A DNA stretch of 64,000 nucleotides, from contig JADGAN010000005.1 of assembly GCA_015231955.1 (NCBI GenBank), positions 62,001-126,000 on the forward strand, written 5' to 3'. The notes under the pieces are model-generated. The model made no database searches. It was not told the DNA's origin and worked only from the letters and a program-made list of their open reading frames with translations. The stretch's first letter is position 1; each line of letters starts with the position of its first letter. This document shows, piece by piece, positions 1 to 64,000 of this stretch. A program made the translations under genes and the position numbers. The DNA is from Oligoflexia bacterium. GTDB taxonomy: Bacteria; Bdellovibrionota; Bacteriovoracia; Bacteriovoracales; Bacteriovoracaceae.

Positions 1-708
1 CTGGTTATCGATTCCTCCGATGGACACTCTTATTATCAACGCAAAACTATTGAGTGGATTAAAGCACACTTTCCCAACACTCCGGTAGTAGCAGGAAATA
101 TCATCACCGAAGAGGCCTTCTTTTATCTTGCGGAATCTGGAGCAAACGCTATCAAGATCGGGATGGGAAATGGATCAATTTGTATTACCCAAGAACAAAA
201 AGGAACAGGACGTGGACAAGCAACAGCACTCATGGAGGTAGTACACGCTAGAGAGATTTTTTACAAAGAGACTGGAAAGTATGTGCCTCTTATCTCTGAT
301 GGAGGAATCACCTCCGACAAAGATATCATCATCGCTCTTGCACTTGGAGCAGATGCCGTGATGATGGGGCGTTACTTTGCAAGAACTGATGAGTCACCAA
401 CTGATAAAGTAATAATAAATAATAAATGTTATAAACCTTACTGGGGAGAGGGCTCCACCAAAGCACAAGAGTGGAGGAAGGCCCGTTATCGTCAATCGCT
501 GTTTGAAGAGGGTGTAGAAGGATTTGTGGAGTGTGTGGGTAGTCTCCATCAAGTGCTTCCTGTTACCCTTGCAAAGATCCGGTCGGCAATGAGCACTGCC
601 GGGGCACAGACTATTCGCGAGTTTCAAGAAAACTCTCGCCTAGAACTGATGTCTCCGCCAGCACAACAAGAGGGTAAGGTTCACAGCATTTATCAAAACA
701 ATCCATAA
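1..708 (+). CDS. guaB: IMP dehydrogenase, C-terminal part (5' end outside window)
   Basis: The frame is open from base 1 to the stop at 706-708, so only the last 235 codons are present. IMP dehydrogenase oxidises IMP to XMP with NAD, the first step of the GMP branch. The catalytic loop GNGSICITQ is visible, with the cysteine codon at 181-183. It is followed by the phosphate-binding stretch SDGGITSDKDI and ALGADAVMMG. The C-terminal flap region (YWGEGSTKAQEWRK, then FEEGVEGFV) looks like the variant IMPDHs of some anaerobic bacteria, and the loop after the cysteine (CITQ...GRGQATAL) is closer to eukaryotic IMPDH than to the usual bacterial CTTR form. It leads the purine operon, with purM 20 nt downstream. 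Family assignment is firm; subclass is judged by eye. Confidence 0.93.
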   Translation: MVIDSSDGHSYYQRKTIEWIKAHFPNTPVVAGNIITEEAFFYLAESGANAIKIGMGNGSICITQEQKGTGRGQATALMEVVHAREIFYKETGKYVPLISDGGITSDKDIIIALALGADAVMMGRYFARTDESPTDKVIINNKCYKPYWGEGSTKAQEWRKARYRQSLFEEGVEGFVECVGSLHQVLPVTLAKIRSAMSTAGAQTIREFQENSRLELMSPPAQQEGKVHSIYQNNP

Positions 709-728
709 CCACTCTTGGAGAGAATATT

Positions 729-1784
729 ATGATACTCGAAACGCATCCAGCTTCTATTGCTAGCTTGGAGAATGGGGATCTGTGCTCAAAAATTGCTTAC
801 ACTCACGCTTTAAGCACTAGCGCCCAGGCGTTCCAAACAAGCGATGGCCCCTATGCAGGGATTGTGGAAATTGCTGGCGCTAAAATTGGAATCACCTCTG
901 ACGGTATCGGAACAAAAGCAGAGATCGCCGAGAGATTAAAAAAATACGATACCCTCGGATTTGATTTAGTGGCCATGGTGGCAGACGATTTAATTGCTAG
1001 CGGAGTGAGGCCACTCTACCTCTCCAATATCCTCGACGTAAATACACTTAACCCTCAAGTAATTGATGAGCTGATGCAAGGGCTGGCCAAGGCGGCCATC
1101 TATGCACGCACTCAAATTGTTGGTGGAGAGATTGCAGGATTGTCGTCACGGGTGCAAGGGTATGGAGAGGGCACTCACTTCAACTGGAGTGCTACCGCTA
1201 TTGGAGATTTGCTTTGTGATAAACCTATTTCTGGTATCGATGTCAAGACCGGTGATCTCATCATTGCTTTAAAGGAAGAAGGCATTCGCAGTAATGGGCT
1301 TACACTAGCACGAACTATCTTACAAAACCAATTTGGAAATGAATGGCACTTACACCAAGGATGGGGCGACTATCTCCTAACTCCTTCTCGCATCTATGCA
1401 CCCTTTGTAGTCGATGTAATCACCAAGGCCAGTATTGCCATTCATGGCATTGCCCATATCACCGGAGGCAGTTTTAAATCCAAACTTGGTCGCGTGCTTA
1501 AGGCCACAAAATTAAGTGCCCTGATCGATCATCCCTTTGCAGCACCAGCACCTATGCTGGCGCTGCAAGAGTTGGGTGCTATTTCAGATCATGAGGCCTA
1601 TCGCCACTGGAATATGGGCCATGGAATGCTGCTGCTGGTTCCCGCTCTTGCCGCTGATAAAATTCTTAGCTTTGCACTCAAACAAAATCTACAAGCACAA
1701 GTGATTGGCAGCATAGAGCAATTATCCAAACCACAAATAGTCATTAACCTTCAAACGGGAAAGACAGTAATTTATGAATACTAA
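729..1784 (+). CDS. purM: Phosphoribosylformylglycinamidine cyclo-ligase (AIR synthetase)
   Basis: This 351-residue protein matches the usual PurM length (about 345). It closes FGAM to AIR with ATP, the fifth step of IMP synthesis, in the cytoplasm. Recognisable motifs are ITSDGIGTKAEIAE near residue 56, the DLVAMVADDLIASG segment, the VGGEIAG loop and the late AHITGGSFKSKLGRVL segment; the last is normally HITGGG, a mild variation. The start is an ATG preceded by GGAGAGAAT. The 3' end overlaps purL by 11 nt, which implies translational coupling. It belongs to the same transcription unit as the flanking guaB and purL. Confidence 0.96.
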   Translation: MILETHPASIASLENGDLCSKIAYTHALSTSAQAFQTSDGPYAGIVEIAGAKIGITSDGIGTKAEIAERLKKYDTLGFDLVAMVADDLIASGVRPLYLSNILDVNTLNPQVIDELMQGLAKAAIYARTQIVGGEIAGLSSRVQGYGEGTHFNWSATAIGDLLCDKPISGIDVKTGDLIIALKEEGIRSNGLTLARTILQNQFGNEWHLHQGWGDYLLTPSRIYAPFVVDVITKASIAIHGIAHITGGSFKSKLGRVLKATKLSALIDHPFAAPAPMLALQELGAISDHEAYRHWNMGHGMLLLVPALAADKILSFALKQNLQAQVIGSIEQLSKPQIVINLQTGKTVIYEY

Positions 1785-4713
1785 TCATCCTTTTGTTGTA
1801 CTTTTACCGAAAAAGATAACGAACACAAAAACATTGCAAGCGAAACTCTATATTTTTCATTATATTATTGAGGAACAGTCCCTTGCAGAATTTGCTAAAG
1901 AAAATCTTTTAAACACAATCACCGATGATCTTTATATCAATGAAATTCCTCAGCTTGATTATCCTTGTTATACTTATGTTTCTAAAAAAAGTGGTGTTAC
2001 CGATGATGAAGGGCTGGTCGCTCAGATAGCTTTTGAAGATTATTTTAAAACGCAAACACCAACCACCACAAAAAAACAAAAAGTTTACGCCAGCACTCTT
2101 TACTACTGTAGCAACCGTGAAACTCAAAATAAAGTTCAAGCAAACACGCTGATTCACCACCTCTTGCACGGTTCCTTTCCTTTTTTACCTAAACATACTC
2201 TTGTGCAAAAAGAAAACAAAGAAGACAAAGAAAAAGCAAAAGAAAAAGGTGCAAATGTAACTTACATTGATGCACAATCGCTTGCTCAAAATCGCTCTCT
2301 TGCCTTAAGCACAGAAGAGATTGATGCCATCAAAAATTACAAGAGCACGCTTAGTGATATTGAGGTTGAAATCATTGCACAAACGTGGTCGGAGCACTGT
2401 AAGCACAAAGAGTTTAATGCCAAAATAGTTTGTGACGATTCCACTGTGATCAACTCCCTATTTAAAACTTATATTGAACGAGCGACAAAAACAATTATTG
2501 AAAAAGAAAATCCCTCTTGGTTGATTAAAGTTTTTTCCGACAATGCAGGATTAGTACAAGTTGATGAGGAGAATTATCTTAGCTTTAAAGTGGAAACCCA
2601 CAACACCCCTTCGGCCCTTGATCCCTACGGTGGTGCACTCACCGGAATTTTAGGAGTAAACCGTGATGCCGTCGCTGTGGGTATTGGAGGAGGACGTCCA
2701 CTCTTTAATATCGATGTTCTCTGCTTTGCCCACCCCAATTACCCTGATAACAAATTGCTCCCAGGGCAATTACCCCCAAAGCAAATTCTCCATGGAGTCG
2801 TACAAGGAATTCTTGATGGCGGTAACAAGATGGGGATTCCCACCGTTGCAGGAAGCGTGCTTTTTGATAATCGCTACGGAGGAAAACCTCTCGTCTTTTG
2901 TGGTACTGCCGCCCTAATGCCTTCTCATTATGGCAAAAAAGATAGTCGCCATAAAAAAATATCCTCGGGTGATCTTATTGTCATGGCCGGAGGAGCAGTA
3001 GGGCTTGATGGCATTCATGGTGCCACCGTCTCCTCCTTAGAGCTAGATGATGAGACTGCATCATCTGCGGTACAGATAGGAAGCCCGATTACGCAAAAAT
3101 TTCTCTTTGACTTTTTGGAACTGATCTCCCAGCAAGGTCTTGTGAAGTGCTCCACTGATAACGGTGCCGGCGGACTCTCCTCCTCCATTGGAGAATTAGC
3201 GACACTCAGTGGTGGTGCCTTAGTCGACTTAGAAAAAGTTCCCTTGAAATATGAGGGACTACTCCCTTGGGAAATTTTCGTTAGTGAATCTCAAGAACGC
3301 ATGAGCTTAGTCGTGGCCAAAGAACATTGGAAAACCATCGAACAATTGGCACATCACTATGATGTCACCGTTACTGCTATTGGTGAATTTACAAATGACG
3401 GTCTCTTAAAGGTACGCTGGTATGGAGAGACCATTGCATCTCTTGATCTTCACTTTCTCCATCACGGAGTTCCTCAAAAAACGTTACACGCTATTTTACC
3501 GATCCCCCATTACTGCAAAAATGACAACGTCATCCTTCCATCATCGCCAGGAACAATGCAAGATTTATCGCGAAAGTTAATCTCCAATATTAACATCTGT
3601 TCTCGTGAAGAGATTATTCGTCGTTACGACCACGAAGTCAAAGGGCTTTCCGTTTTAAAACCACTCTCTGACTCTGCTCCTCAAGATGCGGCAGTCATGC
3701 TACTTCCCAATAACAAAGAGGGTGAGTTCAAAGGAATCATTGTATCTCATGCACTTCTTCCTCAATATGCCGACTACGACTCCTATCACTCCTCTGCAGG
3801 AGCATTTGATGAGATGATTAGACAAGCAATCGCCGTTGGAGGAGAAATCAGCACAAACAGCAATGGCCACCTCCCTCTTTGGAGCGTTAACGACAATTTT
3901 TGTATGCCTAATGTTGTATACGACTCCAAAAGCAATCCCGATGGTCCAAATAAGTTGGGGCAACTAGTAGAGATGTGTAAGGCACTCTACGATCATGCAA
4001 CCTTCTATAAGATCCCTTTGACCTCTGGAAAAGATAGCATGAAAAATGATCTCCTGGTTGTTGGTGATAAAATTTCTATTCCACCAACGGTGCTTTACTC
4101 CGGAGTAACCCTCATCAATGATATTAGAAATGTGGTCTCCAGTAATTTCAAACAAAGTGGTGACCTTATTTATCTTCTCGGGGAAACTTACAATGAGCTC
4201 TGTGGCTCCGAAATTTTCACTATTTTACAACTAAGCAAAGAGGAGCAACAAAAAATCTCCAATCCTCCTCGTGTTCGCAAAGAGATGGCCTACCCACTTT
4301 ACCTCTCGATGATGAGTGCCCATCACCATCATCTCCTTGAAAGCGCCCACGATCTTTCACAAGGAGGATTATTTGTAGCACTAGCAGAGGCCTGTTTTAA
4401 CTCCGATTGCGAAAGCAAGGAAAGCAAGGAAAGCAAGAGTAATTTTGGAGCATCTATTCACCTTGAAGAGCAGCAGCGCTCTGCTTTTTTAATGCTCTTT
4501 TCTGAATCCCATAGTCGCTTTGTGGTTTCCATAAAAAAACAAGCGAGAAAACAATTTGAAGCACTCTTTCAACAAAGGGCCACGCTTCTAGGAGAAGTAA
4601 CCTCCAATGCACACTTAATGATCACTTTTAATCAAGAACCTATTATTAACCATGCGATTAGCGAACTATACCATGAGTGGAAAAATGAACTCTCACAATA
4701 CTTTAATGCCTAA
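1774..4713 (+). CDS. purL: Phosphoribosylformylglycinamidine synthase, large synthetase subunit (PurS-PurL type)
   Basis: A 979-residue synthetase subunit that turns FGAR to FGAM using ammonia supplied by PurQ. The core begins at WSEHCKHKEF (about residue 206), followed by ETHNTPSALDPYGGALTG near 273, TDNGAGGLSS near 460 and SGKDSMKN near 750. It lacks a glutaminase domain, which is encoded next door as purQ. It is much longer than the Bacillus-type PurL (about 740), and no separate purS is present. The extra ~200 N-terminal residues therefore probably supply the PurS function, as in the PurSL fusions of some deltaproteobacteria. Residues coded at 4411-4437 are a three-fold repeat of Glu-Ser-Lys, from a 9-bp tandem repeat. 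The start overlaps purM by 11 nt. Confidence 0.95.
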   Translation: MNTNHPFVVLLPKKITNTKTLQAKLYIFHYIIEEQSLAEFAKENLLNTITDDLYINEIPQLDYPCYTYVSKKSGVTDDEGLVAQIAFEDYFKTQTPTTTKKQKVYASTLYYCSNRETQNKVQANTLIHHLLHGSFPFLPKHTLVQKENKEDKEKAKEKGANVTYIDAQSLAQNRSLALSTEEIDAIKNYKSTLSDIEVEIIAQTWSEHCKHKEFNAKIVCDDSTVINSLFKTYIERATKTIIEKENPSWLIKVFSDNAGLVQVDEENYLSFKVETHNTPSALDPYGGALTGILGVNRDAVAVGIGGGRPLFNIDVLCFAHPNYPDNKLLPGQLPPKQILHGVVQGILDGGNKMGIPTVAGSVLFDNRYGGKPLVFCGTAALMPSHYGKKDSRHKKISSGDLIVMAGGAVGLDGIHGATVSSLELDDETASSAVQIGSPITQKFLFDFLELISQQGLVKCSTDNGAGGLSSSIGELATLSGGALVDLEKVPLKYEGLLPWEIFVSESQERMSLVVAKEHWKTIEQLAHHYDVTVTAIGEFTNDGLLKVRWYGETIASLDLHFLHHGVPQKTLHAILPIPHYCKNDNVILPSSPGTMQDLSRKLISNINICSREEIIRRYDHEVKGLSVLKPLSDSAPQDAAVMLLPNNKEGEFKGIIVSHALLPQYADYDSYHSSAGAFDEMIRQAIAVGGEISTNSNGHLPLWSVNDNFCMPNVVYDSKSNPDGPNKLGQLVEMCKALYDHATFYKIPLTSGKDSMKNDLLVVGDKISIPPTVLYSGVTLINDIRNVVSSNFKQSGDLIYLLGETYNELCGSEIFTILQLSKEEQQKISNPPRVRKEMAYPLYLSMMSAHHHHLLESAHDLSQGGLFVALAEACFNSDCESKESKESKSNFGASIHLEEQQRSAFLMLFSESHSRFVVSIKKQARKQFEALFQQRATLLGEVTSNAHLMITFNQEPIINHAISELYHEWKNELSQYFNA

Positions 4714-5512
4714 AAACCAAAGAGAAGTTAAATCTCTTGTCATCTGTGGTAATGGATTTAACTGTGAGCAAGAGATGGCACGTGCCTATACACTTGCAGG
4801 AGCTGCGGTAACTTTAGTACATATGAATGATCTCTTAAAAGGCAGCACAACTTTTTCTCTCTTCGAGTTTGATCTTTTGAATTTTCCAGGTGGCTTCTCT
4901 TATGGTGATGAGCTGGGTTCAGGCCAGGCGATTGCTAATAAAATTCGTTTTAGTAAACGCAATGATGGAAAAACTTTTTATGATGATCTCATGGAGTTTA
5001 TTACTCGAGGAAAATTCATCATTGGCATCTGCAATGGTTTTCAGATCTTAGTAAAATTAGGATTATTGCCTAACAATCGAGTCACACTCGCCCATAACGA
5101 TTGCGGTAAGTTTATCGATCGCTGGTGCACTCTTAAAATTAATCCTAAAAATCGCTCACCCTTTTTTAAAAATTTTCCCGAGAACACCATCACCCTTCCT
5201 ATTCGCCATGGCGAAGGAAAATTTTCTACATTAACAGAAGAGGATCTTTTGTTGCTGACGGAAGAGAATCTGCACTTGCTGCAATACTCAGAAGGAGATA
5301 ATCCCAATGGTTCGGCACTCTCGATAGCAGCACTCACCGATCCTCGAGGACAAATCCTTGGCATGATGCCACATCCGGAAGCTTTTCTTTTTCCTTACAA
5401 CCATCCCGCCTGGAGCAGAAAGAGAAGAGATGATGATAACTTTTTAAATACCATCCCCGATGGACTCCGTTTCTTTAAAAATATTGTGGAGCATATCGCT
5501 TATGAACATTAA
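4706..5512 (+). CDS. purQ: FGAM synthase glutaminase subunit
   Basis: Class I glutamine amidotransferase of 268 residues that feeds ammonia to PurL. The nucleophile motif GICNGFQ lies near residue 108, the substrate stretch NFPGGFSYGDELGSGQAIA near 60, and the histidine-glutamate pair in MMPHPEAF near 222. The chosen ATG overlaps the purL stop by 8 nt and gives a compact N-terminus before LVICGNGFNCEQE. Earlier in-frame ATGs at 4652, 4673 and 4685 lie inside purL and would add up to 18 residues; none has a strong ribosome site, so the exact start is uncertain. Its stop overlaps purH by 11 nt. Confidence 0.93.
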   Translation: MPKNQREVKSLVICGNGFNCEQEMARAYTLAGAAVTLVHMNDLLKGSTTFSLFEFDLLNFPGGFSYGDELGSGQAIANKIRFSKRNDGKTFYDDLMEFITRGKFIIGICNGFQILVKLGLLPNNRVTLAHNDCGKFIDRWCTLKINPKNRSPFFKNFPENTITLPIRHGEGKFSTLTEEDLLLLTEENLHLLQYSEGDNPNGSALSIAALTDPRGQILGMMPHPEAFLFPYNHPAWSRKRRDDDNFLNTIPDGLRFFKNIVEHIAYEH

Positions 5513-7043
5513 AATTAAACGAGCACTGCTTAGTGTCTCTGACAAAACACAACTACTAGAACTCTACCAAACTTTGAGTAAGGAACATGTTGAGGTTTAT
5601 TGTTCTGATGGGACTTACCACTATCTTTCTCCTCATAATGAGTATAGTAACCTCCATCCCATTTCAGAGTTAACCCAAGAAAAACCACTTCTCGAGGGGC
5701 GAGTAAAAACGCTCTCCTCTAAAATAGCGGCCGCTCTACTTTTTGATCCGCAAAATCCCGCCCACCAAAAAGATGCCCAAGAACATAATATTATTCCCAT
5801 TGAACTCGTGGTTTGCAACCTCTACCCTTTTGAAAGTGAAGAGTCTAGTGATCTCACAACACTGATTGAAAAAATCGATATTGGTGGTGTAACCCTCATT
5901 CGTGCCGCCGCTAAAAATTTTCAAAACGTTTGCGTGCTGATTGATCCTGAAGATTATGCGCTTATCACCAGTTCTGAAGTCAATGAAAAAACCAGAGAGT
6001 ATCTCATGCTCAAGGCCTGGAACCGCATTGCCGATTATGATAGTGCTATTGCTGTTCGTATGGGAAAACTGCATGGACAACACTCTATTCGCCTCTCCTA
6101 CCATGAAGGGGAACCACTGCGGTCAGGAGAAAATCCTCACCAAGAGGCCACACTTTATTACCATGGCCATCGCCATAATCAAACGCCTATGCCTGTTCTC
6201 TACGGCGAAAAGAAACTATCGTATAATAACATCCTCGACATCGACAGTTCATGGGGACTCTTATGTAAATTATCGCGACTCTTTCCGGCAACGCAAGCAA
6301 TCGCTACTATTGTAAAGCATACTAATCCTTGTGGTAGCGCCATCGCCTCCAATCTTAAAACAGCTATTGATCTTTCACTGGCCTACGACTCTGTTTCTGC
6401 CTTTGGAGGAATCCTCTCTATCAACCAAGCGTTGACCCTGCCACTTTTTATGCGCCTTTATGAACACTTTTGGGAGATCATCATTGCACCTAAAATTGAT
6501 CCCACTATTCTCGCTTTTCTCTCCAACTCTCCTAAACGAAAAAATTTACGGTTGATTCAAAAATCACTCACATCCCCATCCCCAAACTTCGAAGGACGCT
6601 TTAACAGTGAAACCCTGTTACTTCAAAGCAAAAGTGACCTCCTCTACCAAGATCTTCCTAAAGAGAGCATATCCCCTGCTATTCTCCATTTTGGAACGTC
6701 CCTTGCTGAAACTGCAAAATCCAACGCCATCATTGCAGTTACACAAAATGAACAAGGAGATCTCTATATGGTAGGCCATGGACAAGGCCAAACCAATCGC
6801 GTGCAATCGGTGCAAGATGCCCTTTCCAATATCGAAAAACTCTCTGCAACCGAAATTGCCAACACCTATATTATCTCCGATGGTTTTTTCCCCTTTTCCG
6901 ATAGTGTCTCTTTAATTGCCAAATATGGAATTAAGCATATTGTGCAACCAGGAGGATCGATTCGCGATAAAGAGATTTTTGAAAAGTGCAAAGAACTTGG
7001 AATCCACATGACTTTTACTAATGTTCGACTCTTTAAACACTAA
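5502..7043 (+). CDS. purH: Bifunctional AICAR transformylase / IMP cyclohydrolase
   Basis: A 513-residue enzyme for the last two steps to IMP. The N-terminal MGS-like cyclohydrolase domain begins RALLSVSDKTQ and contains LLEGRVKTLSSKI. The transformylase domain starts near RSGENPHQEA and has the Lys-His pair in IVKHTNPCGS near residue 270, then YDSVSAFGGILS. The C-terminus has the normal IVQPGGSIRD and FTNVRLFKH ending. The ATG at 5502 is preferred over one at 5460 because it places the protein start at the family position and overlaps the purQ stop by 11 nt, like the neighbouring junctions. A 16-nt gap follows before the purC-purE fusion. Confidence 0.95.
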   Translation: MNIKIKRALLSVSDKTQLLELYQTLSKEHVEVYCSDGTYHYLSPHNEYSNLHPISELTQEKPLLEGRVKTLSSKIAAALLFDPQNPAHQKDAQEHNIIPIELVVCNLYPFESEESSDLTTLIEKIDIGGVTLIRAAAKNFQNVCVLIDPEDYALITSSEVNEKTREYLMLKAWNRIADYDSAIAVRMGKLHGQHSIRLSYHEGEPLRSGENPHQEATLYYHGHRHNQTPMPVLYGEKKLSYNNILDIDSSWGLLCKLSRLFPATQAIATIVKHTNPCGSAIASNLKTAIDLSLAYDSVSAFGGILSINQALTLPLFMRLYEHFWEIIIAPKIDPTILAFLSNSPKRKNLRLIQKSLTSPSPNFEGRFNSETLLLQSKSDLLYQDLPKESISPAILHFGTSLAETAKSNAIIAVTQNEQGDLYMVGHGQGQTNRVQSVQDALSNIEKLSATEIANTYIISDGFFPFSDSVSLIAKYGIKHIVQPGGSIRDKEIFEKCKELGIHMTFTNVRLFKH

Positions 7044-7059
7044 TCAATAGGAGTGATCT

Positions 7060-8448
7060 ATGTCAAAACAACAAATTGGTTTTTTAAGTAATCTCACGTT
7101 GGCCGGACTAAAAAAAATTCACTCCGGAAAAGTGCGCGAAAGCTTTCGTCTTGATGATGAGAGAAGATTAATTGTCTCTACCGATCGTATCTCTGCCTTC
7201 GACCGAAAATTAAATCATTTAGTTTTCCACAAAGGGGCCATTTTAAACTCCCTCTCCGCTTTTTGGTTTTCTAAAACCAAAGAAATTGTCGATAATCACT
7301 TCATCTCTTTAGTTGATCCCAATGCCATGATCGTTAAAGAGGTTACTCCGATCCCTCTGGAAATTATTGTTCGTGGTCATTTGACAGGGTCGTTATGGCG
7401 ATCTTATACCCAAGAGGGCCGCCGCGACTTTGATGGCACAAAACTTCCAAATAACTTAGAACGCTTTCAAGCGCTCCCTGAGGCCATCGTTACCATCACC
7501 ACCAAAGGCATTCGCGATGAAGAGATTTCAAGCAAAGACATCGTTGCACAAAATATTTTAACTAGTGATCATTTGCATAAAATTAAATCCCTTGCTTTAA
7601 AACTCTTTAGTTTTGGACAAACCATCTTAAAGCAACGAGGGCTGATTCTTGTCGATAGCAAATATGAGTTTGGGTTTAACTGTGAGGGTAAACTCCTCTT
7701 AATTGATGAGATCCACACTCCCGATTCCTCTCGCATTTGGGACCTTGAGCACTATCTTCACACAAAAGAGAGTGTCGAAGAGCACTCCTTGGATAAAGAG
7801 TACCTTCGTAATATTCTACGCCAGCAACAAGAAGCAGACGCTTCTCACTTTGAAGAATTAAGCAATCGCTACCTTAAAGCTTATACCCGCATTACAGGAG
7901 AAAATCTGGAAGATAATATTCCAAAAATTCCTCTTCCCACACGCCTTCACCAAAATCTCCCTTGTACCCCTCAAGGATTTGTAGCAATCGTTATGGGCTC
8001 TAAATCGGATATTGAACACGGAATGAAGATCAAAAAAGTACTTGAGCAATATGATGTTAAAGCAGAGTTACGTGTAGTGTCTGCTCATAAAAATGGCGAA
8101 GAGGTGAGTGAACTTGCAAATAATTACAATTTTATGTTAGGCCCTGTGGCGATTATCGCAGTAGCGGGCAAATCAAATGCCCTGGGAGGAGCACTGGCCA
8201 TGAATTTAAATCATCCAGTCATTAACTGCCCTCTCTTCTCTGACAAACTCGATCTTATATTGAATATCAACTCCTCCTTAATTATGCCTTCAAAAACTCC
8301 TATAGCGACCACGATAGATCCCGAGAGTGCCGCTCTCTTAGCGCTACGCTCTTTACAATTGCCTGCACTACGATCTAAATTCCAGGAAGAGAGCTTGAAG
8401 TTAAAGCGCGAGCTTAAGCAACAAGATCAAGAGGTAAGGGAGATTTAA
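7060..8448 (+). CDS. SAICAR synthetase / class II AIR carboxylase fusion (PAICS-like)
   Basis: A 462-residue two-domain enzyme. Residues 1 to about 290 are SAICAR synthetase (PurC) of the longer yeast/bacterial type: SGKVRESF, STDRISAFDR, IVRGHLTGSLWRSY, and the late DSKYEFGF and DEIHTPDSSR. Residues from about 305 on are a PurE domain: VAIVMGSKSDIEHGMKI, then RVVSAHKNGEEV, AVAGKSNALGG and INCPLFSD. Those last motifs match the class II AIR carboxylase of animals and Treponema (SAHK, AGRSN.L, I.CP) rather than class I (SAHRTP, GAGGAAHLPG). Class II uses CO2 directly and needs no PurK, and no purK is present here. The domain order equals vertebrate PAICS. A clear AGGAG site precedes the ATG. 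Confidence 0.94.
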   Translation: MSKQQIGFLSNLTLAGLKKIHSGKVRESFRLDDERRLIVSTDRISAFDRKLNHLVFHKGAILNSLSAFWFSKTKEIVDNHFISLVDPNAMIVKEVTPIPLEIIVRGHLTGSLWRSYTQEGRRDFDGTKLPNNLERFQALPEAIVTITTKGIRDEEISSKDIVAQNILTSDHLHKIKSLALKLFSFGQTILKQRGLILVDSKYEFGFNCEGKLLLIDEIHTPDSSRIWDLEHYLHTKESVEEHSLDKEYLRNILRQQQEADASHFEELSNRYLKAYTRITGENLEDNIPKIPLPTRLHQNLPCTPQGFVAIVMGSKSDIEHGMKIKKVLEQYDVKAELRVVSAHKNGEEVSELANNYNFMLGPVAIIAVAGKSNALGGALAMNLNHPVINCPLFSDKLDLILNINSSLIMPSKTPIATTIDPESAALLALRSLQLPALRSKFQEESLKLKRELKQQDQEVREI

Positions 8449-8451
8449 CTC

Positions 8452-9849
8452 ATGCAATCATCATCCAACGCCTTTTCTCTATCGCCTCTCGATGGCCGTT
8501 ACCATAGCGATGTTGGGCACCTATCACTCTATTTTTCAGAGTTTGCTCTAAGTAAAGAGCGAGTGGTGATCGAGCTAAAGTATCTATCGGCACTCTTAAC
8601 GTTTATCGAGGCCCCTCAAAACATTGATCACGTTATCACTTACTTTGAAATGCACTTTTCTTTGGAAGATTTTTCCACCATTAAAAGTTTTGAGATAATT
8701 ACCAAACACGACGTCAAAGCGGTTGAATATTTTTTAAGAGACTACTTCAATAAAAATTCACACGCAGAACTTTGCAATCTAGTTCACTTTGGTCTTACCT
8801 CAGAAGATGTCAATAACCTCGCCTACTCTTTGCCCTTACAACGCTATCTAAAACAAGAGTTTATCCCTTTGCTCGATTCTCTTTTGCAAAAGCTTCTTGC
8901 GCTCACTATTGAATACCAAGACGCTCCTTTTCCTGCACGCACGCATGGGCAGCTCGCTTCACCTACCACAGCAGGAAAAGAGTTTGCGGTTTTTCTCTCG
9001 CGTATTCATGGCATTTATAAAAAAATTGCCTCTCACCAATTACTGGGAAAACTCAATGGTGCTACAGGAAACTATTCTGCTTTAAATGTGGCCAATCCCA
9101 ACCTGGATTGGATCAGCTTTTCTAACAAATTTATTCTAGACCTTGGACTTGCTGTAAATGAGGTAACCACACAAATTGAAAGTCACGACAGTATGGCCGA
9201 GCTTTTTAATCTCATCCGCCAACTAAACAACGTTGTTATTGATCTTAATCAAGACCTGTGGCAATACATCTCCTATGGACTCTATAGAGAGATACCCAAA
9301 GCTGGCGAGGTAGGCTCCTCAACTATGCCTCATAAAATCAACCCTATCAATTTTGAAAATAGCGAGGGAAATCTCCTCTATGCTAACGCCATTCTCTCTT
9401 TCTTTGCAGATAAACTCTGCCGTTCACGTATGCAACGTGATTTAAGCGATAGCACTGTTCTTCGTAACCTAGGAGTACCACTTGCACATACACAACTCGC
9501 ACTAAAACAAACGCTCCTCGGGCTAAACAAAATAAAACTCGACCCCAAGTTTTGCACCACTACACTCAACGGCCACCCAGAGCTTCTTGCCGAGGCCATT
9601 CAAAGTGTCTTGCGCTTAAATAGTGTTACCGCTGATCCCTACTCCGATTTAAAACAAATTGTCCGGGGCGAACTCTCGGCAGAAGAGACTCGAAAAAAAT
9701 TAAACAACTATATCGATTCACTTCCTCTAGGTGTCGCTACAAAAGCAGAACTTAAAAACTTATTGCCTGCAAGCTACATCGGTCTGGCACCACAAATTTG
9801 TAAAAACTTAATCCAAACGTTTACATCTCAAAAGGAGTGCAAACCATGA
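8452..9849 (+). CDS. purB: Adenylosuccinate lyase
   Basis: A 465-residue lyase of the fumarase/aspartase superfamily that releases fumarate from SAICAR and from adenylosuccinate. The E. coli-like N-terminus SPLDGRYHSDV and the superfamily signature GSSTMPHKINPINFEN (near residue 289) are present. THGQLASPTTAGKE carries the catalytic histidine region, and LVHFGLTSEDVNN is also typical. The gene starts 3 nt after the preceding fusion gene and its stop overlaps the purD start in an ATGA junction. Besides the IMP pathway it would act in the AMP branch, though purA is not in this window. Confidence 0.96.
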   Translation: MQSSSNAFSLSPLDGRYHSDVGHLSLYFSEFALSKERVVIELKYLSALLTFIEAPQNIDHVITYFEMHFSLEDFSTIKSFEIITKHDVKAVEYFLRDYFNKNSHAELCNLVHFGLTSEDVNNLAYSLPLQRYLKQEFIPLLDSLLQKLLALTIEYQDAPFPARTHGQLASPTTAGKEFAVFLSRIHGIYKKIASHQLLGKLNGATGNYSALNVANPNLDWISFSNKFILDLGLAVNEVTTQIESHDSMAELFNLIRQLNNVVIDLNQDLWQYISYGLYREIPKAGEVGSSTMPHKINPINFENSEGNLLYANAILSFFADKLCRSRMQRDLSDSTVLRNLGVPLAHTQLALKQTLLGLNKIKLDPKFCTTTLNGHPELLAEAIQSVLRLNSVTADPYSDLKQIVRGELSAEETRKKLNNYIDSLPLGVATKAELKNLLPASYIGLAPQICKNLIQTFTSQKECKP

Positions 9850-11126
9850 AAATTCTCCTCTTAGGTTCTGGCGGACGAGAACACGCTCTCTATTGGAAGT
9901 TATCCCAAGAAGATAACCTGGTCTTTACTGCTCCTGGAAATGCCGGCATCCCTTCCAGCATCAATGTGGATTGGTTTAACTTTAGCGCCATCCTAGAGTA
10001 TATCCAGCACAACAATATTGATCTAGTCATTAGCGGCCCAGAAGGACCGCTTGCCTCTGGCATGGGAAATTTTTTACGGCCCCACAATATTCCCTTCTTT
10101 GGCCCCGATCAAGAGGGAGCACAGTTGGAGAGTTCTAAAATTTGGGCAAAAAAATTCATGAGTCGTAATGGCGTACAAACTGCCCGCTTTTGGAGTTTTG
10201 TTGATGGTGATTTTGAAGCAGCATCATCACTACTACGTGAGCTTAAAGGAAATTGTGTTGTGAAATATGATGGGCTTGCCTGTGGCAAAGGAGTCTTTGT
10301 TTGTAGCTCTATGAGCGATGCAGAGACTGCTTTACACGCTATGGATAACCTCTCGAAAAAATATTCGCACTCGCACTCTCCCTATCAAAGCCCAGCATTT
10401 TTGATTGAGGAAAAGATTAGTGGCATTGAACTTTCTATTACCATCATTACCGATGGTAAAAATTATCAAATGCTACTTCCGACTCAAGATCACAAAACTC
10501 TTTGTGAATCCAATGTCGGCCCAAACACCGGAGGGATGGGAGCAATTGGGCCACTGCCTTTGCTCACTCCCCAAATTTATCAAGAGATTATCTCACAAAT
10601 CGTGGAGCCAACCATTATAGGCCTTAACTCCGAAAATATCGTCTACAAAGGCTTTCTCTACTTTGGAGTCATGTTAACCAAAAATGGCCCATACCTGCTT
10701 GAATACAATGTGCGTTTAGGCGATCCTGAAGCAGAGGTGATTATTCCTGCAATGAAAGGAAAATTGACTCCGTTGATTCTTAATGCCCTTCAGGGAAAAC
10801 TGGAGAATCACTCTCACTATGAATCGCTCTTCTCCTCTCGCACCTATATCAATGTGGTCTTTGCATCCGACGGTTATCCTAGCGAAAATCTCCTATTAAA
10901 TCACGAGATCAAAGGATTAAAAGATCTGGCACCAACAACAAATCTCTTCTTTTCTGGAGTAAAATCCATCAACGATAAATTTTATAATCATAGTGGTCGC
11001 GTGCTTAGTATTACCTGTGAAGGAGAAACTCCAGAAGCAGCAATCAATCACGTTTACCAAGAGTGCGAACGCATCTCTTTTAAAGGAATGCACTTTCGTC
11101 GTGATATTGGAAAATATATCCAATGA
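9846..11126 (+). CDS. purD: Phosphoribosylamine-glycine ligase (GAR synthetase)
   Basis: A 426-residue ATP-grasp ligase joining phosphoribosylamine and glycine. It opens with MKILLLGSGGREHALYWKL, the normal PurD N-terminus. Typical segments follow: ISGPEGPLASG, VKYDGLACGKGVFV, the LPTQDHKT and GPNTGGMGAIGPLP stretch, and YLLEYNVRLGDPEAEV near the end of the ATP-grasp fold. The ATG at 9846 is preferred to one three codons earlier because AAGGAG sits at the right distance and the start overlaps purB as ATGA. The stop overlaps purN the same way. A short Ser-His repeat (YSHSHSPY) near residue 177 is encoded by a small tandem repeat. Confidence 0.96.
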   Translation: MKILLLGSGGREHALYWKLSQEDNLVFTAPGNAGIPSSINVDWFNFSAILEYIQHNNIDLVISGPEGPLASGMGNFLRPHNIPFFGPDQEGAQLESSKIWAKKFMSRNGVQTARFWSFVDGDFEAASSLLRELKGNCVVKYDGLACGKGVFVCSSMSDAETALHAMDNLSKKYSHSHSPYQSPAFLIEEKISGIELSITIITDGKNYQMLLPTQDHKTLCESNVGPNTGGMGAIGPLPLLTPQIYQEIISQIVEPTIIGLNSENIVYKGFLYFGVMLTKNGPYLLEYNVRLGDPEAEVIIPAMKGKLTPLILNALQGKLENHSHYESLFSSRTYINVVFASDGYPSENLLLNHEIKGLKDLAPTTNLFFSGVKSINDKFYNHSGRVLSITCEGETPEAAINHVYQECERISFKGMHFRRDIGKYIQ

Positions 11127-11749
11127 AAAACAAAACTAAAATCAAAATCAAAATTGTCATTTTGATTTCCGGATCAGGATCAAATTTAAAATCGATTCTA
11201 AGTGAGCAACAACACCCCAAAGGTTGCCTTTATGATCTTTGTGATACTCTTCTGGTCATTGGAGATCGCGTCGAGTCTCTTCCTGGAATTGAAATTGCCC
11301 GCTCCTTTGGCGTTAAGACCTCTTTGGTATTGAGAAAAAATTTTAAAACTAAAATCGCCTTTGAAGAAGAGCTGCTTGCACAAATTCTTCCTCTTCACCC
11401 TCACTATATCATCCTTGCAGGTTTTATGAGCATTCTAGGCAAAACCATGCTCACCCCCTTCAAAGAAAAGATCATCAACATTCATCCTGCTGATACTAAA
11501 CTCTACCAAGGGCCTCATGGTTATGAATGGGCCTATAAAAATGCACTCTCTTCAACAAAAATCACCGTTCACTATGTGGATGAAGGAATCGATACCGGCC
11601 CTATCATTGCACAACACACGGTCGCTCTCCCCCATATTGAGTCACTTTCACTCGCTCAAGTGATCGCTCTGGGAAAAGAGCAAGAAAATAAATTTTATCC
11701 ACAAGTAATCTCTAATCTCTTTAAGGAATCTAAACTATGTGTGGCATAA
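11123..11749 (+). CDS. purN: Phosphoribosylglycinamide formyltransferase
   Basis: A 208-residue formyl-THF-dependent GAR transformylase. The phosphate loop ISGSGSNLKSIL is at the N-terminus, the active-site NIHPA motif is near residue 120, and DEGIDTGPI supplies the catalytic aspartate region. An unusual lysine-rich start (KNKTKIKIKI) precedes the first strand; the DNA there is a run of AAAAYY-like hexamers (11132-11155), apparently slippage-derived. ATGA overlap with purD upstream and a 13-nt overlap with purF downstream place it inside the operon. Having PurN means the third step is folate dependent; no purT is seen. Confidence 0.93.
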   Translation: MKNKTKIKIKIVILISGSGSNLKSILSEQQHPKGCLYDLCDTLLVIGDRVESLPGIEIARSFGVKTSLVLRKNFKTKIAFEEELLAQILPLHPHYIILAGFMSILGKTMLTPFKEKIINIHPADTKLYQGPHGYEWAYKNALSSTKITVHYVDEGIDTGPIIAQHTVALPHIESLSLAQVIALGKEQENKFYPQVISNLFKESKLCVA

Positions 11750-13224
11750 TTGGCATCTATGGATCAAAACATATTAACGTCAATACCATGTTAATTGATG
11801 GATTAAACACCATTCAACATCGCGGTCAAGACTCCGCAGGCATTGTAACTTTTAATAAAACTTTTCACGTGCGTAAAGGGGAAGGATTAGTCAATCATGT
11901 CTTTAAAAATAGATCGCTCGAACGTATCTCACCCAATGCCTATATTGGACTAGGGCACGTTCGTTACTCAACCATTGGAGTTCCTAGTGAATTAAATGCC
12001 CAACCACTCACTGTTAGTTATCCTCATGGAGTGGCCATGGTTCACAATGGAAATGTCATCAATGTACAAGAGTTAAAACAGATCATCAGTGAAAAAAATC
12101 ATCGCCTGATCACTACAGAAAATGATGTAGAGTTAATTTTACACATCCTCTCTTCTGAACTTGAAAAGAAGAATCTCAATGCACCCTCTCCTGAGGATAT
12201 CTTTGAATCACTCTTTGCCACCCAACAACTGGTTCAAGGTGCCTACTCTGCGCTAGCAATCATTGCCAATGTTGGCCTGGTGGCCTTTACCGATCCTCAT
12301 GGCATTCGCCCTATCGTCTTTGGCGAAAAATTAACCGACTCCGGCCCCATATATATTTTTGCCTCAGAGACCACCTCCTTTGATTACCTGGGTTTTAAAC
12401 GCATTCGCGATCTACTTCCAGGAGAGGCGATCTTTATCGATCAAAATTTACAAATCCATTCCAAATTACTAAAAAGTGAGTCCCCCAAATTTTGCATCTT
12501 TGAATATATCTATTTTGCTCGTGAAGACTCCATCCTTCAAAATCGCTCTGTTGCTATCGAACGCATGCGCATGGGAAAGGCCATGGCCCACAAGATACGT
12601 GCCTCTGGCATCACCCCCGATCTTATTATCGATGTTCCCTCCTCTGCTTACTTTTTTGCCGAGTCACTCGCGGATGAATTGGGCGTTCCCTATACACGCG
12701 GCTTTGCTAAAAATAATTTTCTTGGCCGAAGTTTTATCATGCCCTCACCTAAGCAGCGTTCCTCTGCAGTCAAACAAAAATTAAATCCCATTAAAGCACT
12801 GGTGAATGCAAAAAAAGTGGCCGTGGTCGACGACTCCATCGTGCGCGGAACCACCTCCAAACACATAGTAACCCTCCTCCGTGAAGCGGGTGCCAGCAAA
12901 GTTTATTTTATTTCTGCCTCACCTCCTATTAAATATCCCTGCATTTATGGTATCGACATGTCTACTAAAACGGAGTTAATCGCTTCCGACCATAATGAGG
13001 AGGAGATCGCGGCCCTCATTGGTGCCGACAAAGTGATCTATCAAAACCTTGAGGATCTTATGAACCTCTATCCCAAGGAGTTTGCCTGCTTTGCCTGCTT
13101 CAATGCCAACTATCCGACAAAAGTAACCGATGATATCTTCAGTGATATCGAACGCGACCGCTGCCACAATCAAACCCTACTGCAGCAACAACAACAACAG
13201 CAAGAGATAACCTATGAAGCATAA
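11737..13224 (+). CDS. purF: Amidophosphoribosyltransferase
   Basis: A 495-residue enzyme for the committed step from PRPP and glutamine to phosphoribosylamine. The protein starts MCGIIGIYG, so the catalytic cysteine follows the initiator methionine directly with no visible propeptide. The N-terminal Ntn glutaminase includes RGQDSAGI and GHVRYST. The PRPP loop VAVVDDSIVRGTTS lies near residue 365. Four cysteines at the positions used for the 4Fe-4S cluster in Bacillus-type PurF are visible: one in KFCIFEYIYFARED, one in KYPCIYGID and two in FACFACF. A poly-glutamine tail (LLQQQQQQQE) ends the protein and looks dispensable. It overlaps guaA by 11 nt. Confidence 0.95.
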   Translation: MCGIIGIYGSKHINVNTMLIDGLNTIQHRGQDSAGIVTFNKTFHVRKGEGLVNHVFKNRSLERISPNAYIGLGHVRYSTIGVPSELNAQPLTVSYPHGVAMVHNGNVINVQELKQIISEKNHRLITTENDVELILHILSSELEKKNLNAPSPEDIFESLFATQQLVQGAYSALAIIANVGLVAFTDPHGIRPIVFGEKLTDSGPIYIFASETTSFDYLGFKRIRDLLPGEAIFIDQNLQIHSKLLKSESPKFCIFEYIYFAREDSILQNRSVAIERMRMGKAMAHKIRASGITPDLIIDVPSSAYFFAESLADELGVPYTRGFAKNNFLGRSFIMPSPKQRSSAVKQKLNPIKALVNAKKVAVVDDSIVRGTTSKHIVTLLREAGASKVYFISASPPIKYPCIYGIDMSTKTELIASDHNEEEIAALIGADKVIYQNLEDLMNLYPKEFACFACFNANYPTKVTDDIFSDIERDRCHNQTLLQQQQQQQEITYEA

Positions 13225-15052
13225 TCTACTTTCTACCATTATCATTATCGATTTTGGCGGCCAATACACTCACCTGATTGCTAAGCGCATCCGCCTGCTC
13301 GGACTCTTCTCTAAAATTATTCCTCCCGAAGATTATGCACAAGAGTCGAAGTCATTAGGCCCGGCGCTTTTAGGGATCATCCTCTCCGGTGGACCAAAAT
13401 CGGTCTCTATAGAGGATAGCAGTGCACTCCCACTCTCGTCACTGCTAGAGCTGCAAGTTCCAATTCTGGGCATCTGCTTTGGCCATCAATTGCTCGCCCA
13501 TCTTTTTGGTGGCAAAGTAGAGCATCGTCACCGCTGCGAATATGGACAAACCTTCATCACTATCACCACTCCCAACGCCACTCTCTTTAAAGAGGTACCC
13601 ACCTCTACATACGTTTGGATGGGCCATAGCGATTCTGTGACTGAATTGCCTTCCAATGATTTTACCATCACCGCAACCTCTGCGGCCAATATCGTTGCTT
13701 ACGAACACAAAACCCGTCCTATCTTTGGAGTGCAATTTCATCCTGAAGTAACTCACTCTGAATGTGGAGCAACCCTCTTGCAAAATTTTGTTTCCCTCTG
13801 TAGTACGCAAAGGCAACTCAACTGGAATCCCCAAACAGCGCTAGAACTCATTATTCAAGAGATCAAGCAAAAAGTTGCAGATAAAAAAGTTATCCTCTTT
13901 ATCTCGGGTGGAGTGGACTCACTTGTTGCTTTAGCACTTTGTCGTCAAGCACTCTTTCCCGCACAAATTCTCCCTGTTCATATTGATACTGGACTAATGA
14001 GGAAAAATGAGTCTGCTGATGTCTGCAGCTTCCTTCACTCCATCGGTTGTCATAATTTAAAGCTGATCCAGGCGGAAGAGCATTTTCTTTTAGGCCTGCA
14101 AAAGCTAACCTCTCCCGAAGAGAAGAGAAAAATCATCGGCAAAATATTTGTTGATCTTTTCCACAACACCCTCCCTTGCGAGGGCGATTGGATGCTAGTT
14201 CAAGGAACCATCTATCCTGATGTTATTGAAAGTGGTCATAAGCATAATGGAAACTACAAAGCGCAAACCATCAAAACTCATCACAACCGTGTCGATGAAA
14301 TCCAAACCTTAAGTGCACAAGGGCGCCTGCTTGAACCCCTAAAAGATCTCTATAAAGATGAAGTTCGCGAAATTGGAAAACTCTTAAATCTCCCGCTATC
14401 ACTGCTAAATCGCCATCCCTTCCCAGGGCCTGGACTTGCAATCAGAGTTATCGCCACCGATAAAACGATCCTTCCGCCCTTTGAAAAAATCACCACCACT
14501 CTTGAATCCTCTTTTGAGGTCTCTATTCTTCCCTTTCAAAGTGTCGGTGTCCAAGGTGATGAGAGAACTTACCGCCGTCCCCTCCTTCTACAAAGCATAC
14601 ACCCCATTAAAGGACTCGATCTCCAAAAAGTTACCACCTTCGCCCACGATCTTTTAAATAAAAACCAGCAAGTCAACCGCGCCCTCTTGTCTCTGACTGG
14701 AAAAAATTTATCCTTAAAGCTACTTCCAACCTCGATTACTAAAAAGCAACTCGATCATCTTCGCGAGATTGATGCTTACATCCACTCTTTCTTGGAAACA
14801 AGTTCTCCTCTACACGCGGGCCTTTGGCAGATGCCCATCGCGGCCCTTCCCCTCTACAATGAGCAGATGGCACAGGCCTACGTCATGCGACCCATCTCTT
14901 CCGTTGACGGCATGACCGCAAATCTTTATGAATTCTCCATGGAGAAGCTCTCCAAACTTGCAATCACTCTATGCACCGATTTCGATTCAATTATTGCGGA
15001 GCTTTACTTAGACCTAACTTCTAAACCACCAGCAACCATTGAGTGGGAGTAA
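13214..15052 (+). CDS. guaA: GMP synthase (glutamine-hydrolysing), long eukaryotic-like type
   Basis: A 612-residue enzyme making GMP from XMP. The N-terminal class I glutaminase has GICFGHQ near residue 86 and FHPEVTHSE near 178. The ATP pyrophosphatase loop SGGVDS is near 231. It is some 90 residues longer than usual bacterial GuaA (about 520), and the extra length is in the C-terminal dimerisation part. Its downstream motifs IKTHHNRVDE, RHPFPGPGLAIRV, VGVQGDERTYR, QQVNRALL, GLWQMPIAALPLY and the ending LTSKPPATIEWE follow the order and spacing of human GMPS. It is the last gene of the purine operon, and a convergent gene ends 5 nt later. Confidence 0.94.
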   Translation: MKHNLLSTIIIIDFGGQYTHLIAKRIRLLGLFSKIIPPEDYAQESKSLGPALLGIILSGGPKSVSIEDSSALPLSSLLELQVPILGICFGHQLLAHLFGGKVEHRHRCEYGQTFITITTPNATLFKEVPTSTYVWMGHSDSVTELPSNDFTITATSAANIVAYEHKTRPIFGVQFHPEVTHSECGATLLQNFVSLCSTQRQLNWNPQTALELIIQEIKQKVADKKVILFISGGVDSLVALALCRQALFPAQILPVHIDTGLMRKNESADVCSFLHSIGCHNLKLIQAEEHFLLGLQKLTSPEEKRKIIGKIFVDLFHNTLPCEGDWMLVQGTIYPDVIESGHKHNGNYKAQTIKTHHNRVDEIQTLSAQGRLLEPLKDLYKDEVREIGKLLNLPLSLLNRHPFPGPGLAIRVIATDKTILPPFEKITTTLESSFEVSILPFQSVGVQGDERTYRRPLLLQSIHPIKGLDLQKVTTFAHDLLNKNQQVNRALLSLTGKNLSLKLLPTSITKKQLDHLREIDAYIHSFLETSSPLHAGLWQMPIAALPLYNEQMAQAYVMRPISSVDGMTANLYEFSMEKLSKLAITLCTDFDSIIAELYLDLTSKPPATIEWE

Positions 15053-15057
15053 CCTCT

Positions 15058-15747
15058 TCACAATGGGAAAGGCAAAAACTGAACCTTCTGCCCCAGTAAA
15101 AAATCCATAGTTATTTCAAATAAATGATGAGAGTGAGTAAAATCATGGAGCAGGATCGTCTCTGTTTCCTGTAAAGACTGATCCCAATGCTTTAGCAAAT
15201 GCGCTCGATATGCTTCTGGATTTTTGATTAATTTTGCTTGGTAATCACTCGTGTCCCAATCCCATTCGACATCGATATAAGACATCCCTTCATCTCTTTG
15301 CGAACAGAAAGGCAGGATCAAAGGTACAAATCCGTTTTCTTTTAAGAATATTTGAATTTGGAAAACTTTTTCCTCTTCTTCTATTGCAATCGCTTCCTGT
15401 AAATCTCCACCAGCACCACGATCGCCAAAAGGCAGGCGAATGACTTTTACCGGTCTTGGAACTTTTGCTTTTTGATAGCATTCCATAATCAGTGCTTCGG
15501 TTTTTACTATCTCCTCAAAACAAGAGGCCAAAGGCACTTTAGAAAAATAGGGGTGAGAATAGGAGTGGTTGCCGATTAAGAAACCTTGAGCGATCGCCTC
15601 AACAACATGTTGCTTGTAGGAGGCAATGAATTCACCTCTACAAAAAAAGAGGGCCGGGATCTTATGTTGTAATAAAAACTCTACTTTCTTGGGCATTACA
15701 ACTGAAGGCGCATCATCGATTGTAAGATAAATACTTTTAATAGGCAT
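15058..15747 (-). CDS. Polysaccharide deacetylase family protein
   Basis: A 229-residue NodB-homology protein. The metal-binding first motif appears as TIDDAP in the strand after MPIKSIYL (family TFDDGP), and the His pair as NHSYSHP near residue 80. VIRLPFGDRG fits the third NodB motif and LLHDFTHSH the last one. No signal peptide is seen, so it is probably cytoplasmic or exported by another route. The substrate is not evident; peptidoglycan or other N-acetylated glycans are typical for the family. It ends 5 nt from the convergent guaA stop. It lies 18 nt downstream of the SUI1-like gene and may be cotranscribed with it. Confidence 0.85.
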   Translation of the reverse strand: MPIKSIYLTIDDAPSVVMPKKVEFLLQHKIPALFFCRGEFIASYKQHVVEAIAQGFLIGNHSYSHPYFSKVPLASCFEEIVKTEALIMECYQKAKVPRPVKVIRLPFGDRGAGGDLQEAIAIEEEEKVFQIQIFLKENGFVPLILPFCSQRDEGMSYIDVEWDWDTSDYQAKLIKNPEAYRAHLLKHWDQSLQETETILLHDFTHSHHLFEITMDFLLGQKVQFLPFPL

Positions 15748-15765
15748 AAATTAAAATCCTCCCTA

Positions 15766-16131
15766 TTATTTTACTTTTATTCCATCCTTTTCAAGAGTGG
15801 CCCTGATCAGCTCTCTTTTATCTCCTTGAATTTCGATCAACCCTTCTTTCTCGGTTATCGCATAAGTTCCCCCCGAGCCACATTTTTTCTTCAAGCTCGC
15901 AGTCAGATTTTTTAAATAGAGCTCATTGCGTGGTAATTTTGCAATGACTGTAACTGTTTTCCCACCTCTTCCTTGTTTTTCAATTCGTAGGCCCACAGGC
16001 CCTTTGTAGCGAGTGGCATCCTCTTCCGGCATGCAATGACATTCACAAAGCAGCTCTTTGCACTTGGGACATTTTTGATTCACCAGAGGATCAGAGGAGT
16101 ACACTAGTCGTGCAGCTTTCTCTTTGACCAT
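15766..16131 (-). CDS. eIF1/SUI1-like translation factor (YciH family)
   Basis: A 121-residue protein with a C-terminal SUI1 fold: LRIEKQGRGGKTVTVIAKL, LKKKCGSGGTY and a final IQGDKRELIRATLEKDGI. These are the hallmarks of bacterial YciH and eukaryotic eIF1, which act on the small ribosomal subunit. The N-terminus has a cysteine cluster (CPKCKELLCECHC near residue 20) that could bind a metal. The ATG at 16131 is chosen; a TTG nine bases earlier overlaps the stop of the upstream ArfB-like gene. Its neighbour being another ribosome-associated factor supports a translation role. Confidence 0.85.
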   Translation of the reverse strand: MVKEKAARLVYSSDPLVNQKCPKCKELLCECHCMPEEDATRYKGPVGLRIEKQGRGGKTVTVIAKLPRNELYLKNLTASLKKKCGSGGTYAITEKEGLIEIQGDKRELIRATLEKDGIKVK

Positions 16132-16136
16132 TTTAT

Positions 16137-16547
16137 TCAAAGCACACCTCGGCGTAATTTTTTTTTATCAGAATCTTTCTTCTTGCTTTGAAGTCGCCTT
16201 TCAACCGCCCCTCGTTTGGGTTTTGTGGCCTTTCTCACTTTGGGTGCAACTGCAACCGAATCCAACAAAGCATGCAATTTAGCAATACAATCATCGATGT
16301 TAGCCTTTTGCGTGCGGTGCTTTTGACTCACGATTTGCACCATTCCCTCTAGAGAGACCATCTGCGAGTACCTGGCCTTAAAGCGTTCCTTTACTGCGCT
16401 CGAGCAAGAGGGCGAATGCTCTAAACTCCAATACAACGTTGCTTTAGAGTTCACTTTGTTAATGTTTTGGCCTCCGGCCCCTCCACTACGAGCAAAGGTA
16501 AAGCTAAATTCAGTAACAGGAATATCTATTTTGCTAAATTTCGACAT
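16137..16547 (-). CDS. arfB: ArfB-like peptidyl-tRNA hydrolase / class I release factor domain protein
   Basis: A 136-residue protein made of one release-factor catalytic domain. The GGQ motif is in FARSGGAGGQNINKVNSK near residue 25, followed by the conserved RHRTQ-like stretch (QKHRTQKANIDDC). It lacks the stop-codon recognition domain and ends in a basic tail (KKKDSDKKKLRRGVL) like that of ArfB/YaeJ, which inserts into the empty mRNA channel. The predicted role is rescue of ribosomes stalled without a stop codon. It is followed within a few bases by the SUI1-like gene and lies 16 nt downstream of the M13 peptidase gene. Confidence 0.88.
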   Translation of the reverse strand: MSKFSKIDIPVTEFSFTFARSGGAGGQNINKVNSKATLYWSLEHSPSCSSAVKERFKARYSQMVSLEGMVQIVSQKHRTQKANIDDCIAKLHALLDSVAVAPKVRKATKPKRGAVERRLQSKKKDSDKKKLRRGVL

Positions 16548-16563
16548 TATTCTCTATTCTCTC

Positions 16564-18654
16564 TTACCAAAGATTAGGGATGAGAAGAGTGGGGCGCCTC
16601 ATAGGATCGCCCTCTTTAACATCAAAGGCCTCAAAAAAATCGGGAATATTTGACAGTGTTCCCTTTACTCTAAATTTTGAAGGCGAGTGTGGATCGGTAT
16701 TAATTAATAATTTTAAATATTCATCACGATAATTTCCTCGCCACACTTGCGCAAAGGAGAGGAAAAAACGTTGCATCGGAGTAAGGCCATCAATCTTATT
16801 ACTCTCACTTTTCAGATTTGCTTTTAACGCCGCCAATGCAATGGTGAGTCCACCCAAATCGGCAATATTCTCTCCCAAAGTCAACTTGCCATTGATATGC
16901 AAATTATCAATAGGCACATACTCATTAAATTGTTGCTCAATGATATCAGTTTGTAGTGTAAAATTTTTCTCATCACTTGCAGTCCACCACTCCTTCATAT
17001 TTCCATCTGCATCGAAGTACCTTCCACTATCATCAAAACCGTGAATCATCTCATGGCCAATCACGGCCCCAATCCCCCCATAATTAACGGCATCATCAGC
17101 ATCGGCGAAGAAGAAAGGTGGTTGCATAATACCAGCAGGAAAGACAATCTCATTCATGGAAGGGTTGTAATAGGCATTGATCGTCGGCGGAGTCATTCCC
17201 CATTCGCTGCGATCCACAGGCTTTCCAATTTTCTCAACATCATGATTGAACTCAAACTGCATCGCCCGCAAAGCATTTAAAACATAAACACCACGATCGA
17301 TCTTAAGCGCGGAGTAATCACGCCACTTATCAGGATAACCCACCTTCACCGTAAAGGTATTCAATTTTTTTAAGGCCTGTTTTTTTGTCTCCTCACTCAT
17401 CCAAGAAAGAACTTGCACTCTCTCTCCAAAGGTGATCATAATCTGTGTAATCATCTCTTGGGCCCTTGCCTTGGCCTGCGGTGGAAAATATTTTTCCACA
17501 TAAATCTGCCCTAGCGCCTCTCCTAGCATCGCATCTGTTTTGGCCACAACCCGCTTCCACCTTGGCTTCATCTCTTTCCTACCGCTTAAAATTTTTCCAT
17601 TAAAATTAAAATCCTCCTCTACAAAAGCAGAGCTAAGATAAGCGGCGGTTGCATTGATCAAGTGCCAACGCAAATAGTTTTTCCACTCTGTCAAAGGGAC
17701 TGCTACCAGCATTTTATCCAGCTGCTTAAAAAATTCTGGAGTAGCAACATTGATCCCGATGCTTTCAGCATTTCCTAGTTGCACTCCTTTAAAAAAAGCA
17801 TCCCACGAAAAGTTAGGGGTAAGCGCACTAGCTTCCTCCATGCTCATTTTATGATAAATTTTCTCAGGATCACGCAAATCCTCCTGCTTCATCGACATTA
17901 AGGCCAGCTGGGTTTCCAAATCAATAATAGCACTAGCTGCTTTTTCTGCGGCCACGCGATCATCTCCAAGCAGCGTCAACATGCGTGCAATGTGAAGCTT
18001 ATACTGCTCACGAAGTTTCCGCGACTCTTCATCTGCCCTTAAATAATATTCACGCTCTGGCAATCCCAAGCCACCCTGATATAACTGGATAATCACATCG
18101 GTACTCTTTTTAAAATCTTGCCCACTCCCAAACTCAAAAGGCACTCTAATTCCCAACGTCTGTAAATGCGTGATTACCCTTCCTAACTCACTCACACTCG
18201 AGATGTTCATAATGGTCTTCATCTCATGATCTAGTGGACTTGCTCCCTGCTTTTCAATGGAATCAACATCCATCCCACTAAAATAGAAGTCACCAATTTT
18301 TTGTAGATTGCTCCTTCTCAACGCATCGGCAGCTTTGCCATTACCTTTACGCACAACTTTTTGATCCAACGAAGCACTCTTTAAAATATCCCACAAAGCA
18401 TGCAACACATTCTCATTAAGTTCATTAAAGCTCCCCCACGAACTTTGATCGCCAGGAATAGGATTATTCTTCATCCACCCACCATTGGCATACTGATAAA
18501 AATCCACACTCGGTTTCACACTAGTATCAAAATTTTTAGGATCAATAGGACTAGTGGCCGCCAAGGACTGCTTAATGGAAACAAACTGAATTATTGCTAC
18601 CACAATAGCGGCCATCACTACTCTGGTTGCCATCTTAAACCTTAAACCAAGCAT
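16564..18654 (-). CDS. M13 family zinc metallopeptidase (PepO/neprilysin-like), exported
   Basis: A 696-residue M13 peptidase. The zinc motif is HEMIH near residue 533 within AVIGHEMIHGFDDSGR. The third ligand region NIADLGGL follows about 60 residues later, and NAYYNPSMNEIVFPAGIMQPP is the usual substrate-binding segment. A signal peptide (MATRVVMAAIVVAIIQF... ending near SLAA) predicts export to the periplasm. The ATG at 18654 has an ideal AAGGAGG site six bases upstream, so it is preferred over an in-frame ATG 12 codons earlier. The C-terminus ends NLW without the cysteine found in animal neprilysin. Family assignment is firm; the substrate is unknown. Confidence 0.94.
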   Translation of the reverse strand: MLGLRFKMATRVVMAAIVVAIIQFVSIKQSLAATSPIDPKNFDTSVKPSVDFYQYANGGWMKNNPIPGDQSSWGSFNELNENVLHALWDILKSASLDQKVVRKGNGKAADALRRSNLQKIGDFYFSGMDVDSIEKQGASPLDHEMKTIMNISSVSELGRVITHLQTLGIRVPFEFGSGQDFKKSTDVIIQLYQGGLGLPEREYYLRADEESRKLREQYKLHIARMLTLLGDDRVAAEKAASAIIDLETQLALMSMKQEDLRDPEKIYHKMSMEEASALTPNFSWDAFFKGVQLGNAESIGINVATPEFFKQLDKMLVAVPLTEWKNYLRWHLINATAAYLSSAFVEEDFNFNGKILSGRKEMKPRWKRVVAKTDAMLGEALGQIYVEKYFPPQAKARAQEMITQIMITFGERVQVLSWMSEETKKQALKKLNTFTVKVGYPDKWRDYSALKIDRGVYVLNALRAMQFEFNHDVEKIGKPVDRSEWGMTPPTINAYYNPSMNEIVFPAGIMQPPFFFADADDAVNYGGIGAVIGHEMIHGFDDSGRYFDADGNMKEWWTASDEKNFTLQTDIIEQQFNEYVPIDNLHINGKLTLGENIADLGGLTIALAALKANLKSESNKIDGLTPMQRFFLSFAQVWRGNYRDEYLKLLINTDPHSPSKFRVKGTLSNIPDFFEAFDVKEGDPMRRPTLLIPNLW

Positions 18655-18782
18655 GCTTAACCTCCTTACTACCGAACTACCGATGAACATCTTCTTTAAT
18701 AATCTAAATTCGAAGTATATTTCTGCAACAGAAGAGAAGTCTACACAATTTTAGAAAGTTAAGCATAAAATAGCGCAAAAAT

Positions 18783-19154
18783 TTAATAAGGGTCACGCTC
18801 ATATTTCCAGATTCGCTTCTTAATCCCATTCGGAGTGAGCAGCGCAATTAAACGCGATATTCTTCTCATGTTGGAAAAAGCTCTCATGCTCCAGGGGAAG
18901 TGAGAGAGTAAAATTTTATTATCAAGCACATTGAAAAGATAATCTAAGATAAGTGCCAATGCCACAACATCGTCTAAAAGACCAAATATCGGAATCCAAT
19001 CGGGAATTAAATCAACAGGGGTGACCAAATAGACCAGAAGGGCCACAATCACGCTCTTATCTCTTTGAGGAATGCGTGTATCCGCAGCAACATCTTTAAT
19101 AAATTTTGTAAGCTTAGAAATAAATTTTTTAAACTTGGTTATGATACTTGTCAT
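18783..19154 (-). CDS. DUF1232 (YkvA-like) small membrane-associated protein
   Basis: A 123-residue protein with the DUF1232 signature: ALLVYLVTPVDLIPDWIPIFGLLDDVVALALIL. This is a hydrophobic hairpin with the conserved Pro-Asp-Leu-Ile-Pro core. The N-terminal 25 residues are lysine rich and amphipathic. Such proteins are widespread and have no established function. It sits 21 nt downstream of an exported coiled-coil protein gene on the same strand, so the two probably share a transcript. Confidence 0.85.
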   Translation of the reverse strand: MTSIITKFKKFISKLTKFIKDVAADTRIPQRDKSVIVALLVYLVTPVDLIPDWIPIFGLLDDVVALALILDYLFNVLDNKILLSHFPWSMRAFSNMRRISRLIALLTPNGIKKRIWKYERDPY

Positions 19155-19175
19155 ACACCAATCTCCTTTGCACTT

Positions 19176-19637
19176 TTAATCAAGATCAATAGTCTCAAAA
19201 GAGTTAATCTCTTTTTCAAGTTCTATAATCTCATCTTGAAGCGCCTTGATTCTAGCATCATCAAAATGGTGTCTAACAAGATAATCTTTTTTAGAGGAGA
19301 TAACAATACGTTGCATTTTAAGTTCATTAGTATCTAGCTTAGAAAAAACTTGTTGCTGCTGCAGATCAGGGTGATAAGCAAGTGACCGATGAACTAAATT
19401 TTGACCGGCCTCCTCTAAATGTCGAAGTCGTGCAAGCAACTCTTGGTCAATTAAACTAGCAATCCGATCGTAATCTTGGCATTTTTGTTGATAACGATCT
19501 TCAAGGACGTCTATTTTTCCTTGTAGCTTTACTATTTTTTCCTGCAATTGTTTTTCAGAAAAAGCAAAAACGGAAGCGCAGAGGCCATTAACGAAAACGG
19601 TAGTGAACACGGTTAGTAGTAGTATTCGTCTGATCAT
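19176..19637 (-). CDS. Exported coiled-coil protein of unknown function
   Basis: A 153-residue protein not recognised as a known family. It starts with a signal peptide (MIRRILLLTVFTTVFVNGLCASVFA), and the remainder is almost entirely charged helix with heptad-like spacing (EKQLQEKIVKLQGKIDVLEDRY, then ALQDEIIELEKEINSFE). This suggests a periplasmic coiled coil. The ATG is in a normal position after the upstream MITE-like hairpin at 19671-19776, which therefore lies in its promoter/leader region. Confidence 0.7.
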   Translation of the reverse strand: MIRRILLLTVFTTVFVNGLCASVFAFSEKQLQEKIVKLQGKIDVLEDRYQQKCQDYDRIASLIDQELLARLRHLEEAGQNLVHRSLAYHPDLQQQQVFSKLDTNELKMQRIVISSKKDYLVRHHFDDARIKALQDEIIELEKEINSFETIDLD

Positions 19638-19662
19638 AGCAATTACTCCTTTGTATTTATAA

Positions 19663-19784
19663 AAAAATTAGTAACTGCTCACACCCTTCAGCCATCTACC
19701 CTCTACCGGATGCTGAAAGTTGCTTAGCTAACAGCATTTGGTTGAGAGGTGAAGGTTGAGGGGTGTGAGCAGTTACAAAAATTA
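19663..19784. mobile_element. Miniature inverted-repeat element (IS66-type MITE candidate) with 8-bp target duplication
   Basis: The element spans 19671-19776 (106 bp). Its first 16 bases, GTAACTGCTCACACCC, are matched perfectly in inverse at 19761-19776, and the arms continue imperfectly inward for about 30 more bases to an inner ATGCTG/CAGCAT pairing. Both ends are immediately flanked by AAAAATTA (19663-19670 and 19777-19784), an apparent 8-bp target duplication. IS66-family elements are known for ends beginning GTAA and 8-bp duplications, so a non-autonomous IS66 derivative is the best guess. It carries no gene. It lies between the 3' end of tldD and the start of the exported coiled-coil gene, both on the minus strand. 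Confidence 0.72.
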
Positions 19785-19895
19785 ATTATACAAGGAATAT
19801 TGGATTTATCTTTATTGAAATTAGATTTCCGATAGTTACATCATCAATAATCTCTATTGATGGCCATTTTTGGCGGCAATTTCAAGCCTGCAATT

Positions 19896-21359
19896 TTAGG
19901 CCTGCTTATAACCGATCGAGACTTTGCTAAATTTAGAAGGAGCAGTGCCATGGCTCATCTCGGCCCGCTGTCCGGGTTGGCCCTTCCCGCAATTGGGGAC
20001 ACCCCAGAGGTGCCAGTGCTCCTCATCGGCAACACCCACCAAGCGGCCCCAAAATTCGGGAGTGATCCCTTGGTAACAAGGATCTTTGACTGGGCCTACT
20101 ATTTTTCCGTTTTGAATATGCCAACCAATCTCCATTCCAAATTGAAAGTTGTAGCGGTATTGATCAATACTCCAACATTTGATTCCATCAACCATGATGC
20201 CATCCTTGGTGTCTGCAATCAGCTCCGCCAAGGTGGCATCACCGGCGGCAAGACTCAAATTGGGCATGCGAATGATGGGAATATTTTGCCAGCCTTCAGC
20301 GCGATTGCAGCCACGCGAGCGAGTCTCCCCAATATTATGAGCAAGTTCGCGGTTGGTGAGATAAGTTTGGAAAACTCCCTCTTTGATCACATGGTAGCGC
20401 TCAGGACGAACACCGTCGTCGTCATAGCCATAGGTCGCCAGCCCCTGGGGCATAGTGGAGTCTGCAATAATATTTAAGTAGCGACTGCCGTATTGAAAGC
20501 GTCCCTTCTTTTCCAGATCAACAAAACTGCGTCCGGCGTAGTTGGCCTCAAGACCAAGCACGCGATCCAGTTCCGTTGCATGTCCAATCGATTCGTGAAT
20601 TTGTAAGGCCAGTTGCGATCCGAGGATAATCAGTTCGCGCTCTCCACTAGGGCAGGGAGGGGCGGTAAGCAGCGAAAGCGCCTCATCTCTTGTTTTGGCC
20701 GCATTCTCTTTTAATTTTAGTCCGAGGATCACTTCGTATCCGCCTTGCAGGTATTGGCCACTGCTTGCAGGAAAAGTACGCCGCTGAATCTCGTTGCCAT
20801 CACTAACACTAACACCAATCTCCGCTCCCGAGCGCACGATCTCTTGCTCGATCCGACTGCCCTCACTGCTTGCAAACCATTGGTGCTCTTTGGCGATACT
20901 GAGGTAGGCCCATGCCGATTTCACACGCGGATCATTGTTTCTTAAAATCTCCTCTGTCGAATAGAGCAGCTGCAATTTTTCGTCGTAGCTCACTTTAAAC
21001 GGGTCGATGATGTAAGGTGTGGCCCAACGGTCGATCCATATTGGTTCTGCTGCCAACTTTACTCTTTTATTGATTTTCATTGCTGAGGCGTTTGCAATTT
21101 GAATTGCCCGCCTAACTGTATTAGTAATCTCTTGCGAATGTAAATTTGCAGAGGAAGCAAATCCCCATGCACCTCCTGCAATAACCCGAATGCCATACCC
21201 AAGATTTTTGGAGTTTACAATTTCTGAGAGTAAACCATTTCTCACCTTGAGCACTTCATCACTCATCTCCACAATACGAATGTCGGCATAATCAACACCA
21301 GCTTGATTACAAATTTTCATTGCCAGATCAAGAGAGTCTAAAATATTTTGTTTTTTCAT
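19896..21359 (-). CDS. tldD: TldD-like metalloprotease subunit
   Basis: A 487-residue TldD. The active-site helix motif HESIGHATELDRV (family HExxxH) is near residue 255, followed by AGRSFVDLEKKGRFQYGS. The N-terminal VKVRNG-like segment and the C-terminal GKGQPGQ region are typical. TldD and TldE form a heterodimer whose zinc site lies in TldD, and it cleaves unfolded peptides and ribosomally made peptide precursors such as microcin B17. The partner gene is 48 nt upstream on the same strand. No precursor-peptide biosynthesis genes are seen nearby, so the pair may have a housekeeping role. Confidence 0.93.
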   Translation of the reverse strand: MKKQNILDSLDLAMKICNQAGVDYADIRIVEMSDEVLKVRNGLLSEIVNSKNLGYGIRVIAGGAWGFASSANLHSQEITNTVRRAIQIANASAMKINKRVKLAAEPIWIDRWATPYIIDPFKVSYDEKLQLLYSTEEILRNNDPRVKSAWAYLSIAKEHQWFASSEGSRIEQEIVRSGAEIGVSVSDGNEIQRRTFPASSGQYLQGGYEVILGLKLKENAAKTRDEALSLLTAPPCPSGERELIILGSQLALQIHESIGHATELDRVLGLEANYAGRSFVDLEKKGRFQYGSRYLNIIADSTMPQGLATYGYDDDGVRPERYHVIKEGVFQTYLTNRELAHNIGETRSRGCNRAEGWQNIPIIRMPNLSLAAGDATLAELIADTKDGIMVDGIKCWSIDQYRYNFQFGMEIGWHIQNGKIVGPVKDPCYQGITPEFWGRLVGVADEEHWHLWGVPNCGKGQPGQRAEMSHGTAPSKFSKVSIGYKQA

Positions 21360-21407
21360 TAAAATCCTTATTCCATTGCTATTGCTATTTATTGCTGATG
21401 ATTCTTC

Positions 21408-22763
21408 TTAATAGTCGGTTTTTCCCGTAAATCGTAATCCAGATAGTTTGAGCGCAGGCACCACAAAACCACCTCCAAAGAAAGCCGATTTGTAGACTTG
21501 ATCACTAGAAATCGCTTCCACCACATTTAACAAACGGAGCACGCTATCGGTAAAGCGCATGTTCTTTACCGCATGAACAATCTTGCCTTTCTCTACCCAG
21601 TACACACCATCGCGAGTTGTCCCTGTAATCGTAATGTCGTTGGGATCGATCAGATTGGTATAGTGAAGGTGAGTAATCAAAAGATAGCGGTCGGCCCCTG
21701 CAACGATCGTGGATAGCGAATCTTTTCCTGGTGCCAATTGCAAGTTTAAGCACATTGGCCCCCCTGACGAAGGATAAGGGAGAGCGTGGCCATTACTCTG
21801 TCCATTACTTATTTTCTTTGCATATTTTTGATCAAGCGGTAGCGTTTTAAAAACACCCTTCTCAATCAGTGTCAATCGCTCCCGAGAGGCCCCTTCAAAA
21901 TCGAAGGGCATTCCTGCATGCAAAGGATGAGTGTGATCGTCGTAGATGTTAATCAAGGAATGCAAAACTTTTTCTCCCAATTTGCGTTTAAGGGGAGAGC
22001 GGTCTTCAACGTACGACTGTGTAGAAAATCCAACATAGTTTAAAAAGAGCAAAAGATCGGTCACCGCCGATGGTTCTAAAATCACCGGATACTCTTTGCA
22101 ATCAAAGCTTTTAGGATTACGACTTAAAATACTTTTTTCAATGGCGATGGAGCTAATCTCCTCGAAGTTTATCTCTTGCAAATTTTTTTCTGTGGCCATT
22201 GCCCATCCCGAATGCCCAGCACTATCCATCACCGTTGTAGAGAAGGTCGAACGCTTGGAAGAGTAGGCCGCATTGGTGCCACCCGAATGCAAGTAGTAAG
22301 TTCCAGCACTTTGATCACTAAGAATTCCAGAGGTCAAAAGCTTTTGGGATTCACAACGCCTGATGTGCGAAACAATTTTTTTTGCACGCAACGCTGGATC
22401 GCCATCATTTGCATCTCCCAGGCCTTCAAAACTGCTATCCTTAAAGACAACACTTTGAGGAAACACAGGATAATCAGGATCTTTCGGTGCATACTCAATA
22501 ATATTTACTGCACGCTCTAAAAGTGGTCGCACCACCTCTGGATCGAGGGAGTTACTTTGAAACTGCCCAATGCGACCATCACGTGCGACCGTAACACTCA
22601 CTTCAATAGTGTGCTTCGATACATTTTGAGTGATCTCATTTTCTCCAAAACGAGTGAGATCCTCTCGCTCCTCCTGAACCGAGATAAACACCTCTTTGGC
22701 ATAACTTTTTGCTAGATTCATGAGAGATAATGCTTGAGATTGCAGCAGAGTTGACATAGTCAT
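21408..22763 (-). CDS. pmbA: TldE/PmbA-like protease subunit
   Basis: A 451-residue PmbA/TldE, the partner of the TldD downstream. Diagnostic parts are TRFGENEITQNVSKHTIEVSV near the N-terminus, CKEYPVILEPSAVTDLL, the SPLKRKLGEKV segment and the C-terminal ITGTTRDGVYWVEKGKI and NMRFTDSVL motifs. It lacks HExxxH, as expected for the non-catalytic subunit. The ATG at 22763 has GGAG nine bases upstream and is preferred over an upstream TTG. It is the first gene of the two-gene unit and is divergent from the glycyl-radical enzyme genes. Confidence 0.92.
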   Translation of the reverse strand: MTMSTLLQSQALSLMNLAKSYAKEVFISVQEEREDLTRFGENEITQNVSKHTIEVSVTVARDGRIGQFQSNSLDPEVVRPLLERAVNIIEYAPKDPDYPVFPQSVVFKDSSFEGLGDANDGDPALRAKKIVSHIRRCESQKLLTSGILSDQSAGTYYLHSGGTNAAYSSKRSTFSTTVMDSAGHSGWAMATEKNLQEINFEEISSIAIEKSILSRNPKSFDCKEYPVILEPSAVTDLLLFLNYVGFSTQSYVEDRSPLKRKLGEKVLHSLINIYDDHTHPLHAGMPFDFEGASRERLTLIEKGVFKTLPLDQKYAKKISNGQSNGHALPYPSSGGPMCLNLQLAPGKDSLSTIVAGADRYLLITHLHYTNLIDPNDITITGTTRDGVYWVEKGKIVHAVKNMRFTDSVLRLLNVVEAISSDQVYKSAFFGGGFVVPALKLSGLRFTGKTDY

Positions 22764-22805
22764 GGGATAAGTCTCCGTGAGGATAGATACAAGATTTAAA
22801 CTAAA

Positions 22806-22817
22806 TAACAATTGTTA
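22806..22817. promoter_or_regulatory. Perfect 12-bp palindrome in the pmbA / glycyl-radical divergent region
   Basis: TAACAATTGTTA is a perfect palindrome located 43 bp upstream of the pmbA start and about 70 bp before the predicted -10 box of the divergent gene. Such a site could be a dimeric-repressor operator for either gene, but AT-rich palindromes also arise by chance. No regulator can be named. Confidence 0.25.
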
Positions 22818-22885
22818 AATAAAGTATAGATTCCGGCATTGGAATATAAAAATAATCTTACTTTTACTAACTTCCATCGTGATCA

Positions 22886-22894
22886 TGCTATAAT
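22886..22894 (+). promoter_or_regulatory. Extended -10 promoter for the glycyl-radical operon
   Basis: The sequence TGCTATAAT is a perfect -10 hexamer (22889-22894) with the TGn extension. The -35 region 17 bp upstream (ACTAAC) is poor, which extended -10 promoters tolerate. It lies 47 bp before the ATG at 22942. Confidence 0.45.
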
Positions 22895-22941
22895 TGAGAG
22901 TGGAACGACCGTGCAGTTTTAGCAGTAGCAAAGGATTTTTT

Positions 22942-24546
22942 ATGAGTGGCCACAACAATAATATCCAGCAACAAGTAAAAGCAAAAATCGCGGAGCGAGG
23001 GATAGACTACAAGCAAAAAAGAAGCGACCTCGCCTCTATTGCAGAAAATAGTCTTCCCGCTTACGCCAGTGTGAGTGCAAAAGCACGAAACTATCTCGAT
23101 CAAGGAGTGATTTGTGACCTTTTTGAAGGTGCGGCCCCCTATCGCGCGCGCTACATTCTTCCCGATTACCAGAAATTTTTGCGCCAAGGTTGCAACTACT
23201 TAAATCTTCCGCCTGCACACGACATTCACTCGGCCATTAACTACCTACAAATCCTCTATCACTATGTACCCTCGATCATCGACCATCCCGTCTATTTAGG
23301 ATCGATCGATGAACTGCTCTCCCCTTGGGAAAAGAGCGTGAGTCGCGACGAACTGAAAAGAGTTCTTAAATACTTTATCATGCACATCAATCGCACCTTT
23401 CCTAGCGCCTTCGTGCATATGAATCTTGGGCCTAAAGACTCTCTCACCAGTCGTCTATGGTTAGAGCTTGAAGGAGAGTTGGAACTTGCTATTCCAAATT
23501 TATCTTTTAAATATCATCGAGGTGTAACTCCTGACGACCTTCTAGAATTAGCATTAACAACCGCTATGAAAGCATCCAAGCCCTATATTGTTGACGATGA
23601 GAAGATCGCCTCGATGTGGAAAGAGCTGGCCGGAGAGGGCGAGAGCAAGAGAGAAGAAGAGGTCGAGTATGGAGTTGCCAGCTGCTACAACACTCTTCGA
23701 ATCGGAGGCGGATCACACACCCTCGTCCGTTTAAACTTAAGAGAGGCCGCAACCAAAAGCTCTATGAAGGCAGGAGATATTACCCTCTTCTTGGAAGAGG
23801 TAGTTCCAGAAGCTGTAGCGGCCCTTGCAGAGATCATTAACTATCGCGCCAGCTTTTTAGTGGAAGAGAGTGGCTTTTTTGCAAACTCTTTTCTCGCACG
23901 AGAAGGCCTCATCGATTTAAAAAAATTCACCTCCATGGGAGGAGTTGTAGGACTGCACGAATGCGTGGAGATCTTGAGTGGTGGTGGTCGCATGGGATGG
24001 CAAGAAAATGCAAAGGATCGCCTGGCCACTGACTACGCTGAAACCATTATCCAAACTATCGCCAGTAAACTTAGTCTCCACCCAGGAAAATATTGTGATG
24101 GTAGCAATGGTAAAATTACTTTGCACGCCCAATCGGGCATCGATACCGACCTGGGAACAACCGCTGGTGTGCGTATTCAAATAGGCAAAGAACCGACACT
24201 CTTTGCACAGATGAATTTGGCCGCAAGATTACAAAAATATTTTACCTCAGGTGTAAGCGATATCTATGTTTTTGAACCAGGAGCAAAAGATAATTTGCAA
24301 GGGCTTGCCTCCATCGTAAAAAAGGGAATCGACAAAGGCATTCGTATCTTAAGCATCAACAACAGTAGCAGCGACTGCGTTCGCGTGACGGGATACTTGG
24401 TTAAGAAAAGCGAGGTGGAGCGCTACTGGAAAAAAGAGTCCCTGCGCGATGAGAGCTTGCGTTTTGGAGCACCAACACTCAAAAACGCCAACATTCTTGG
24501 CCGTAAAGTAAGAAGCACCAAGGAAAATAAAGAAGATAATGAGTAA
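22942..24546 (+). CDS. yjjI: YjjI-family glycine radical enzyme
   Basis: A 534-residue protein of the YjjI family, anaerobic radical enzymes whose reaction has not been established. The C-terminal glycyl-radical motif is CVRVTGYLVKK, with the glycine near residue 483. It is followed by FGAP...ILGRKV, which resembles the end of E. coli YjjI. Motifs such as VHMNLGPKDSLTSRLWLELE and the GSHTLVRLNL stretch fit the barrel core. It starts at ATG 22942 with AAGGA upstream; an earlier TTG is less likely. The activase gene overlaps its 3' end by 8 nt, which strongly supports function as a pair. Its presence implies that the organism meets low-oxygen conditions. Confidence 0.88.
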   Translation: MSGHNNNIQQQVKAKIAERGIDYKQKRSDLASIAENSLPAYASVSAKARNYLDQGVICDLFEGAAPYRARYILPDYQKFLRQGCNYLNLPPAHDIHSAINYLQILYHYVPSIIDHPVYLGSIDELLSPWEKSVSRDELKRVLKYFIMHINRTFPSAFVHMNLGPKDSLTSRLWLELEGELELAIPNLSFKYHRGVTPDDLLELALTTAMKASKPYIVDDEKIASMWKELAGEGESKREEEVEYGVASCYNTLRIGGGSHTLVRLNLREAATKSSMKAGDITLFLEEVVPEAVAALAEIINYRASFLVEESGFFANSFLAREGLIDLKKFTSMGGVVGLHECVEILSGGGRMGWQENAKDRLATDYAETIIQTIASKLSLHPGKYCDGSNGKITLHAQSGIDTDLGTTAGVRIQIGKEPTLFAQMNLAARLQKYFTSGVSDIYVFEPGAKDNLQGLASIVKKGIDKGIRILSINNSSSDCVRVTGYLVKKSEVERYWKKESLRDESLRFGAPTLKNANILGRKVRSTKENKEDNE

Positions 24547-25411
24547 TCCCCAAGCCACTATCAACCGCATTCTCCATGGAACCTTAATCGACGGCCCCGG
24601 CGTACGTATAGCACTTTTTTTCCAAGGTTGTAACTTTAAGTGCCGCTACTGCCACAATCCCGAAACTCAAAATTTTTGTCGCGCATGTGGTGCCTGTGCA
24701 CTCACCTGTCCTACCGCTGCTGTTGCTGAGCATGGTGGCGTGGACAGTTATCGTGCCGAACGCTGCGTCCACTGTTACCAATGCTTAAAAACATGTCCCC
24801 ACCACTCCTCACCCCATTATCGCACGCTTACGATTGATGACCTTATTAAGGAGGTCGAAGCAAGTCGTGACTTCATCGATGGCATCACCTTTTCTGGAGG
24901 AGAGTGCACACTGCAAAGCGATTTCTTAGTTTCAGCAATGAAAGCACTTCGAAAAAAATTTGGTGACCACTTCTCCTTTTACATCGATAGCAATGGCCTT
25001 ATTGAAAAGCCACACCTCTCGCTACTCATGGATCACGCCAGTGGATTTCTCCTCGATATCAAGGCCATGAGTCGTAAACGCCACCGTTTTCTTACTGGTA
25101 AAGATAATAAACTTGTCCTCCACAATGCAGTCGAAATGGCAAAAAGAAGACTCCTCTATGAAGTCCGGAGTGTCTTGGTTTGCAACACTACCGCTATTCC
25201 CAGTGAAATTATTGCCAGTGCAACATTTATAAATCATTTGGCCAAACTAAACGCTCCTCGGACTCTACGCTGGAAGCTCATTCCCTTTCGGCCTGAAGGT
25301 GTTCGCGACCCTCGTGCCCAAGAAGAGATGCTGATCTCAAAAGAGGTCTACGACAACTGCTGCCGTCTAGCAAAGAGATCCTACTGCGAACAAAATATTA
25401 TAACTGTCTAA
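24539..25411 (+). CDS. yjjW: YjjW-family glycine radical enzyme activase (radical SAM)
   Basis: A 290-residue radical SAM enzyme that would install the glycyl radical on the upstream YjjI-like protein. The CxxxCxxC cluster is C31-NFK-C35-RY-C38. A ferredoxin insert with two further 4Fe-4S motifs follows (CRACGACALTCP and CVHCYQCLKTCP), as in pyruvate formate-lyase-type activases with an insert. FSGGECTLQSDF is the SAM-binding GGE motif. The start overlaps the enzyme gene by 8 nt. A weak hairpin (GTTTGA...TCAAAC, 25424-25453) lies beyond the stop and runs into the convergent gene, so termination is unclear. Confidence 0.93.
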   Translation: MSNPQATINRILHGTLIDGPGVRIALFFQGCNFKCRYCHNPETQNFCRACGACALTCPTAAVAEHGGVDSYRAERCVHCYQCLKTCPHHSSPHYRTLTIDDLIKEVEASRDFIDGITFSGGECTLQSDFLVSAMKALRKKFGDHFSFYIDSNGLIEKPHLSLLMDHASGFLLDIKAMSRKRHRFLTGKDNKLVLHNAVEMAKRRLLYEVRSVLVCNTTAIPSEIIASATFINHLAKLNAPRTLRWKLIPFRPEGVRDPRAQEEMLISKEVYDNCCRLAKRSYCEQNIITV

Positions 25412-25436
25412 CAACTGGCGCTTGTTTGACGGCCCC

Positions 25437-26762
25437 TTAGGCCCTCATCAAACTTCTCACCGTATTTGGAGAGATATCTAAAATTTTGGCCACACTCTCT
25501 ACACTACGAATACTTTTATAAACTTTCGCCACATGCATACGTTTCATCTCTTCAAGTGTTGCAAAGGGTAATTTTTCAACAAAAACCTCCTCTGGAGCAA
25601 GCAAACCTTCCCTCTGTAAAAGCTCCTCATCCATCTCATCGATCTCTAGTTGCTTTTGGTGAGCATAGATTTTCTTTCTCTTAACATGCGAGATCAACTG
25701 TCGCAAATTTCCAGGCCAACTAAGCGTAGTGTACAAGCTAATCAAGCCTGCACTCATCACCACCTCCTCTTGTCGAGAGATCAGAGAGCATAGCTTTTTA
25801 ATGGCCGCAGGGTGGTCGCGAAGATGGGGCAGTTTGTAGCGTATGCCCGAGGTCACACGATAATAAAAATCCTCTCGCCACTCTCCCCGCTTCAATAATA
25901 ATTCAGCCTCCACTCTAGAGGAGATAATAATTTGAACATCGCACTGAATCTCTCCACATCCTCCGACTACTCTAATTCGTTTGGAATCCAAAAAGAGCAA
26001 CAACTTCACTTGCAAGCTCTTTGGTAAAGAGTCCACCTCATCTAAAAAAAGTGTCCCGCCATTGGCCTCCCTAATTGCTCCTTTCTTTTCTACAAATGCA
26101 CCAGTAAAAGCGCCTTTGACGTGTCCAAAAAGCTCCGACTCCAAAAGCGAGGGTGCAAATGCCGATAAATTCAAATGGACAAAGGCCCCACGCCTCCCTA
26201 TCTTTTGGTAAATCTCTTTAGCGAAATAGCTTTTGCCCGTTCCAGTCTCTCCCTCCAATAGCACACTCACATCATGAGGAAGCACTTTCATATTCCACGT
26301 AATCGCAGGCCCTAGCACCTCTCGCATACTCTGCTCGCCAAACTCCTGTTGTGATTCATTTCCTGGGAGAAAGGTCAGCACATTCTGTCCAATCACTACT
26401 TTATCAAAGCGCTCGATAAAGGATTCAAAACTGGTCACCCCATTAATCTGAAAAGCCACTCTTCCTTTCGATCGCAACAAATAGCGACCACCTTCAGCGG
26501 CCCCCTCCCACGCCTCATCCTCTTCAACCAACAACAACTCAAACAAAGGGCCACCACTCTCACCACCAAAGCGGGGCAATGCCCACGAGTCACCCTCAAG
26601 CAGCGGAAGATGGTTACTCCAAAGAGCAATCTGCAAGCGCTTGCGCACCAATGTCCGCATCCCTTTCCTTCCCATCACTGGAGTCACTTGTAAGGAATCG
26701 CCGACACGCACACCATGCTCTTTTACACTATTCACCACCGCTTTTCCCAAAATCAATTCCAT
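25437..26762 (-). CDS. Sigma-54-dependent transcriptional activator with FHA-like N-terminal domain
   Basis: A 441-residue protein. The AAA+ domain has Walker A GETGTGKS near residue 170, the sigma-54 contact loop GAFTGA near 220, Walker B GGTLFLDEVDSLP and WPGNLRQL. The C-terminus carries a Fis-type helix-turn-helix (SVESVAKILDISPNTVRSLM). There is no receiver domain. The first 130 residues end in FQINGVTSFESF...VVIGQNVLTF, which resembles the end of an FHA domain, so activation by phospho-threonine binding is possible but unproven. The ATG at 26762 has GAGGAG upstream and is preferred over an upstream TTG. It is convergent with the radical-enzyme operon; its targets are unknown. Confidence 0.88.
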   Translation of the reverse strand: MELILGKAVVNSVKEHGVRVGDSLQVTPVMGRKGMRTLVRKRLQIALWSNHLPLLEGDSWALPRFGGESGGPLFELLLVEEDEAWEGAAEGGRYLLRSKGRVAFQINGVTSFESFIERFDKVVIGQNVLTFLPGNESQQEFGEQSMREVLGPAITWNMKVLPHDVSVLLEGETGTGKSYFAKEIYQKIGRRGAFVHLNLSAFAPSLLESELFGHVKGAFTGAFVEKKGAIREANGGTLFLDEVDSLPKSLQVKLLLFLDSKRIRVVGGCGEIQCDVQIIISSRVEAELLLKRGEWREDFYYRVTSGIRYKLPHLRDHPAAIKKLCSLISRQEEVVMSAGLISLYTTLSWPGNLRQLISHVKRKKIYAHQKQLEIDEMDEELLQREGLLAPEEVFVEKLPFATLEEMKRMHVAKVYKSIRSVESVAKILDISPNTVRSLMRA

Positions 26763-26814
26763 AACCACTCTCCTCACTTTGTACAAAAACTAAGGGGCCC
26801 TAAGATTCTGTTTT

Positions 26815-26829
26815 TCAAAACCCGTGCCA
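26815..26829 (-). promoter_or_regulatory. Possible sigma-54 (-24/-12) promoter upstream of the activator gene
   Basis: On the minus strand the sequence reads TGGCACGGGTTTTGA. This matches the -24 element TGGCAC exactly and has TTGA where TTGC is expected at -12, with correct spacing. It lies about 50 bp upstream of the sigma-54 activator start, which would suggest self-activation. One mismatch at the critical -12 GC lowers confidence. Confidence 0.3.
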
Positions 26830-26913
26830 TGTGATATTGCATTGGCGGCATCCGCAACTTTTATTAAAAGCTCTTGATTTCATTCAGGATCCAAGCAAAC
26901 TGTAGTAACAAAA

Positions 26914-27594
26914 ATGTCGACAAGAAAAAATCAACCAGTTAAAAAAGTAAACCTAAGTAAAAATATTGAATTTGTTCGCGGCTTTTCTGATGAACACTCT
27001 GTAAAAACGTGGTTCGAAGAAAATCCTCACGCTATTGGCCTTGCTGTCGTTGGAAAATCGAATGTCGGCAAATCAACACTTATTAATGCCCTCTTCTCTC
27101 ATAAAATTGCTCGCGCCTCTAAAACCCCAGGCAAAACTCGCGAGATTAACCTCTTTAAATTCTCGTTCGAGCACTATGAGACACAAAAAATCCATCAGCT
27201 CTACCTCTTCGACCTTCCCGGTTTTGGGTATGCCCGCGTGGCCAAAGAGCTGCAAAGTGAGTGGCCCACGCTCATGGAATCTTTCTTTCGTGAGGCACCT
27301 CCTAGCGTACTTCTCCTCTACCTTCAAGATTCAAGGCTCCCCAATGGATCGACCGATCAGCAATTCATGAGCTATATCACGCCCTACGATCGCCCAAGCT
27401 TTCTGGTCTTTAGTAAATTGGATAAATTGAATCAGAAAGAGCGAGCACAGCTCTCAAAAGAGGAAAAAAACTTACAGCTACTCTACCCTTGGATTATGGA
27501 GTCTCATCAAGTCTCTGCAGAAGAGAACAGGGGAATTGATAAACTCAAAGATCGGATCGCGCACTACATTGTCTCATGCCTTACTCGACCTTGA
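26914..27594 (+). CDS. engB: Ribosome biogenesis GTP-binding protein EngB/YsxC
   Basis: A 226-residue GTPase needed for assembly of the large ribosomal subunit. The G motifs appear in order: GKSNVGKST near residue 46 (G1), PGKTREIN (G2), DLPGFGYARV (G3), FSKLDKLN (G4) and VSAEENRGID (G5). EngB proteins are usually about 200 residues; the extra length is at the N-terminus (STRKNQPVKKVNLSKN). The last 21 bases overlap the end of a convergent gene at 27574. Confidence 0.95.
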   Translation: MSTRKNQPVKKVNLSKNIEFVRGFSDEHSVKTWFEENPHAIGLAVVGKSNVGKSTLINALFSHKIARASKTPGKTREINLFKFSFEHYETQKIHQLYLFDLPGFGYARVAKELQSEWPTLMESFFREAPPSVLLLYLQDSRLPNGSTDQQFMSYITPYDRPSFLVFSKLDKLNQKERAQLSKEEKNLQLLYPWIMESHQVSAEENRGIDKLKDRIAHYIVSCLTRP

Positions 27595-27915
27595 AGCTCC
27601 ACCTTTTGCACGATTCACCTGCTCCTCAAAGACTAAAAGATCGCTATTGTATCGCTCTATTGTCAGCAGCAACTCTCCAACCTTGGGATGATCCCACACC
27701 AGCTCTCGCTTCTTTAGCCCATCACACAACAAGATGCCTAAATCACGATAGGCATTGTTTAGTGAAGCTGTCGTCTTTGAAGCACCAATCATATTCTTGG
27801 CGATAACAAAGGCCTTCTTCAGCTCTTCCAAGAAAGTCTGTATATACTTTTTTAGTACACTCTTCGAGGAATAGTATTCTGCTCCTCCTCTACTATTTTG
27901 TTCTCTTTGTTCCAT
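27574..27915 (-). CDS. Small helical protein, possibly a four-helix bundle
   Basis: A 113-residue protein of no family I can name with certainty. After a short polar start it is predominantly helical (KSVLKKYIQTFLEELKKAFVIAKNMIG, then AYRDLGILLCDGLKKRELVW and LLTIERYNSDLLVFEEQVN). The length and helix pattern are compatible with a four-helix bundle. A longer reading upstream is possible, but its first 36 residues look non-coding and would run past the start of the divergent gene. It ends inside the 3' end of engB, an unusual convergent overlap of 21 bp. Confidence 0.6.
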   Translation of the reverse strand: MEQREQNSRGGAEYYSSKSVLKKYIQTFLEELKKAFVIAKNMIGASKTTASLNNAYRDLGILLCDGLKKRELVWDHPKVGELLLTIERYNSDLLVFEEQVNRAKGGASRSSKA

Positions 27916-28052
27916 AAAACTATTATGCCCTAATTTCAAATTCAAGGGAAGGGCCAATCTTCTCCACCTCATCATCATGACGAGTGAACTATTGGCCAAT
28001 AAATCAGGGTGCAAAGTTGACAAAGAAACTCACAATCCGAGAGAATACTTCT

Positions 28053-29072
28053 ATGTTTGAGTCACTGACAGATTTTGAAAATTACGCCAAAGAGAGTTCC
28101 CTTCGCAACATCTTGCTCATTGGTGCTCGTGGTGGTCTTTGCCATCTGCTCATAAAACTACTCTGGCAAATCAATCCTCATATCAAAATTACGGCCATCG
28201 ACAATACAGAACCCAATTACACTTCAGCAAATATGAAGTTTATCAAAAATAGCTTTCACCGGGGAATCTTTGAAAATCTTCTAAAAAATCAGCACTTCCA
28301 TGCCATCCTCTGCCTCGGCCACTACCCTTACTTTGATCTGGTTCAAAACAAAAAATTATACCGCCAAGTCAATATTTCTCCCTTTTTTCCACACCACATT
28401 CAAGAGATTGCTGCTGAAAACTCTGTGGAACGCTTTCTTTTTCTTAGCAGTCACATGGTAAGCACCCTCACCTCTTCATCCTCTCTCTACCCTAGTAAAA
28501 AAATAAACCTCTTCGACTACATCGCTCTTTGTGATAGCAGGATCGAACGCCGTCAGCAGTCACCTCAAACTTATATCTTAAGGCCCTGCCTTATTGTAGG
28601 TCCCTCCCTCGACAATTTTATCTCTCGCTATCTTCGCTATCCCGTTCTCCCGTATCTCTATTGCAGTAACTTCGATCAGGTCAAATGGCAGTTCCTTCAC
28701 GAATACGACATGGTCAAAATATTGCTCTTCTTTCTCTTTGCACCCGCCACCTATCTTCCTCCAGGCGAGTACAATATTGCTCCCCCTACTGACATCAGCA
28801 ATTTTGAACACACTCTACCCATGCTTGACGTTTTTGCCATTCTTAAAAAACGCTCTATCCCTCTGCCTCTAACCAACACTCTTCATGCTCTAAGCGTTCA
28901 CATCCCAACAAACAATTTTCTCCCGCTCCTCCTCTATGGGGCCAACTACTTTAGAACTCTCTTTTGTGAAAATCCCCTCCTTGACTCCTCCAAACTCTAT
29001 CACTACTACCCACATGTGATGTGTGAGTATGATGCCGCCTCGGCCATTACGCTCAGTCAGGCAAGATTTTAA
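28053..29072 (+). CDS. NAD-dependent epimerase/dehydratase-like protein
   Basis: A 339-residue protein with a Rossmann start (LRNILLIGARGGLCHLLIKLL, in place of GxxGxxG) and an extended-SDR layout: FLFLSSHMVST as the catalytic-serine strand, then a reading of ILRPCLIVGPSLDNF that matches the RP..VyGp motif of the family. The expected YxxxK is not clear, and the glycine motif is atypical. Substrate binding or catalysis may therefore be altered. It begins at ATG 28053 with GAGAG upstream; an in-frame TTG 69 nt earlier is less likely. The tRNA-Leu follows 74 bp later. Confidence 0.6.
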   Translation: MFESLTDFENYAKESSLRNILLIGARGGLCHLLIKLLWQINPHIKITAIDNTEPNYTSANMKFIKNSFHRGIFENLLKNQHFHAILCLGHYPYFDLVQNKKLYRQVNISPFFPHHIQEIAAENSVERFLFLSSHMVSTLTSSSSLYPSKKINLFDYIALCDSRIERRQQSPQTYILRPCLIVGPSLDNFISRYLRYPVLPYLYCSNFDQVKWQFLHEYDMVKILLFFLFAPATYLPPGEYNIAPPTDISNFEHTLPMLDVFAILKKRSIPLPLTNTLHALSVHIPTNNFLPLLLYGANYFRTLFCENPLLDSSKLYHYYPHVMCEYDAASAITLSQARF

Positions 29073-29092
29073 CTCTCATGCTTTAAAAACAA

Positions 29093-29121
29093 TTTACTAA
29101 TAATTTATGATGGGCTATTAA
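29093..29121 (+). promoter_or_regulatory. Promoter of tRNA-Leu
   Basis: TTTACT (29093-29098) and TATTAA (29116-29121) are separated by 17 bp and lie 25 bp before the mature 5' end of the tRNA, the expected geometry for a sigma-70-type promoter. Confidence 0.4.
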
Positions 29122-29146
29122 TGAAGCTTAAGTTCACGCTAGTTAT

Positions 29147-29233
29147 GCCTCGGTGACGGAACTGGTAGACGTAGCGGACTCAAAATCCGCCGGCCGCAAG
29201 GCCATGGGGGTTCGATTCCCCCCTGAGGCACCA
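29147..29233 (+). tRNA. tRNA-Leu (anticodon CAA)
   Basis: An 87-nt class II tRNA. The acceptor arm GCCTCGG pairs with CTGAGGC (one G-U), and the 3' CCA is encoded. The anticodon stem GCGGA/TCCGC encloses the loop CTCAAAA, giving anticodon CAA for codon UUG. A long variable arm (CGGCCGCAAGGCCATG) and the T-loop GTTCGATTC are present. Confidence 0.97.
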
Positions 29234-29241
29234 TACACCAC

Positions 29242-30213
29242 CTACGCTTTTAACTCTTCAATCAACATTGGAATTACTTTATAGAGATCGCCCACGATGC
29301 CGTAGTCTGCCTTAGAAAAGATAGGGGCATTGGGATCGCTATTGATGGCAAAAATGATTTTTGAAGTGCGCATCCCTGCCAAATGTTGGATGGCACCAGA
29401 GATACCACAGGCAACATAAAGCGAGGGTGAAACTGTTTTTCCCGTTTGACCAACTTGCATTGCGGGAAGAGCATATCCTGCATCAACGGCGGCCCTTGAA
29501 GCTCCTACAGTCGCGCCCAACACATTAGCAAGCTCCTCTAGCAATTGAAAATTCTCTTTACACTTCATGGCCCTGCCACCAGAGACAATGATATTGGCCT
29601 CACTCAAATCGGCACGACTCTTCATCGCCTTTACCACCTCTTTTACCTGAACTCTTGCATTCGCATCACTGCTGGCCACTTGGGTTACTGCTTCTACTTT
29701 TGTGTTTACAGCTGTAGCTCCTCCATTCTCCTTCCAAAATTGCTCCACATCAAGAACACCAAAGGAGTTTGGTCTTACCGTGATAAAGTAAGTGCCTCGC
29801 TTGCTGAGTGGTATTTTAGAGATTGCCTTACCTGCAAAGAGAGGTTTTGAAACATTGGCACCATCAAAATCCACCACATCGCTCACCATAGTAGCGTTAT
29901 TAACAGATACTGCAAGCACAGGAAAAAAATCTTTATTACTTGTAGAGACAGGGGCCATCACATATTTGTAATTTCCATCCACTGCCAACGGCCTTACGGA
30001 TTGTAAATTCTTTGCTTGAAAAATAGTGGAAAGATTAAATCGCTTGATTCGCTCCATCTCTTCTGCCGACACCTCTCCCACGATTACTAGATCGCTCTCA
30101 AAGCTTGCCTTCTTTGCTACAAATTGCAAGGAGAGAAGCTTACTCATAATCTCGTAAAGTGATTTTTTGATTTTACCTTCGCTCGCCTCTGCCACTAATA
30201 ATAGTTTTGCCAT
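29242..30213 (-). CDS. etfA: Electron transfer flavoprotein alpha subunit
   Basis: A 323-residue EtfA. The C-terminal FAD domain shows [62 protein letters not shown] and [21 protein letters not shown], all diagnostic. With EtfB it carries electrons from flavin dehydrogenases, for example acyl-CoA dehydrogenases, to the quinone pool. It is downstream of etfB on the same strand, separated by a 53-bp spacer containing four AAAACC repeats. It ends close to the tRNA-Leu gene. No ETF dehydrogenase gene lies nearby. Confidence 0.96.
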
Positions 30214-30243
30214 ATCAATTTCCTATGTTTTTATTTTGTTGTT

Positions 30244-30267
30244 GGTTTTGGTTTTGGTTTTGGTTTT
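30244..30267. repeat. Hexanucleotide tandem repeat (GGTTTT)x4 between etfB and etfA
   Basis: Four exact GGTTTT copies on the plus strand (AAAACC on the transcribed strand) sit just after the etfB stop and upstream of the etfA ribosome site. Tandem hexamers like this can vary in number by slippage, which would alter the intercistronic spacing. Confidence 0.8.
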
Positions 30268-31097
30268 TATATTACTTTTGCTTCACTTCTCAAAAACTCG
30301 ACTGCCTGCTTCATCATCTCTTTTTGTTGAGTGGGATTATCGGACTCCATCACCACTTTCTTGCCTGGGGCCTTTTCAGGTGGAAGCACTAAACTCATTT
30401 GCGCATAATCGGAATCCAGGGCCACTTGCTCCAGGCCTAAATCCCCCATAGTGTACTTGGTTAGCGGCTTCTTTTTTGCTTTCATAATGCCAGGAAGCGA
30501 GGGATACCTTGGAGTATTTAATCCTTTATTACAAGAGAGGAGTGCAGGCAAGCGCACACTCAAAACTTCACTACTGCCACCATCAAGATCACGCGTAACC
30601 TCCATCACTCCACTCGCCATCTCGCTACCCTCGACAACCTTATAGCTTCCAATGGCGGTTGCACACTCTAATCCCATTCGTGCTGCTAACATTTGTGGTA
30701 CTTGAGAGTTATCGGCATCAATAGACTGTTTTCCTGCTAATATGAGGTCTACAGGCTTTGCAAATTTTTTAATTGCGGCCTCTAAGGCCTTTGCTGTAAT
30801 TGTAGGATCAAGCAGAGTATACTTTGGTAGCTCAACATGAATCGCCTCGTCTGCTCCCATTGCCATAGCTGTCCTCAAAACCTCTACCGTCGGATTACTT
30901 TCACCAACACGAATAACAATGACATTGGGAGCTCCTTGCAAGCGATCCTTGATTTGCATTGCAAGCTCAATCGCATACTCATCGTAAGGGTTTACCACCC
31001 ACTTAATTGCTGAGGTATTAATCGCTTTTCCATCTGACTCTAAAACCACTTTGGTTTCCGTATCTGGAACCTGCTTTACACAAACATAAATGTTCAT
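30267..31097 (-). CDS. etfB: Electron transfer flavoprotein beta subunit
   Basis: A 276-residue EtfB, a little longer than the usual 250-260. The N-terminus MNIYVCVKQVPDTETKV, the NPYDEYAIELAMQIKD segment, DLILAGKQSIDADNSQVPQMLAARMG and VRLPALLSCNKGLNTPRYPSLPGIMKAKKKP are the EtfB signature regions, including the AMP-binding part. It forms the heterodimer with EtfA downstream. Upstream on the same strand, 51 bp away, lies folK, which has no obvious functional link. Confidence 0.96.
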   Translation of the reverse strand: MNIYVCVKQVPDTETKVVLESDGKAINTSAIKWVVNPYDEYAIELAMQIKDRLQGAPNVIVIRVGESNPTVEVLRTAMAMGADEAIHVELPKYTLLDPTITAKALEAAIKKFAKPVDLILAGKQSIDADNSQVPQMLAARMGLECATAIGSYKVVEGSEMASGVMEVTRDLDGGSSEVLSVRLPALLSCNKGLNTPRYPSLPGIMKAKKKPLTKYTMGDLGLEQVALDSDYAQMSLVLPPEKAPGKKVVMESDNPTQQKEMMKQAVEFLRSEAKVI

Positions 31098-31148
31098 AGG
31101 CCACTCTCCTTGTTATTGCGTTAATCATTCATTGCTTACTTTATTTGC

Positions 31149-31619
31149 TTACTTTATTGGGAATGCCTGATTGGAAAGTTTGCCAACCGGCAACAACCCC
31201 TGATGACGAAGCACTTCTGCAAACGGCAGCTCCTCCAAGGGCTTCACGACAAAACTCCGCTCGTGCCACCTTGGATGAGGTAAGGTTATAAACGGCGTTT
31301 CTATTTTTTGTAAATCAAAAAAAACTATATCAATATCAATAATCCGAGGGCCACGCGGCCGCAGCGGATCACGCACACGCCCTAATTTTTCTTCAATCGT
31401 TAAGATTAATGCCATCAACTCCTCTGGCGAATCTGAAGGGGAGAGAAATTCAAGAACCTGGTTATAAAAATCGGGTTGATCCTCATGATCAACCGCGGCC
31501 GAGCAATAAATCTTGCTCTCTCCTACAAAAGTGAATTGATGGCATAGCATTTTTTTCGCCAACAAAAGGTTGGCAAGCTTATCTCCTAAATTACTTCCTA
31601 ATGCTACAATAAGCGCCAC
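31149..31619 (-). CDS. folK: 2-amino-4-hydroxy-6-hydroxymethyldihydropteridine pyrophosphokinase
   Basis: A 156-residue HPPK, the folate-pathway enzyme that pyrophosphorylates hydroxymethyldihydropterin. The N-terminus ALIVALGSNLGDKLANL, the middle DQPDFYNQVLE, the signature RGPRIIDIDIVFF and the LPHPRWHERSFVVKPLEEL stretch cover the substrate, ATP and magnesium sites. Translation starts at GTG with AGGA six bases upstream; no in-frame ATG gives the complete first strand. The region around its stop contains a 13-bp direct repeat (TTGCTTACTTTAT, twice). Confidence 0.94.
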   Translation of the reverse strand: MALIVALGSNLGDKLANLLLAKKMLCHQFTFVGESKIYCSAAVDHEDQPDFYNQVLEFLSPSDSPEELMALILTIEEKLGRVRDPLRPRGPRIIDIDIVFFDLQKIETPFITLPHPRWHERSFVVKPLEELPFAEVLRHQGLLPVGKLSNQAFPIK

Positions 31620-31637
31620 ACATCTTCCTATTTCTTT

Positions 31638-32489
31638 CTATTCTTTTTTGTTCGCTTTACTTTTACTATCGGTGCTGCTTCGAATCTTGGCCTTTACCGG
31701 ATGCTCCTTCTTCTCTTTATCAATATCTTCCTCGTTTACGTCCTCAAGCATCTTAGATCGATCATCATTCTCCTCTGCGCTCTCACTCGCGGCCTCAACC
31801 GCTTCCCCTAGCGCTTCTAGCTCACTCACATCAATGCGGTCTTTACACTTCTCAATCTCTTCTATGGCCTCTTTGTACTTTTCATCTTCATATCCCATCA
31901 GTGCATCCTCATAACTCTTCTCTATGCGTCTACGCTGACGATCCAACTCTTTTCGCTGGAGTGTTTTTAACTTTTCTTGATCATCATTCTTGCGATCTTG
32001 ATAGTAATGATCCATTTCGTCACGGTGTTCATTAAAAGCTTTTTTATAGGAAAGATAGCTGCGAATCAAACTTCTCTCTCCTAACTCTGACTCTTTCTTA
32101 CTGGTTAAGGCCTTCTTACAGGCCTTAACCAAGCGCTCTTGAAGGTTGCTTAGACGCTCTTGTTTTTGCATTCTCGGCGTAGTCATCGCTTCATCGGTCG
32201 CTTTTTTAGGCATTGGTGCCGATAGTTCTCTTTGAATCTGCACGATCTCTTGTCTTATCCCACTGAGCACCAATCCCTCTGACAGTACCTTGGAACTTTT
32301 TTCCCGAGAACTCTTGATATTTGTTTCCAATAAATCGATCTTAACCCACAACTCCGGCTGAGCAGTGAATTTTTCTCCCCATGCTTTAATTGCGGTACCA
32401 GACGGCGCTTTAGGAGGACCTTTCACTCCACAAGCGTTTAGTGTCAAGATTATGAATAAACAAAATAAAAGATGACGGTATGTTTTCAT
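31638..32489 (-). CDS. Charged coiled-coil lipoprotein, unknown function
   Basis: A 283-residue predicted lipoprotein. The signal peptide ends in the lipobox LNAC, followed by GVKGPPKAPSG. That Cys-Gly-x-Lys-Gly-Pro start resembles LptM/YifL-type small lipoproteins, but the rest does not. From residue 60 on the chain is extremely rich in Lys, Glu and Arg and predicted helical, with long coiled-coil stretches (QKQERLSNLQERLVKACKK; AIEEIEKCKDRIDVSELEAL). The ATG at 32489 has AAGGTG upstream. It lies between the barrel-protein gene and folK on the same strand. Confidence 0.75.
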   Translation of the reverse strand: MKTYRHLLFCLFIILTLNACGVKGPPKAPSGTAIKAWGEKFTAQPELWVKIDLLETNIKSSREKSSKVLSEGLVLSGIRQEIVQIQRELSAPMPKKATDEAMTTPRMQKQERLSNLQERLVKACKKALTSKKESELGERSLIRSYLSYKKAFNEHRDEMDHYYQDRKNDDQEKLKTLQRKELDRQRRRIEKSYEDALMGYEDEKYKEAIEEIEKCKDRIDVSELEALGEAVEAASESAEENDDRSKMLEDVNEEDIDKEKKEHPVKAKIRSSTDSKSKANKKE

Positions 32490-32546
32490 CACCTTTTTCT
32501 ATCTTAAAGAGAGGCAGTAAGGCAAGGGCCCTGCACTCATTCCTTC

Positions 32547-33608
32547 TCAAAACTCAAAAGAAAATCCCACGTTTAAAAGATCTGAACCAAGATCGGCACG
32601 TACAAACCATCCAGGCACTAAGCGTTTTAAAATAGTGATCCCAAAAACCACGCTCCTTCTTTTTAACTGTTCTACCAAACGTCGTTCTCGCTCTAATTCC
32701 GATTCGTTTAAACTCTTCTCATTATTTTGAACGCCAGCATCGGGCGAGGAGACAGTAATCATCTGATAACCAACATAAGGCTGTATATAGGAATAGAAAG
32801 GTGCATTGATGGTATACTTTCCTCTAACAGTAAAATTATTCAGTGTGGTTGATAACCCATCATTTGGAAAAGAGTTGATCTCACTTCTTCCATAAAGGGC
32901 CTCCCCCCAAAAGTTGTCGAAAAACTGATACGCCCACTGCGCATTCCAATGAGGGTATCTTCTACTGGAACCATCGTTATCAAGCCCAGAATACTGGCCA
33001 TAGGAGAGGGATAAGATGTTATCGGTTTTAATAGCGCGCTTCCCTTTATCATCATCCTCAATATCATCGGTATCGGCCATGCTAAGTAGCTCTTTCTCCG
33101 TCATCACTACTGAAGAGGCACTATCATCCTCTTCTGAATTTTTATTGCCCTTCTCATCGCTTCTTTTCTTGAGATTGACATAATAACTATCGTCTCCTCG
33201 AATCACCTGCACATCACTATCACTACGAACTCCACTCCATAACTTCATAGAGTAAATTTTTACAATTTTTACCCCTGCCCGATCGTCTTCCACTTTGGCC
33301 ACTAGTGCTCTAGCAATCAACTGCTCATCTCGGATAAAAGAGATATAATCTCCCTCGCCTAAATATTTATTGCCATTACTGATTAAAAAAATTTTTTGAC
33401 TTGCGGAAATTTTGATCACTTTTTCTGTAAAAACAGTCCCTCCGAAACCATCACTGCTGGCCTCCGGTGCAGCAGTGCTACTTCCACCTAAAGTTTCAAC
33501 AGAGCTTTTCGGATAATCTTGTGCCATCACCCCTCTTATCCCCCAAATCGCTATATACGACAAAAAAACTCCACTAAAAAAACACTTCGCCCAACGCTCT
33601 AATTCCAT
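32547..33608 (-). CDS. Predicted outer-membrane beta-barrel protein
   Basis: A 353-residue exported protein. An N-terminal hydrophobic segment (FFSGVFLSYIAIWGI) followed by a cleavage-like VMAQ indicates a signal peptide. Residues 70-140 form a soluble beta-rich part. An acidic serine-rich linker follows, and the C-terminal half alternates aromatic and polar residues (WNAQWAYQFFDNFWGEALYG, FYSYIQPYVGYQM). The last residues VGFSFEF end in phenylalanine, the usual signal for outer-membrane insertion. An eight-strand OmpA-like barrel is the likely fold. It is first in the minus-strand run toward etfA and divergent from the LysM lipoprotein gene. Confidence 0.72.
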   Translation of the reverse strand: MELERWAKCFFSGVFLSYIAIWGIRGVMAQDYPKSSVETLGGSSTAAPEASSDGFGGTVFTEKVIKISASQKIFLISNGNKYLGEGDYISFIRDEQLIARALVAKVEDDRAGVKIVKIYSMKLWSGVRSDSDVQVIRGDDSYYVNLKKRSDEKGNKNSEEDDSASSVVMTEKELLSMADTDDIEDDDKGKRAIKTDNILSLSYGQYSGLDNDGSSRRYPHWNAQWAYQFFDNFWGEALYGRSEINSFPNDGLSTTLNNFTVRGKYTINAPFYSYIQPYVGYQMITVSSPDAGVQNNEKSLNESELERERRLVEQLKRRSVVFGITILKRLVPGWFVRADLGSDLLNVGFSFEF

Positions 33609-33762
33609 AGTAGTGCGACTCCTTTTGTTAAGTAGTCACTATGATTTTATCAACTTTGTAACTTTTTTGAGAAAATTTTTAAAAATATTTTAAACTATTT
33701 TGTTCTCGTTCCCGATAGGCACCTTGAGGATCAGATTTTGCTAGAATTAATGGAGGCGTATC

Positions 33763-34536
33763 ATGGCCAAATCAAATTTAATAACCCAAATACTTTTACT
33801 CTCACTCATGTTGATGGCAACTGTAGTAACAACAAGTTGTTCAACAACAAAAAAGGCATCTCCCGAAGCATCATCGCAAGAAGGGCTCAATTTAGATGAA
33901 CTTAACGAGAGCGAGAAGAGTGATATGGCCGTGCTCGATGAAGGCATTAAGGATAGCACCCTTGCCGGTGATAGCGTTGTTGAGGAGCAGGCCGCTGCAT
34001 CCGATACCTCTCTTGTAGGCGATACTGCTACGACGACGGCATCTGCAGCAAGCGAAAGCACTACACCTGCTGCGGCCTCCAGTTATAACAGTGGAAGCGA
34101 CCTCCGCTACACTGTCGAGCAAGGTGACACCTTGATGTGGATTGCTTTTAAGCTTTATGGTGATTATCAAAAATGGAGAACGCTTGCAAAATTAAACAAA
34201 CATCTCCTTGCTGCAGATAACTCTGTTGCTCCAGGGGCCACGCTTACCTATACTCAGCCAGAAAAGGAGTTTGCCTGGAAACCTGATGGCGATCCCTATT
34301 TGATCAAATTACATGATACTCTTGGAAAAATTTCGCGCAAAGTGTATGAAACTCCTAAACATTGGAAAAAGATTTGGAATAATAACCGCACAATGATAAA
34401 AAATCCCAACTTGATTTTTGCTGGTTTTACGTTATATTATTTGCCCATAAACACAAACAATACGAGTTCAAATTTTGAATCCTCATCCAACCAAGAAACC
34501 GCCCCTGCTGATACTGCATCCAGTGAGAATCTATAA
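33763..34536 (+). CDS. LysM-domain lipoprotein
   Basis: A 257-residue lipoprotein. The signal sequence ends in the lipobox TSC (VVTTSCSTTKK) near residue 26. A low-complexity Ala/Ser/Thr/Glu-rich linker follows, and then a LysM domain (YTVEQGDTLMWIAFKLYGDYQKWRTLAKLN, residues about 113-145). A second, more divergent LysM repeat follows (LIKLHDTLGKISRKVYETPKHWKKIWNNN...). LysM binds N-acetylglucosamine glycans, so the protein probably bridges outer membrane and peptidoglycan. GGAGG lies six bases before the ATG. The next gene begins inside its 3' end. Confidence 0.88.
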   Translation: MAKSNLITQILLLSLMLMATVVTTSCSTTKKASPEASSQEGLNLDELNESEKSDMAVLDEGIKDSTLAGDSVVEEQAAASDTSLVGDTATTTASAASESTTPAAASSYNSGSDLRYTVEQGDTLMWIAFKLYGDYQKWRTLAKLNKHLLAADNSVAPGATLTYTQPEKEFAWKPDGDPYLIKLHDTLGKISRKVYETPKHWKKIWNNNRTMIKNPNLIFAGFTLYYLPINTNNTSSNFESSSNQETAPADTASSENL

Positions 34537-35356
34537 GAGGACACTCTTAACAGTAGTAATTCTCCTATTTGCATCAATCACTCTTTCTTGTTCCGGATCA
34601 AAACATAAAATCAAAAATTTTGTTCCTTTTGAATACAATCCTGACTTAATCCCAGAACAAAGCTACCAATACTACGATCAAAAGGACTATATCGAACATT
34701 TAAGTTTTCTTTCCACCGCTTATTTAAGCACGCCAGGAATTGAAACAGTTTTGCTTCCAAATGAGCAAAATCACTACCTGCAAAGTATCTTTACTACACT
34801 CGCAACTAATAACGAATTACTTTTACGCCCAATCAATGGCCCTAAATTTTTTATTTTAAAAAATTATATTCCTCTCTATTTTTCTCTGCCTGGAGGAAAA
34901 ATTTTCCTCTCTCTAGGCCTTATTCAAAAATATATTAGAAATGAAGCAGACTTACTCTCGGTTCTTGCCTTTGAATTTATCAAAAGCTACTTAAATCTTT
35001 ACCCGACCAATATCATCATACCGAAAGGATTTATCAGCACAGAGAAGATCTTAGCACTCACCCGCATCCCTACCGAAGATAAACTTAAAATAAACAACTG
35101 GGTCTATTTTATTTTACAGCGTTCGGGCCATGACCCCTATATCTACCTGACCTGGATACAGCAACAAAATAAAAATTCTCTCGAATTTTCAACTGTTCTT
35201 GGTGATATAAAAAATGTAACCCGAGAAGAATCCGTCTATAAATACTTCATTATTAGCAAGAAACTCGACTCTGCAAAACCTTACAAGATAAAAAAGAACT
35301 CCTCTAAAGAGTTTTATAAATTTATCAACTATTACAAAACCATTGTCCCTATCTAA
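34523..35356 (+). CDS. M48-like lipoprotein lacking the zinc-binding histidines (pseudo-peptidase)
   Basis: A 277-residue predicted lipoprotein. The chosen GTG start gives an ideal lipoprotein signal (VRIYKRTLLTVVILLFASITLSC), overlapping the LysM gene by 14 nt; a TTG 48 nt earlier is possible. The centre reads YFSLPGGKIFLSLGLIQKYI...EADLLSVLAFEFIKSYL. This follows the M48/BepA pattern (NAFALPGGYIFVTRGLL...DELAGVLAHEIGHV), but the HExxH zinc motif is replaced by FEFIK. It keeps the family layout and has lost both histidines, so it is probably a non-catalytic relative. Its role may be scaffold or chaperone at the outer membrane together with the LysM protein. The M48 relationship is judged by eye. 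Confidence 0.65.
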   Translation: MRIYKRTLLTVVILLFASITLSCSGSKHKIKNFVPFEYNPDLIPEQSYQYYDQKDYIEHLSFLSTAYLSTPGIETVLLPNEQNHYLQSIFTTLATNNELLLRPINGPKFFILKNYIPLYFSLPGGKIFLSLGLIQKYIRNEADLLSVLAFEFIKSYLNLYPTNIIIPKGFISTEKILALTRIPTEDKLKINNWVYFILQRSGHDPYIYLTWIQQQNKNSLEFSTVLGDIKNVTREESVYKYFIISKKLDSAKPYKIKKNSSKEFYKFINYYKTIVPI

Positions 35357-35382
35357 CAAACCTACCCTGGGATTAAATAACC

Positions 35383-36417
35383 ATGCACATGCATCAAGAA
35401 CTTTATCAATTTGCCACCAATACCCTTGCAGAAAAACCTACTGCTCTCAAAAAGCTTGCAGGAGATGCCTCTACTCGAGAATATTTTAGAGTCAGCATGC
35501 ATGCTGACTCCTATATCATCTGCCACGATAAAATTCCCGCTGTTGCAGAATACGATTTTTTGATCCTCCAAAACTATTTTGCTCAAAATGGTATTCCTGT
35601 TCCCAAAATCATCGCTGTTGATGCTAGTCAAGGGTTTATTCTTCAAGAAGATCTTGGAGAGCAATCGCTCCTGCGTTTTTTTGCAGATCAAAACGATCCA
35701 GATCTAGAATTTTCCATCTATTGCCAAGCAATTGACAACATGATCAAAATTCAATCTCTCGAACTTAACAAGCATAATGCAGATACAAATTTATTAAGAA
35801 TCTATGGAAGGGCCTTTGATCGTGAAAAATATTGGTTTGAAATCAAGCACACAGAGAACTATTTTTTAAAACAATTCCTGCCTTTTGCTCCGAGTAATAG
35901 CGATTTACAAACAATCGATGCCCTTTTTCACACCATCGTCGAACACCTCGTCTTGCAGCCTCCAGTTTTATGCCATCGAGATTACCACTCCAAAAACATC
36001 ATGAGAGTGCCCAAGATGGCCATCATCGATTTCCAAGATGCTAGAGTTGGTCCCATTCAATACGATTTGGCCTCCCTCCTCGATGATTGCTACTATCAAC
36101 TCGCCCCCCAAAATCATCAAAAGCTGATTGATTACTATTGGGAGAACTTTGCTAAGTCTTATTATAAAAAACATTTCTCCTCTTCTGCCTTGGCCCCCTC
36201 GCAAGAAAAAGAGCATTTCATCAAAACCTTCGATTTCTCAAAGATTCAACGCCTTTATAAAGCGGTTGGCACTTTTGCTTATATCTATGCCATCAAAAAA
36301 AATCCTCTTTATCTCGTGCACATCGGTAAAACGATGGAAAACATAAAAGCAACTTTACAAAAATATCCTGAATTAACCTTATTAAAAAATAGCTTATTTC
36401 GTTACTACTACTTATGA
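35383..36417 (+). CDS. amgK: AmgK-like anomeric sugar kinase (APH fold)
   Basis: A 344-residue aminoglycoside-phosphotransferase-fold kinase resembling Pseudomonas AmgK. AmgK phosphorylates MurNAc and GlcNAc at C1 during peptidoglycan recycling. Shared features are LAGDASTREYFRV, the segment IPVPKIIAVDASQGFILQEDLG, the catalytic loop LCHRDYHSKNIM near residue 203 and the metal motif IIDFQDARVGPIQYDLASLLDDCY. The gene is coupled by an ATGA overlap to a MurU-like nucleotidyltransferase, the same pairing as amgK-murU. Sequence plus context make the assignment strong. A second ATG two codons in is an alternative start. Confidence 0.85.
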   Translation: MHMHQELYQFATNTLAEKPTALKKLAGDASTREYFRVSMHADSYIICHDKIPAVAEYDFLILQNYFAQNGIPVPKIIAVDASQGFILQEDLGEQSLLRFFADQNDPDLEFSIYCQAIDNMIKIQSLELNKHNADTNLLRIYGRAFDREKYWFEIKHTENYFLKQFLPFAPSNSDLQTIDALFHTIVEHLVLQPPVLCHRDYHSKNIMRVPKMAIIDFQDARVGPIQYDLASLLDDCYYQLAPQNHQKLIDYYWENFAKSYYKKHFSSSALAPSQEKEHFIKTFDFSKIQRLYKAVGTFAYIYAIKKNPLYLVHIGKTMENIKATLQKYPELTLLKNSLFRYYYL

Positions 36418-37469
36418 AAAAACATCACCCTGACACTACTGAGAACAAAACATACTGTCTCCTCTTGGCCGCAGGATTAGGCGAACGCATGGGCGAAATT
36501 GGAAAATTTCTTCCTAAGCCACTTTGGCCTGTCTTTGATAAAACACTCTTAGAGATGCAAATCAATTATGCTTTGGATTTAAATTCAAATTTCAAAATAG
36601 ACCATCTCTTTATCAATACCCATAAAAATCACCAACAGATTCACCAATTTCTCTTAGAGAAACAATTGCTCTCCAACGTTACGCTTCTCCATGAGCCTGA
36701 ACTCCTGGATATTGGAGGTGCTATCCACAACCTGGCCGCAAGGCCCTCTATCAACTACGACGGCAACCTTTTGGTGATCAATAGCGATCAATTTCTATTT
36801 TTTGATTTTTCAACTCTAAAAAACGCACTCCTAGAGCTTTCTCTAAAGCTTACTCCAGTCATCCTCTTCGGAATTGACGTGGATACTCATCTTGGCCACA
36901 ATGAACTGCAACTAAAAAACCAATGCTACCTCTCTGCCATTCGTAAAAATAGTGAGATTCCCCGCTCCACTAAATCTATTCTCACTTACTCAGGAATGTC
37001 TCTTATAAAATTAAATGCGCTTGCTCCGGTCTCAGGCAAATCACCCTTTTTTACTTCAGTTGCAAACTATCTCGATAAAAATATCCTGATAAAGACCATT
37101 AGTAACTCCGAAGCGGAGTATTGGGATTTCGGGACTCTCCCTCGCTATTACCACTCCGTCTGCAAGCTCTTTGATCTTCTTACGAAAAAAAATTGCAGCA
37201 TTTTTGTAAACTTTTTAAAAAATCATCACTGCTTTACCCCAAGCAAGCTAAGTGCTGCTCTCTCCTCCTATGGACTGACAGACAATACGACACCTCATCT
37301 CTTGAATTTTTCTGCATACCCTTGTGCTATTGCAGACAAAGGCCCTAGCGGAACGGGCAATCATTTTAGGATCATTTTGCAGCAAGCTTGTGCTGATGAT
37401 GCCAGCACAGTTATTGATCATCACCAAGGCCTATACTATCGAAAGATTAAAACTGCCATCCCTTACTAG
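36414..37469 (+). CDS. murU: MurU-like sugar-1-phosphate nucleotidyltransferase with C-terminal extension
   Basis: A 351-residue protein. Residues 10 to about 245 are a nucleotidyltransferase: LLLAAGLGERMGEIGKFLPKPL (nucleotide and phosphate loop), DIGGAIHNL, LLVINSDQF, LTYSGMSLI and YWDFGTLPRY, matching MurU, which makes UDP-MurNAc from MurNAc-1-phosphate. MurU is about 225 residues; here some 105 more follow (from FDLLTKKNCSIFVNF to the end), of no recognised domain. With the upstream kinase it would complete the salvage route that bypasses MurA and fosfomycin. The start overlaps the kinase stop as ATGA. Confidence 0.8.
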   Translation: MKKHHPDTTENKTYCLLLAAGLGERMGEIGKFLPKPLWPVFDKTLLEMQINYALDLNSNFKIDHLFINTHKNHQQIHQFLLEKQLLSNVTLLHEPELLDIGGAIHNLAARPSINYDGNLLVINSDQFLFFDFSTLKNALLELSLKLTPVILFGIDVDTHLGHNELQLKNQCYLSAIRKNSEIPRSTKSILTYSGMSLIKLNALAPVSGKSPFFTSVANYLDKNILIKTISNSEAEYWDFGTLPRYYHSVCKLFDLLTKKNCSIFVNFLKNHHCFTPSKLSAALSSYGLTDNTTPHLLNFSAYPCAIADKGPSGTGNHFRIILQQACADDASTVIDHHQGLYYRKIKTAIPY

Positions 37470-37487
37470 TCCAAGCACAACAGCGGT

Positions 37488-37697
37488 CTACTCCATAGTA
37501 TCATCATACTTCTCATCATCGTTCACCATTTGGATGCACCCTAGCGGACAAATCTCCACACACAAGTTGCAAAAAGTGCACGACCACGAGTCTACAGCAT
37601 AGGAAACTCCATTATACTGGATCGAGTGCTCTGGGCAAATCAGGCGACAATTATCGCATTTAATACAACTATAATTTATTGAAAGTATCGGTCTCAT
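37488..37697 (-). CDS. Small 4Fe-4S dicluster ferredoxin
   Basis: A 69-residue protein with two complete 4Fe-4S motifs: CIKCDNCRLICP and CTFCNLCVEICP. It is a cytoplasmic electron carrier of the bacterial 2[4Fe-4S] type, ending in a short acidic tail. The ATG at 37697 is chosen. An ATG 63 nt further out would add residues unlike the family and overlap the divergent gene. The ribosome site is weak. The redox partner is not evident; the EtfAB and YjjI/YjjW genes are several kilobases away. Confidence 0.82.
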   Translation of the reverse strand: MRPILSINYSCIKCDNCRLICPEHSIQYNGVSYAVDSWSCTFCNLCVEICPLGCIQMVNDDEKYDDTME

Positions 37698-37752
37698 AGG
37701 TATATGATACAGGTGAACACCTTGATCAAGATATCGGGTAAAAAATGGGCCA

Positions 37753-38541
37753 ATGCGCATGAATTTAAGAATTCACAATCTATCCCATGCTGCAATCAAC
37801 AGTATGCTCTTCCTCTTAATCTCACTCTTTTATTTTCACACGGCAATTGTTATCCAAAACAACATGACTGCCATTCACCTTACTCCTTTGATCGATTTTT
37901 TGAATAACCACTTGCCGCTGATTGCCCTCATTGCCATTACAATTATCAGCATCGCAAAGGCAAAAAAAATATCCGTTCTCCTTCTGGCGATAACGCTGGC
38001 CATTTTCACAGCACTGCTTGCAAATTTAGTCTTTGAAAAATTTGGACGGATTGTTTTTTTAATGTGTAGTTCCTATGCCATTTTTGCATTCACTTGCCTT
38101 AGCTTTTGGTGGGTTGAGATCAAAAAGGCCATCTACAATCCCAAATTTCTTGAGGGAACTCTCTTCTCCAGGCCTCCTATCACCATCAGTATCACAATCG
38201 CCGCTGCAACAACCCGCTCGAATAGCAACTCTACAGCACTTCCTATGCACCAAGGAATCCTTTCTAACTGGGATGCTTATAGCGCTTTTGCCCTCTTGGA
38301 TGCTGATATTCCCAAAGATCTCCTTGGTAAAAAAATAATCTTTACCGCCGTTTTCAAAGAGGTTAGCTTTCAAAATCTTGGTTGGATTGTTACTAGTTGT
38401 CCTTCAATTAAAGGTGTAGGTATCACCTTTCCTCGTAAACAAACTTTTTTTAGATCTGTACTTGATGATTCACAAAAAAATTGGCAAACACTCTATACTC
38501 ACCTCATCGATATGGCATATTTGCCGGAGTTTTGGAAATAA
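37753..38541 (+). CDS. Membrane protein of unknown function
   Basis: A 262-residue protein not recognised as a named family. Four hydrophobic segments occupy roughly residues 18-36, 50-66, 72-92 and 98-116 (SMLFLLISLFYFHTAIVI, LIALIAITIISIA, SVLLLAITLAIFTALLANL, IVFLMCSSYAIFAFTCLSFW). The remaining ~140 residues form a soluble domain that may be cytoplasmic and beta-rich (KKIIFTAVFKEVSFQNLGWIV). The start is shared by two nearby ATGs (37753 and 37759). It is divergent from the ferredoxin gene. Confidence 0.7.
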   Translation: MRMNLRIHNLSHAAINSMLFLLISLFYFHTAIVIQNNMTAIHLTPLIDFLNNHLPLIALIAITIISIAKAKKISVLLLAITLAIFTALLANLVFEKFGRIVFLMCSSYAIFAFTCLSFWWVEIKKAIYNPKFLEGTLFSRPPITISITIAAATTRSNSNSTALPMHQGILSNWDAYSAFALLDADIPKDLLGKKIIFTAVFKEVSFQNLGWIVTSCPSIKGVGITFPRKQTFFRSVLDDSQKNWQTLYTHLIDMAYLPEFWK

Positions 38542-38560
38542 CAAACTCTGGTTAAAATAA

Positions 38561-38586
38561 CTCTTAGATATACCCTCATCTAAGAG
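38561..38586 (+). promoter_or_regulatory. Perfect 9-bp hairpin immediately upstream of the 38593 gene
   Basis: CTCTTAGAT (38561-38569) and ATCTAAGAG (38578-38586) are perfect inverse copies around an 8-nt loop. The right arm contains the AAGAG that is the only candidate ribosome site for the ATG at 38593, so folding would hide it. No U-run follows, which argues against a simple terminator for the gene ending at 38541. Confidence 0.4.
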
Positions 38587-38592
38587 AAACCC

Positions 38593-39135
38593 ATGGCCAA
38601 TAAGAACAACAAAGAAAACCTCATCCTACAGCTTCTCAACGAGACACTCAATGAGAATGAACAGCAAAGTAGTAGCAGCAAAAGCGAAGTAGATTTCAAC
38701 CGTTATTTCGAAGAACGCTCGCATTGCGAGACAGCACAAACAGTACTCCCTTTTAATGAACAACTCACTCATTTCCTACAATTGAACCAAATCGATTTTT
38801 GTTTTTCAGGTCATCTGGAGCCACTCATCAAATGTATCCGTTTTGAAATTAGCGGAGTCATTGTGGATTTCCCAATGAACTGGAGTATCTTTCCTGCTCT
38901 ACTGGCCTCCCAGCTACCCAGCAAAAGCAGCATCTCCTTCAACAAAGAGCACGATCCTTTTAGTTTTATCTCCATCTTCCAATCACTCCTTGCTAAAAAC
39001 GGGCAGAGCAGTGAGATTAGTAGTATTATCTTTGCATGCAAGCAAGAGGCAATTTATCTATTCCTTGTTCCCATTCACAAGGCATCAAGTGCAATTTCTA
39101 TAAGGCAATTTTTTGAGCAAGAGAGGAACTTTTAA
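38593..39135 (+). CDS. Hypothetical soluble protein
   Basis: A 180-residue protein with no recognised domain. The first 45 residues are polar and Asn/Gln/Ser/Glu rich (NENEQQSSSSKSE). The rest is a mixed globular sequence with hydrophobic segments (SGVIVDFPMNWSIFPALLASQL; AIYLFLVPIHKASSAISI) but no clear membrane span or signal peptide. Its stop overlaps the 3' end of the convergent endonuclease-like gene by 4 nt. A hairpin just upstream may control translation. Confidence 0.62.
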   Translation: MANKNNKENLILQLLNETLNENEQQSSSSKSEVDFNRYFEERSHCETAQTVLPFNEQLTHFLQLNQIDFCFSGHLEPLIKCIRFEISGVIVDFPMNWSIFPALLASQLPSKSSISFNKEHDPFSFISIFQSLLAKNGQSSEISSIIFACKQEAIYLFLVPIHKASSAISIRQFFEQERNF

Positions 39136-39977
39136 TTAAGCGATTCATAATAATCTTTCAACATTTTTGCATCCACTTCCAGATTAGGACTATTACAAAT
39201 AACATAACCTTTGCAATTCCAATCTTTCAGTGCTCGCAACAAATCCCGCCAATTAAAATCGGAGTCATTTAAGTTTAGGTGCTTTAAATCACCTTTCGAG
39301 TTTGAGCTAATCCCTGAAATGTGAATATGCATATTTTCAAGAACATTTTTCCCAAGCTCACCTTTTATCTGCCCAAGCACATTACAAAAATCGTCATAGC
39401 TGTTATAACAATTTGTCCTGGCGTAAAGATGAGAGAAATCGAGACAAGGAAGGCAGGAGTTAACCGACTTGGCCAGCGAGATCAACTCCTCAAGTGATCC
39501 AAACTGGCTAGTCTTACCAGTTAGCTCTGGACGCAATTCAATCTCAATATCCAAGCGATTAAGCCTCTCTTCGATCACATTAAGACTCTTCTCGACGAGA
39601 TCAAACACGTCATAAGGGGAATCCTTCATGTAGAAAGCGGCATGAAAGGTCATAGACTCTGCCCCACACATATCGGAGATCTTTGCTGTCTGGATAATCC
39701 TCTCCACAGAGGAGTCGATCTTATCCTGCTCTCGCGCATTGAGATTGATGTAGTAAGGACCATGCGATGTCAGAGGGATTTGAAGTTCATAGGAGACTTT
39801 GCGTAGCGCACTAGAGACTTCCTCCTTCATTCTAACTCCATGAGCAAACTCTAGTTGCATACAATCAAGCCCCAATTTTGCGATCTGCCTAACCCCTTCA
39901 ATGGGATTATTTCTCTTTGGTGTGCTATTTGGAACACCGGCAGTTCCGAATAACAACCGATTAAAAGAGGATTGCAT
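39132..39977 (-). CDS. Endonuclease IV-like AP endonuclease (TIM barrel)
   Basis: A 281-residue protein of the xylose isomerase-like TIM-barrel group, closest to the archaeal/bacterial Nfo type. Metal-site segments visible are LTSHGPYYINLNA, MTFHAAFY, IELRPELTGK, LDFSHLYAR and NMHIHISG, in the correct order. The classical Nfo motifs HAPYLINLAS and LDTCH are altered, so it could instead be a sugar isomerase relative. If it is Nfo it would cleave at abasic sites in base-excision repair. It starts at ATG 39977 and is divergent from the 40181 operon. Confidence 0.75.
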   Translation of the reverse strand: MQSSFNRLLFGTAGVPNSTPKRNNPIEGVRQIAKLGLDCMQLEFAHGVRMKEEVSSALRKVSYELQIPLTSHGPYYINLNAREQDKIDSSVERIIQTAKISDMCGAESMTFHAAFYMKDSPYDVFDLVEKSLNVIEERLNRLDIEIELRPELTGKTSQFGSLEELISLAKSVNSCLPCLDFSHLYARTNCYNSYDDFCNVLGQIKGELGKNVLENMHIHISGISSNSKGDLKHLNLNDSDFNWRDLLRALKDWNCKGYVICNSPNLEVDAKMLKDYYESLN

Positions 39978-40180
39978 AAGTGACTCCTTCTAAGTTACTG
40001 ATCCATAAAAAATAAAAACAAACAGAGGTCATAGATTTATAATACAAATCTGCAAAAAAGTCCAGACAAAGAGTCAAGACCCATGGTAGCAAAAAAATGA
40101 CGTGAAATTTTTTCTTGATGGGAAAAGCAATTCATTACACTATTCAATCATGATTAGTAATTTTTTCAGGATGAACAACA

Positions 40181-41101
40181 GTGATTAAAAATACTCTTGT
40201 ATTCTTACTAGGACTCTTCCTGCTCACATTTCCCCTCTACTACCCCTACTCCCTTCTCTTCTCTCATCACCATTCGTTCCTGATTTATGTGATAACACTC
40301 ACTCTATCTACTCTCTTTCTTTGTACTCACGTCGGTAAAATTTACCTTTGGTTTTTTGGGATCAAGTACAACGGAAGGAAACAATACCAAGAGTTAAATG
40401 CAATGGCACAAAAACATGCTTTAAAAATTGGAAACAGAATTGCTCCGAAAATTGTAGTAAGCAATGATCTCAAAAAACTCTCCTATGCCATCTGTATCAA
40501 AAATTATCGAGATACCATTCTTATCATCCCTAAACCCTTTATGGAAATTCTTGCCCCAAAAGATCTCGATGTTTTAGTGCAACTAAACTTGTTAAAATGC
40601 TCACAACCAGGGAGCACCTATCAGGCCATTCTTGTACTGCTAATCCTCTTTATCAACAAACAGATAGACTACCTCTCCTCTCAAAAGAGCATAATCTTTG
40701 TACAAAAGCTTCCCTTACTCTCTCTTATTGCTAAACTTTTAGAAATCTTAACCTTCATCACGAATAATTTTTTCAATGAGTGCATCCTTAAGCAAATCGG
40801 ATACCCTAATATCTCCTTTCTCACCGATCTTAAGGCAGCATTTCTCTCTAAAGACGCCTACACTTTAGCAGATTTTTTTTCCAAATCCTTCCTAGAAAAA
40901 CCCTCACAAAATGCACACACTTTTTTGGGCCACCTCTCAGCCACCAATTGTTACTACGATTTTTGCTATAATCTTTCTCGTCAAGATGATAACTTTAAAT
41001 ACACACCTCCCAAGTTAAACTCCCTTATTTCCACTCGGATCACTTCTACTGAACGCTATAATAATCTTCCCCATTTTACGGAAACGGAAAAATCATCTTA
41101 A
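40181..41101 (+). CDS. Membrane protein resembling M48/HtpX but without the zinc motif
   Basis: A 306-residue protein. Two N-terminal membrane segments (LVFLLGLFLLTFPLYYPYSLLF and FLIYVITLTLSTLFLC) are followed by RIAPKIVVSNDLKKLSYAI, then TILIIPKPFMEILAPKDLDVLVQLNLLK. This runs like the HtpX/Ste24 pattern (NA.A.G......v.vt.GLL..L...EL.aVLAHElaH), but the HExxH position reads QLNLLK. A further hydrophobic region and a later NECILKQIG correspond in position to the HtpX third-ligand area. Translation starts at GTG 40181 with AGGA upstream. The stop overlaps the histidine kinase start (TAATG). The M48 relationship is tentative. Confidence 0.5.
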   Translation: MIKNTLVFLLGLFLLTFPLYYPYSLLFSHHHSFLIYVITLTLSTLFLCTHVGKIYLWFFGIKYNGRKQYQELNAMAQKHALKIGNRIAPKIVVSNDLKKLSYAICIKNYRDTILIIPKPFMEILAPKDLDVLVQLNLLKCSQPGSTYQAILVLLILFINKQIDYLSSQKSIIFVQKLPLLSLIAKLLEILTFITNNFFNECILKQIGYPNISFLTDLKAAFLSKDAYTLADFFSKSFLEKPSQNAHTFLGHLSATNCYYDFCYNLSRQDDNFKYTPPKLNSLISTRITSTERYNNLPHFTETEKSS

Positions 41102-43020
41102 TGAAAGCATTGTTTGAAAAATACTTTAAAAATACGCTGAAAGAATCCAGTGGAGAATTGAATCAATATTACCCTCTTGTCTTCACATTCATTTTTATTC
41201 TCATTCTCATTCAATACTCTTTTCCCTCGATTGAGGCCTTTTTATATGATCTACGCATCCGCAGCGACTTTGCAATCGAGTATAACAATGATGTCATTGT
41301 TATCACACTTGATGATGAAAGCGACGCCTTCCTTGGAGAAAAGTATCCTTACACCTATGCCACCCATACTCGCTTCTTTAGCGAACTCACCAAGGCAAGG
41401 CCAGGAGTAATCTCCTTTCTCGTAGGCCTGCAAAATCCTGACTCCGACCAAGAATCCATCGAGCTTGAAAAGCTTAAGAGTATCATCCAAAAATACACCA
41501 ACAATGGAGGCAGCTTTCGCTTTGGTACCCATTTACTAGAGGGCTTTGGAGAACAATGGCCACCAGGGCCCTTACAAGAGCTTGGCCACTCTCTTACCCT
41601 TATTCACATCGATAGTATGAGTTTTGCTAAGGATGAGATTTGCCGGCGCGCTATTTTAAACATCTCTGGTGATGACTCCATTCACCTCTGGAGCGCCAAT
41701 CAGTTTCGAAGCTTCAAAGGACTTCCCACTCTAAGCGCGACCTCCTTCAAGGGGGCCTACTATTCTCACGGGGCCGATGCCACCTTTGCTTTCTTCCGCT
41801 ACTTCACCAACCCTGTCTCCGTCAAAGAAAAAGGCAACATCCCCAAAATTCCTTATCACAAAGTAGCGGTTGGCAACTTTCCATCCGATTACTTTAAAGA
41901 TAAAGTGGTCATTATCGCCTCTCAATACTCCTCACGTGATAACGATTTTATTCAAACCCCTTTTAACCGCGAAAAGGATGAGTTCTCTGTTCCAACCGCA
42001 AATATCCATGCCACCATCACCCAGGCCTTAATTCAAAACAAGACAGTTGTGGAAATTCCAAGGTACTTCACCAATATCCTCTGTTTTATTATCGCCATTC
42101 TCCTCTCTTATATCAACTCGCGCACCAGCCCGATGAAAGGACTGCTGATTATTTTGATTACGATGGTTGCCATTTTAGCTATCTCCTTTGCACTGTTTTC
42201 CCTCTTTGGGGCCTGGCTCTATACGACCCATTTGGTGTTTACAGTGTTTATTGCTTACTATATTTGGGTGCCCTTTCGAGCAATCGCAGAGTACCAAACC
42301 CGCTATGTGATCGAAGAGGAGAGTAAACTCCTAAAAGAGGTGGATGAACTTAAACAAAATTTTATCTCCCTTATGAGCCACGACCTTAAAACCCCTGTGG
42401 CCAAGATCGCAGGCAATGCTGAAAACCTCTACCGGATCTATGCTCAAGATGAGAAACAAAAGGCGCATTTGCAAAATATCATGGATGCTACCAAGGAGCT
42501 GAATCACTTTATCACCGGCATCCTGGACTTCATCAAAATCGAATCGAGGCGGCTAAAATTAAATCTCATCAGCAAAGATATCAATACCATAGTTGAGGAG
42601 GTGGCGAAAAACTATCGCTATGAAGCCGCTAATCAATCCATTACCATTGAACAGTCACTTGCTCCTCTTTACCCCATCTCCATTGATCCTGATCTTATGA
42701 AGAGGGTGATCTCCAATCTCCTAGAAAATGCCATAAAATATGCTGGCAAAGAGTCTAAGATTATTGTAAAAACATGGGATGATGAAAGGCTCGTCTACGT
42801 CGAAGTTCGAGATAACGGTGTGGGTATCGCCTCTGAAAATTTAGAACACATCTTTGATAAGTTCTACCGTGTAAAAAATGATGCCTCTCATGGAGTGAAA
42901 GGGTTCGGACTAGGCCTCTATTTGGTAAAATATTTTGTTGAACTAAACAATGGAAGTATATCGGTGGAGTCAGAACTAGGGAAGGGAACAGCTTTTCTCA
43001 TAAAATTGAAGAATGCGTAG
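41101..43020 (+). CDS. CHASE2-domain sensor histidine kinase
   Basis: A 639-residue membrane kinase. After one N-terminal membrane segment comes an extracytoplasmic CHASE2 domain (residues about 45-325: DDESDAFLGEKYPY near its start, VKDKVVIIAS-like DYFKDKVVIIASQY near its end). Three closely spaced membrane spans follow (about 323-395). The transmitter has the H-box MSHDLKTPVAK with the histidine near 427, the N-box ISNLLENAIKYAG, and G-boxes VRDNGVGIA and GFGLGLYLVKYF. CHASE2 ligands are unknown. Its partner is very likely the NtrC-type regulator 55 nt downstream. Confidence 0.92.
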   Translation: MKALFEKYFKNTLKESSGELNQYYPLVFTFIFILILIQYSFPSIEAFLYDLRIRSDFAIEYNNDVIVITLDDESDAFLGEKYPYTYATHTRFFSELTKARPGVISFLVGLQNPDSDQESIELEKLKSIIQKYTNNGGSFRFGTHLLEGFGEQWPPGPLQELGHSLTLIHIDSMSFAKDEICRRAILNISGDDSIHLWSANQFRSFKGLPTLSATSFKGAYYSHGADATFAFFRYFTNPVSVKEKGNIPKIPYHKVAVGNFPSDYFKDKVVIIASQYSSRDNDFIQTPFNREKDEFSVPTANIHATITQALIQNKTVVEIPRYFTNILCFIIAILLSYINSRTSPMKGLLIILITMVAILAISFALFSLFGAWLYTTHLVFTVFIAYYIWVPFRAIAEYQTRYVIEEESKLLKEVDELKQNFISLMSHDLKTPVAKIAGNAENLYRIYAQDEKQKAHLQNIMDATKELNHFITGILDFIKIESRRLKLNLISKDINTIVEEVAKNYRYEAANQSITIEQSLAPLYPISIDPDLMKRVISNLLENAIKYAGKESKIIVKTWDDERLVYVEVRDNGVGIASENLEHIFDKFYRVKNDASHGVKGFGLGLYLVKYFVELNNGSISVESELGKGTAFLIKLKNA

Positions 43021-43075
43021 GTAGCATGCACAGAATGTAAAATGCTTAATGCCTAATGCTTAAGGAGTGACCACT

Positions 43076-44665
43076 ATGTATCGTGTTTTGGTTGTTGATG
43101 ACGATCCAGTATTAAGGCAATCGATTAAGGATGCTTTGGAGTTTCAAGAATTTATTGTCGATGTTGCCTGTAATGGACGAGAAGCAGTCAATGCTGTCTA
43201 TCGAGAAAAATTTGATCTTGTGGTCATGGATGTGAACATGCCGGAGATGAATGGGATTGATGCCTTGATTGAGATAAAAAAACACAATCTGGCCATTATC
43301 GTGCTCATCCTCACCGCCTACTCCAATGTCCAAGATGCTGTCAAAGCAGTCAAAGAGGGTGCCTATAACTATTTAGAAAAACCGATCAGCTCAGAAAATC
43401 TTGTGGCGCTTATTAAGCGAGCACTTAAAGCAAGATCAATGGTAGAAACCATGGCCTTCTCGGCCCCCACCCTTTCCCTCGGAGAAAAAAGTGGGAGTGA
43501 AAAATTTGTAGGTGAATCAGGGGCAATGCTTAAGGTATTTAACCTGATTGAGAAACTGGCCAAGGTCAACACCCCTGTGCTTATTCGAGGTGAATCGGGA
43601 ACGGGCAAAGAACTGGTCGCCAAAGCAATTCATTTTAATGGACCTAGAAAAGATGAGAAGTTTGTTACTGTCAACTGTGCGGCCATCCCAGAAACCTTAA
43701 TTGAGTCGGAACTTTTTGGACACGAGAAGGGTGCCTTTACCGGGGCCATTGAACGCAAAATCGGTAAATTTCAATACGCCAGTGGTGGAACGCTCTTTCT
43801 AGATGAAATTGGTGATATCTCTCCCAGCATGCAGGTAAAGCTTCTCCGCGTTTTACAAGAAAAAAACTTCACCCCTGTGGGTGCTAATCGCGAGATCACT
43901 TGTGATGTTCGCGTGATTGCAGCTTCTAATAAACATTTTGAAGAGATGATTAAAGCTGGAACTTTTCGCGAAGATCTTTTCTATCGCTTAAATGTTTTGC
44001 CTGTGTACTTACCACCGCTACGTGAGCGCACTTCCGACATTCCTCACCTTCTTAACCACTACGTGAACTATTTCAATAATCTTCACGATCTGCATATCAA
44101 AGGCATTCGCGAAGAGACACTTAAACTTTTAATGGCCCATCGTTGGCCTGGAAATATTCGTGAACTTCGAAACGTTTTAGAGCACTCCTTTATTATTGAA
44201 TCATCCGATTATATTACTCCCTCATCGCTCCCTGATATTTTGCAACCCAAGAGTGCCGCTGCTTCAAGTAGCAATACTGGTTCAGTCCAGTATGATGAAA
44301 ATCGTCATGGCAACGATGACAGTGATGACAACGATGATAATGATGATCTAGAACACTATTCCGATGGCAAAGATGTTGGCAATTTCATCGATGTTGAAGG
44401 CATTCGCAACTCTGTACTGGATGAGGCATTAAGTGATAAGAATTCCAACGACTACAAATACTCTTTTGGGGTCGTCGATGGGCGTTTGGACTTTCAAGTG
44501 GCCAAAGATCTCTTTGAAAAGCAATTCATTATTGAGGCGCTAAAAATCAACAGTGGTCGTATCAACCAAACTGCTCTTAAAGCAAACATCCCCAAGAAAA
44601 CTCTGCTACGAAAAATTGAAAAATATGGTATTGTCCCACGCGAATACGCAAGGAAAATTCTCTAG
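43076..44665 (+). CDS. NtrC-family sigma-54 response regulator
   Basis: A 529-residue regulator. The receiver domain shows VVDDDP and the phosphorylated aspartate in VVMDVNMPEMNG (about residue 52), then ILTAYS and YLEKPIS. The AAA+ domain has GESGTGKELVAKAIH, the sigma-54 loop GAFTGA, GGTLFLDEIGD and HRWPGNIRELRN. A Fis-type helix-turn-helix (RINQTALKANIPKKTLLRKI) ends the protein. Between AAA+ and the helix-turn-helix is an acidic insert (DSDDNDDNDDLEHYSDG) encoded by near-repeat DNA. The ATG at 43076 has TAAGGAG nine bases upstream; a GTG three codons earlier is not needed. Confidence 0.93.
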   Translation: MYRVLVVDDDPVLRQSIKDALEFQEFIVDVACNGREAVNAVYREKFDLVVMDVNMPEMNGIDALIEIKKHNLAIIVLILTAYSNVQDAVKAVKEGAYNYLEKPISSENLVALIKRALKARSMVETMAFSAPTLSLGEKSGSEKFVGESGAMLKVFNLIEKLAKVNTPVLIRGESGTGKELVAKAIHFNGPRKDEKFVTVNCAAIPETLIESELFGHEKGAFTGAIERKIGKFQYASGGTLFLDEIGDISPSMQVKLLRVLQEKNFTPVGANREITCDVRVIAASNKHFEEMIKAGTFREDLFYRLNVLPVYLPPLRERTSDIPHLLNHYVNYFNNLHDLHIKGIREETLKLLMAHRWPGNIRELRNVLEHSFIIESSDYITPSSLPDILQPKSAAASSSNTGSVQYDENRHGNDDSDDNDDNDDLEHYSDGKDVGNFIDVEGIRNSVLDEALSDKNSNDYKYSFGVVDGRLDFQVAKDLFEKQFIIEALKINSGRINQTALKANIPKKTLLRKIEKYGIVPREYARKIL

Positions 44666-44667
44666 CT

Positions 44668-45180
44668 ATGAAAAAATTTTCACTCTTAATTGCCAGCGCC
44701 CTTACTATCATTGCTTTAGACCAGGCCAGCAAGATTGCTATTCGAGCTAAAATGTACCTAGGAGAGAGTATCTCCATCATTGATGGCCTCTTTAACTTAT
44801 GGCACGTAAAAAATTATGGGGTCGCTTTTGGAATGGGCTCCAATGCCCATGAGCTTATTCGCACTATTTTTTTCTTGGGCCTTCCTGTAATCGCTTGCTT
44901 TGTCTTGACCTATCTCATTTGGAGAGGATGCAAAGCAGAGAGCAAAGCTACAGGCCTACAGCTCGCTGCCTATACCCTCATTCTTGGAGGCGCCGTTGGC
45001 AATCTCCTCGATCGCTTCCTCTTTGGCTTTGTCACCGACTTTCTTGATTTTTACTGGAACAGCAGTCACTTTGCCACCTTCAATATTGCCGATACTTCGA
45101 TCTCTATAGCGGCGGGACTTTTGATTTTAGATTTTATCATCGAGAGCAGGCGCGAGTATAAAAAACTTAGGTCCTCCTGA
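44668..45180 (+). CDS. lspA: Lipoprotein signal peptidase (signal peptidase II)
   Basis: A 170-residue inner-membrane aspartyl protease that removes prolipoprotein signal peptides. Motifs are DQASKIA at the N-terminus, VKNYGVAFGM, GAVGNLLDRFLFGFVTDF (first catalytic aspartate) and ATFNIADTSISIA (second catalytic aspartate). Four hydrophobic spans are visible. The many lipoproteins in this window are its likely clients. It starts 2 nt after the response regulator and ends with a TGATG junction to the Lgt-family gene. Confidence 0.94.
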   Translation: MKKFSLLIASALTIIALDQASKIAIRAKMYLGESISIIDGLFNLWHVKNYGVAFGMGSNAHELIRTIFFLGLPVIACFVLTYLIWRGCKAESKATGLQLAAYTLILGGAVGNLLDRFLFGFVTDFLDFYWNSSHFATFNIADTSISIAAGLLILDFIIESRREYKKLRSS

Positions 45181-45869
45181 TGGACACGCATCTCATCTTT
45201 GCAGGTGTTGGTGCAGGCGTTGCTTTTTCAACCACTCATTACCTATCCCCTCATCCTCAAAACTGGCGCTTGCTGCCCTCGTTTGTGATGGCCCTTCTCT
45301 TGGTCTGGATAGGGGCAAAAATCTTTTTCATTGTCAATGCTCTTCTCTCTGGAGTTAACCTACAACACTCCCACTCCTTTTTTCTGAGTGCTACTTTTTG
45401 GCTTGGAGGTGGTGGATTGGTTTTTCACGGAGCACTTGTCGGCCTTTTGCTGGCACTTCCTCTCTTTCCTAAGCAGACGATCTCACCACTCTTTATAGGA
45501 CTCTCTTTTGGACATGCCATTGGAAGAGTGGGATGTTTTATCGCCAACTGCTGTTATGGAAAGTTATGCTCTCACAACTATCCCTGGTGCATCGATGGGC
45601 GCTATCCGGTGCAACTTTACGAGGCACTACTACTTTTGCTTTTAGGATTTTTCCTTTTACTGCAAATAAAGAGTGCAAAGATTAAAGTGATTCCCTACCT
45701 CTATCTTTTCCTTTATTCTTGCATGCGCTTTCTTTTAGAATTTTTACGAGGCGATGATGAGATTAGAGGGATGATACTTTTCTTTAGTAGTGCTCAATGG
45801 TTTTTCTTAATCTTGATGTTGGTAGCAATAGCTCTCCCCGCTCTAACTCTAAAACGGCACATTAAGTAG
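45180..45869 (+). CDS. Prolipoprotein diacylglyceryl transferase family protein (short, divergent Lgt)
   Basis: A 229-residue polytopic membrane protein. The HGALVGLL and GHAIGRVGCFIANCCYGKLC segments correspond to the Lgt histidine loop and signature (HGGLIGG; GRIGNFINGE). The signature asparagine is replaced and the region is rich in cysteine, the pattern of a known Lgt paralogue group, and the protein is shorter than Lgt (260-290). It keeps the family histidine and arginine. It may be an Lgt or a paralogue with a different acceptor; genuine lgt could be elsewhere. It is coupled directly to lspA, the next enzyme of lipoprotein maturation. The 3' end overlaps the convergent gene by 21 bp. 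Confidence 0.75.
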   Translation: MDTHLIFAGVGAGVAFSTTHYLSPHPQNWRLLPSFVMALLLVWIGAKIFFIVNALLSGVNLQHSHSFFLSATFWLGGGGLVFHGALVGLLLALPLFPKQTISPLFIGLSFGHAIGRVGCFIANCCYGKLCSHNYPWCIDGRYPVQLYEALLLLLLGFFLLLQIKSAKIKVIPYLYLFLYSCMRFLLEFLRGDDEIRGMILFFSSAQWFFLILMLVAIALPALTLKRHIK

Positions 45870-46793
45870 CTCTGTGTACACCCGTACATCTTCACCCTTT
45901 TTCTTTGCAAGAAGAAGCGTTCCTAAGGCCACCACATCCCACCAAGTATGAATAAAAATACTCTCTGCTAACGCATATCCATTTTTTTGGGAGACGTAAC
46001 CAAGATAACTTCCCACTACTGCTTGTACTAACGGGAAACGATTGCTACTGGAGTAGTGTGCGGCCCCAAAAAGAAGCGAGCTAATCGCATTTCCCCATAC
46101 AGCACTATTGGTATAGTAATGCGAGATAGGCAGCAACCACCCTCGAAACAAGGCCTCTTCCCCTGTTCCCGCCATATAGGAGACCCCTCCTGTAATGCCG
46201 ATACCGTCACCAATAGAGGTGTAACGATTTTTGTGGTCGCGATTTTTTAAATCGAACGCTGAAAGTGCAATCACCACTCCAAGCGGGAGCAACGTTGTCG
46301 CTCTTGCAAGAAAAGAGAAGTTCAAAGGTGCCAAGAGCAATTCACTTGGAGTCTCTTCATGCTTTAAAAAGGAAAAATCTCCTCGCCTGGAATTTACCGC
46401 CGTTCGAAAACTGTGGTAAGCGCTAAAGGATCCGGCCGTCTCGTAAATTTTTCCACCAAGCTTTCTATAGCTATTAAACGACTTTGCCGAATCTTGTTCC
46501 TTTTTTTCATGCTTATCCCGAGGCGTATGCGAACGCTGACTCCGATGGTGATTCGACTCTGAAACAAAAAAAGCAGATCCAGCTAAAGCCACTCCTGTGT
46601 AAGAAAAAGCGTAAGGGTATTGACCCTCAAGGTATTGATCAAGCCCTGGCAAAAACAAAGAAAAGATCGGAGCGGCAATCACCCCACGTTTTTTATCAGG
46701 ATTGCTTTTAAGACGAAAAACCTCTTCCTCTGCAAACACCGTTGTAACAAAGATAGTCACCATCAAAAAAGTGATAAAATATTTTCTGTTCAT
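45849..46793 (-). CDS. CPBP-family membrane protein (glutamic-type intramembrane protease relative)
   Basis: A 314-residue protein with a signal peptide (MNRKYFITFLMVTIFVTTVFA) and several membrane segments. The CPBP/Abi motifs are present: EEALFRGWLLP near residue 210, then SSLLFGAAHYS and the later FIHTWWDVVAL. This gives the EExxxR, FxxxH and HxxxD set expected of an active Rce1-like protease. A serine- and histidine-rich loop (SNHHRSQRSHTPRDKHEKK) lies between early segments. The ATG at 46793 has GGAGG five bases upstream and is preferred over one 66 nt earlier. Substrates are unknown. Confidence 0.85.
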   Translation of the reverse strand: MNRKYFITFLMVTIFVTTVFAEEEVFRLKSNPDKKRGVIAAPIFSLFLPGLDQYLEGQYPYAFSYTGVALAGSAFFVSESNHHRSQRSHTPRDKHEKKEQDSAKSFNSYRKLGGKIYETAGSFSAYHSFRTAVNSRRGDFSFLKHEETPSELLLAPLNFSFLARATTLLPLGVVIALSAFDLKNRDHKNRYTSIGDGIGITGGVSYMAGTGEEALFRGWLLPISHYYTNSAVWGNAISSLLFGAAHYSSSNRFPLVQAVVGSYLGYVSQKNGYALAESIFIHTWWDVVALGTLLLAKKKGEDVRVYTELLNVPF

Positions 46794-46871
46794 CTTTCCT
46801 CCACAAGGATATCCGGCCTTTAGAGTAGTCTCCCTCGTCCCTGGTGCCATGCACTTCATTAAGACAAAGGC

Positions 46872-46905
46872 AAAAAAAAAAGCCCGACATGGATAGTCGG
46901 GCTTT
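46872..46905 (-). terminator. Intrinsic terminator of tRNA-Asn
   Basis: On the minus strand AAAGCCCGAC and GTCGGGCTTT form a perfect 10-bp stem with a 7-nt loop, and the stem runs into a tract of T's (46872-46880 as A on the plus strand). It lies 9 bp beyond the tRNA 3' end. Confidence 0.93.
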
Positions 46906-46913
46906 CGGTATTT

Positions 46914-46990
46914 TGGCTGGGGATCACAGACTTGAACTGTGGACCCTCTGATTAACAGTCAGATGCTCTAACCGACTGAGCTAATCCCCA
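46914..46990 (-). tRNA. tRNA-Asn (anticodon GTT)
   Basis: A 77-nt tRNA on the minus strand. The acceptor arm TGGGGAT pairs with ATCCCCA, followed by discriminator G and an encoded CCA. The D-loop AGCTCAGTCGGTTAGAGC and T-loop GTTCAAGTC are standard. The anticodon stem CTGAC carries the loop TGTTAAT, anticodon GTT, for codons AAU/AAC. Confidence 0.98.
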
Positions 46991-47014
46991 ATAAAAAATC
47001 AGTTATCACTTCCC

Positions 47015-47043
47015 TATATAAAAACTATCTCGGCATTTGTCTA
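47015..47043 (-). promoter_or_regulatory. Promoter of tRNA-Asn
   Basis: On the minus strand TAGACA (47038-47043) and TATATA (47015-47020) are exactly 17 bp apart. The -10 box ends 24 bp before the tRNA 5' end. The -35 differs from consensus by one base. Confidence 0.6.
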
Positions 47044-47124
47044 TAAATTATTTTACAATTCTAAACTTTTCCCTCTAAAGAGACGATTCGCTTCTTATAA
47101 AATTATAACTACAGAGGAGAGGTT

Positions 47125-47997
47125 ATGGACAAATCGATTTTAGCGTTACTCGGCCTGTTTGCTTGCAGTTTTAGCTTGCTGCTCGATGCACAGGCAAGTT
47201 TTGTTGGAGAAGTAGAAAAAGATGGATATATCCCCATGGTTGTTGCAAGTGAGGCAACTACAGTTAGCGGAATGCTTATCGGAGGGGCACCTAGCTCCCC
47301 TAGCTTGATTGCAGAGTCAACAATCTGTTTCACTGAAGAAATGAAACTACGGAAAGTTACGGCCTTTAAGAGTGGCCAGCGCTTTTTATATACTGTTCCT
47401 CAAGAGGAGTTGCCGGTGGTGCTTGCACTCTTAAAAAATGGAAGTGCTAGTATTGGTGCGGGGATCGATTTTTATAAAGTAAAGTCACTCAAGCTAGAGC
47501 TTATTGGAGTGAGTAGTGAAAGCATCGAAGTTGCGCGGCTTCAGGGGCTTTATCGTGAGATTGCAGAGACGTGTAAGCAGCACCTAGGAGTGGTGGGGCT
47601 GATCATGCAAACACTGCAGGTAGAGGGGCTTAAACTCACACTCTATGATGAAAATGATAACACTATTTCTCTCTCAAGCAGCGACCTTATTCGTTACTTT
47701 CAAATTCCAAGTGGAGTCCGCTATGCAATCGAGGGGCAGACTCAAGTGATCTTTCATACGCCTAAAACAGTGGCGGTAAAACTGGGAAGGATAAAAGGAG
47801 ATGATGATGACCAGCAACTTCTTTATATTGCAGCTAGAGTTGTGCTTGGAAAGTATATCTTCAAGAAAATCGCTTCTATCCCTACAAAAACGGCCGCAAG
47901 TGATGCAACTGGAGATTCTGAATCGCTCCTTAGTGGCCCAGAACTTCGCGATCTGGAACGTCATGATTTGGTGGATCTTTACTCGGAATTCGAATAG
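47125..47997 (+). CDS. Exported protein of unknown function
   Basis: A 290-residue protein with a signal peptide (SILALLGLFACSFSLLLDAQA). No known domain is recognised. The mature part is a mixed alpha/beta sequence with two single cysteines (TICFTEE and AETCKQH) that could form a disulfide. A region near residue 200 reads IRYFQIPSGVRYAIEGQTQVIF. A strong ribosome site (GAGGAGAGG) precedes the ATG. It is followed 48 bp later by the YjbQ gene on the same strand. Confidence 0.7.
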   Translation: MDKSILALLGLFACSFSLLLDAQASFVGEVEKDGYIPMVVASEATTVSGMLIGGAPSSPSLIAESTICFTEEMKLRKVTAFKSGQRFLYTVPQEELPVVLALLKNGSASIGAGIDFYKVKSLKLELIGVSSESIEVARLQGLYREIAETCKQHLGVVGLIMQTLQVEGLKLTLYDENDNTISLSSSDLIRYFQIPSGVRYAIEGQTQVIFHTPKTVAVKLGRIKGDDDDQQLLYIAARVVLGKYIFKKIASIPTKTAASDATGDSESLLSGPELRDLERHDLVDLYSEFE

Positions 47998-48045
47998 CGC
48001 TATTTTCCTGTTTTTATCACAAAAAAATGGGAAGTTACCGTGCCT

Positions 48046-48462
48046 ATGAAATCGCTTACCAAAGAACTGTGGATGGATGTCCCGGCCAGACGACAAATCG
48101 TTTCAATTCACCATCAAGTGGAAAAGTTAGTAAAAGATAGTGGCGTGAAGGAGGGCCTTTGCCTTGTAAATGCCATGCACATCACTGCCAGCGTTTTTAT
48201 TAACGACAATGAGCCGGGGTTGCATCAAGATTTTGAAAAATTCCTTGAGCGTTTGGCCCCACACGAACCAGTCTCCCAGTATGCACACAATGGTTATGAA
48301 GATAATGCCGATGCGCATATCAAGCGACAAGTGATGGGTCGAGAGGTGGTGGTGGCGATCACAGAGGGAAAACTTCATTTAGGCCCTTGGGAACATATCT
48401 TTTATTATGAGTTTGATGGTAGAAGAAAGAAGCGTCTTTTAGTTAAGATCATTGGTGAATAA
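48046..48462 (+). CDS. yjbQ: YjbQ/UPF0047 family protein
   Basis: A 138-residue member of the YjbQ family, compact proteins reported to have secondary thiamin-phosphate synthase activity. Their real cellular role is uncertain. Diagnostic parts are [23 protein letters not shown], the [19 protein letters not shown] segment (family HN..DGNAHAH) and the ending [18 protein letters not shown]. The conserved histidines and the GPWQ-like motif are present. An ATG at 48046 is chosen over a GTG two codons upstream. The gene ends 9 bp from a convergent PilZ gene. Confidence 0.88.
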
Positions 48463-48471
48463 GCTTAGGGC

Positions 48472-49266
48472 CTACACTGAAAACCGCATCAACTCCATCT
48501 CAGTTTGCGTAAACATATTTTTCACCACAAACCAGTTGATCCACTCTTTATTATTGTTGGAAATTTTTATAAACTGCATACACACTTTATATTGTTGACC
48601 ATTTTTCATTTTGACCGGCACCAGGTTAACAACTCTTGCATCCAATAAAATCTCCTGATCAAACCCAGTAAAGATCAGTTTCATGTTAGCAATGCTCTCT
48701 TCCTTGTGAAAATATTTTATTTCGCTATCGCTGATTAAAAAAGAGAGGCCGTTAGCAGAAACATCATAGCAATTAAAATGGCAATTCTTTGATTCTTTGG
48801 CCATGATTACTTGTATCGGCTTCATGAGCTCATTAATCTGTAGGCGCACATACTTTCTACGCTCAAGTTGCATGATCGTATCTGGTAAATAAAACTCAAA
48901 CATCTTCGCCTCGACCCCATCTACAACCGACAGCACCGAGGATTGAAAGAGAATATTTCTGGCAGGGATAAAAAGACCAAACTGCATCTTATTCGTCCCG
49001 GAGGCATATCCAGTCATCGCATGCAACTTCTCGGCCCCTAAGGCCAGGTGGCAATCAACGACAATGCTTTTAATGACTTTATTTGCATCTTTGCGTAAGG
49101 AGTAGATAGAGGCATCGATCACTACTTTTTCCGTCGGCAGCACTTTAAAAATGGAGACCATCATGCTTTGGAGATAGATCTCTTCCATGGTCTCACGGAT
49201 TTTTTTTATATCTTTGATGTTGCTGAACTTATTACTTCCAAAATCAATATTAGAAGAGTCCACCAC
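48472..49266 (-). CDS. PilZ-domain protein, YcgR-like layout
   Basis: A 264-residue protein. The C-terminal half is a PilZ domain: the cyclic di-GMP arginine motif appears as ERRKYVRLQ near residue 140, and the second motif as YDVSANGLSF (D/NxSxxG) about 40 residues later. Residues 25-130 form a separate beta-rich domain, as in YcgR-like flagellar brake proteins, so a role in c-di-GMP control of motility or envelope functions is plausible. Translation probably starts at GTG 49266, which has AAGGA seven bases upstream; a second GTG follows at once. The gene downstream of it on the minus strand is convergent yjbQ. Confidence 0.83.
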   Translation of the reverse strand: MVDSSNIDFGSNKFSNIKDIKKIRETMEEIYLQSMMVSIFKVLPTEKVVIDASIYSLRKDANKVIKSIVVDCHLALGAEKLHAMTGYASGTNKMQFGLFIPARNILFQSSVLSVVDGVEAKMFEFYLPDTIMQLERRKYVRLQINELMKPIQVIMAKESKNCHFNCYDVSANGLSFLISDSEIKYFHKEESIANMKLIFTGFDQEILLDARVVNLVPVKMKNGQQYKVCMQFIKISNNNKEWINWFVVKNMFTQTEMELMRFSV

Positions 49267-49360
49267 TCGCTTATCCTTGCTAAATGATTATACTTCTATT
49301 CTTTTATTCTTTTATTCTTTCGGAAAGAATGGAGAAATCTTTAGGGGTCGTCAAACAATC

Positions 49361-50242
49361 TTACTCGATAAAGGTAATGATCGCACCAGCATCTTGACTC
49401 TTTAAAGCAAGGCCACTTTGAATCAGTACCGTTTTTTTCACACACTCAACATACTCATCGCTATAGAGATGGCCGCTAGGTTCATTGGTAGAGATGTTTA
49501 TAATTCTTGACCCATGAATCCGCGCCATCACAATCAGGTTACCAATACGCAGAGGATTTTGCTCTCTCTCTGCCTGCTCACAATGAGAGAAACTGACCTT
49601 TTGTGCTCGATCTTTGAGATATGCGAGCTCTTTTTTCTCATCATCGCCATCACGTAAAATGCGCACAAAAACCCCTTTTTTCTCATCACGATGGCGCAAA
49701 ATTTGTTTAGGCCTTAGCTCCGATAAATAACCAGAGTAAAATGTTTCCATTTTAATAATTTCACTTAATTTTAGCAGTCCGCTCTTCTCTCCTTGATCGA
49801 TTGAAGCACTCACCTCTCCTCTTTTAATGACTATTCTTAGTCGACCCAAATAGTTGAGCGCTCCCTCTTTAATTTCAAAAGCAGGTAATTCTTGTAAACT
49901 AAAAACCTTATCTTTACACTCGAGTTCTTGGTACCTATGAGCACCCGGGCGCAAAGCAAAGAGCTTAAGCGAGGATGCAGAAACACTACTCTTTTCCAGT
50001 TTTATTCTTACCCTCTGATCAAAAAGGCGCGTAGTATCCTCTATAGAAAGAAAGCAATCAGGGACTTTATCCCCTTGCTCTGTTTCAAATTTCACATACA
50101 TTGCAGCCGCACGCTTTTGATTCTCATCGCTTGCCACATCGCTATCTGTGGCCACTTTTATCACCTTCGAACCACAAGAAACGACCAAGACTCCAACCAT
50201 CGTTAGTAAAAATAATTTGAATACAACAAATTGCAAATTCAT
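49361..50242 (-). CDS. Lipoprotein with AgmX/PglI-like C-terminal region
   Basis: A 293-residue predicted lipoprotein: the signal segment LFLLTMVGVLVVSC ends in a lipobox cysteine at residue 23, followed by GSK. The C-terminal 70 residues (GNLIVMARIHGSRIINISTNEPSGHLYSDEYVECVKKTV) resemble the AgmX/PglI C-terminal domain found in gliding and adventurous-motility proteins of myxobacteria and in many deltaproteobacterial lipoproteins. That match is judged by eye. The middle is charged and unassigned. It lies 94 bp upstream of the PilZ gene and could be on the same transcript. Confidence 0.68.
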   Translation of the reverse strand: MNLQFVVFKLFLLTMVGVLVVSCGSKVIKVATDSDVASDENQKRAAAMYVKFETEQGDKVPDCFLSIEDTTRLFDQRVRIKLEKSSVSASSLKLFALRPGAHRYQELECKDKVFSLQELPAFEIKEGALNYLGRLRIVIKRGEVSASIDQGEKSGLLKLSEIIKMETFYSGYLSELRPKQILRHRDEKKGVFVRILRDGDDEKKELAYLKDRAQKVSFSHCEQAEREQNPLRIGNLIVMARIHGSRIINISTNEPSGHLYSDEYVECVKKTVLIQSGLALKSQDAGAIITFIE

Positions 50243-50260
50243 CGACTAACTCCTATACGT

Positions 50261-50289
50261 TTGACACCAGATCTTTTACAATGTAACTA
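50261..50289 (+). promoter_or_regulatory. Candidate promoter for the MATE gene
   Basis: A perfect -35 TTGACA (50261-50266) is followed after 17 bp by TAACTA (50284-50289), 75 bp before the ATG at 50365. The -10 box is weak (four of six). Confidence 0.35.
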
Positions 50290-50364
50290 CACTTTTAGCA
50301 GGCAGCAAGACACAACACAACGTCTTAAATAAACACAAGATCACACGATCACTACTTATTACTT

Positions 50365-51735
50365 ATGATAGATACCAAAAATACAAGAACAGAGGGTGGC
50401 GTTGCCGAACTTTGGGCCATGGCATTTCCCGTGATCATCACGATGGCATCCTATACCGTCATGCAGTTTGTAAATCGTATGTTTCTCGCATGGTACAGTA
50501 CCGATGCCATTGCCGCTGCGGTTCCTGCGGGAATCTTGGCCTTTAATATCGTCTGCTTTTTTAGTGGCATCATCTCCTTTTGTAATATCTTAGTTGCTCA
50601 ATATTTTGGCAACGGCCAACCACGAGGCATTGCCCGCTCCATCTGGGCCGGGTTATATTTTTCTCTCTTGTCTGCTGTTATTATTGTCTTACTTGTCCCG
50701 ATTGGTGTGGCCATCATTCACTCCTCTCATCACAGTGATGCTGTAAAAACAATGGAGCAGCAATATTTTGCCATTACCGGAACCTTTGGTGGTGTACCCA
50801 TCATCTCTGGGGTCTTTGCCGCCCTCTTTATTGGCACAGGGAAAACTAAATACCCCATGATCGTCAACATCATTGGAAATTTATCCAACATCGCCTTCTC
50901 TTATATCTTCATCTTTGGAAAGTTTGGCATGCCCTCTCTTGGCATCAAGGGTGCTGCCATTGCGATGGTTCTTGCCAGTATCATTATGCTCTCCATTTAC
51001 ATTTACCTTGTTTTTATCCGTAAAGAGTTTCGTGAAAAATTCGAGCTTTTAGAGCATTACCGTTTCCACTATCGTACATTCAAAAAACTACTCCGTTACG
51101 GCATTCCCAGTGGTATTTCCTTGCTTCTTGAGATGGCATCCTTTACCACATTTGTCTTTGTCGTCGGTAATATCAACACGGCAGCTCTTGCTGCTAACAA
51201 TATTATTTTATCCATTGAACTTATCTCCTTTATGCCCATTTTAGGTTGTGGCATGGCCACCTCTGCTCTGGTTGGCCAATATATCGGCAAAGGACGTTCC
51301 GATGTTGCAAAGAAGGTGTGCTATAGCGCTCTTAAACTTTGCGTCGCCTATTGTGGGTCGATCGGCTTGCTCTTTACTTTTGTTCCTGACCTCTTTATCT
51401 ACCTATTCACTATCGGGCAAACCACGGATGATATCTCCAACTATGCTCACATTTTAATTCGTATTTTGGCCTTATTTATTCTTTGCGACGCTTTCAATAT
51501 CACCTTTGGCAGTACCATCAAGGGAGGCGGCGATACTCGTTTTCATATGATTGCCTTTTTGTTGGCCGCATGGATCTTTTTTATTCCAGGAGTGCTGGTT
51601 ATCTTGGAAGTTTTGAATTTGTCTATTGCCTATGCGTGGGGTTGGTCGGTATTATATCTTTTCTTACTTGCGATAATATTTTATTTTCGATTTAAATCGG
51701 ATAAATGGTTATCTCATAAAGTCATTGATAAATAA
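50365..51735 (+). CDS. MATE-family efflux transporter
   Basis: A 456-residue transporter with twelve hydrophobic segments in two similar halves. Typical parts are AFPVIITMASYTVMQFVNRMFLAWY at the start of the first half, VAQYFGNGQPRGIARSIWAGL, and GIPSGISLLLEMASFTTFVFVVG with LVGQYIGKGRSDVAKK in the second half. MATE proteins export cationic or other drugs in exchange for Na+ or H+; the substrate here cannot be told. No ribosome site is obvious before the ATG. A short hexamer repeat separates it from the epimerase gene. Confidence 0.93.
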   Translation: MIDTKNTRTEGGVAELWAMAFPVIITMASYTVMQFVNRMFLAWYSTDAIAAAVPAGILAFNIVCFFSGIISFCNILVAQYFGNGQPRGIARSIWAGLYFSLLSAVIIVLLVPIGVAIIHSSHHSDAVKTMEQQYFAITGTFGGVPIISGVFAALFIGTGKTKYPMIVNIIGNLSNIAFSYIFIFGKFGMPSLGIKGAAIAMVLASIIMLSIYIYLVFIRKEFREKFELLEHYRFHYRTFKKLLRYGIPSGISLLLEMASFTTFVFVVGNINTAALAANNIILSIELISFMPILGCGMATSALVGQYIGKGRSDVAKKVCYSALKLCVAYCGSIGLLFTFVPDLFIYLFTIGQTTDDISNYAHILIRILALFILCDAFNITFGSTIKGGGDTRFHMIAFLLAAWIFFIPGVLVILEVLNLSIAYAWGWSVLYLFLLAIIFYFRFKSDKWLSHKVIDK

Positions 51736-51737
51736 GA

Positions 51738-51767
51738 ACTAGGACTAGGACTAGGACTAAGACTAGG
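51738..51767. repeat. Hexanucleotide tandem repeat (ACTAGG)x5
   Basis: Five consecutive ACTAGG-type units, the fourth with one change, lie directly after the MATE stop and 26 bp before the epimerase start. They may arise by slippage. Confidence 0.8.
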
Positions 51768-51792
51768 ATCAGAGACAAGAAGGTAGGTTGTC

Positions 51793-52806
51793 ATGAGCAA
51801 TATTTTAGTGACCGGAGCTGCCGGTTTTATTGGTCATAAAGTTGTAGAAAAATTACTTCGTGGTGGGCACGATGTGACTGGAATTGATAACTTCAACGAT
51901 TATTACGACCCACGCTTAAAAGAGTTACGTTCAAAATATCTCAAAGAGATTGCCAAAGCAGAGGGACGGAGTCTTACTCTCTATCGCCTAGACATTGAGC
52001 ACTTAGGGGCACTAAAAGAGGTGTTTCAACATCAAATGAAAATGCACCACGGCCCCTTTACTGCCGTTATCAATCTCGCTGCCAGGGCCGGTGTTCGCTA
52101 TAGCATGGAAAATCCTTTTGTCTATCTTGCAACCAACGCAACCGGTACTTTAAATCTTTTAGAACTCATGCGAGAGTACCAATGCAAGAAAATAGTTTTA
52201 GCATCAACCTCATCTTTATATGCCGGCCTACCGATGCCCTTTAATGAGGAGAGTGCTGTCAACACTCCCATCTCTCCTTATGCGGCAACAAAGAAGGCGG
52301 CAGAGGTAATGGCCTACTCTTATCACTACTTATACGGTATCGATGCAAGTGTCGTTCGTTACTTTACTGTTTATGGGCAGGCCGGACGTCCAGATATGTG
52401 TGTTTTTCGCTTTATCAAGTGGATCGATGCAGGCACTCCAATCACACTTTATGGTGATGGTACACAAACACGCGATTTCACTTTTGTCGATGATATTGCA
52501 GAAGGAACAGTGCGAGCGATGCAACCACTAGAAAGTGGATATGAGATCATAAACTTAGGCGGCGGTCGTGAACCCACTTCTCTCCTCTATGTTATCAACA
52601 AAATTGAAGAGTATTTGGAAAAACGGGCATCTATCGATTACCGCCCTTTTAATAAAGTTGACTTAACTGATACTATGGCAGATGTAACCAAGGCCTACAG
52701 GCTGTTAGGGGGGTGGCGAGCAGAGGTGGGCATCGATAAAGGACTTAGAATGTGTGTCGATTGGTACCTACAAAATCGCGAGTTGGTGCGATCAATGTCC
52801 GTATGA
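51793..52806 (+). CDS. Nucleotide-sugar 4-epimerase, UDP-glucuronate 4-epimerase-like
   Basis: A 337-residue extended SDR enzyme. The NAD motif is TGAAGFIGHKV. The stretch GIDNFNDYYDPRLKELR is characteristic of the UDP-glucuronate/GDP-mannose epimerase branch (CapI/LpsL type). The catalytic segment is STSSLY...SPYAATKKAAE, with YxxxK intact. YGDGTQTRDFTFVDDIAEG is the usual substrate-side motif. It would supply UDP-galacturonate for surface polysaccharides. AAGGTAGG precedes the ATG. The IMPase-family phosphatase follows after 10 bp. Confidence 0.87.
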   Translation: MSNILVTGAAGFIGHKVVEKLLRGGHDVTGIDNFNDYYDPRLKELRSKYLKEIAKAEGRSLTLYRLDIEHLGALKEVFQHQMKMHHGPFTAVINLAARAGVRYSMENPFVYLATNATGTLNLLELMREYQCKKIVLASTSSLYAGLPMPFNEESAVNTPISPYAATKKAAEVMAYSYHYLYGIDASVVRYFTVYGQAGRPDMCVFRFIKWIDAGTPITLYGDGTQTRDFTFVDDIAEGTVRAMQPLESGYEIINLGGGREPTSLLYVINKIEEYLEKRASIDYRPFNKVDLTDTMADVTKAYRLLGGWRAEVGIDKGLRMCVDWYLQNRELVRSMSV

Positions 52807-52816
52807 TGTCAGTATA

Positions 52817-53584
52817 ATGAAAGCACAGCAGCTACAGTGGCAAAAAAAAGTTCTGGAAATTTTTCATAAAAATTTCTCTTCTCCAAATGATTACAAAAGA
52901 CAACTTCAAACAAACAGAAAACAAGATAATACACTGGTAACTTCGATCGATTTGGAAATCTCCAAAATGTTCGAAGAGGATTGCAGCAATAATAGTAGCT
53001 TCAATGGCAAAAACTACTTCTTTTTAAGCGAAGAAAATTTTTCTGCTCTAAGTGCAAAGCAAATTAACTTTCCAGCACTCATTCTTGATCCTATCGATGG
53101 TACTCGAGAGCTTGCCGAAGGAATTCCTGAGTGCGCACTCTCTTGTGCGATTCTGAACACTCCTGAACTTGCGGACAAGAGTGCCTGGGCGTGGATCTTT
53201 AATCCATTCACGGGATTTAACCTCAGTTCAGAGGAGTTATTCTGCCCTCCAATAAAACATTTTGAGCACGATTTTTTGGGCCTAGTCTCCAGGAGTGAGT
53301 GGCAAAAAGGCCTCTTTGATCGATGTAAAATTAAAGAGAGGGCCACACTCTCTCCAAGAGGGAGTATCGCTTTTAAGTTAGGACTGCTCGCTGCGGGCAG
53401 CGCCGACTTTGTCCTCTCCTATCAACCTAAAAAACTTTGGGATATCGCGGCCGGAACTTTTCTCTGCACTCAAAGAGGCATCTCTTTTTATGAACAAGGA
53501 GTGCGTGTTCACTCTCTTGATCGCTTACACTATTCTCCACCGCTTGTATGGTGTCGCGAAGACCTGCTCTACCTATTCGATTAG
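52817..53584 (+). CDS. Inositol monophosphatase / CysQ-family phosphatase
   Basis: A 255-residue FIG-superfamily phosphatase. Metal-site motifs are LSEEN (for the first glutamate), LDPIDGTRELAEG near residue 90 and LWDIAAGTFLC near 210. The usual layout is followed. The DGTRE form and length fit CysQ-like 3'(2'),5'-bisphosphate nucleotidases as well as inositol phosphatases, so substrate is open. The ATG at 52817 is chosen because the sequence before it looks non-coding in this frame and overlaps the epimerase gene. No clear ribosome site is present, so coupling to the upstream gene is likely. Confidence 0.83.
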   Translation: MKAQQLQWQKKVLEIFHKNFSSPNDYKRQLQTNRKQDNTLVTSIDLEISKMFEEDCSNNSSFNGKNYFFLSEENFSALSAKQINFPALILDPIDGTRELAEGIPECALSCAILNTPELADKSAWAWIFNPFTGFNLSSEELFCPPIKHFEHDFLGLVSRSEWQKGLFDRCKIKERATLSPRGSIAFKLGLLAAGSADFVLSYQPKKLWDIAAGTFLCTQRGISFYEQGVRVHSLDRLHYSPPLVWCREDLLYLFD

Positions 53585-53958
53585 TTCACCTTCTACTATG
53601 AAAAAAAGCTCTCCTCACTCACGAGAAGATGACTTGACTGGTTATCATTGAGCACACTCTTGGACGTGATTTGCAATTACTCTTCTATGTCAATCTGCCT
53701 GGCAAGAAAGGAGCAAGGATGACTCTTTTAAATTCTCTCATAACTAAAATTTTAACCATGGAAAAAATGATGAAATATTTCAAAAATGAAAAATATTTTT
53801 TTTATTTTTCCACAAAATATTTGTTTTTTATGAGTTTAAAATTAACTTGCATATTCAAACAAAATCCACTCTAATCCGCTCCTATTTGAAAGAGAAAACA
53901 TCTTTGTTTTTATCTTTCCGTTTTTGCCTTTTATTTTTATTTAACAGGAGAAGTGAAA
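53585..53958. other. 374-bp AT-rich intergenic region with one possible small ORF
   Basis: No conserved gene is seen. A reading from ATG 53719 to 53874 (plus strand, 51 codons) has a good AAGGAG site, but its content is Lys/Phe/Tyr/Met rich and looks like translated AT-rich DNA. Three copies of the self-complementary octamer AAATATTT occur at 53773, 53791 and 53815. The region may hold the promoter of the zinc-ribbon gene at 53959. Confidence 0.5.
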
Positions 53959-54252
53959 ATGGTTTCCTTTACAAAAATTGAAAAAGCAACTCTTGATCCG
54001 CAAGTGCTAGAGTACACACCTATTGCTTGTATAGATTGTCATTTTGAGGGTGAGATCCCTATGGACTATTATTTGGTAGAACCGCCAAGTGATGGCAGCG
54101 ATAAAGATTATCGAGAATTCATATCGGCATTGAATGATCAACTAGGGCACCGCTCTTTTGAAGATATCTTAGATTACCCTACTGGTGATCTCATTAGTGT
54201 TGCTCGCTGTCCCAAATGCGGATCGGAAGAGCTCTTTTACGATTACGATTAA
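53959..54252 (+). CDS. Small zinc-ribbon protein, unknown function
   Basis: A 97-residue protein with two cysteine pairs (CIDCHFEG near residue 26 and CPKCGSEELF near 85) that would form a zinc ribbon. An acidic middle (PPSDGSDKDYREFISALNDQLG) separates them. Its partner or nucleic-acid target is not known. The ATG at 53959 has CAGGAG eight bases upstream; a GTG six bases earlier is too close to that site. Confidence 0.72.
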   Translation: MVSFTKIEKATLDPQVLEYTPIACIDCHFEGEIPMDYYLVEPPSDGSDKDYREFISALNDQLGHRSFEDILDYPTGDLISVARCPKCGSEELFYDYD

Positions 54253-54321
54253 TTGGAAAATTTGCAGGTGCGAAACCACAAAACCACAAGTGCATGGCAC
54301 TCGACTACTCGACTAGTGGGA

Positions 54322-55893
54322 CTAGAAGAGGAAATCGGTGGAGAGGAATTTGGATTGGTGATTGCGGGTGATGGTGGAGAGGAGTTGTTTGTTGATAGGA
54401 GACTCTTTGGCGGCAACGAGGGTGCGAATGGAGAAGACACGAAGGGCGTCGCTGACGGAGAGTGTGCCTTCGGCCGAATCTTTGCGGCCAGTGAAAGGGA
54501 AGGCATCGGGGCCTCGTTGGCATTGGGAGTTGATGTTTACTCGAGAGACTTGGTTTACAAGATGATCGACGAGAGAAGCGATGGTTTGATCGTCTGTACC
54601 AAAGATACTTGCTTGTTGCCCATAGGGTGAGTTGATGATGTAGTCGATGGGCGTGGTGATATCTGTGAAGGACGCGATAGGAACTACTGGCCCAAATTGT
54701 TCTTCGTTATGGATACGCATCTCTTTGGTTACGGGATAGAGTATGGTGGGCATAAAGGTGGTGTTATCCTCTTTTGAAGTGCCTCCACCAGATTGTTTGT
54801 TGATGATGGCCGCACCTTTGGCAACCGCATCGTCGACGAGAGCACGAAGGTAATTGCATTTGTTCTCTTCGGGAAGTGGAGTGATTTTCACGCCCTCCTC
54901 CCAGGGTAGGCCTACTTTTAATTTGGAGACCTCGAGAGTAAAGCGAGCAAGGAATTCCTCTTTTATTTGTTCATGTACGAAAATCATCTTGATGGCCGTA
55001 CATCGCTGACCATTGAAGGATAGTGAACCGAGGAGGGTCTCGGAGACGGCAAGGTCGAGGTCGGCATCGGCCAAGATAATGGCGGGATTTTTTGCCTCAA
55101 GCCCAAGGATAGAGCGCAAGCGATGAGGGTTGGGGTGTTGTTTTTTTAGGATGTCCGCGACTTTTCCTGAACCAATGAAGGCCAATACATCGATTGCACC
55201 AGAGGACATGAGGGGCGCGATGACTTCTGGGCCATCTCCATAGATTGTATTGATTACACCTGGAGGAAACGATTCTTGAAAAGCGCGAAGGAGTGGGGCC
55301 CAGAGGAGTACACCAAATTTTGCCGGTTTAAAGATGGCCACGTTCCCCATAATGAGAGCAGGGATGAGCGTGGTAAACGTCTCGTTTAAGGGATAGTTAA
55401 AGGGACCCATGCAGAGGACGATGCCAAGAGGTGAACGGCGAATTTGCCCTATGATCTTTTGTTCAATCACAAAACGAGAAGAGGTGCGATCAAGATCTTT
55501 GAGAGCGGTGATGGTGTCTTTGATGTAATCAATGGTGCGATCAAATTCGCGCTCGGAATCGGGAAGCGGTTTTCCAATCTCTAGCATGAGCAGTTGGATG
55601 ACGAGTTCGCGCTCCTTTTGCATTTCACATACAAATTTTTCCACACAAGCAATGCGCTCGGAGGTGGACATGGTTGGCCACTCTCCACGACCACGGGCCC
55701 AAGCGCGCAAGGAGGAGTTAAGAATGGCGAGGGCCTCCGTCTGAGTGAGTTTAGGATGGTGGCCAAGATAGAGGCGATTGATAGGGGAGTAAACTTTTTC
55801 TGTGCTGCCTAAGTGAGTTGTCAATTTTCCGTCTAAGAGGTAGCTGTTTTGCTCTATTGGCCTTAGTGATTGCTGTGGTTGCTGTGAACTCAT
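54322..55893 (-). CDS. Aldehyde dehydrogenase, non-phosphorylating GAPDH (GapN)-like
   Basis: A 523-residue aldehyde dehydrogenase. It shows MGPFNYPLNETFTTLIPALIMGN, KPAKFG, GLEAKNPAIILADADLD (general base glutamate) and FNGQRCTAIK with the catalytic cysteine near residue 298. The C-terminal SQCQRGPDAFPFTGRKDSA segment is that of NADP-dependent non-phosphorylating glyceraldehyde-3-phosphate dehydrogenases. That enzyme oxidises GAP to 3-phosphoglycerate and yields NADPH. Other aldehyde substrates cannot be excluded. It is convergent with the zinc-ribbon gene and divergent from the SNF2 gene. Confidence 0.85.
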   Translation of the reverse strand: MSSQQPQQSLRPIEQNSYLLDGKLTTHLGSTEKVYSPINRLYLGHHPKLTQTEALAILNSSLRAWARGRGEWPTMSTSERIACVEKFVCEMQKERELVIQLLMLEIGKPLPDSEREFDRTIDYIKDTITALKDLDRTSSRFVIEQKIIGQIRRSPLGIVLCMGPFNYPLNETFTTLIPALIMGNVAIFKPAKFGVLLWAPLLRAFQESFPPGVINTIYGDGPEVIAPLMSSGAIDVLAFIGSGKVADILKKQHPNPHRLRSILGLEAKNPAIILADADLDLAVSETLLGSLSFNGQRCTAIKMIFVHEQIKEEFLARFTLEVSKLKVGLPWEEGVKITPLPEENKCNYLRALVDDAVAKGAAIINKQSGGGTSKEDNTTFMPTILYPVTKEMRIHNEEQFGPVVPIASFTDITTPIDYIINSPYGQQASIFGTDDQTIASLVDHLVNQVSRVNINSQCQRGPDAFPFTGRKDSAEGTLSVSDALRVFSIRTLVAAKESPINKQLLSTITRNHQSKFLSTDFLF

Positions 55894-55987
55894 TGTTCAT
55901 CCTTTTTTACTAGTGGTTGATAATTTATTTTATCACTGCTTGAGATGGGAGGTGGATCAATCTTTGCTGCAATCGTAATGGCCGATG

Positions 55988-56016
55988 TTGACAATACTAG
56001 ATAGATTTAATCTATT
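55988..56016 (+). promoter_or_regulatory. Candidate promoter for the SNF2 helicase gene
   Basis: A perfect -35 TTGACA (55988-55993) and TCTATT (56011-56016) are spaced by 17 bp, in the divergent interval between the aldehyde dehydrogenase and SNF2 genes. A small palindrome (TAGATTTAATCTA) overlaps the spacer and -10. Confidence 0.4.
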
Positions 56017-56109
56017 AACAAGGATCAACTGCACTTCCTGTTTTGAACGGCCATCCAACAAGGCATTTATATTGCCTGTATCCGACGAGAGTGGTACACA
56101 AACTTTCAA

Positions 56110-58926
56110 ATGGAAAAAAAAATCACCGCGCACAAAGCAGAGCTATTGGCCATTATCCTGGAAGATTCCCATTTGGCCTTAGAGTGGTCAAGTGAAAGCA
56201 CTGATGGTGATGGTAATGGCGATGCTATGGCCTTAGATCAAAGCAGCTTGAAACTACAAGAAGAGGCCATGAAAAAATTTACGGAGGGCACTTATAGTAC
56301 CTCCCTTCTCTATCTTGGTTTCTCTTCTAAGCAAATTCCACTTCTCCCATCACTAGATTTTTTTAGAAAATTTGCGCTGCTATTTGTGGAAAAATTTCGC
56401 CTCACTCCTGGCCTAGATTCTGCTAGAGGAAAAGCATTATTGATTCCTCCTCCAGGTCAGCAAGAATTAGCAACTCTAGCGGCGGGTGCTCCTTTCATTG
56501 CAGGGGCACAATATCTCGATTTGCCCAAACTTTGGGGGGAACTGAACAACGAGCTAAATAGGCAGTTAAAAGAGTTTAAGGGCCGCATCGATGAGTATCT
56601 GCAAGAGCAAAATCCAGAAATTCACTTAGTGGGAAAAGTATTTTTTCATCTCGTAGAAAATAAAGATAGAGATAATGAGCAGTATCCCTTTGCCTTTTTG
56701 GCCACCTATTCTCAAGCAGTTAATAGCAAAGGAGAGGCCTCCCATCTGCCTCTTAAACACGCTCTAGAAGAGCATGGTAATGATAGTAAAAAGCTTCTGG
56801 ATCTACTCATCACCGTTTATCGTGCTGGCGAAAGCAGCACCCTCATTAAAGAGATGCTTGAAACAGGAGAGATCTTCCATCCCATATCATTTACTGCGGC
56901 CGATGCTTTCCAGTTTTTGCAAGAGATTACCATCTATGAGCAGGCCGGTATTTTATGCCGAATACCTAATTGGTGGAAAAATCAAGCTGCTAGCACAGCT
57001 AGGGTGGGAATCAACATCGGCCCTAAAAATCAAAGCATTCTTGGTTTAGATAGCATCCTAAAATTCAAACCAGAAATTCTACTTGCAGGTGAAAGTATCT
57101 CTGAAAGCGAGGCCAAGAAAATTTGTGCTTCAGCAGAAGGGCTGGCCTTGATCAAAGGCAAGTGGATTGCTGTCGATCATCATAAATTGCAGCAGGTATT
57201 AGAACTCTATAAAAATGCAAAAAAATTATCTCTTGAGGGTGGCCTAAGTTTTCAACAGGTATTGAAATTAGAGCTGGGACAAAATAATGACCTTAGTGGT
57301 GGTAATAAAATCGACAGTAATGGTAACAGTAATGGTAAGGGAGGAGAGTTTGAAATCTCTCGCGATGATTGGCTTAGTGGTTTATTGGAGAAGCTAAGAA
57401 ATCCTGCTTTAATAAAATCCCCCACAACACCTAGTAAAGATTTTTGTGCCAAACTTCGCCCTTATCAACAGAGTGGCCTTAATTGGTTATATCTCCTGCA
57501 TACTCTAAAACTCGGGGCCTGTTTGGCCGATGACATGGGGCTTGGAAAAACCATTCAAGTCTTGGCCTTTTTGGATCTACTTAAAACGAGCAAAAATATT
57601 TCTGCCTCACTATTGGTACTTCCTACTTCACTGATTGCTAACTGGGAGAGTGAGATCAAGCGTTTTGCACCAAAGTTAAATTATTTTGTTATTCATCAGG
57701 GACTAAACTCCACAAGCAAAGATATCTTAGATGATAAAGATCTGACCAGGAAGTATCATCTAGTTATCTCAACCTACGGACTTATTCATCGTTATGATGG
57801 CTTCAAAAATCATCTTTGGAGTTATATTTTGCTTGATGAGGCCCAAGCAATCAAAAACCCCAATACTAAACAAACCAAGGCGGTCAAATCGTTAAGATCA
57901 TTTAATAGGATCGTATTAACAGGAACACCCATCGAAAATCGCTTGTCTGATCTTTGGTCTATTTACGACTTTATTAACCCAGGCTTACTGGGCACCAATA
58001 AAGAGTTTTCTGAGTATGTTAAGAAGATGAGCAGCACTAGCACTAGTCATAGCAATGGTTCTGATACTGGAACTGAGACTGAGACTGAGACTGGAACTGG
58101 TAACTGGACTCGACTGCGCAAAGTAATCACCCCCTATCTACTGCGAAGGCTTAAAACGGACAAGGCGATTATTTCCGATTTGCCAGATAAAATTGAGATG
58201 AAGAGTTATGCTGAATTAAGCAAAAAACAGATTCTCCTCTATCAAGAATATTTACAACGATTACAAAAAGCACTTGCAGACAGCGAAGGCATTAAGAGAA
58301 AAGGTTTAGTGTTGGCCTCTTTGCTTAAATTAAAACAAATTTGTAATCACCCTGACCAATATCTTGGTAATAATGATTATCAAAGTGATGATAGTGGGAA
58401 ATTCCAACGACTTGCCGAAATCTGTGAGACCATCTCTGCTCGAAGAGAAAGGGTTTTAGTTTTCACTCAGTTCCAAGAGATAACACCGGCATTAAACCAC
58501 CATTTACAAAACATCTTCAAGAGAAAGGGACTCGTTTTACACGGAGCTATTCCACCCGCTAAACGAAAACCACTCATCGAAAAATTTCAGTCCGGTGGCC
58601 ATGAATATGTTCCCTATTTTATTCTATCACTTAAGGCGGGAGGAGTAGGGCTTAACTTGACAGCGGCCAATCATGTTATCCATTTTGACCGCTGGTGGAA
58701 CCCCGCAGTGGAAAATCAAGCAACTGATCGAGCTTACCGGATAGGGCAAAATAAAAAAGTAGTGGTTCATAAATTTATTTGCAAAGGAACACTAGAAGAG
58801 AGAATAGATAAGATGATTGAAGAGAAGATAAAATTATCGAAAGAGATCATCCATAGCAATAATGAGAACTGGATTACTGAAATGAATAATGAAGAGATCA
58901 TGGGACTTTTTAAGTTAAGCTTATGA
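56110..58926 (+). CDS. SNF2-family helicase/ATPase
   Basis: A 938-residue SNF2 protein. The ATPase core starts near residue 455 (CAKLRPYQQSGLNWL). It has Walker A ADDMGLGKTIQVL near 475, the Walker B motif LDEAQAIKN near 575, LTGTPIENRLSDLWS, and in the second lobe SLKAGGVGLNLTAANHVIHFDRWWNPAVENQATDRAYRIGQ, all intact. The first ~450 residues are not recognised. Low-complexity inserts occur at about residues 397-412 (Asn/Ser/Gly) and 640-660 (Thr/Glu/Gly), both from tandem-repeat DNA. It probably remodels protein-DNA complexes. The SWIM-domain protein gene follows 86 bp later, a common pairing in bacteria. Confidence 0.93.
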   Translation: MEKKITAHKAELLAIILEDSHLALEWSSESTDGDGNGDAMALDQSSLKLQEEAMKKFTEGTYSTSLLYLGFSSKQIPLLPSLDFFRKFALLFVEKFRLTPGLDSARGKALLIPPPGQQELATLAAGAPFIAGAQYLDLPKLWGELNNELNRQLKEFKGRIDEYLQEQNPEIHLVGKVFFHLVENKDRDNEQYPFAFLATYSQAVNSKGEASHLPLKHALEEHGNDSKKLLDLLITVYRAGESSTLIKEMLETGEIFHPISFTAADAFQFLQEITIYEQAGILCRIPNWWKNQAASTARVGINIGPKNQSILGLDSILKFKPEILLAGESISESEAKKICASAEGLALIKGKWIAVDHHKLQQVLELYKNAKKLSLEGGLSFQQVLKLELGQNNDLSGGNKIDSNGNSNGKGGEFEISRDDWLSGLLEKLRNPALIKSPTTPSKDFCAKLRPYQQSGLNWLYLLHTLKLGACLADDMGLGKTIQVLAFLDLLKTSKNISASLLVLPTSLIANWESEIKRFAPKLNYFVIHQGLNSTSKDILDDKDLTRKYHLVISTYGLIHRYDGFKNHLWSYILLDEAQAIKNPNTKQTKAVKSLRSFNRIVLTGTPIENRLSDLWSIYDFINPGLLGTNKEFSEYVKKMSSTSTSHSNGSDTGTETETETGTGNWTRLRKVITPYLLRRLKTDKAIISDLPDKIEMKSYAELSKKQILLYQEYLQRLQKALADSEGIKRKGLVLASLLKLKQICNHPDQYLGNNDYQSDDSGKFQRLAEICETISARRERVLVFTQFQEITPALNHHLQNIFKRKGLVLHGAIPPAKRKPLIEKFQSGGHEYVPYFILSLKAGGVGLNLTAANHVIHFDRWWNPAVENQATDRAYRIGQNKKVVVHKFICKGTLEERIDKMIEEKIKLSKEIIHSNNENWITEMNNEEIMGLFKLSL
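58063..58107. repeat. In-frame hexamer repeats (ACTGRG) inside the SNF2 gene
   Basis: About seven degenerate copies of ACTGGA/ACTGAG encode a Thr-Glu/Gly-Thr run inserted in the second half of the helicase between conserved segments. The reading frame is kept because the unit is 6 bp. Confidence 0.75.
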
Positions 58927-59012
58927 CCCTAGAGAAAGATGTACCCGATTATAGTGTCTTCTCTTTTAATTTTTAATTTTTAACTTTAAACTTAACAACA
59001 AAGGATTTACTT

Positions 59013-60023
59013 ATGTCATGGTATCGTCGTCGTCGCCGTTCTTCTCGCTATTCCAGTTATTCTAGTTATTTTCCACCCTACGTATCTGTAGCAGAAAAAC
59101 AACGATTGGCCGCAAAAACTTTAGAGAAGTTAAAAAAAGAAAATCCCCATCTATCCCCAGTGATCATACAGGGAAGAACTTACGCTACCACTTGGTGGGG
59201 CAAGGCCTGGAACAATAATCTGACCAGATATGCAGATTTTTCTAATCGCATTGGAAGAGGAAGATCGTATGTGGCCAATGGAGCAGTTTTAGACCTGCAA
59301 CTAAAGGAAGGGGAAATACACTCCATTGTACAAGGAAGTAGTTCAAACCCTTATAGGATAGTTATTAAAATTGCTGCGCTCAATGACTCCCTTTGGAAAA
59401 GTATTAAGAAAAGTTGTTCCAACAAATTAAACTCCCTATCTGAATTGTTAACTGGCAAGCTTCCTAAAGATATTGGAGAGATTTTTACCGCTGTTGGTAG
59501 CGGACTCTTTCCAGAGGCCAAATCCATGAAATTTGATTGTAGCTGCCCAGATGGAGCTCACATGTGCAAGCATGTGGCCGCTACCCTCTATGGGGTCGGT
59601 TCTCGTTTAGACCAAGACCCTTCGCTGCTCTTTAAATTAAGAAAAGTAAATATGAAAGAGCTCATTCACGAGACTCTAGTAGGCGTAAAAGATCAGCTCC
59701 AGCAAAAAGCGAAGGATACTGAGAGCAGTAAGAAAAAATCGCGAATTATTAGTGACACCAATGTTGGAGAGTTGTTTGGCATTGATGTGGCAAATACCAA
59801 TAGTGCTGTCCGTAAGGTTAAAAAGAAGAGCAAAACTGCGATTAAAAGCAAGGGTAAAGTTAGTAAAGTCATTAAGGTCAGTAAGGTTAGTAAGGTTCGT
59901 AAAATTAGTAAAGTTAGGAAAAAAAACATAAGCATCACAGCACAAAAGGCCGTTGTTGCTCAAAAAAAATTAACAAGTAAGCGCAAGAGTAAAACCAAAG
60001 CGGTTCCAAAGAGAAAAGTCTAG
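59013..60023 (+). CDS. SWIM zinc-finger protein
   Basis: A 336-residue protein. The SWIM motif CxCxnCxH is seen as FDCSCPDGAHMCKHVAATLYG near residue 174. The N-terminus begins with an arginine/serine-rich tail (MSWYRRRRRSSRYSSYSS), followed by a conserved-looking stretch TYATTWWGKAWNNNLTRYADFSNRIGRGRSYV typical of bacterial SWIM proteins. The last ~80 residues are a lysine/valine/serine repeat tail (SKVIKVSKVSKVRKISKVRKK) like that of DNA-binding proteins. It is paired with the SNF2 helicase and may target it to DNA. The stop lies inside the left copy of a 63-bp direct repeat. Confidence 0.9.
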   Translation: MSWYRRRRRSSRYSSYSSYFPPYVSVAEKQRLAAKTLEKLKKENPHLSPVIIQGRTYATTWWGKAWNNNLTRYADFSNRIGRGRSYVANGAVLDLQLKEGEIHSIVQGSSSNPYRIVIKIAALNDSLWKSIKKSCSNKLNSLSELLTGKLPKDIGEIFTAVGSGLFPEAKSMKFDCSCPDGAHMCKHVAATLYGVGSRLDQDPSLLFKLRKVNMKELIHETLVGVKDQLQQKAKDTESSKKKSRIISDTNVGELFGIDVANTNSAVRKVKKKSKTAIKSKGKVSKVIKVSKVSKVRKISKVRKKNISITAQKAVVAQKKLTSKRKSKTKAVPKRKV

Positions 60024-60066
60024 ACAGTTAGTTGCAAAGAAGAGTGCAAATAGGCAAGGCATCGAT
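60004..60066. repeat. Left copy of a diverged 63-bp direct repeat bracketing the ATPase gene
   Basis: Aligns base for base (offset 1778) with 61782-61844, with about three quarters of positions identical, including the blocks GAAAAGTCTA, TTGCAAAGAAG and AGGCAAGGC. It covers the last codons of the SWIM gene and the remains of the 3' end of the cyclase gene. Confidence 0.72.
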
Positions 60067-60096
60067 AGATCTGTCATCGATGCCGATGAGAAGGGT
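60028..60096 (-). pseudogene. Remnant of a cyclase-gene 3' end
   Basis: Read on the minus strand, this segment gives ...LLIGIDDRSIDALPICTLLCN and a stop. The intact cyclase gene ends ...LICLPLRINTIEALPVRALLCN and a stop. The correspondence extends through the shared stop codon, so this looks like a duplicated, decayed 3' end. It also contains a 9-bp perfect hairpin (GGCATCGAT/ATCGATGCC, 60058-60084). Confidence 0.55.
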
Positions 60097-60154
60097 ATGA
60101 CATTGTTGGTGTCCCTTTATTGATCTCTTTGTTACTCAAGTCCTCGAGACCATT

Positions 60155-60188
60155 TATCTCTAAATGAAGAAAAAAACATTTGGAGATA
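60155..60188 (+). promoter_or_regulatory. First of two tandem 12-bp hairpins upstream of the ATPase gene
   Basis: TATCTCTAAATG (60155-60166) and CATTTGGAGATA (60177-60188) pair along all 12 positions with a single G-U, around a 10-nt A-rich loop. An identical pair of arms recurs 54 bp downstream. Confidence 0.65.
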
Positions 60189-60208
60189 GTAAACTTGAGG
60201 GGTATAAT

Positions 60209-60242
60209 TATCTCTAAATGTCTTTTTAATCATTTGGAGATA
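60209..60242 (+). promoter_or_regulatory. Second tandem hairpin, containing the ATPase ribosome site
   Basis: TATCTCTAAATG (60209-60220) and CATTTGGAGATA (60231-60242) repeat the first hairpin's arms exactly, with a different 10-nt loop (TCTTTTTAAT). The right arm holds GGAG, the ribosome site of the ATG at 60246, so folding of the leader RNA would hide it. In DNA the four half-sites could bind a regulator. Confidence 0.65.
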
Positions 60243-60245
60243 ACT

Positions 60246-61727
60246 ATGCTAAAAAGGCCGCAAGAGCAGCAAATGAGAAGCACTCCCTTTCTGGGCAGAG
60301 AGGAGGAGTTGCAGCAACTATCAGCGCTATGGAGTTTACGTTCGACTCGTGGCGCAGCACTGGTGGCCTGTACAGGAAGACGGCGCATTGGAAAAAGCGC
60401 CTTAATTAAACATTTTACTTCCATTTCCAATGCCGACTTTATTCTCTTTCAAGGGCTCTCGCCAAGGAAGGGACAAACGAATCAAGATCAAATCAACAAC
60501 GTAATGGCCGATTTTCGAAAACAGTTTAAAACTCCCAAAATCAGCGTTGATGATTGGAGTGATGTGTTTGAGTTGATTAGTGAAAAAATTCCTCAAGGCA
60601 AAAAAAGCGTCATGCTTTTGGATGAAATTTCTTGGATGGCCGCTCACGATCCAGATTTTCCGGGAAAATTCAAGTCCGCTTGGGACGCGCACTTAAAAGA
60701 TCACAGTCATTTAATTGTTGTCATCTGTGGTTCCGTCTCCTCATGGATTGAAGAAAACATCTTAAACAATACCGGTTTTGTCGGCCGTTTTCATCTTCAC
60801 CTTAACGTAGAGGAGATGCCTCTCCACCAGGCCAAAATTTTTTGGGGAAAGCACGAAGAGAGAATTAGTGCTGAAGAAAAGTTACGCTACATCTGTGCCA
60901 GTGGTTGCGTGCCTCGTTACCTGGAAGAGGTTGACCCCACTCTCCCCACAGAAAAAAACCTGCAACGTCTGGCCTTCTCTCCTGGTGGAATTCTCTTTAG
61001 TGATTTTGAGGCCATCTTTCACGACATCTTCTCCAGGCGATCCGCAAAGTATAAAGAGATTATTCAAACACTCATTAATGGCCCTCAATCGTTCCAAAAC
61101 ATCTGCAAAGAAATCAAAGTTACTCGCAATGGTGTTATTTCAAAATATCTGGAAGATCTTGTGCGCGCTGGGTTTTTAAGACGAGATTCGAATTATGACT
61201 TGCAAGGAAAGCAATCCAAGCTGGCCCAATATAGGATTAAAGATAACTATTTGCGTTTTTATTTAAAATACATCCTCCCTCACAAAGACAAAATTGAAAA
61301 ACGAATGTTTAAAACATTTTCTTTTGATCAGCTTGCAAATTGGCCGGCCATTGCCGGGTTACTTTTTGAAAGCACTGTTCTCAACAATATCGACAAGGTT
61401 TATCGAAAATTGAAACTGGAGAACGCTGATATTTTGTGTGCTGGCCCCCATTTTCAGAGAAATACCTCCAGAAGCAAAGGGGCATGCCAAATTGATATTC
61501 TGATTCAAACACGCTTTCGCCATCTTTACGTTTGTGAAATTAAGTTTAAAAAGAAAATTGACAAATCAATCATCGCAGCGATGAAAAAAAAACTGGCAGT
61601 TTTCACAACCCCCAAACACTACTCAATCTCACCTGTACTTATTTGCGGAGGCGAGATCGATGAAGAGGTGATCGCAGAACAATATTTTGCTGCTATTATT
61701 ACGGCCAATGATTTGATGTCTCAATGA
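60246..61727 (+). CDS. AAA ATPase with C-terminal nuclease-like (DUF234) domain
   Basis: A 493-residue protein of the 'archaeal-type' ATPase group. FLGREEELQQL starts the domain, Walker A is TGRRRIGKSALIKHF near residue 44, and Walker B is VMLLDEISWMA near 131. A winged-helix-like segment follows (QNICKEIKVTRNGVISKYLEDLVRAGFLRRD). The C-terminus resembles DUF234, with the PD-(D/E)xK-like pattern CQIDILIQTRFRHLYVCEIKFKKK near 413-436. Such proteins are common, patchily distributed and of unknown role. It begins at ATG 60246, with its ribosome site inside a hairpin. The gene lies between copies of a direct repeat, suggesting it was inserted between SWIM and cyclase genes. Confidence 0.85.
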   Translation: MLKRPQEQQMRSTPFLGREEELQQLSALWSLRSTRGAALVACTGRRRIGKSALIKHFTSISNADFILFQGLSPRKGQTNQDQINNVMADFRKQFKTPKISVDDWSDVFELISEKIPQGKKSVMLLDEISWMAAHDPDFPGKFKSAWDAHLKDHSHLIVVICGSVSSWIEENILNNTGFVGRFHLHLNVEEMPLHQAKIFWGKHEERISAEEKLRYICASGCVPRYLEEVDPTLPTEKNLQRLAFSPGGILFSDFEAIFHDIFSRRSAKYKEIIQTLINGPQSFQNICKEIKVTRNGVISKYLEDLVRAGFLRRDSNYDLQGKQSKLAQYRIKDNYLRFYLKYILPHKDKIEKRMFKTFSFDQLANWPAIAGLLFESTVLNNIDKVYRKLKLENADILCAGPHFQRNTSRSKGACQIDILIQTRFRHLYVCEIKFKKKIDKSIIAAMKKKLAVFTTPKHYSISPVLICGGEIDEEVIAEQYFAAIITANDLMSQ

Positions 61728-61781
61728 TCCACCATCATGGCCATAAGGCCTTTCTATTCCCTATAAAAGCCACTGTGAACA

Positions 61782-61844
61782 TTGTAAAAAGAAAAGTCTA
61801 AGCGATTAATTGCAAAGAAGGGCCCGGACAGGCAAGGCCTCAAT
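61782..61844. repeat. Right copy of the 63-bp direct repeat
   Basis: Matches 60004-60066 in the same orientation. It includes the stop codon and last 12 codons of the intact cyclase gene and 24 bp beyond its stop. Confidence 0.72.
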
Positions 61845-62516
61845 GGTATTGATACGCAAAGGGAGACAGATCAGGTTGAAGGTAGCAGAAGCGCAAGAAT
61901 CTGGGATGGGGATGGTACTTAGATCAATGCCTTCTAAGATTATAATGTTGTTCGAGAGGAGGGTGCGGTGAACGGGAGCTCCTCGGGTGGAGGCGCCTTT
62001 GGCCTCGATGGAGATGTAGTCGATGCCGATGAGATGGATATGAGGGAAGGAGGAGACTAAGTATTTTGCGGCGTCTTCGGAAAGGGAGGTGTAGTTGGTG
62101 GTGAATGGGCGGTGGAGTAGTTGTTCTCGTGAGTTGGAGGTTTTGAAGAGAATTTTTTTGTGTTGTTTTAGGAGATCGCTATGATGAATAAGCGCGCTTG
62201 GTGCGATTTTATTGTTGGGACAATCTGCTTCAGAAATTTCAAGAAGCAGGCAAGGCCCGATTAATTTTTCAAGCGGGATATCGCCGACAGTGTTGCCATT
62301 TGGGCAAAAGTGCAAGGGGGCATCGAGGTGCGTGCCTAGGTGTGCTCCAAGGGAGAGAGAGGAGACGTGAACGTTGTGTTCTTGGTGATTTTTCATCGTT
62401 TGGATTTTTAAGTGATCTTCACCAGGCCAGATGGGGTAGGAGTCGGGAGGGGCATCTAAGGGTATTGAGATGTCGTACAGAATGCTGTTGCTGTTGCTAT
62501 TGCCATGGCCTATCAT
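61806..62516 (-). CDS. Metal-dependent cyclase / kynurenine formamidase-like hydrolase
   Basis: A 236-residue member of the cyclase family (KynB type). The metal-binding motif HLGTHLDAPLHF is near residues 58-69, preceded by YDISIPLDAPPDSYPIWPGE. The later FTTNYTSLSEDAAKYL and LIGIDYISIEAKGA segments are typical of formamidases. The substrate (N-formylkynurenine, isatin or another) cannot be assigned from sequence. An Asn-Ser repeat at the N-terminus (HGNSNSNS) comes from hexamer DNA at 62484-62503. The start overlaps the stop of the upstream epimerase gene as ATGA, so the two are cotranscribed. Confidence 0.85.
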   Translation of the reverse strand: MIGHGNSNSNSILYDISIPLDAPPDSYPIWPGEDHLKIQTMKNHQEHNVHVSSLSLGAHLGTHLDAPLHFCPNGNTVGDIPLEKLIGPCLLLEISEADCPNNKIAPSALIHHSDLLKQHKKILFKTSNSREQLLHRPFTTNYTSLSEDAAKYLVSSFPHIHLIGIDYISIEAKGASTRGAPVHRTLLSNNIIILEGIDLSTIPIPDSCASATFNLICLPLRINTIEALPVRALLCN

Positions 62517-63478
62517 TTTTTTGATCGGATGTAGTGGATCGTATCGCGGAGGATATCGTTTAAGTTGCGTTTGGGTGAAAAGCCTATGAGGCGTTTGGCC
62601 TTGCTAATATCGGGAACGCGTTTTTTCATATCTTCAAAGCCCTTGCCGTAGGCCTCTTCAAAAGAGATGTGGCGGATGCGTGATTTGGATTCGGTAAGGT
62701 GGATCACACGTTCAGCGAGCTGATTAATGGTGATCTCTTCGGGTTGGCCAAGGTTAATGGTTTCACCGAGCGATTTAGGAACATCCATCAAGGAGTCCAA
62801 GGCCTCTACAATATCGTGAACATGGCCAAAGCAGCGCGATTGATCACCATCCCCATAGACAATGATATCTTCTCCTGCAAGCGCTGATTTGATAAAGCGT
62901 GGGATCACCATTCCATAATGGCCAACTTGTCGTGGCCCTACAGTATTAAAGAAGCGAACAACAGTCACTGGCAGGCGGCGCTCATTCCAGTAGGCATGAG
63001 CAAGATATTCATCAATGGCCTTGGAGCAAGCGTAGCTCCAACGAGCAATATTAGTTGGGCCAAGAACGAGATCATCATCTTCGGAAAAAGGGATTTTACT
63101 GCTCTTGCCATAAACCTCTGATGTCGAGGCAATGATGGTGCGTTTGTTTTTTTGGGCAGCATATTTGAAGATAAGTTCTGTGCCATAGATATTGGTCTCA
63201 ATGGTATGAACAGGGCGTTCTACGATCAGCTTCACTCCTACGGCCGCTGCCAAGTGATAGATGACATCACATTTATCAATCAGTTCATGAGTAAGCGAGT
63301 GATTGGTGATAGTATCAATGGTGTAATGAAAATTGGGCCGCCCTTTTAGATGCTCAATATTTTCAATAGTCCCTGTCGAGAGATCATCAATGACATAAAC
63401 TTCATGATTTTTTTCAACCAATCGATCGCAGAGGTGGCTACCGATGAATCCTGCGCCACCAGTGATTAAAACTTTCAT
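62513..63478 (-). CDS. NAD-dependent nucleotide-sugar epimerase/decarboxylase
   Basis: A 321-residue extended SDR enzyme. The NAD motif is ITGGAGFIGSHLCDRL, the acidic end of strand two is VIDDLSTG, and the catalytic part is STSEVYG...WSYACSKAIDEYLA, with YxxxK intact. FFNTVGPRQVGHYGMVIPRFI and VYGDGDQSRCFGHVHDIVEA are similar to UDP-glucuronate decarboxylase and UDP-glucose epimerase relatives. The sugar cannot be specified. The ATG at 63478 has GGGAAG upstream; a 38-codon upstream extension looks spurious. It is divergent from a second epimerase, which suggests a polysaccharide cluster continuing beyond the window. Confidence 0.87.
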   Translation of the reverse strand: MKVLITGGAGFIGSHLCDRLVEKNHEVYVIDDLSTGTIENIEHLKGRPNFHYTIDTITNHSLTHELIDKCDVIYHLAAAVGVKLIVERPVHTIETNIYGTELIFKYAAQKNKRTIIASTSEVYGKSSKIPFSEDDDLVLGPTNIARWSYACSKAIDEYLAHAYWNERRLPVTVVRFFNTVGPRQVGHYGMVIPRFIKSALAGEDIIVYGDGDQSRCFGHVHDIVEALDSLMDVPKSLGETINLGQPEEITINQLAERVIHLTESKSRIRHISFEEAYGKGFEDMKKRVPDISKAKRLIGFSPKRNLNDILRDTIHYIRSKK

Positions 63479-63638
63479 GTTTCTTCCCTTCCCATATCTT
63501 GTTCTTGATCTTGTATTAATCCTAGGATCAAAGATAACCTTAATTTCTTTTTTTTCCAATAGATTTCCTCGATAACACATCTTGACTAACAAAAGGTTTA
63601 TGAGATGATGGTATAAATTTTTCTGAGAGGTTGTTGTT

Positions 63639-64000
63639 ATGAAAATTTTAGTTACAGGTGGTGCCGGTTTTTTAGGTTCACACGTCTGTGATTACTACCG
63701 AAAAAAGAACTGGGAAGTGGTTGCTTACGATAATCTCACTAAATATGAACTAAATCGCACAGGATATAATGCTGACTCTGCCCGCAACTACAACATTGGA
63801 TTCCTAAAAAATGCAGGTGTCACGTTACTAAAAGCAGATATCAGGGACTCTCAAGCACTTCTAAATGCAACCAAAGGGTGCGATTATATCGTTCATACTG
63901 CGGCCCAACCTGCAATGACAATCGGTCTTGAAAATCCTGATCTTGATTTTTCTACCAATGTTATTGGCACTTATAATGTATTATCAACTGCACGGGCCTT
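63639..64000 (+). CDS. NAD-dependent sugar epimerase, N-terminal part (3' end outside window)
   Basis: The first 120 codons of an extended SDR protein, open to the window end. It begins MKILVTGGAGFLGSHVCDYY. WEVVAYDNLTKYELNRTG and HTAAQPAMTIGLENPDLDF...NVIGTYNVL follow. The HtAAQPAmt pattern is typical of the CDP-paratose 2-epimerase group, and the DNLTKYEL segment fits it. GAGAGG lies nine bases before the ATG. The catalytic YxxxK lies beyond the window, so activity cannot be checked. Confidence 0.82.
   Translation, partial: MKILVTGGAGFLGSHVCDYYRKKNWEVVAYDNLTKYELNRTGYNADSARNYNIGFLKNAGVTLLKADIRDSQALLNATKGCDYIVHTAAQPAMTIGLENPDLDFSTNVIGTYNVLSTARA

Follow-up and report, generated by a model that had tools for sequence, protein, structure and literature searches.

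A MITE family with IS66-like ends in an Oligoflexia bacterium and the IS1111-group element nested in its terminal repeat

What is the 106-bp palindromic segment that lies between two exact copies of AAAAATTA in the leader of a small gene of this Oligoflexia bacterium: a mobile element, and if so of which kind, or a hairpin that serves the gene? The window (the whole stretch of 64,000 nucleotides that was analysed) contained a single copy, whose features are listed in Table 1. An earlier note, made from the letters of the window alone, had proposed a MITE with IS66-like ends, and the perfect 16-bp terminal inverted repeats (TIRs; 16/16 matches) and flanking 8-bp duplication that it described held to the base. 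It had put the imperfect continuation of the arms at ~46 bp; we found 48 nt in each arm (19668-19715 and 19732-19779), 79% complementary, with 16 nt between them. The long hairpin it expected was also predicted here: as RNA, 19663-19784 folded at -74.1 kcal/mol, whereas shuffled sequences averaged -29.1 (z -12).

Table 1 Features of the element and its neighbourhood in the window.
Feature	Position	Strand	Remarks
MITE, probable IS66-type, without own open reading frame	19671..19776	.	106 bp
Left 8-bp target duplication AAAAATTA	19663..19670	.	
Right 8-bp target duplication AAAAATTA	19777..19784	.	
Left terminal inverted repeat GTAACTGCTCACACCC	19671..19686	+	
Right terminal inverted repeat	19761..19776	-	its GTGTGAGC^AGTTAC is the insertion point of the IS1111-group element in 18 other copies
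153-aa orphan gene, apparent signal peptide, MITE in leader	19176..19637	-	
TldD/PmbA-type metallopeptidase gene, upstream of the MITE, same strand	19896..21359	-	

The genome containing the window is a draft of 5.6 Mb in 114 contigs, and its assembly breaks at these repeats. A DNA search of this genome returned at least 40 copies of 106 bp, and 33 of the 40 listed were 100% identical to the window copy; the structure in the window is therefore not a product of chance. The earlier note had asked for this search and had counted the lack of any other copy against its reading. We read every copy with two good ends and both flanks in the retrieved loci; 41 were 106 bp long, two measured 92 bp, and one 81 bp. 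An exact 8-bp duplication flanked 30 of the 41 intact 106-bp copies, one more matched at 7/8 positions, and 10 were without a good duplication. The duplications were AT-rich with no fixed motif, the flanks had a G+C content of 30% vs 42% for the window, and 35/38 sites examined were outside any ORF of at least 100 aa. The family is short and non-coding with TIRs, has a target duplication of constant length, and occurs as many near-identical dispersed copies, as MITEs do. The 33 identical copies suggest that the burst was recent. Swapped duplications, a sign of recombination between copies, appeared only as weak AT-rich coincidences, and the plasmid and phage collections searched gave no match. 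A second 106-bp subfamily, whose sequence has diverged from that of the window copy and which also had 8-bp duplications, was present at C37:304154 (L075) and C78:1570 (L065). Two MITEs in opposite orientation, ~2.6 kb apart, flanked an ATPase-like gene on contig C45 (L061, 1244-3971); they shared no common duplication and the left one had its own, so a composite transposon was rejected for this site.

These copies bear directly on the reading in which the long hairpin is no mobile element and is kept for regulation of the 153-aa gene, as an attenuator, terminator, or RNA-processing site. Its fold is very stable, and on the - strand TAATTTTTTT comes after the element, shortly before the start codon. 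However, at least 40 near-identical copies elsewhere with 8-bp duplications refute regulation as the origin of the element, and no terminator-like site was called at the locus, leaving this reading highly improbable. The placement given by the earlier note was accurate: the element is in the leader of the 153-aa gene because it falls between the tldD-type gene and the ATG at 19637 on the - strand. The predicted hairpin could possibly affect this gene, judging from its position in the leader. At E 0.001, none of 57 other genomes of the family matched the 153-aa gene, and so these genomes offered no orthologous locus lacking the element, for which the earlier note had asked. The promoter search called no sigma-70-like promoter over the MITE and one promoter-like site elsewhere, at chance level. 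With this sole site off the element and no terminator called, we dropped a promoter or terminator role for the MITE. No empty insertion site inside the retrieved loci spanned the junction cleanly.

A likely source group for the ends was present in the same genome, in which a PF03050 search found 12 stretches of IS66 transposase. The IS66 on contig C25 measured 1565 bp and had GTAACTACTCACCCCC ends, with AGGATAAC as its duplication; its single ORF encoded a 481-aa transposase (PF03050, E=4.6e-38). From this single ORF and general background on ISBst12, we take the resident IS66 to belong to the ISBst12-like subgroup (single TnpC). A second, multi-copy IS66 group had the ends GTAACTGCTCACTCCC (...ACTCCC, n=28), and six of its left/right end pairs, five from IS66-related elements and the sixth from an 81-bp MITE, had 8/8 duplications. 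Contig C17, on the 5' side of a transposase gene, paired in this way with C36, on the 3' side, by the duplication AGTTTAAG; C17/C36, C72, and C59 were remnant IS66 elements sharing MITE-like ends. The MITE matched the ends of the GTAACTGCTCACTCCC group at 37/48 and 39/48 positions (77-81% identity). In the nearest resident IS66 ends the first 16 nt were 15/16 identical to the MITE and 9-11 of 48 positions differed overall; for the similarity beyond the first 16 nt, 0/2000 shuffles were as good. The 81-bp element (G000:C81:145001-145081), a second MITE, has the same ...ACTCCC ends as the resident IS66, and its duplication is CTTAAATC.

Among 129 genomes of the class, only the genome of the window and two genomes of one other genus in the same family (G084 and G085) contained a match, and the MITE was diverged in both. 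In G085, an end GTAACAGCTCACACCC, of the MITE type with one mismatch, was fused to an IS66 transposase fragment (PF03050, E=1.5e-5), and a 99-bp MITE with the duplication GTAATTTT was about 1.9 kb from this end. The diverged copy in G084 (Oligoflexia bacterium nN3bin16, JADGAM010000046.1) was likewise a MITE of this kind. A search of genome contigs for relatives with the L079 IS66 transposase found none.

The resident IS66 ends, the paired duplications, the G085 fusion, and the relatives together make an IS66-type origin of the MITE well supported. This agrees with the earlier attribution to IS66, given GTAAC ends, exact 8-bp duplications at 30 of 41 copies, and similar IS66 elements in the same genome. 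Very probably the element is a MITE that arose from both ends of an insertion sequence of the IS66 type (single-transposase, ISBst12-like), has no coding content, and owed its movement to an IS66 transposase supplied in trans. The enzyme, which we infer to be TnpC, would recognise the GTAACTGCTCAC... ends of the MITE while acting in trans, and would cut its target with an 8-bp stagger to give the 8-bp duplication, with insertion mostly into AT-rich DNA between genes. A REP/BIME-kind intergenic repeat, moved by a transposase of the RAYT type or by another outside the IS66 family, would likewise be short, palindromic, intergenic, and high in copy number. The exact 8-bp duplications, for which to our knowledge REPs are not known, and the GTAAC ends common to the MITE and the IS66 elements of the same genome argue against such a repeat and make it highly improbable. 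REPs do resemble the MITE in being targets of IS1111-group elements (PMC11187229).

Within the IS66-type origin, the direct parent is less clear. The earlier note had called for a full IS66 copy with matching ends; similar ends (77-81%) with 8-bp duplications were found, but the draft genome, whose IS66 copies break off where contigs end, yielded no intact transposase gene that had the exact ...ACACCC end. There is about an even chance that the direct parent was another, unseen IS66-family element and that the ...ACTCCC IS66 is a cousin only. Identity between the ends of the MITE and those of the ...ACTCCC IS66 is 77-81% rather than about 100%, and a different end, GTAACTGCTCACACCCTTCAACCATCTGCCC, enters other sequence at a contig end of C78. 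Nothing decisive stands against an unseen parent, and since the draft breaks at repeats the exact parent may simply be unassembled. The C78 locus (L066, C78:20081 to the contig end) has a related end and a possible reading frame in the sequence it runs into, and this end may belong to the true parent element.

Compared with known systems, the MITE resembles the ISBst12-like subgroup of the IS66 family in its GTAAC-starting ends and 8-bp duplications, and the resident TnpC matches PF03050. The right end of ISPa75 begins GTAAC (PMC12888890), and ISPpa5a and ISPpa7 of the IS66 family have 8-bp duplications (PMC3281130). Unlike these elements, the MITE has no transposase, and its ends show 77-81% identity to those of the resident multi-copy IS66. 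It shares with bacterial MITEs in general a length of about 100 bp, TIRs, target duplications, high copy number, and intergenic sites, but is a new sequence family, seen in this genome and, in diverged form, in two of one other genus. The MITE is thus an ordinary kind of mobile element, and the record of IS1111-group nesting in it is unusually clear.

In 18 further MITE copies an IS1111-group element interrupted the sequence, each time at the single position GTGTGAGC^AGTTAC. At 18 contig ends, TAATGGAATGGACTCGCC directly followed the MITE's ...GGGTGTGAGC, always at the same base, and these were all of the left ends found for the element. At 17 contig ends ...GGCGAGTCCATATA directly preceded AGTTAC, a count conditional on a search that required AGTTAC with at most 2 mismatches. 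The nested element had 11-bp subterminal inverted repeats, ATGGACTCGCC and GGCGAGTCCAT, beyond which lay 7 bp at the left end and 3 bp at the right end. The resulting layout, TAATGGA-ATGGACTCGCC ... GGCGAGTCCAT-ATA, follows the IS1111-group rule of subterminal inverted repeats with a 7-bp left and a 3-bp right extension (PMC11187229). A C-terminal piece of its possible DEDD/IS110-type transposase matched PF02371 at 5.5e-16 in one copy (C25). The N-terminus MSKISTLGIDLAK, of which 41 aa were read, had no Pfam match, and the full gene was not assembled. For 11 of the 18 left contigs there was a right contig with the identical 8 bp beside the MITE end, where 0.4 were expected. Because these pairs share the MITE's 8-bp duplication, the MITE was in place before the IS1111-group element split its TIR. 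In the account of Partridge and Hall (2003) as cited in PMC11187229, IS4321 and IS5075 of the IS1111 group were inserted in the TIRs of Tn21-type transposons. The nested element is like these in using one position in another element's TIR, and in its 11-bp subterminal repeats and 7/3-bp extensions; it differs in that its host is an IS66-type MITE, in which all 18 left ends found were located.

Guides of IS1111 elements are in the downstream non-coding region, with the top-strand complement 5' of the bottom-strand match (PMC11187229). In the C37 copy, the non-coding region downstream of the transposase gene (396 nt) contained GTAACT at 227 and AGGGGTG 39 nt later at 266; these complement the two strands of the MITE target, top strand first and bottom strand second, as in the published IS1111 order. 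The match was equalled by 32/5000 shuffles and its thresholds were chosen after it was seen, so we treat it as a lead only. An 80-nt stretch of this region folded no better than shuffles. The MITE TIR probably serves as the RNA-guided address of the resident IS1111-group element, which would have spread via MITE amplification. This genome of a poorly studied bacterium holds a MITE family that apparently amplified recently, the IS66 group that is its likely source, and an IS1111 element that parasitises it site-specifically. The 11 contig pairs give the order of events and offer a natural setting in which to test whether a transposon end is targeted by an RNA guide.

Several IS66 copies also contained a PF05635 23S_rRNA_IVP-type four-helix-bundle gene (E about 1e-36) between the transposase gene and the outer TIR: L131 (G000:C64) at 786-1160, L081 (C72) at 968-1336, and C59:78712-78987. 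Our literature search found no IS66 with a four-helix-bundle gene and no IS66-type MITE with 8-bp duplications. The transposase-side and IVP-side ends carried the same exact 8-bp duplication in three cases, and the gene resembles a passenger gene. On C25 (L122, around 1339-1689), the right end of an IS110/IS1111 piece abutted AGTTAC within an IVP gene, apparently a MITE carrying the IS1111 element and inserted in that gene.
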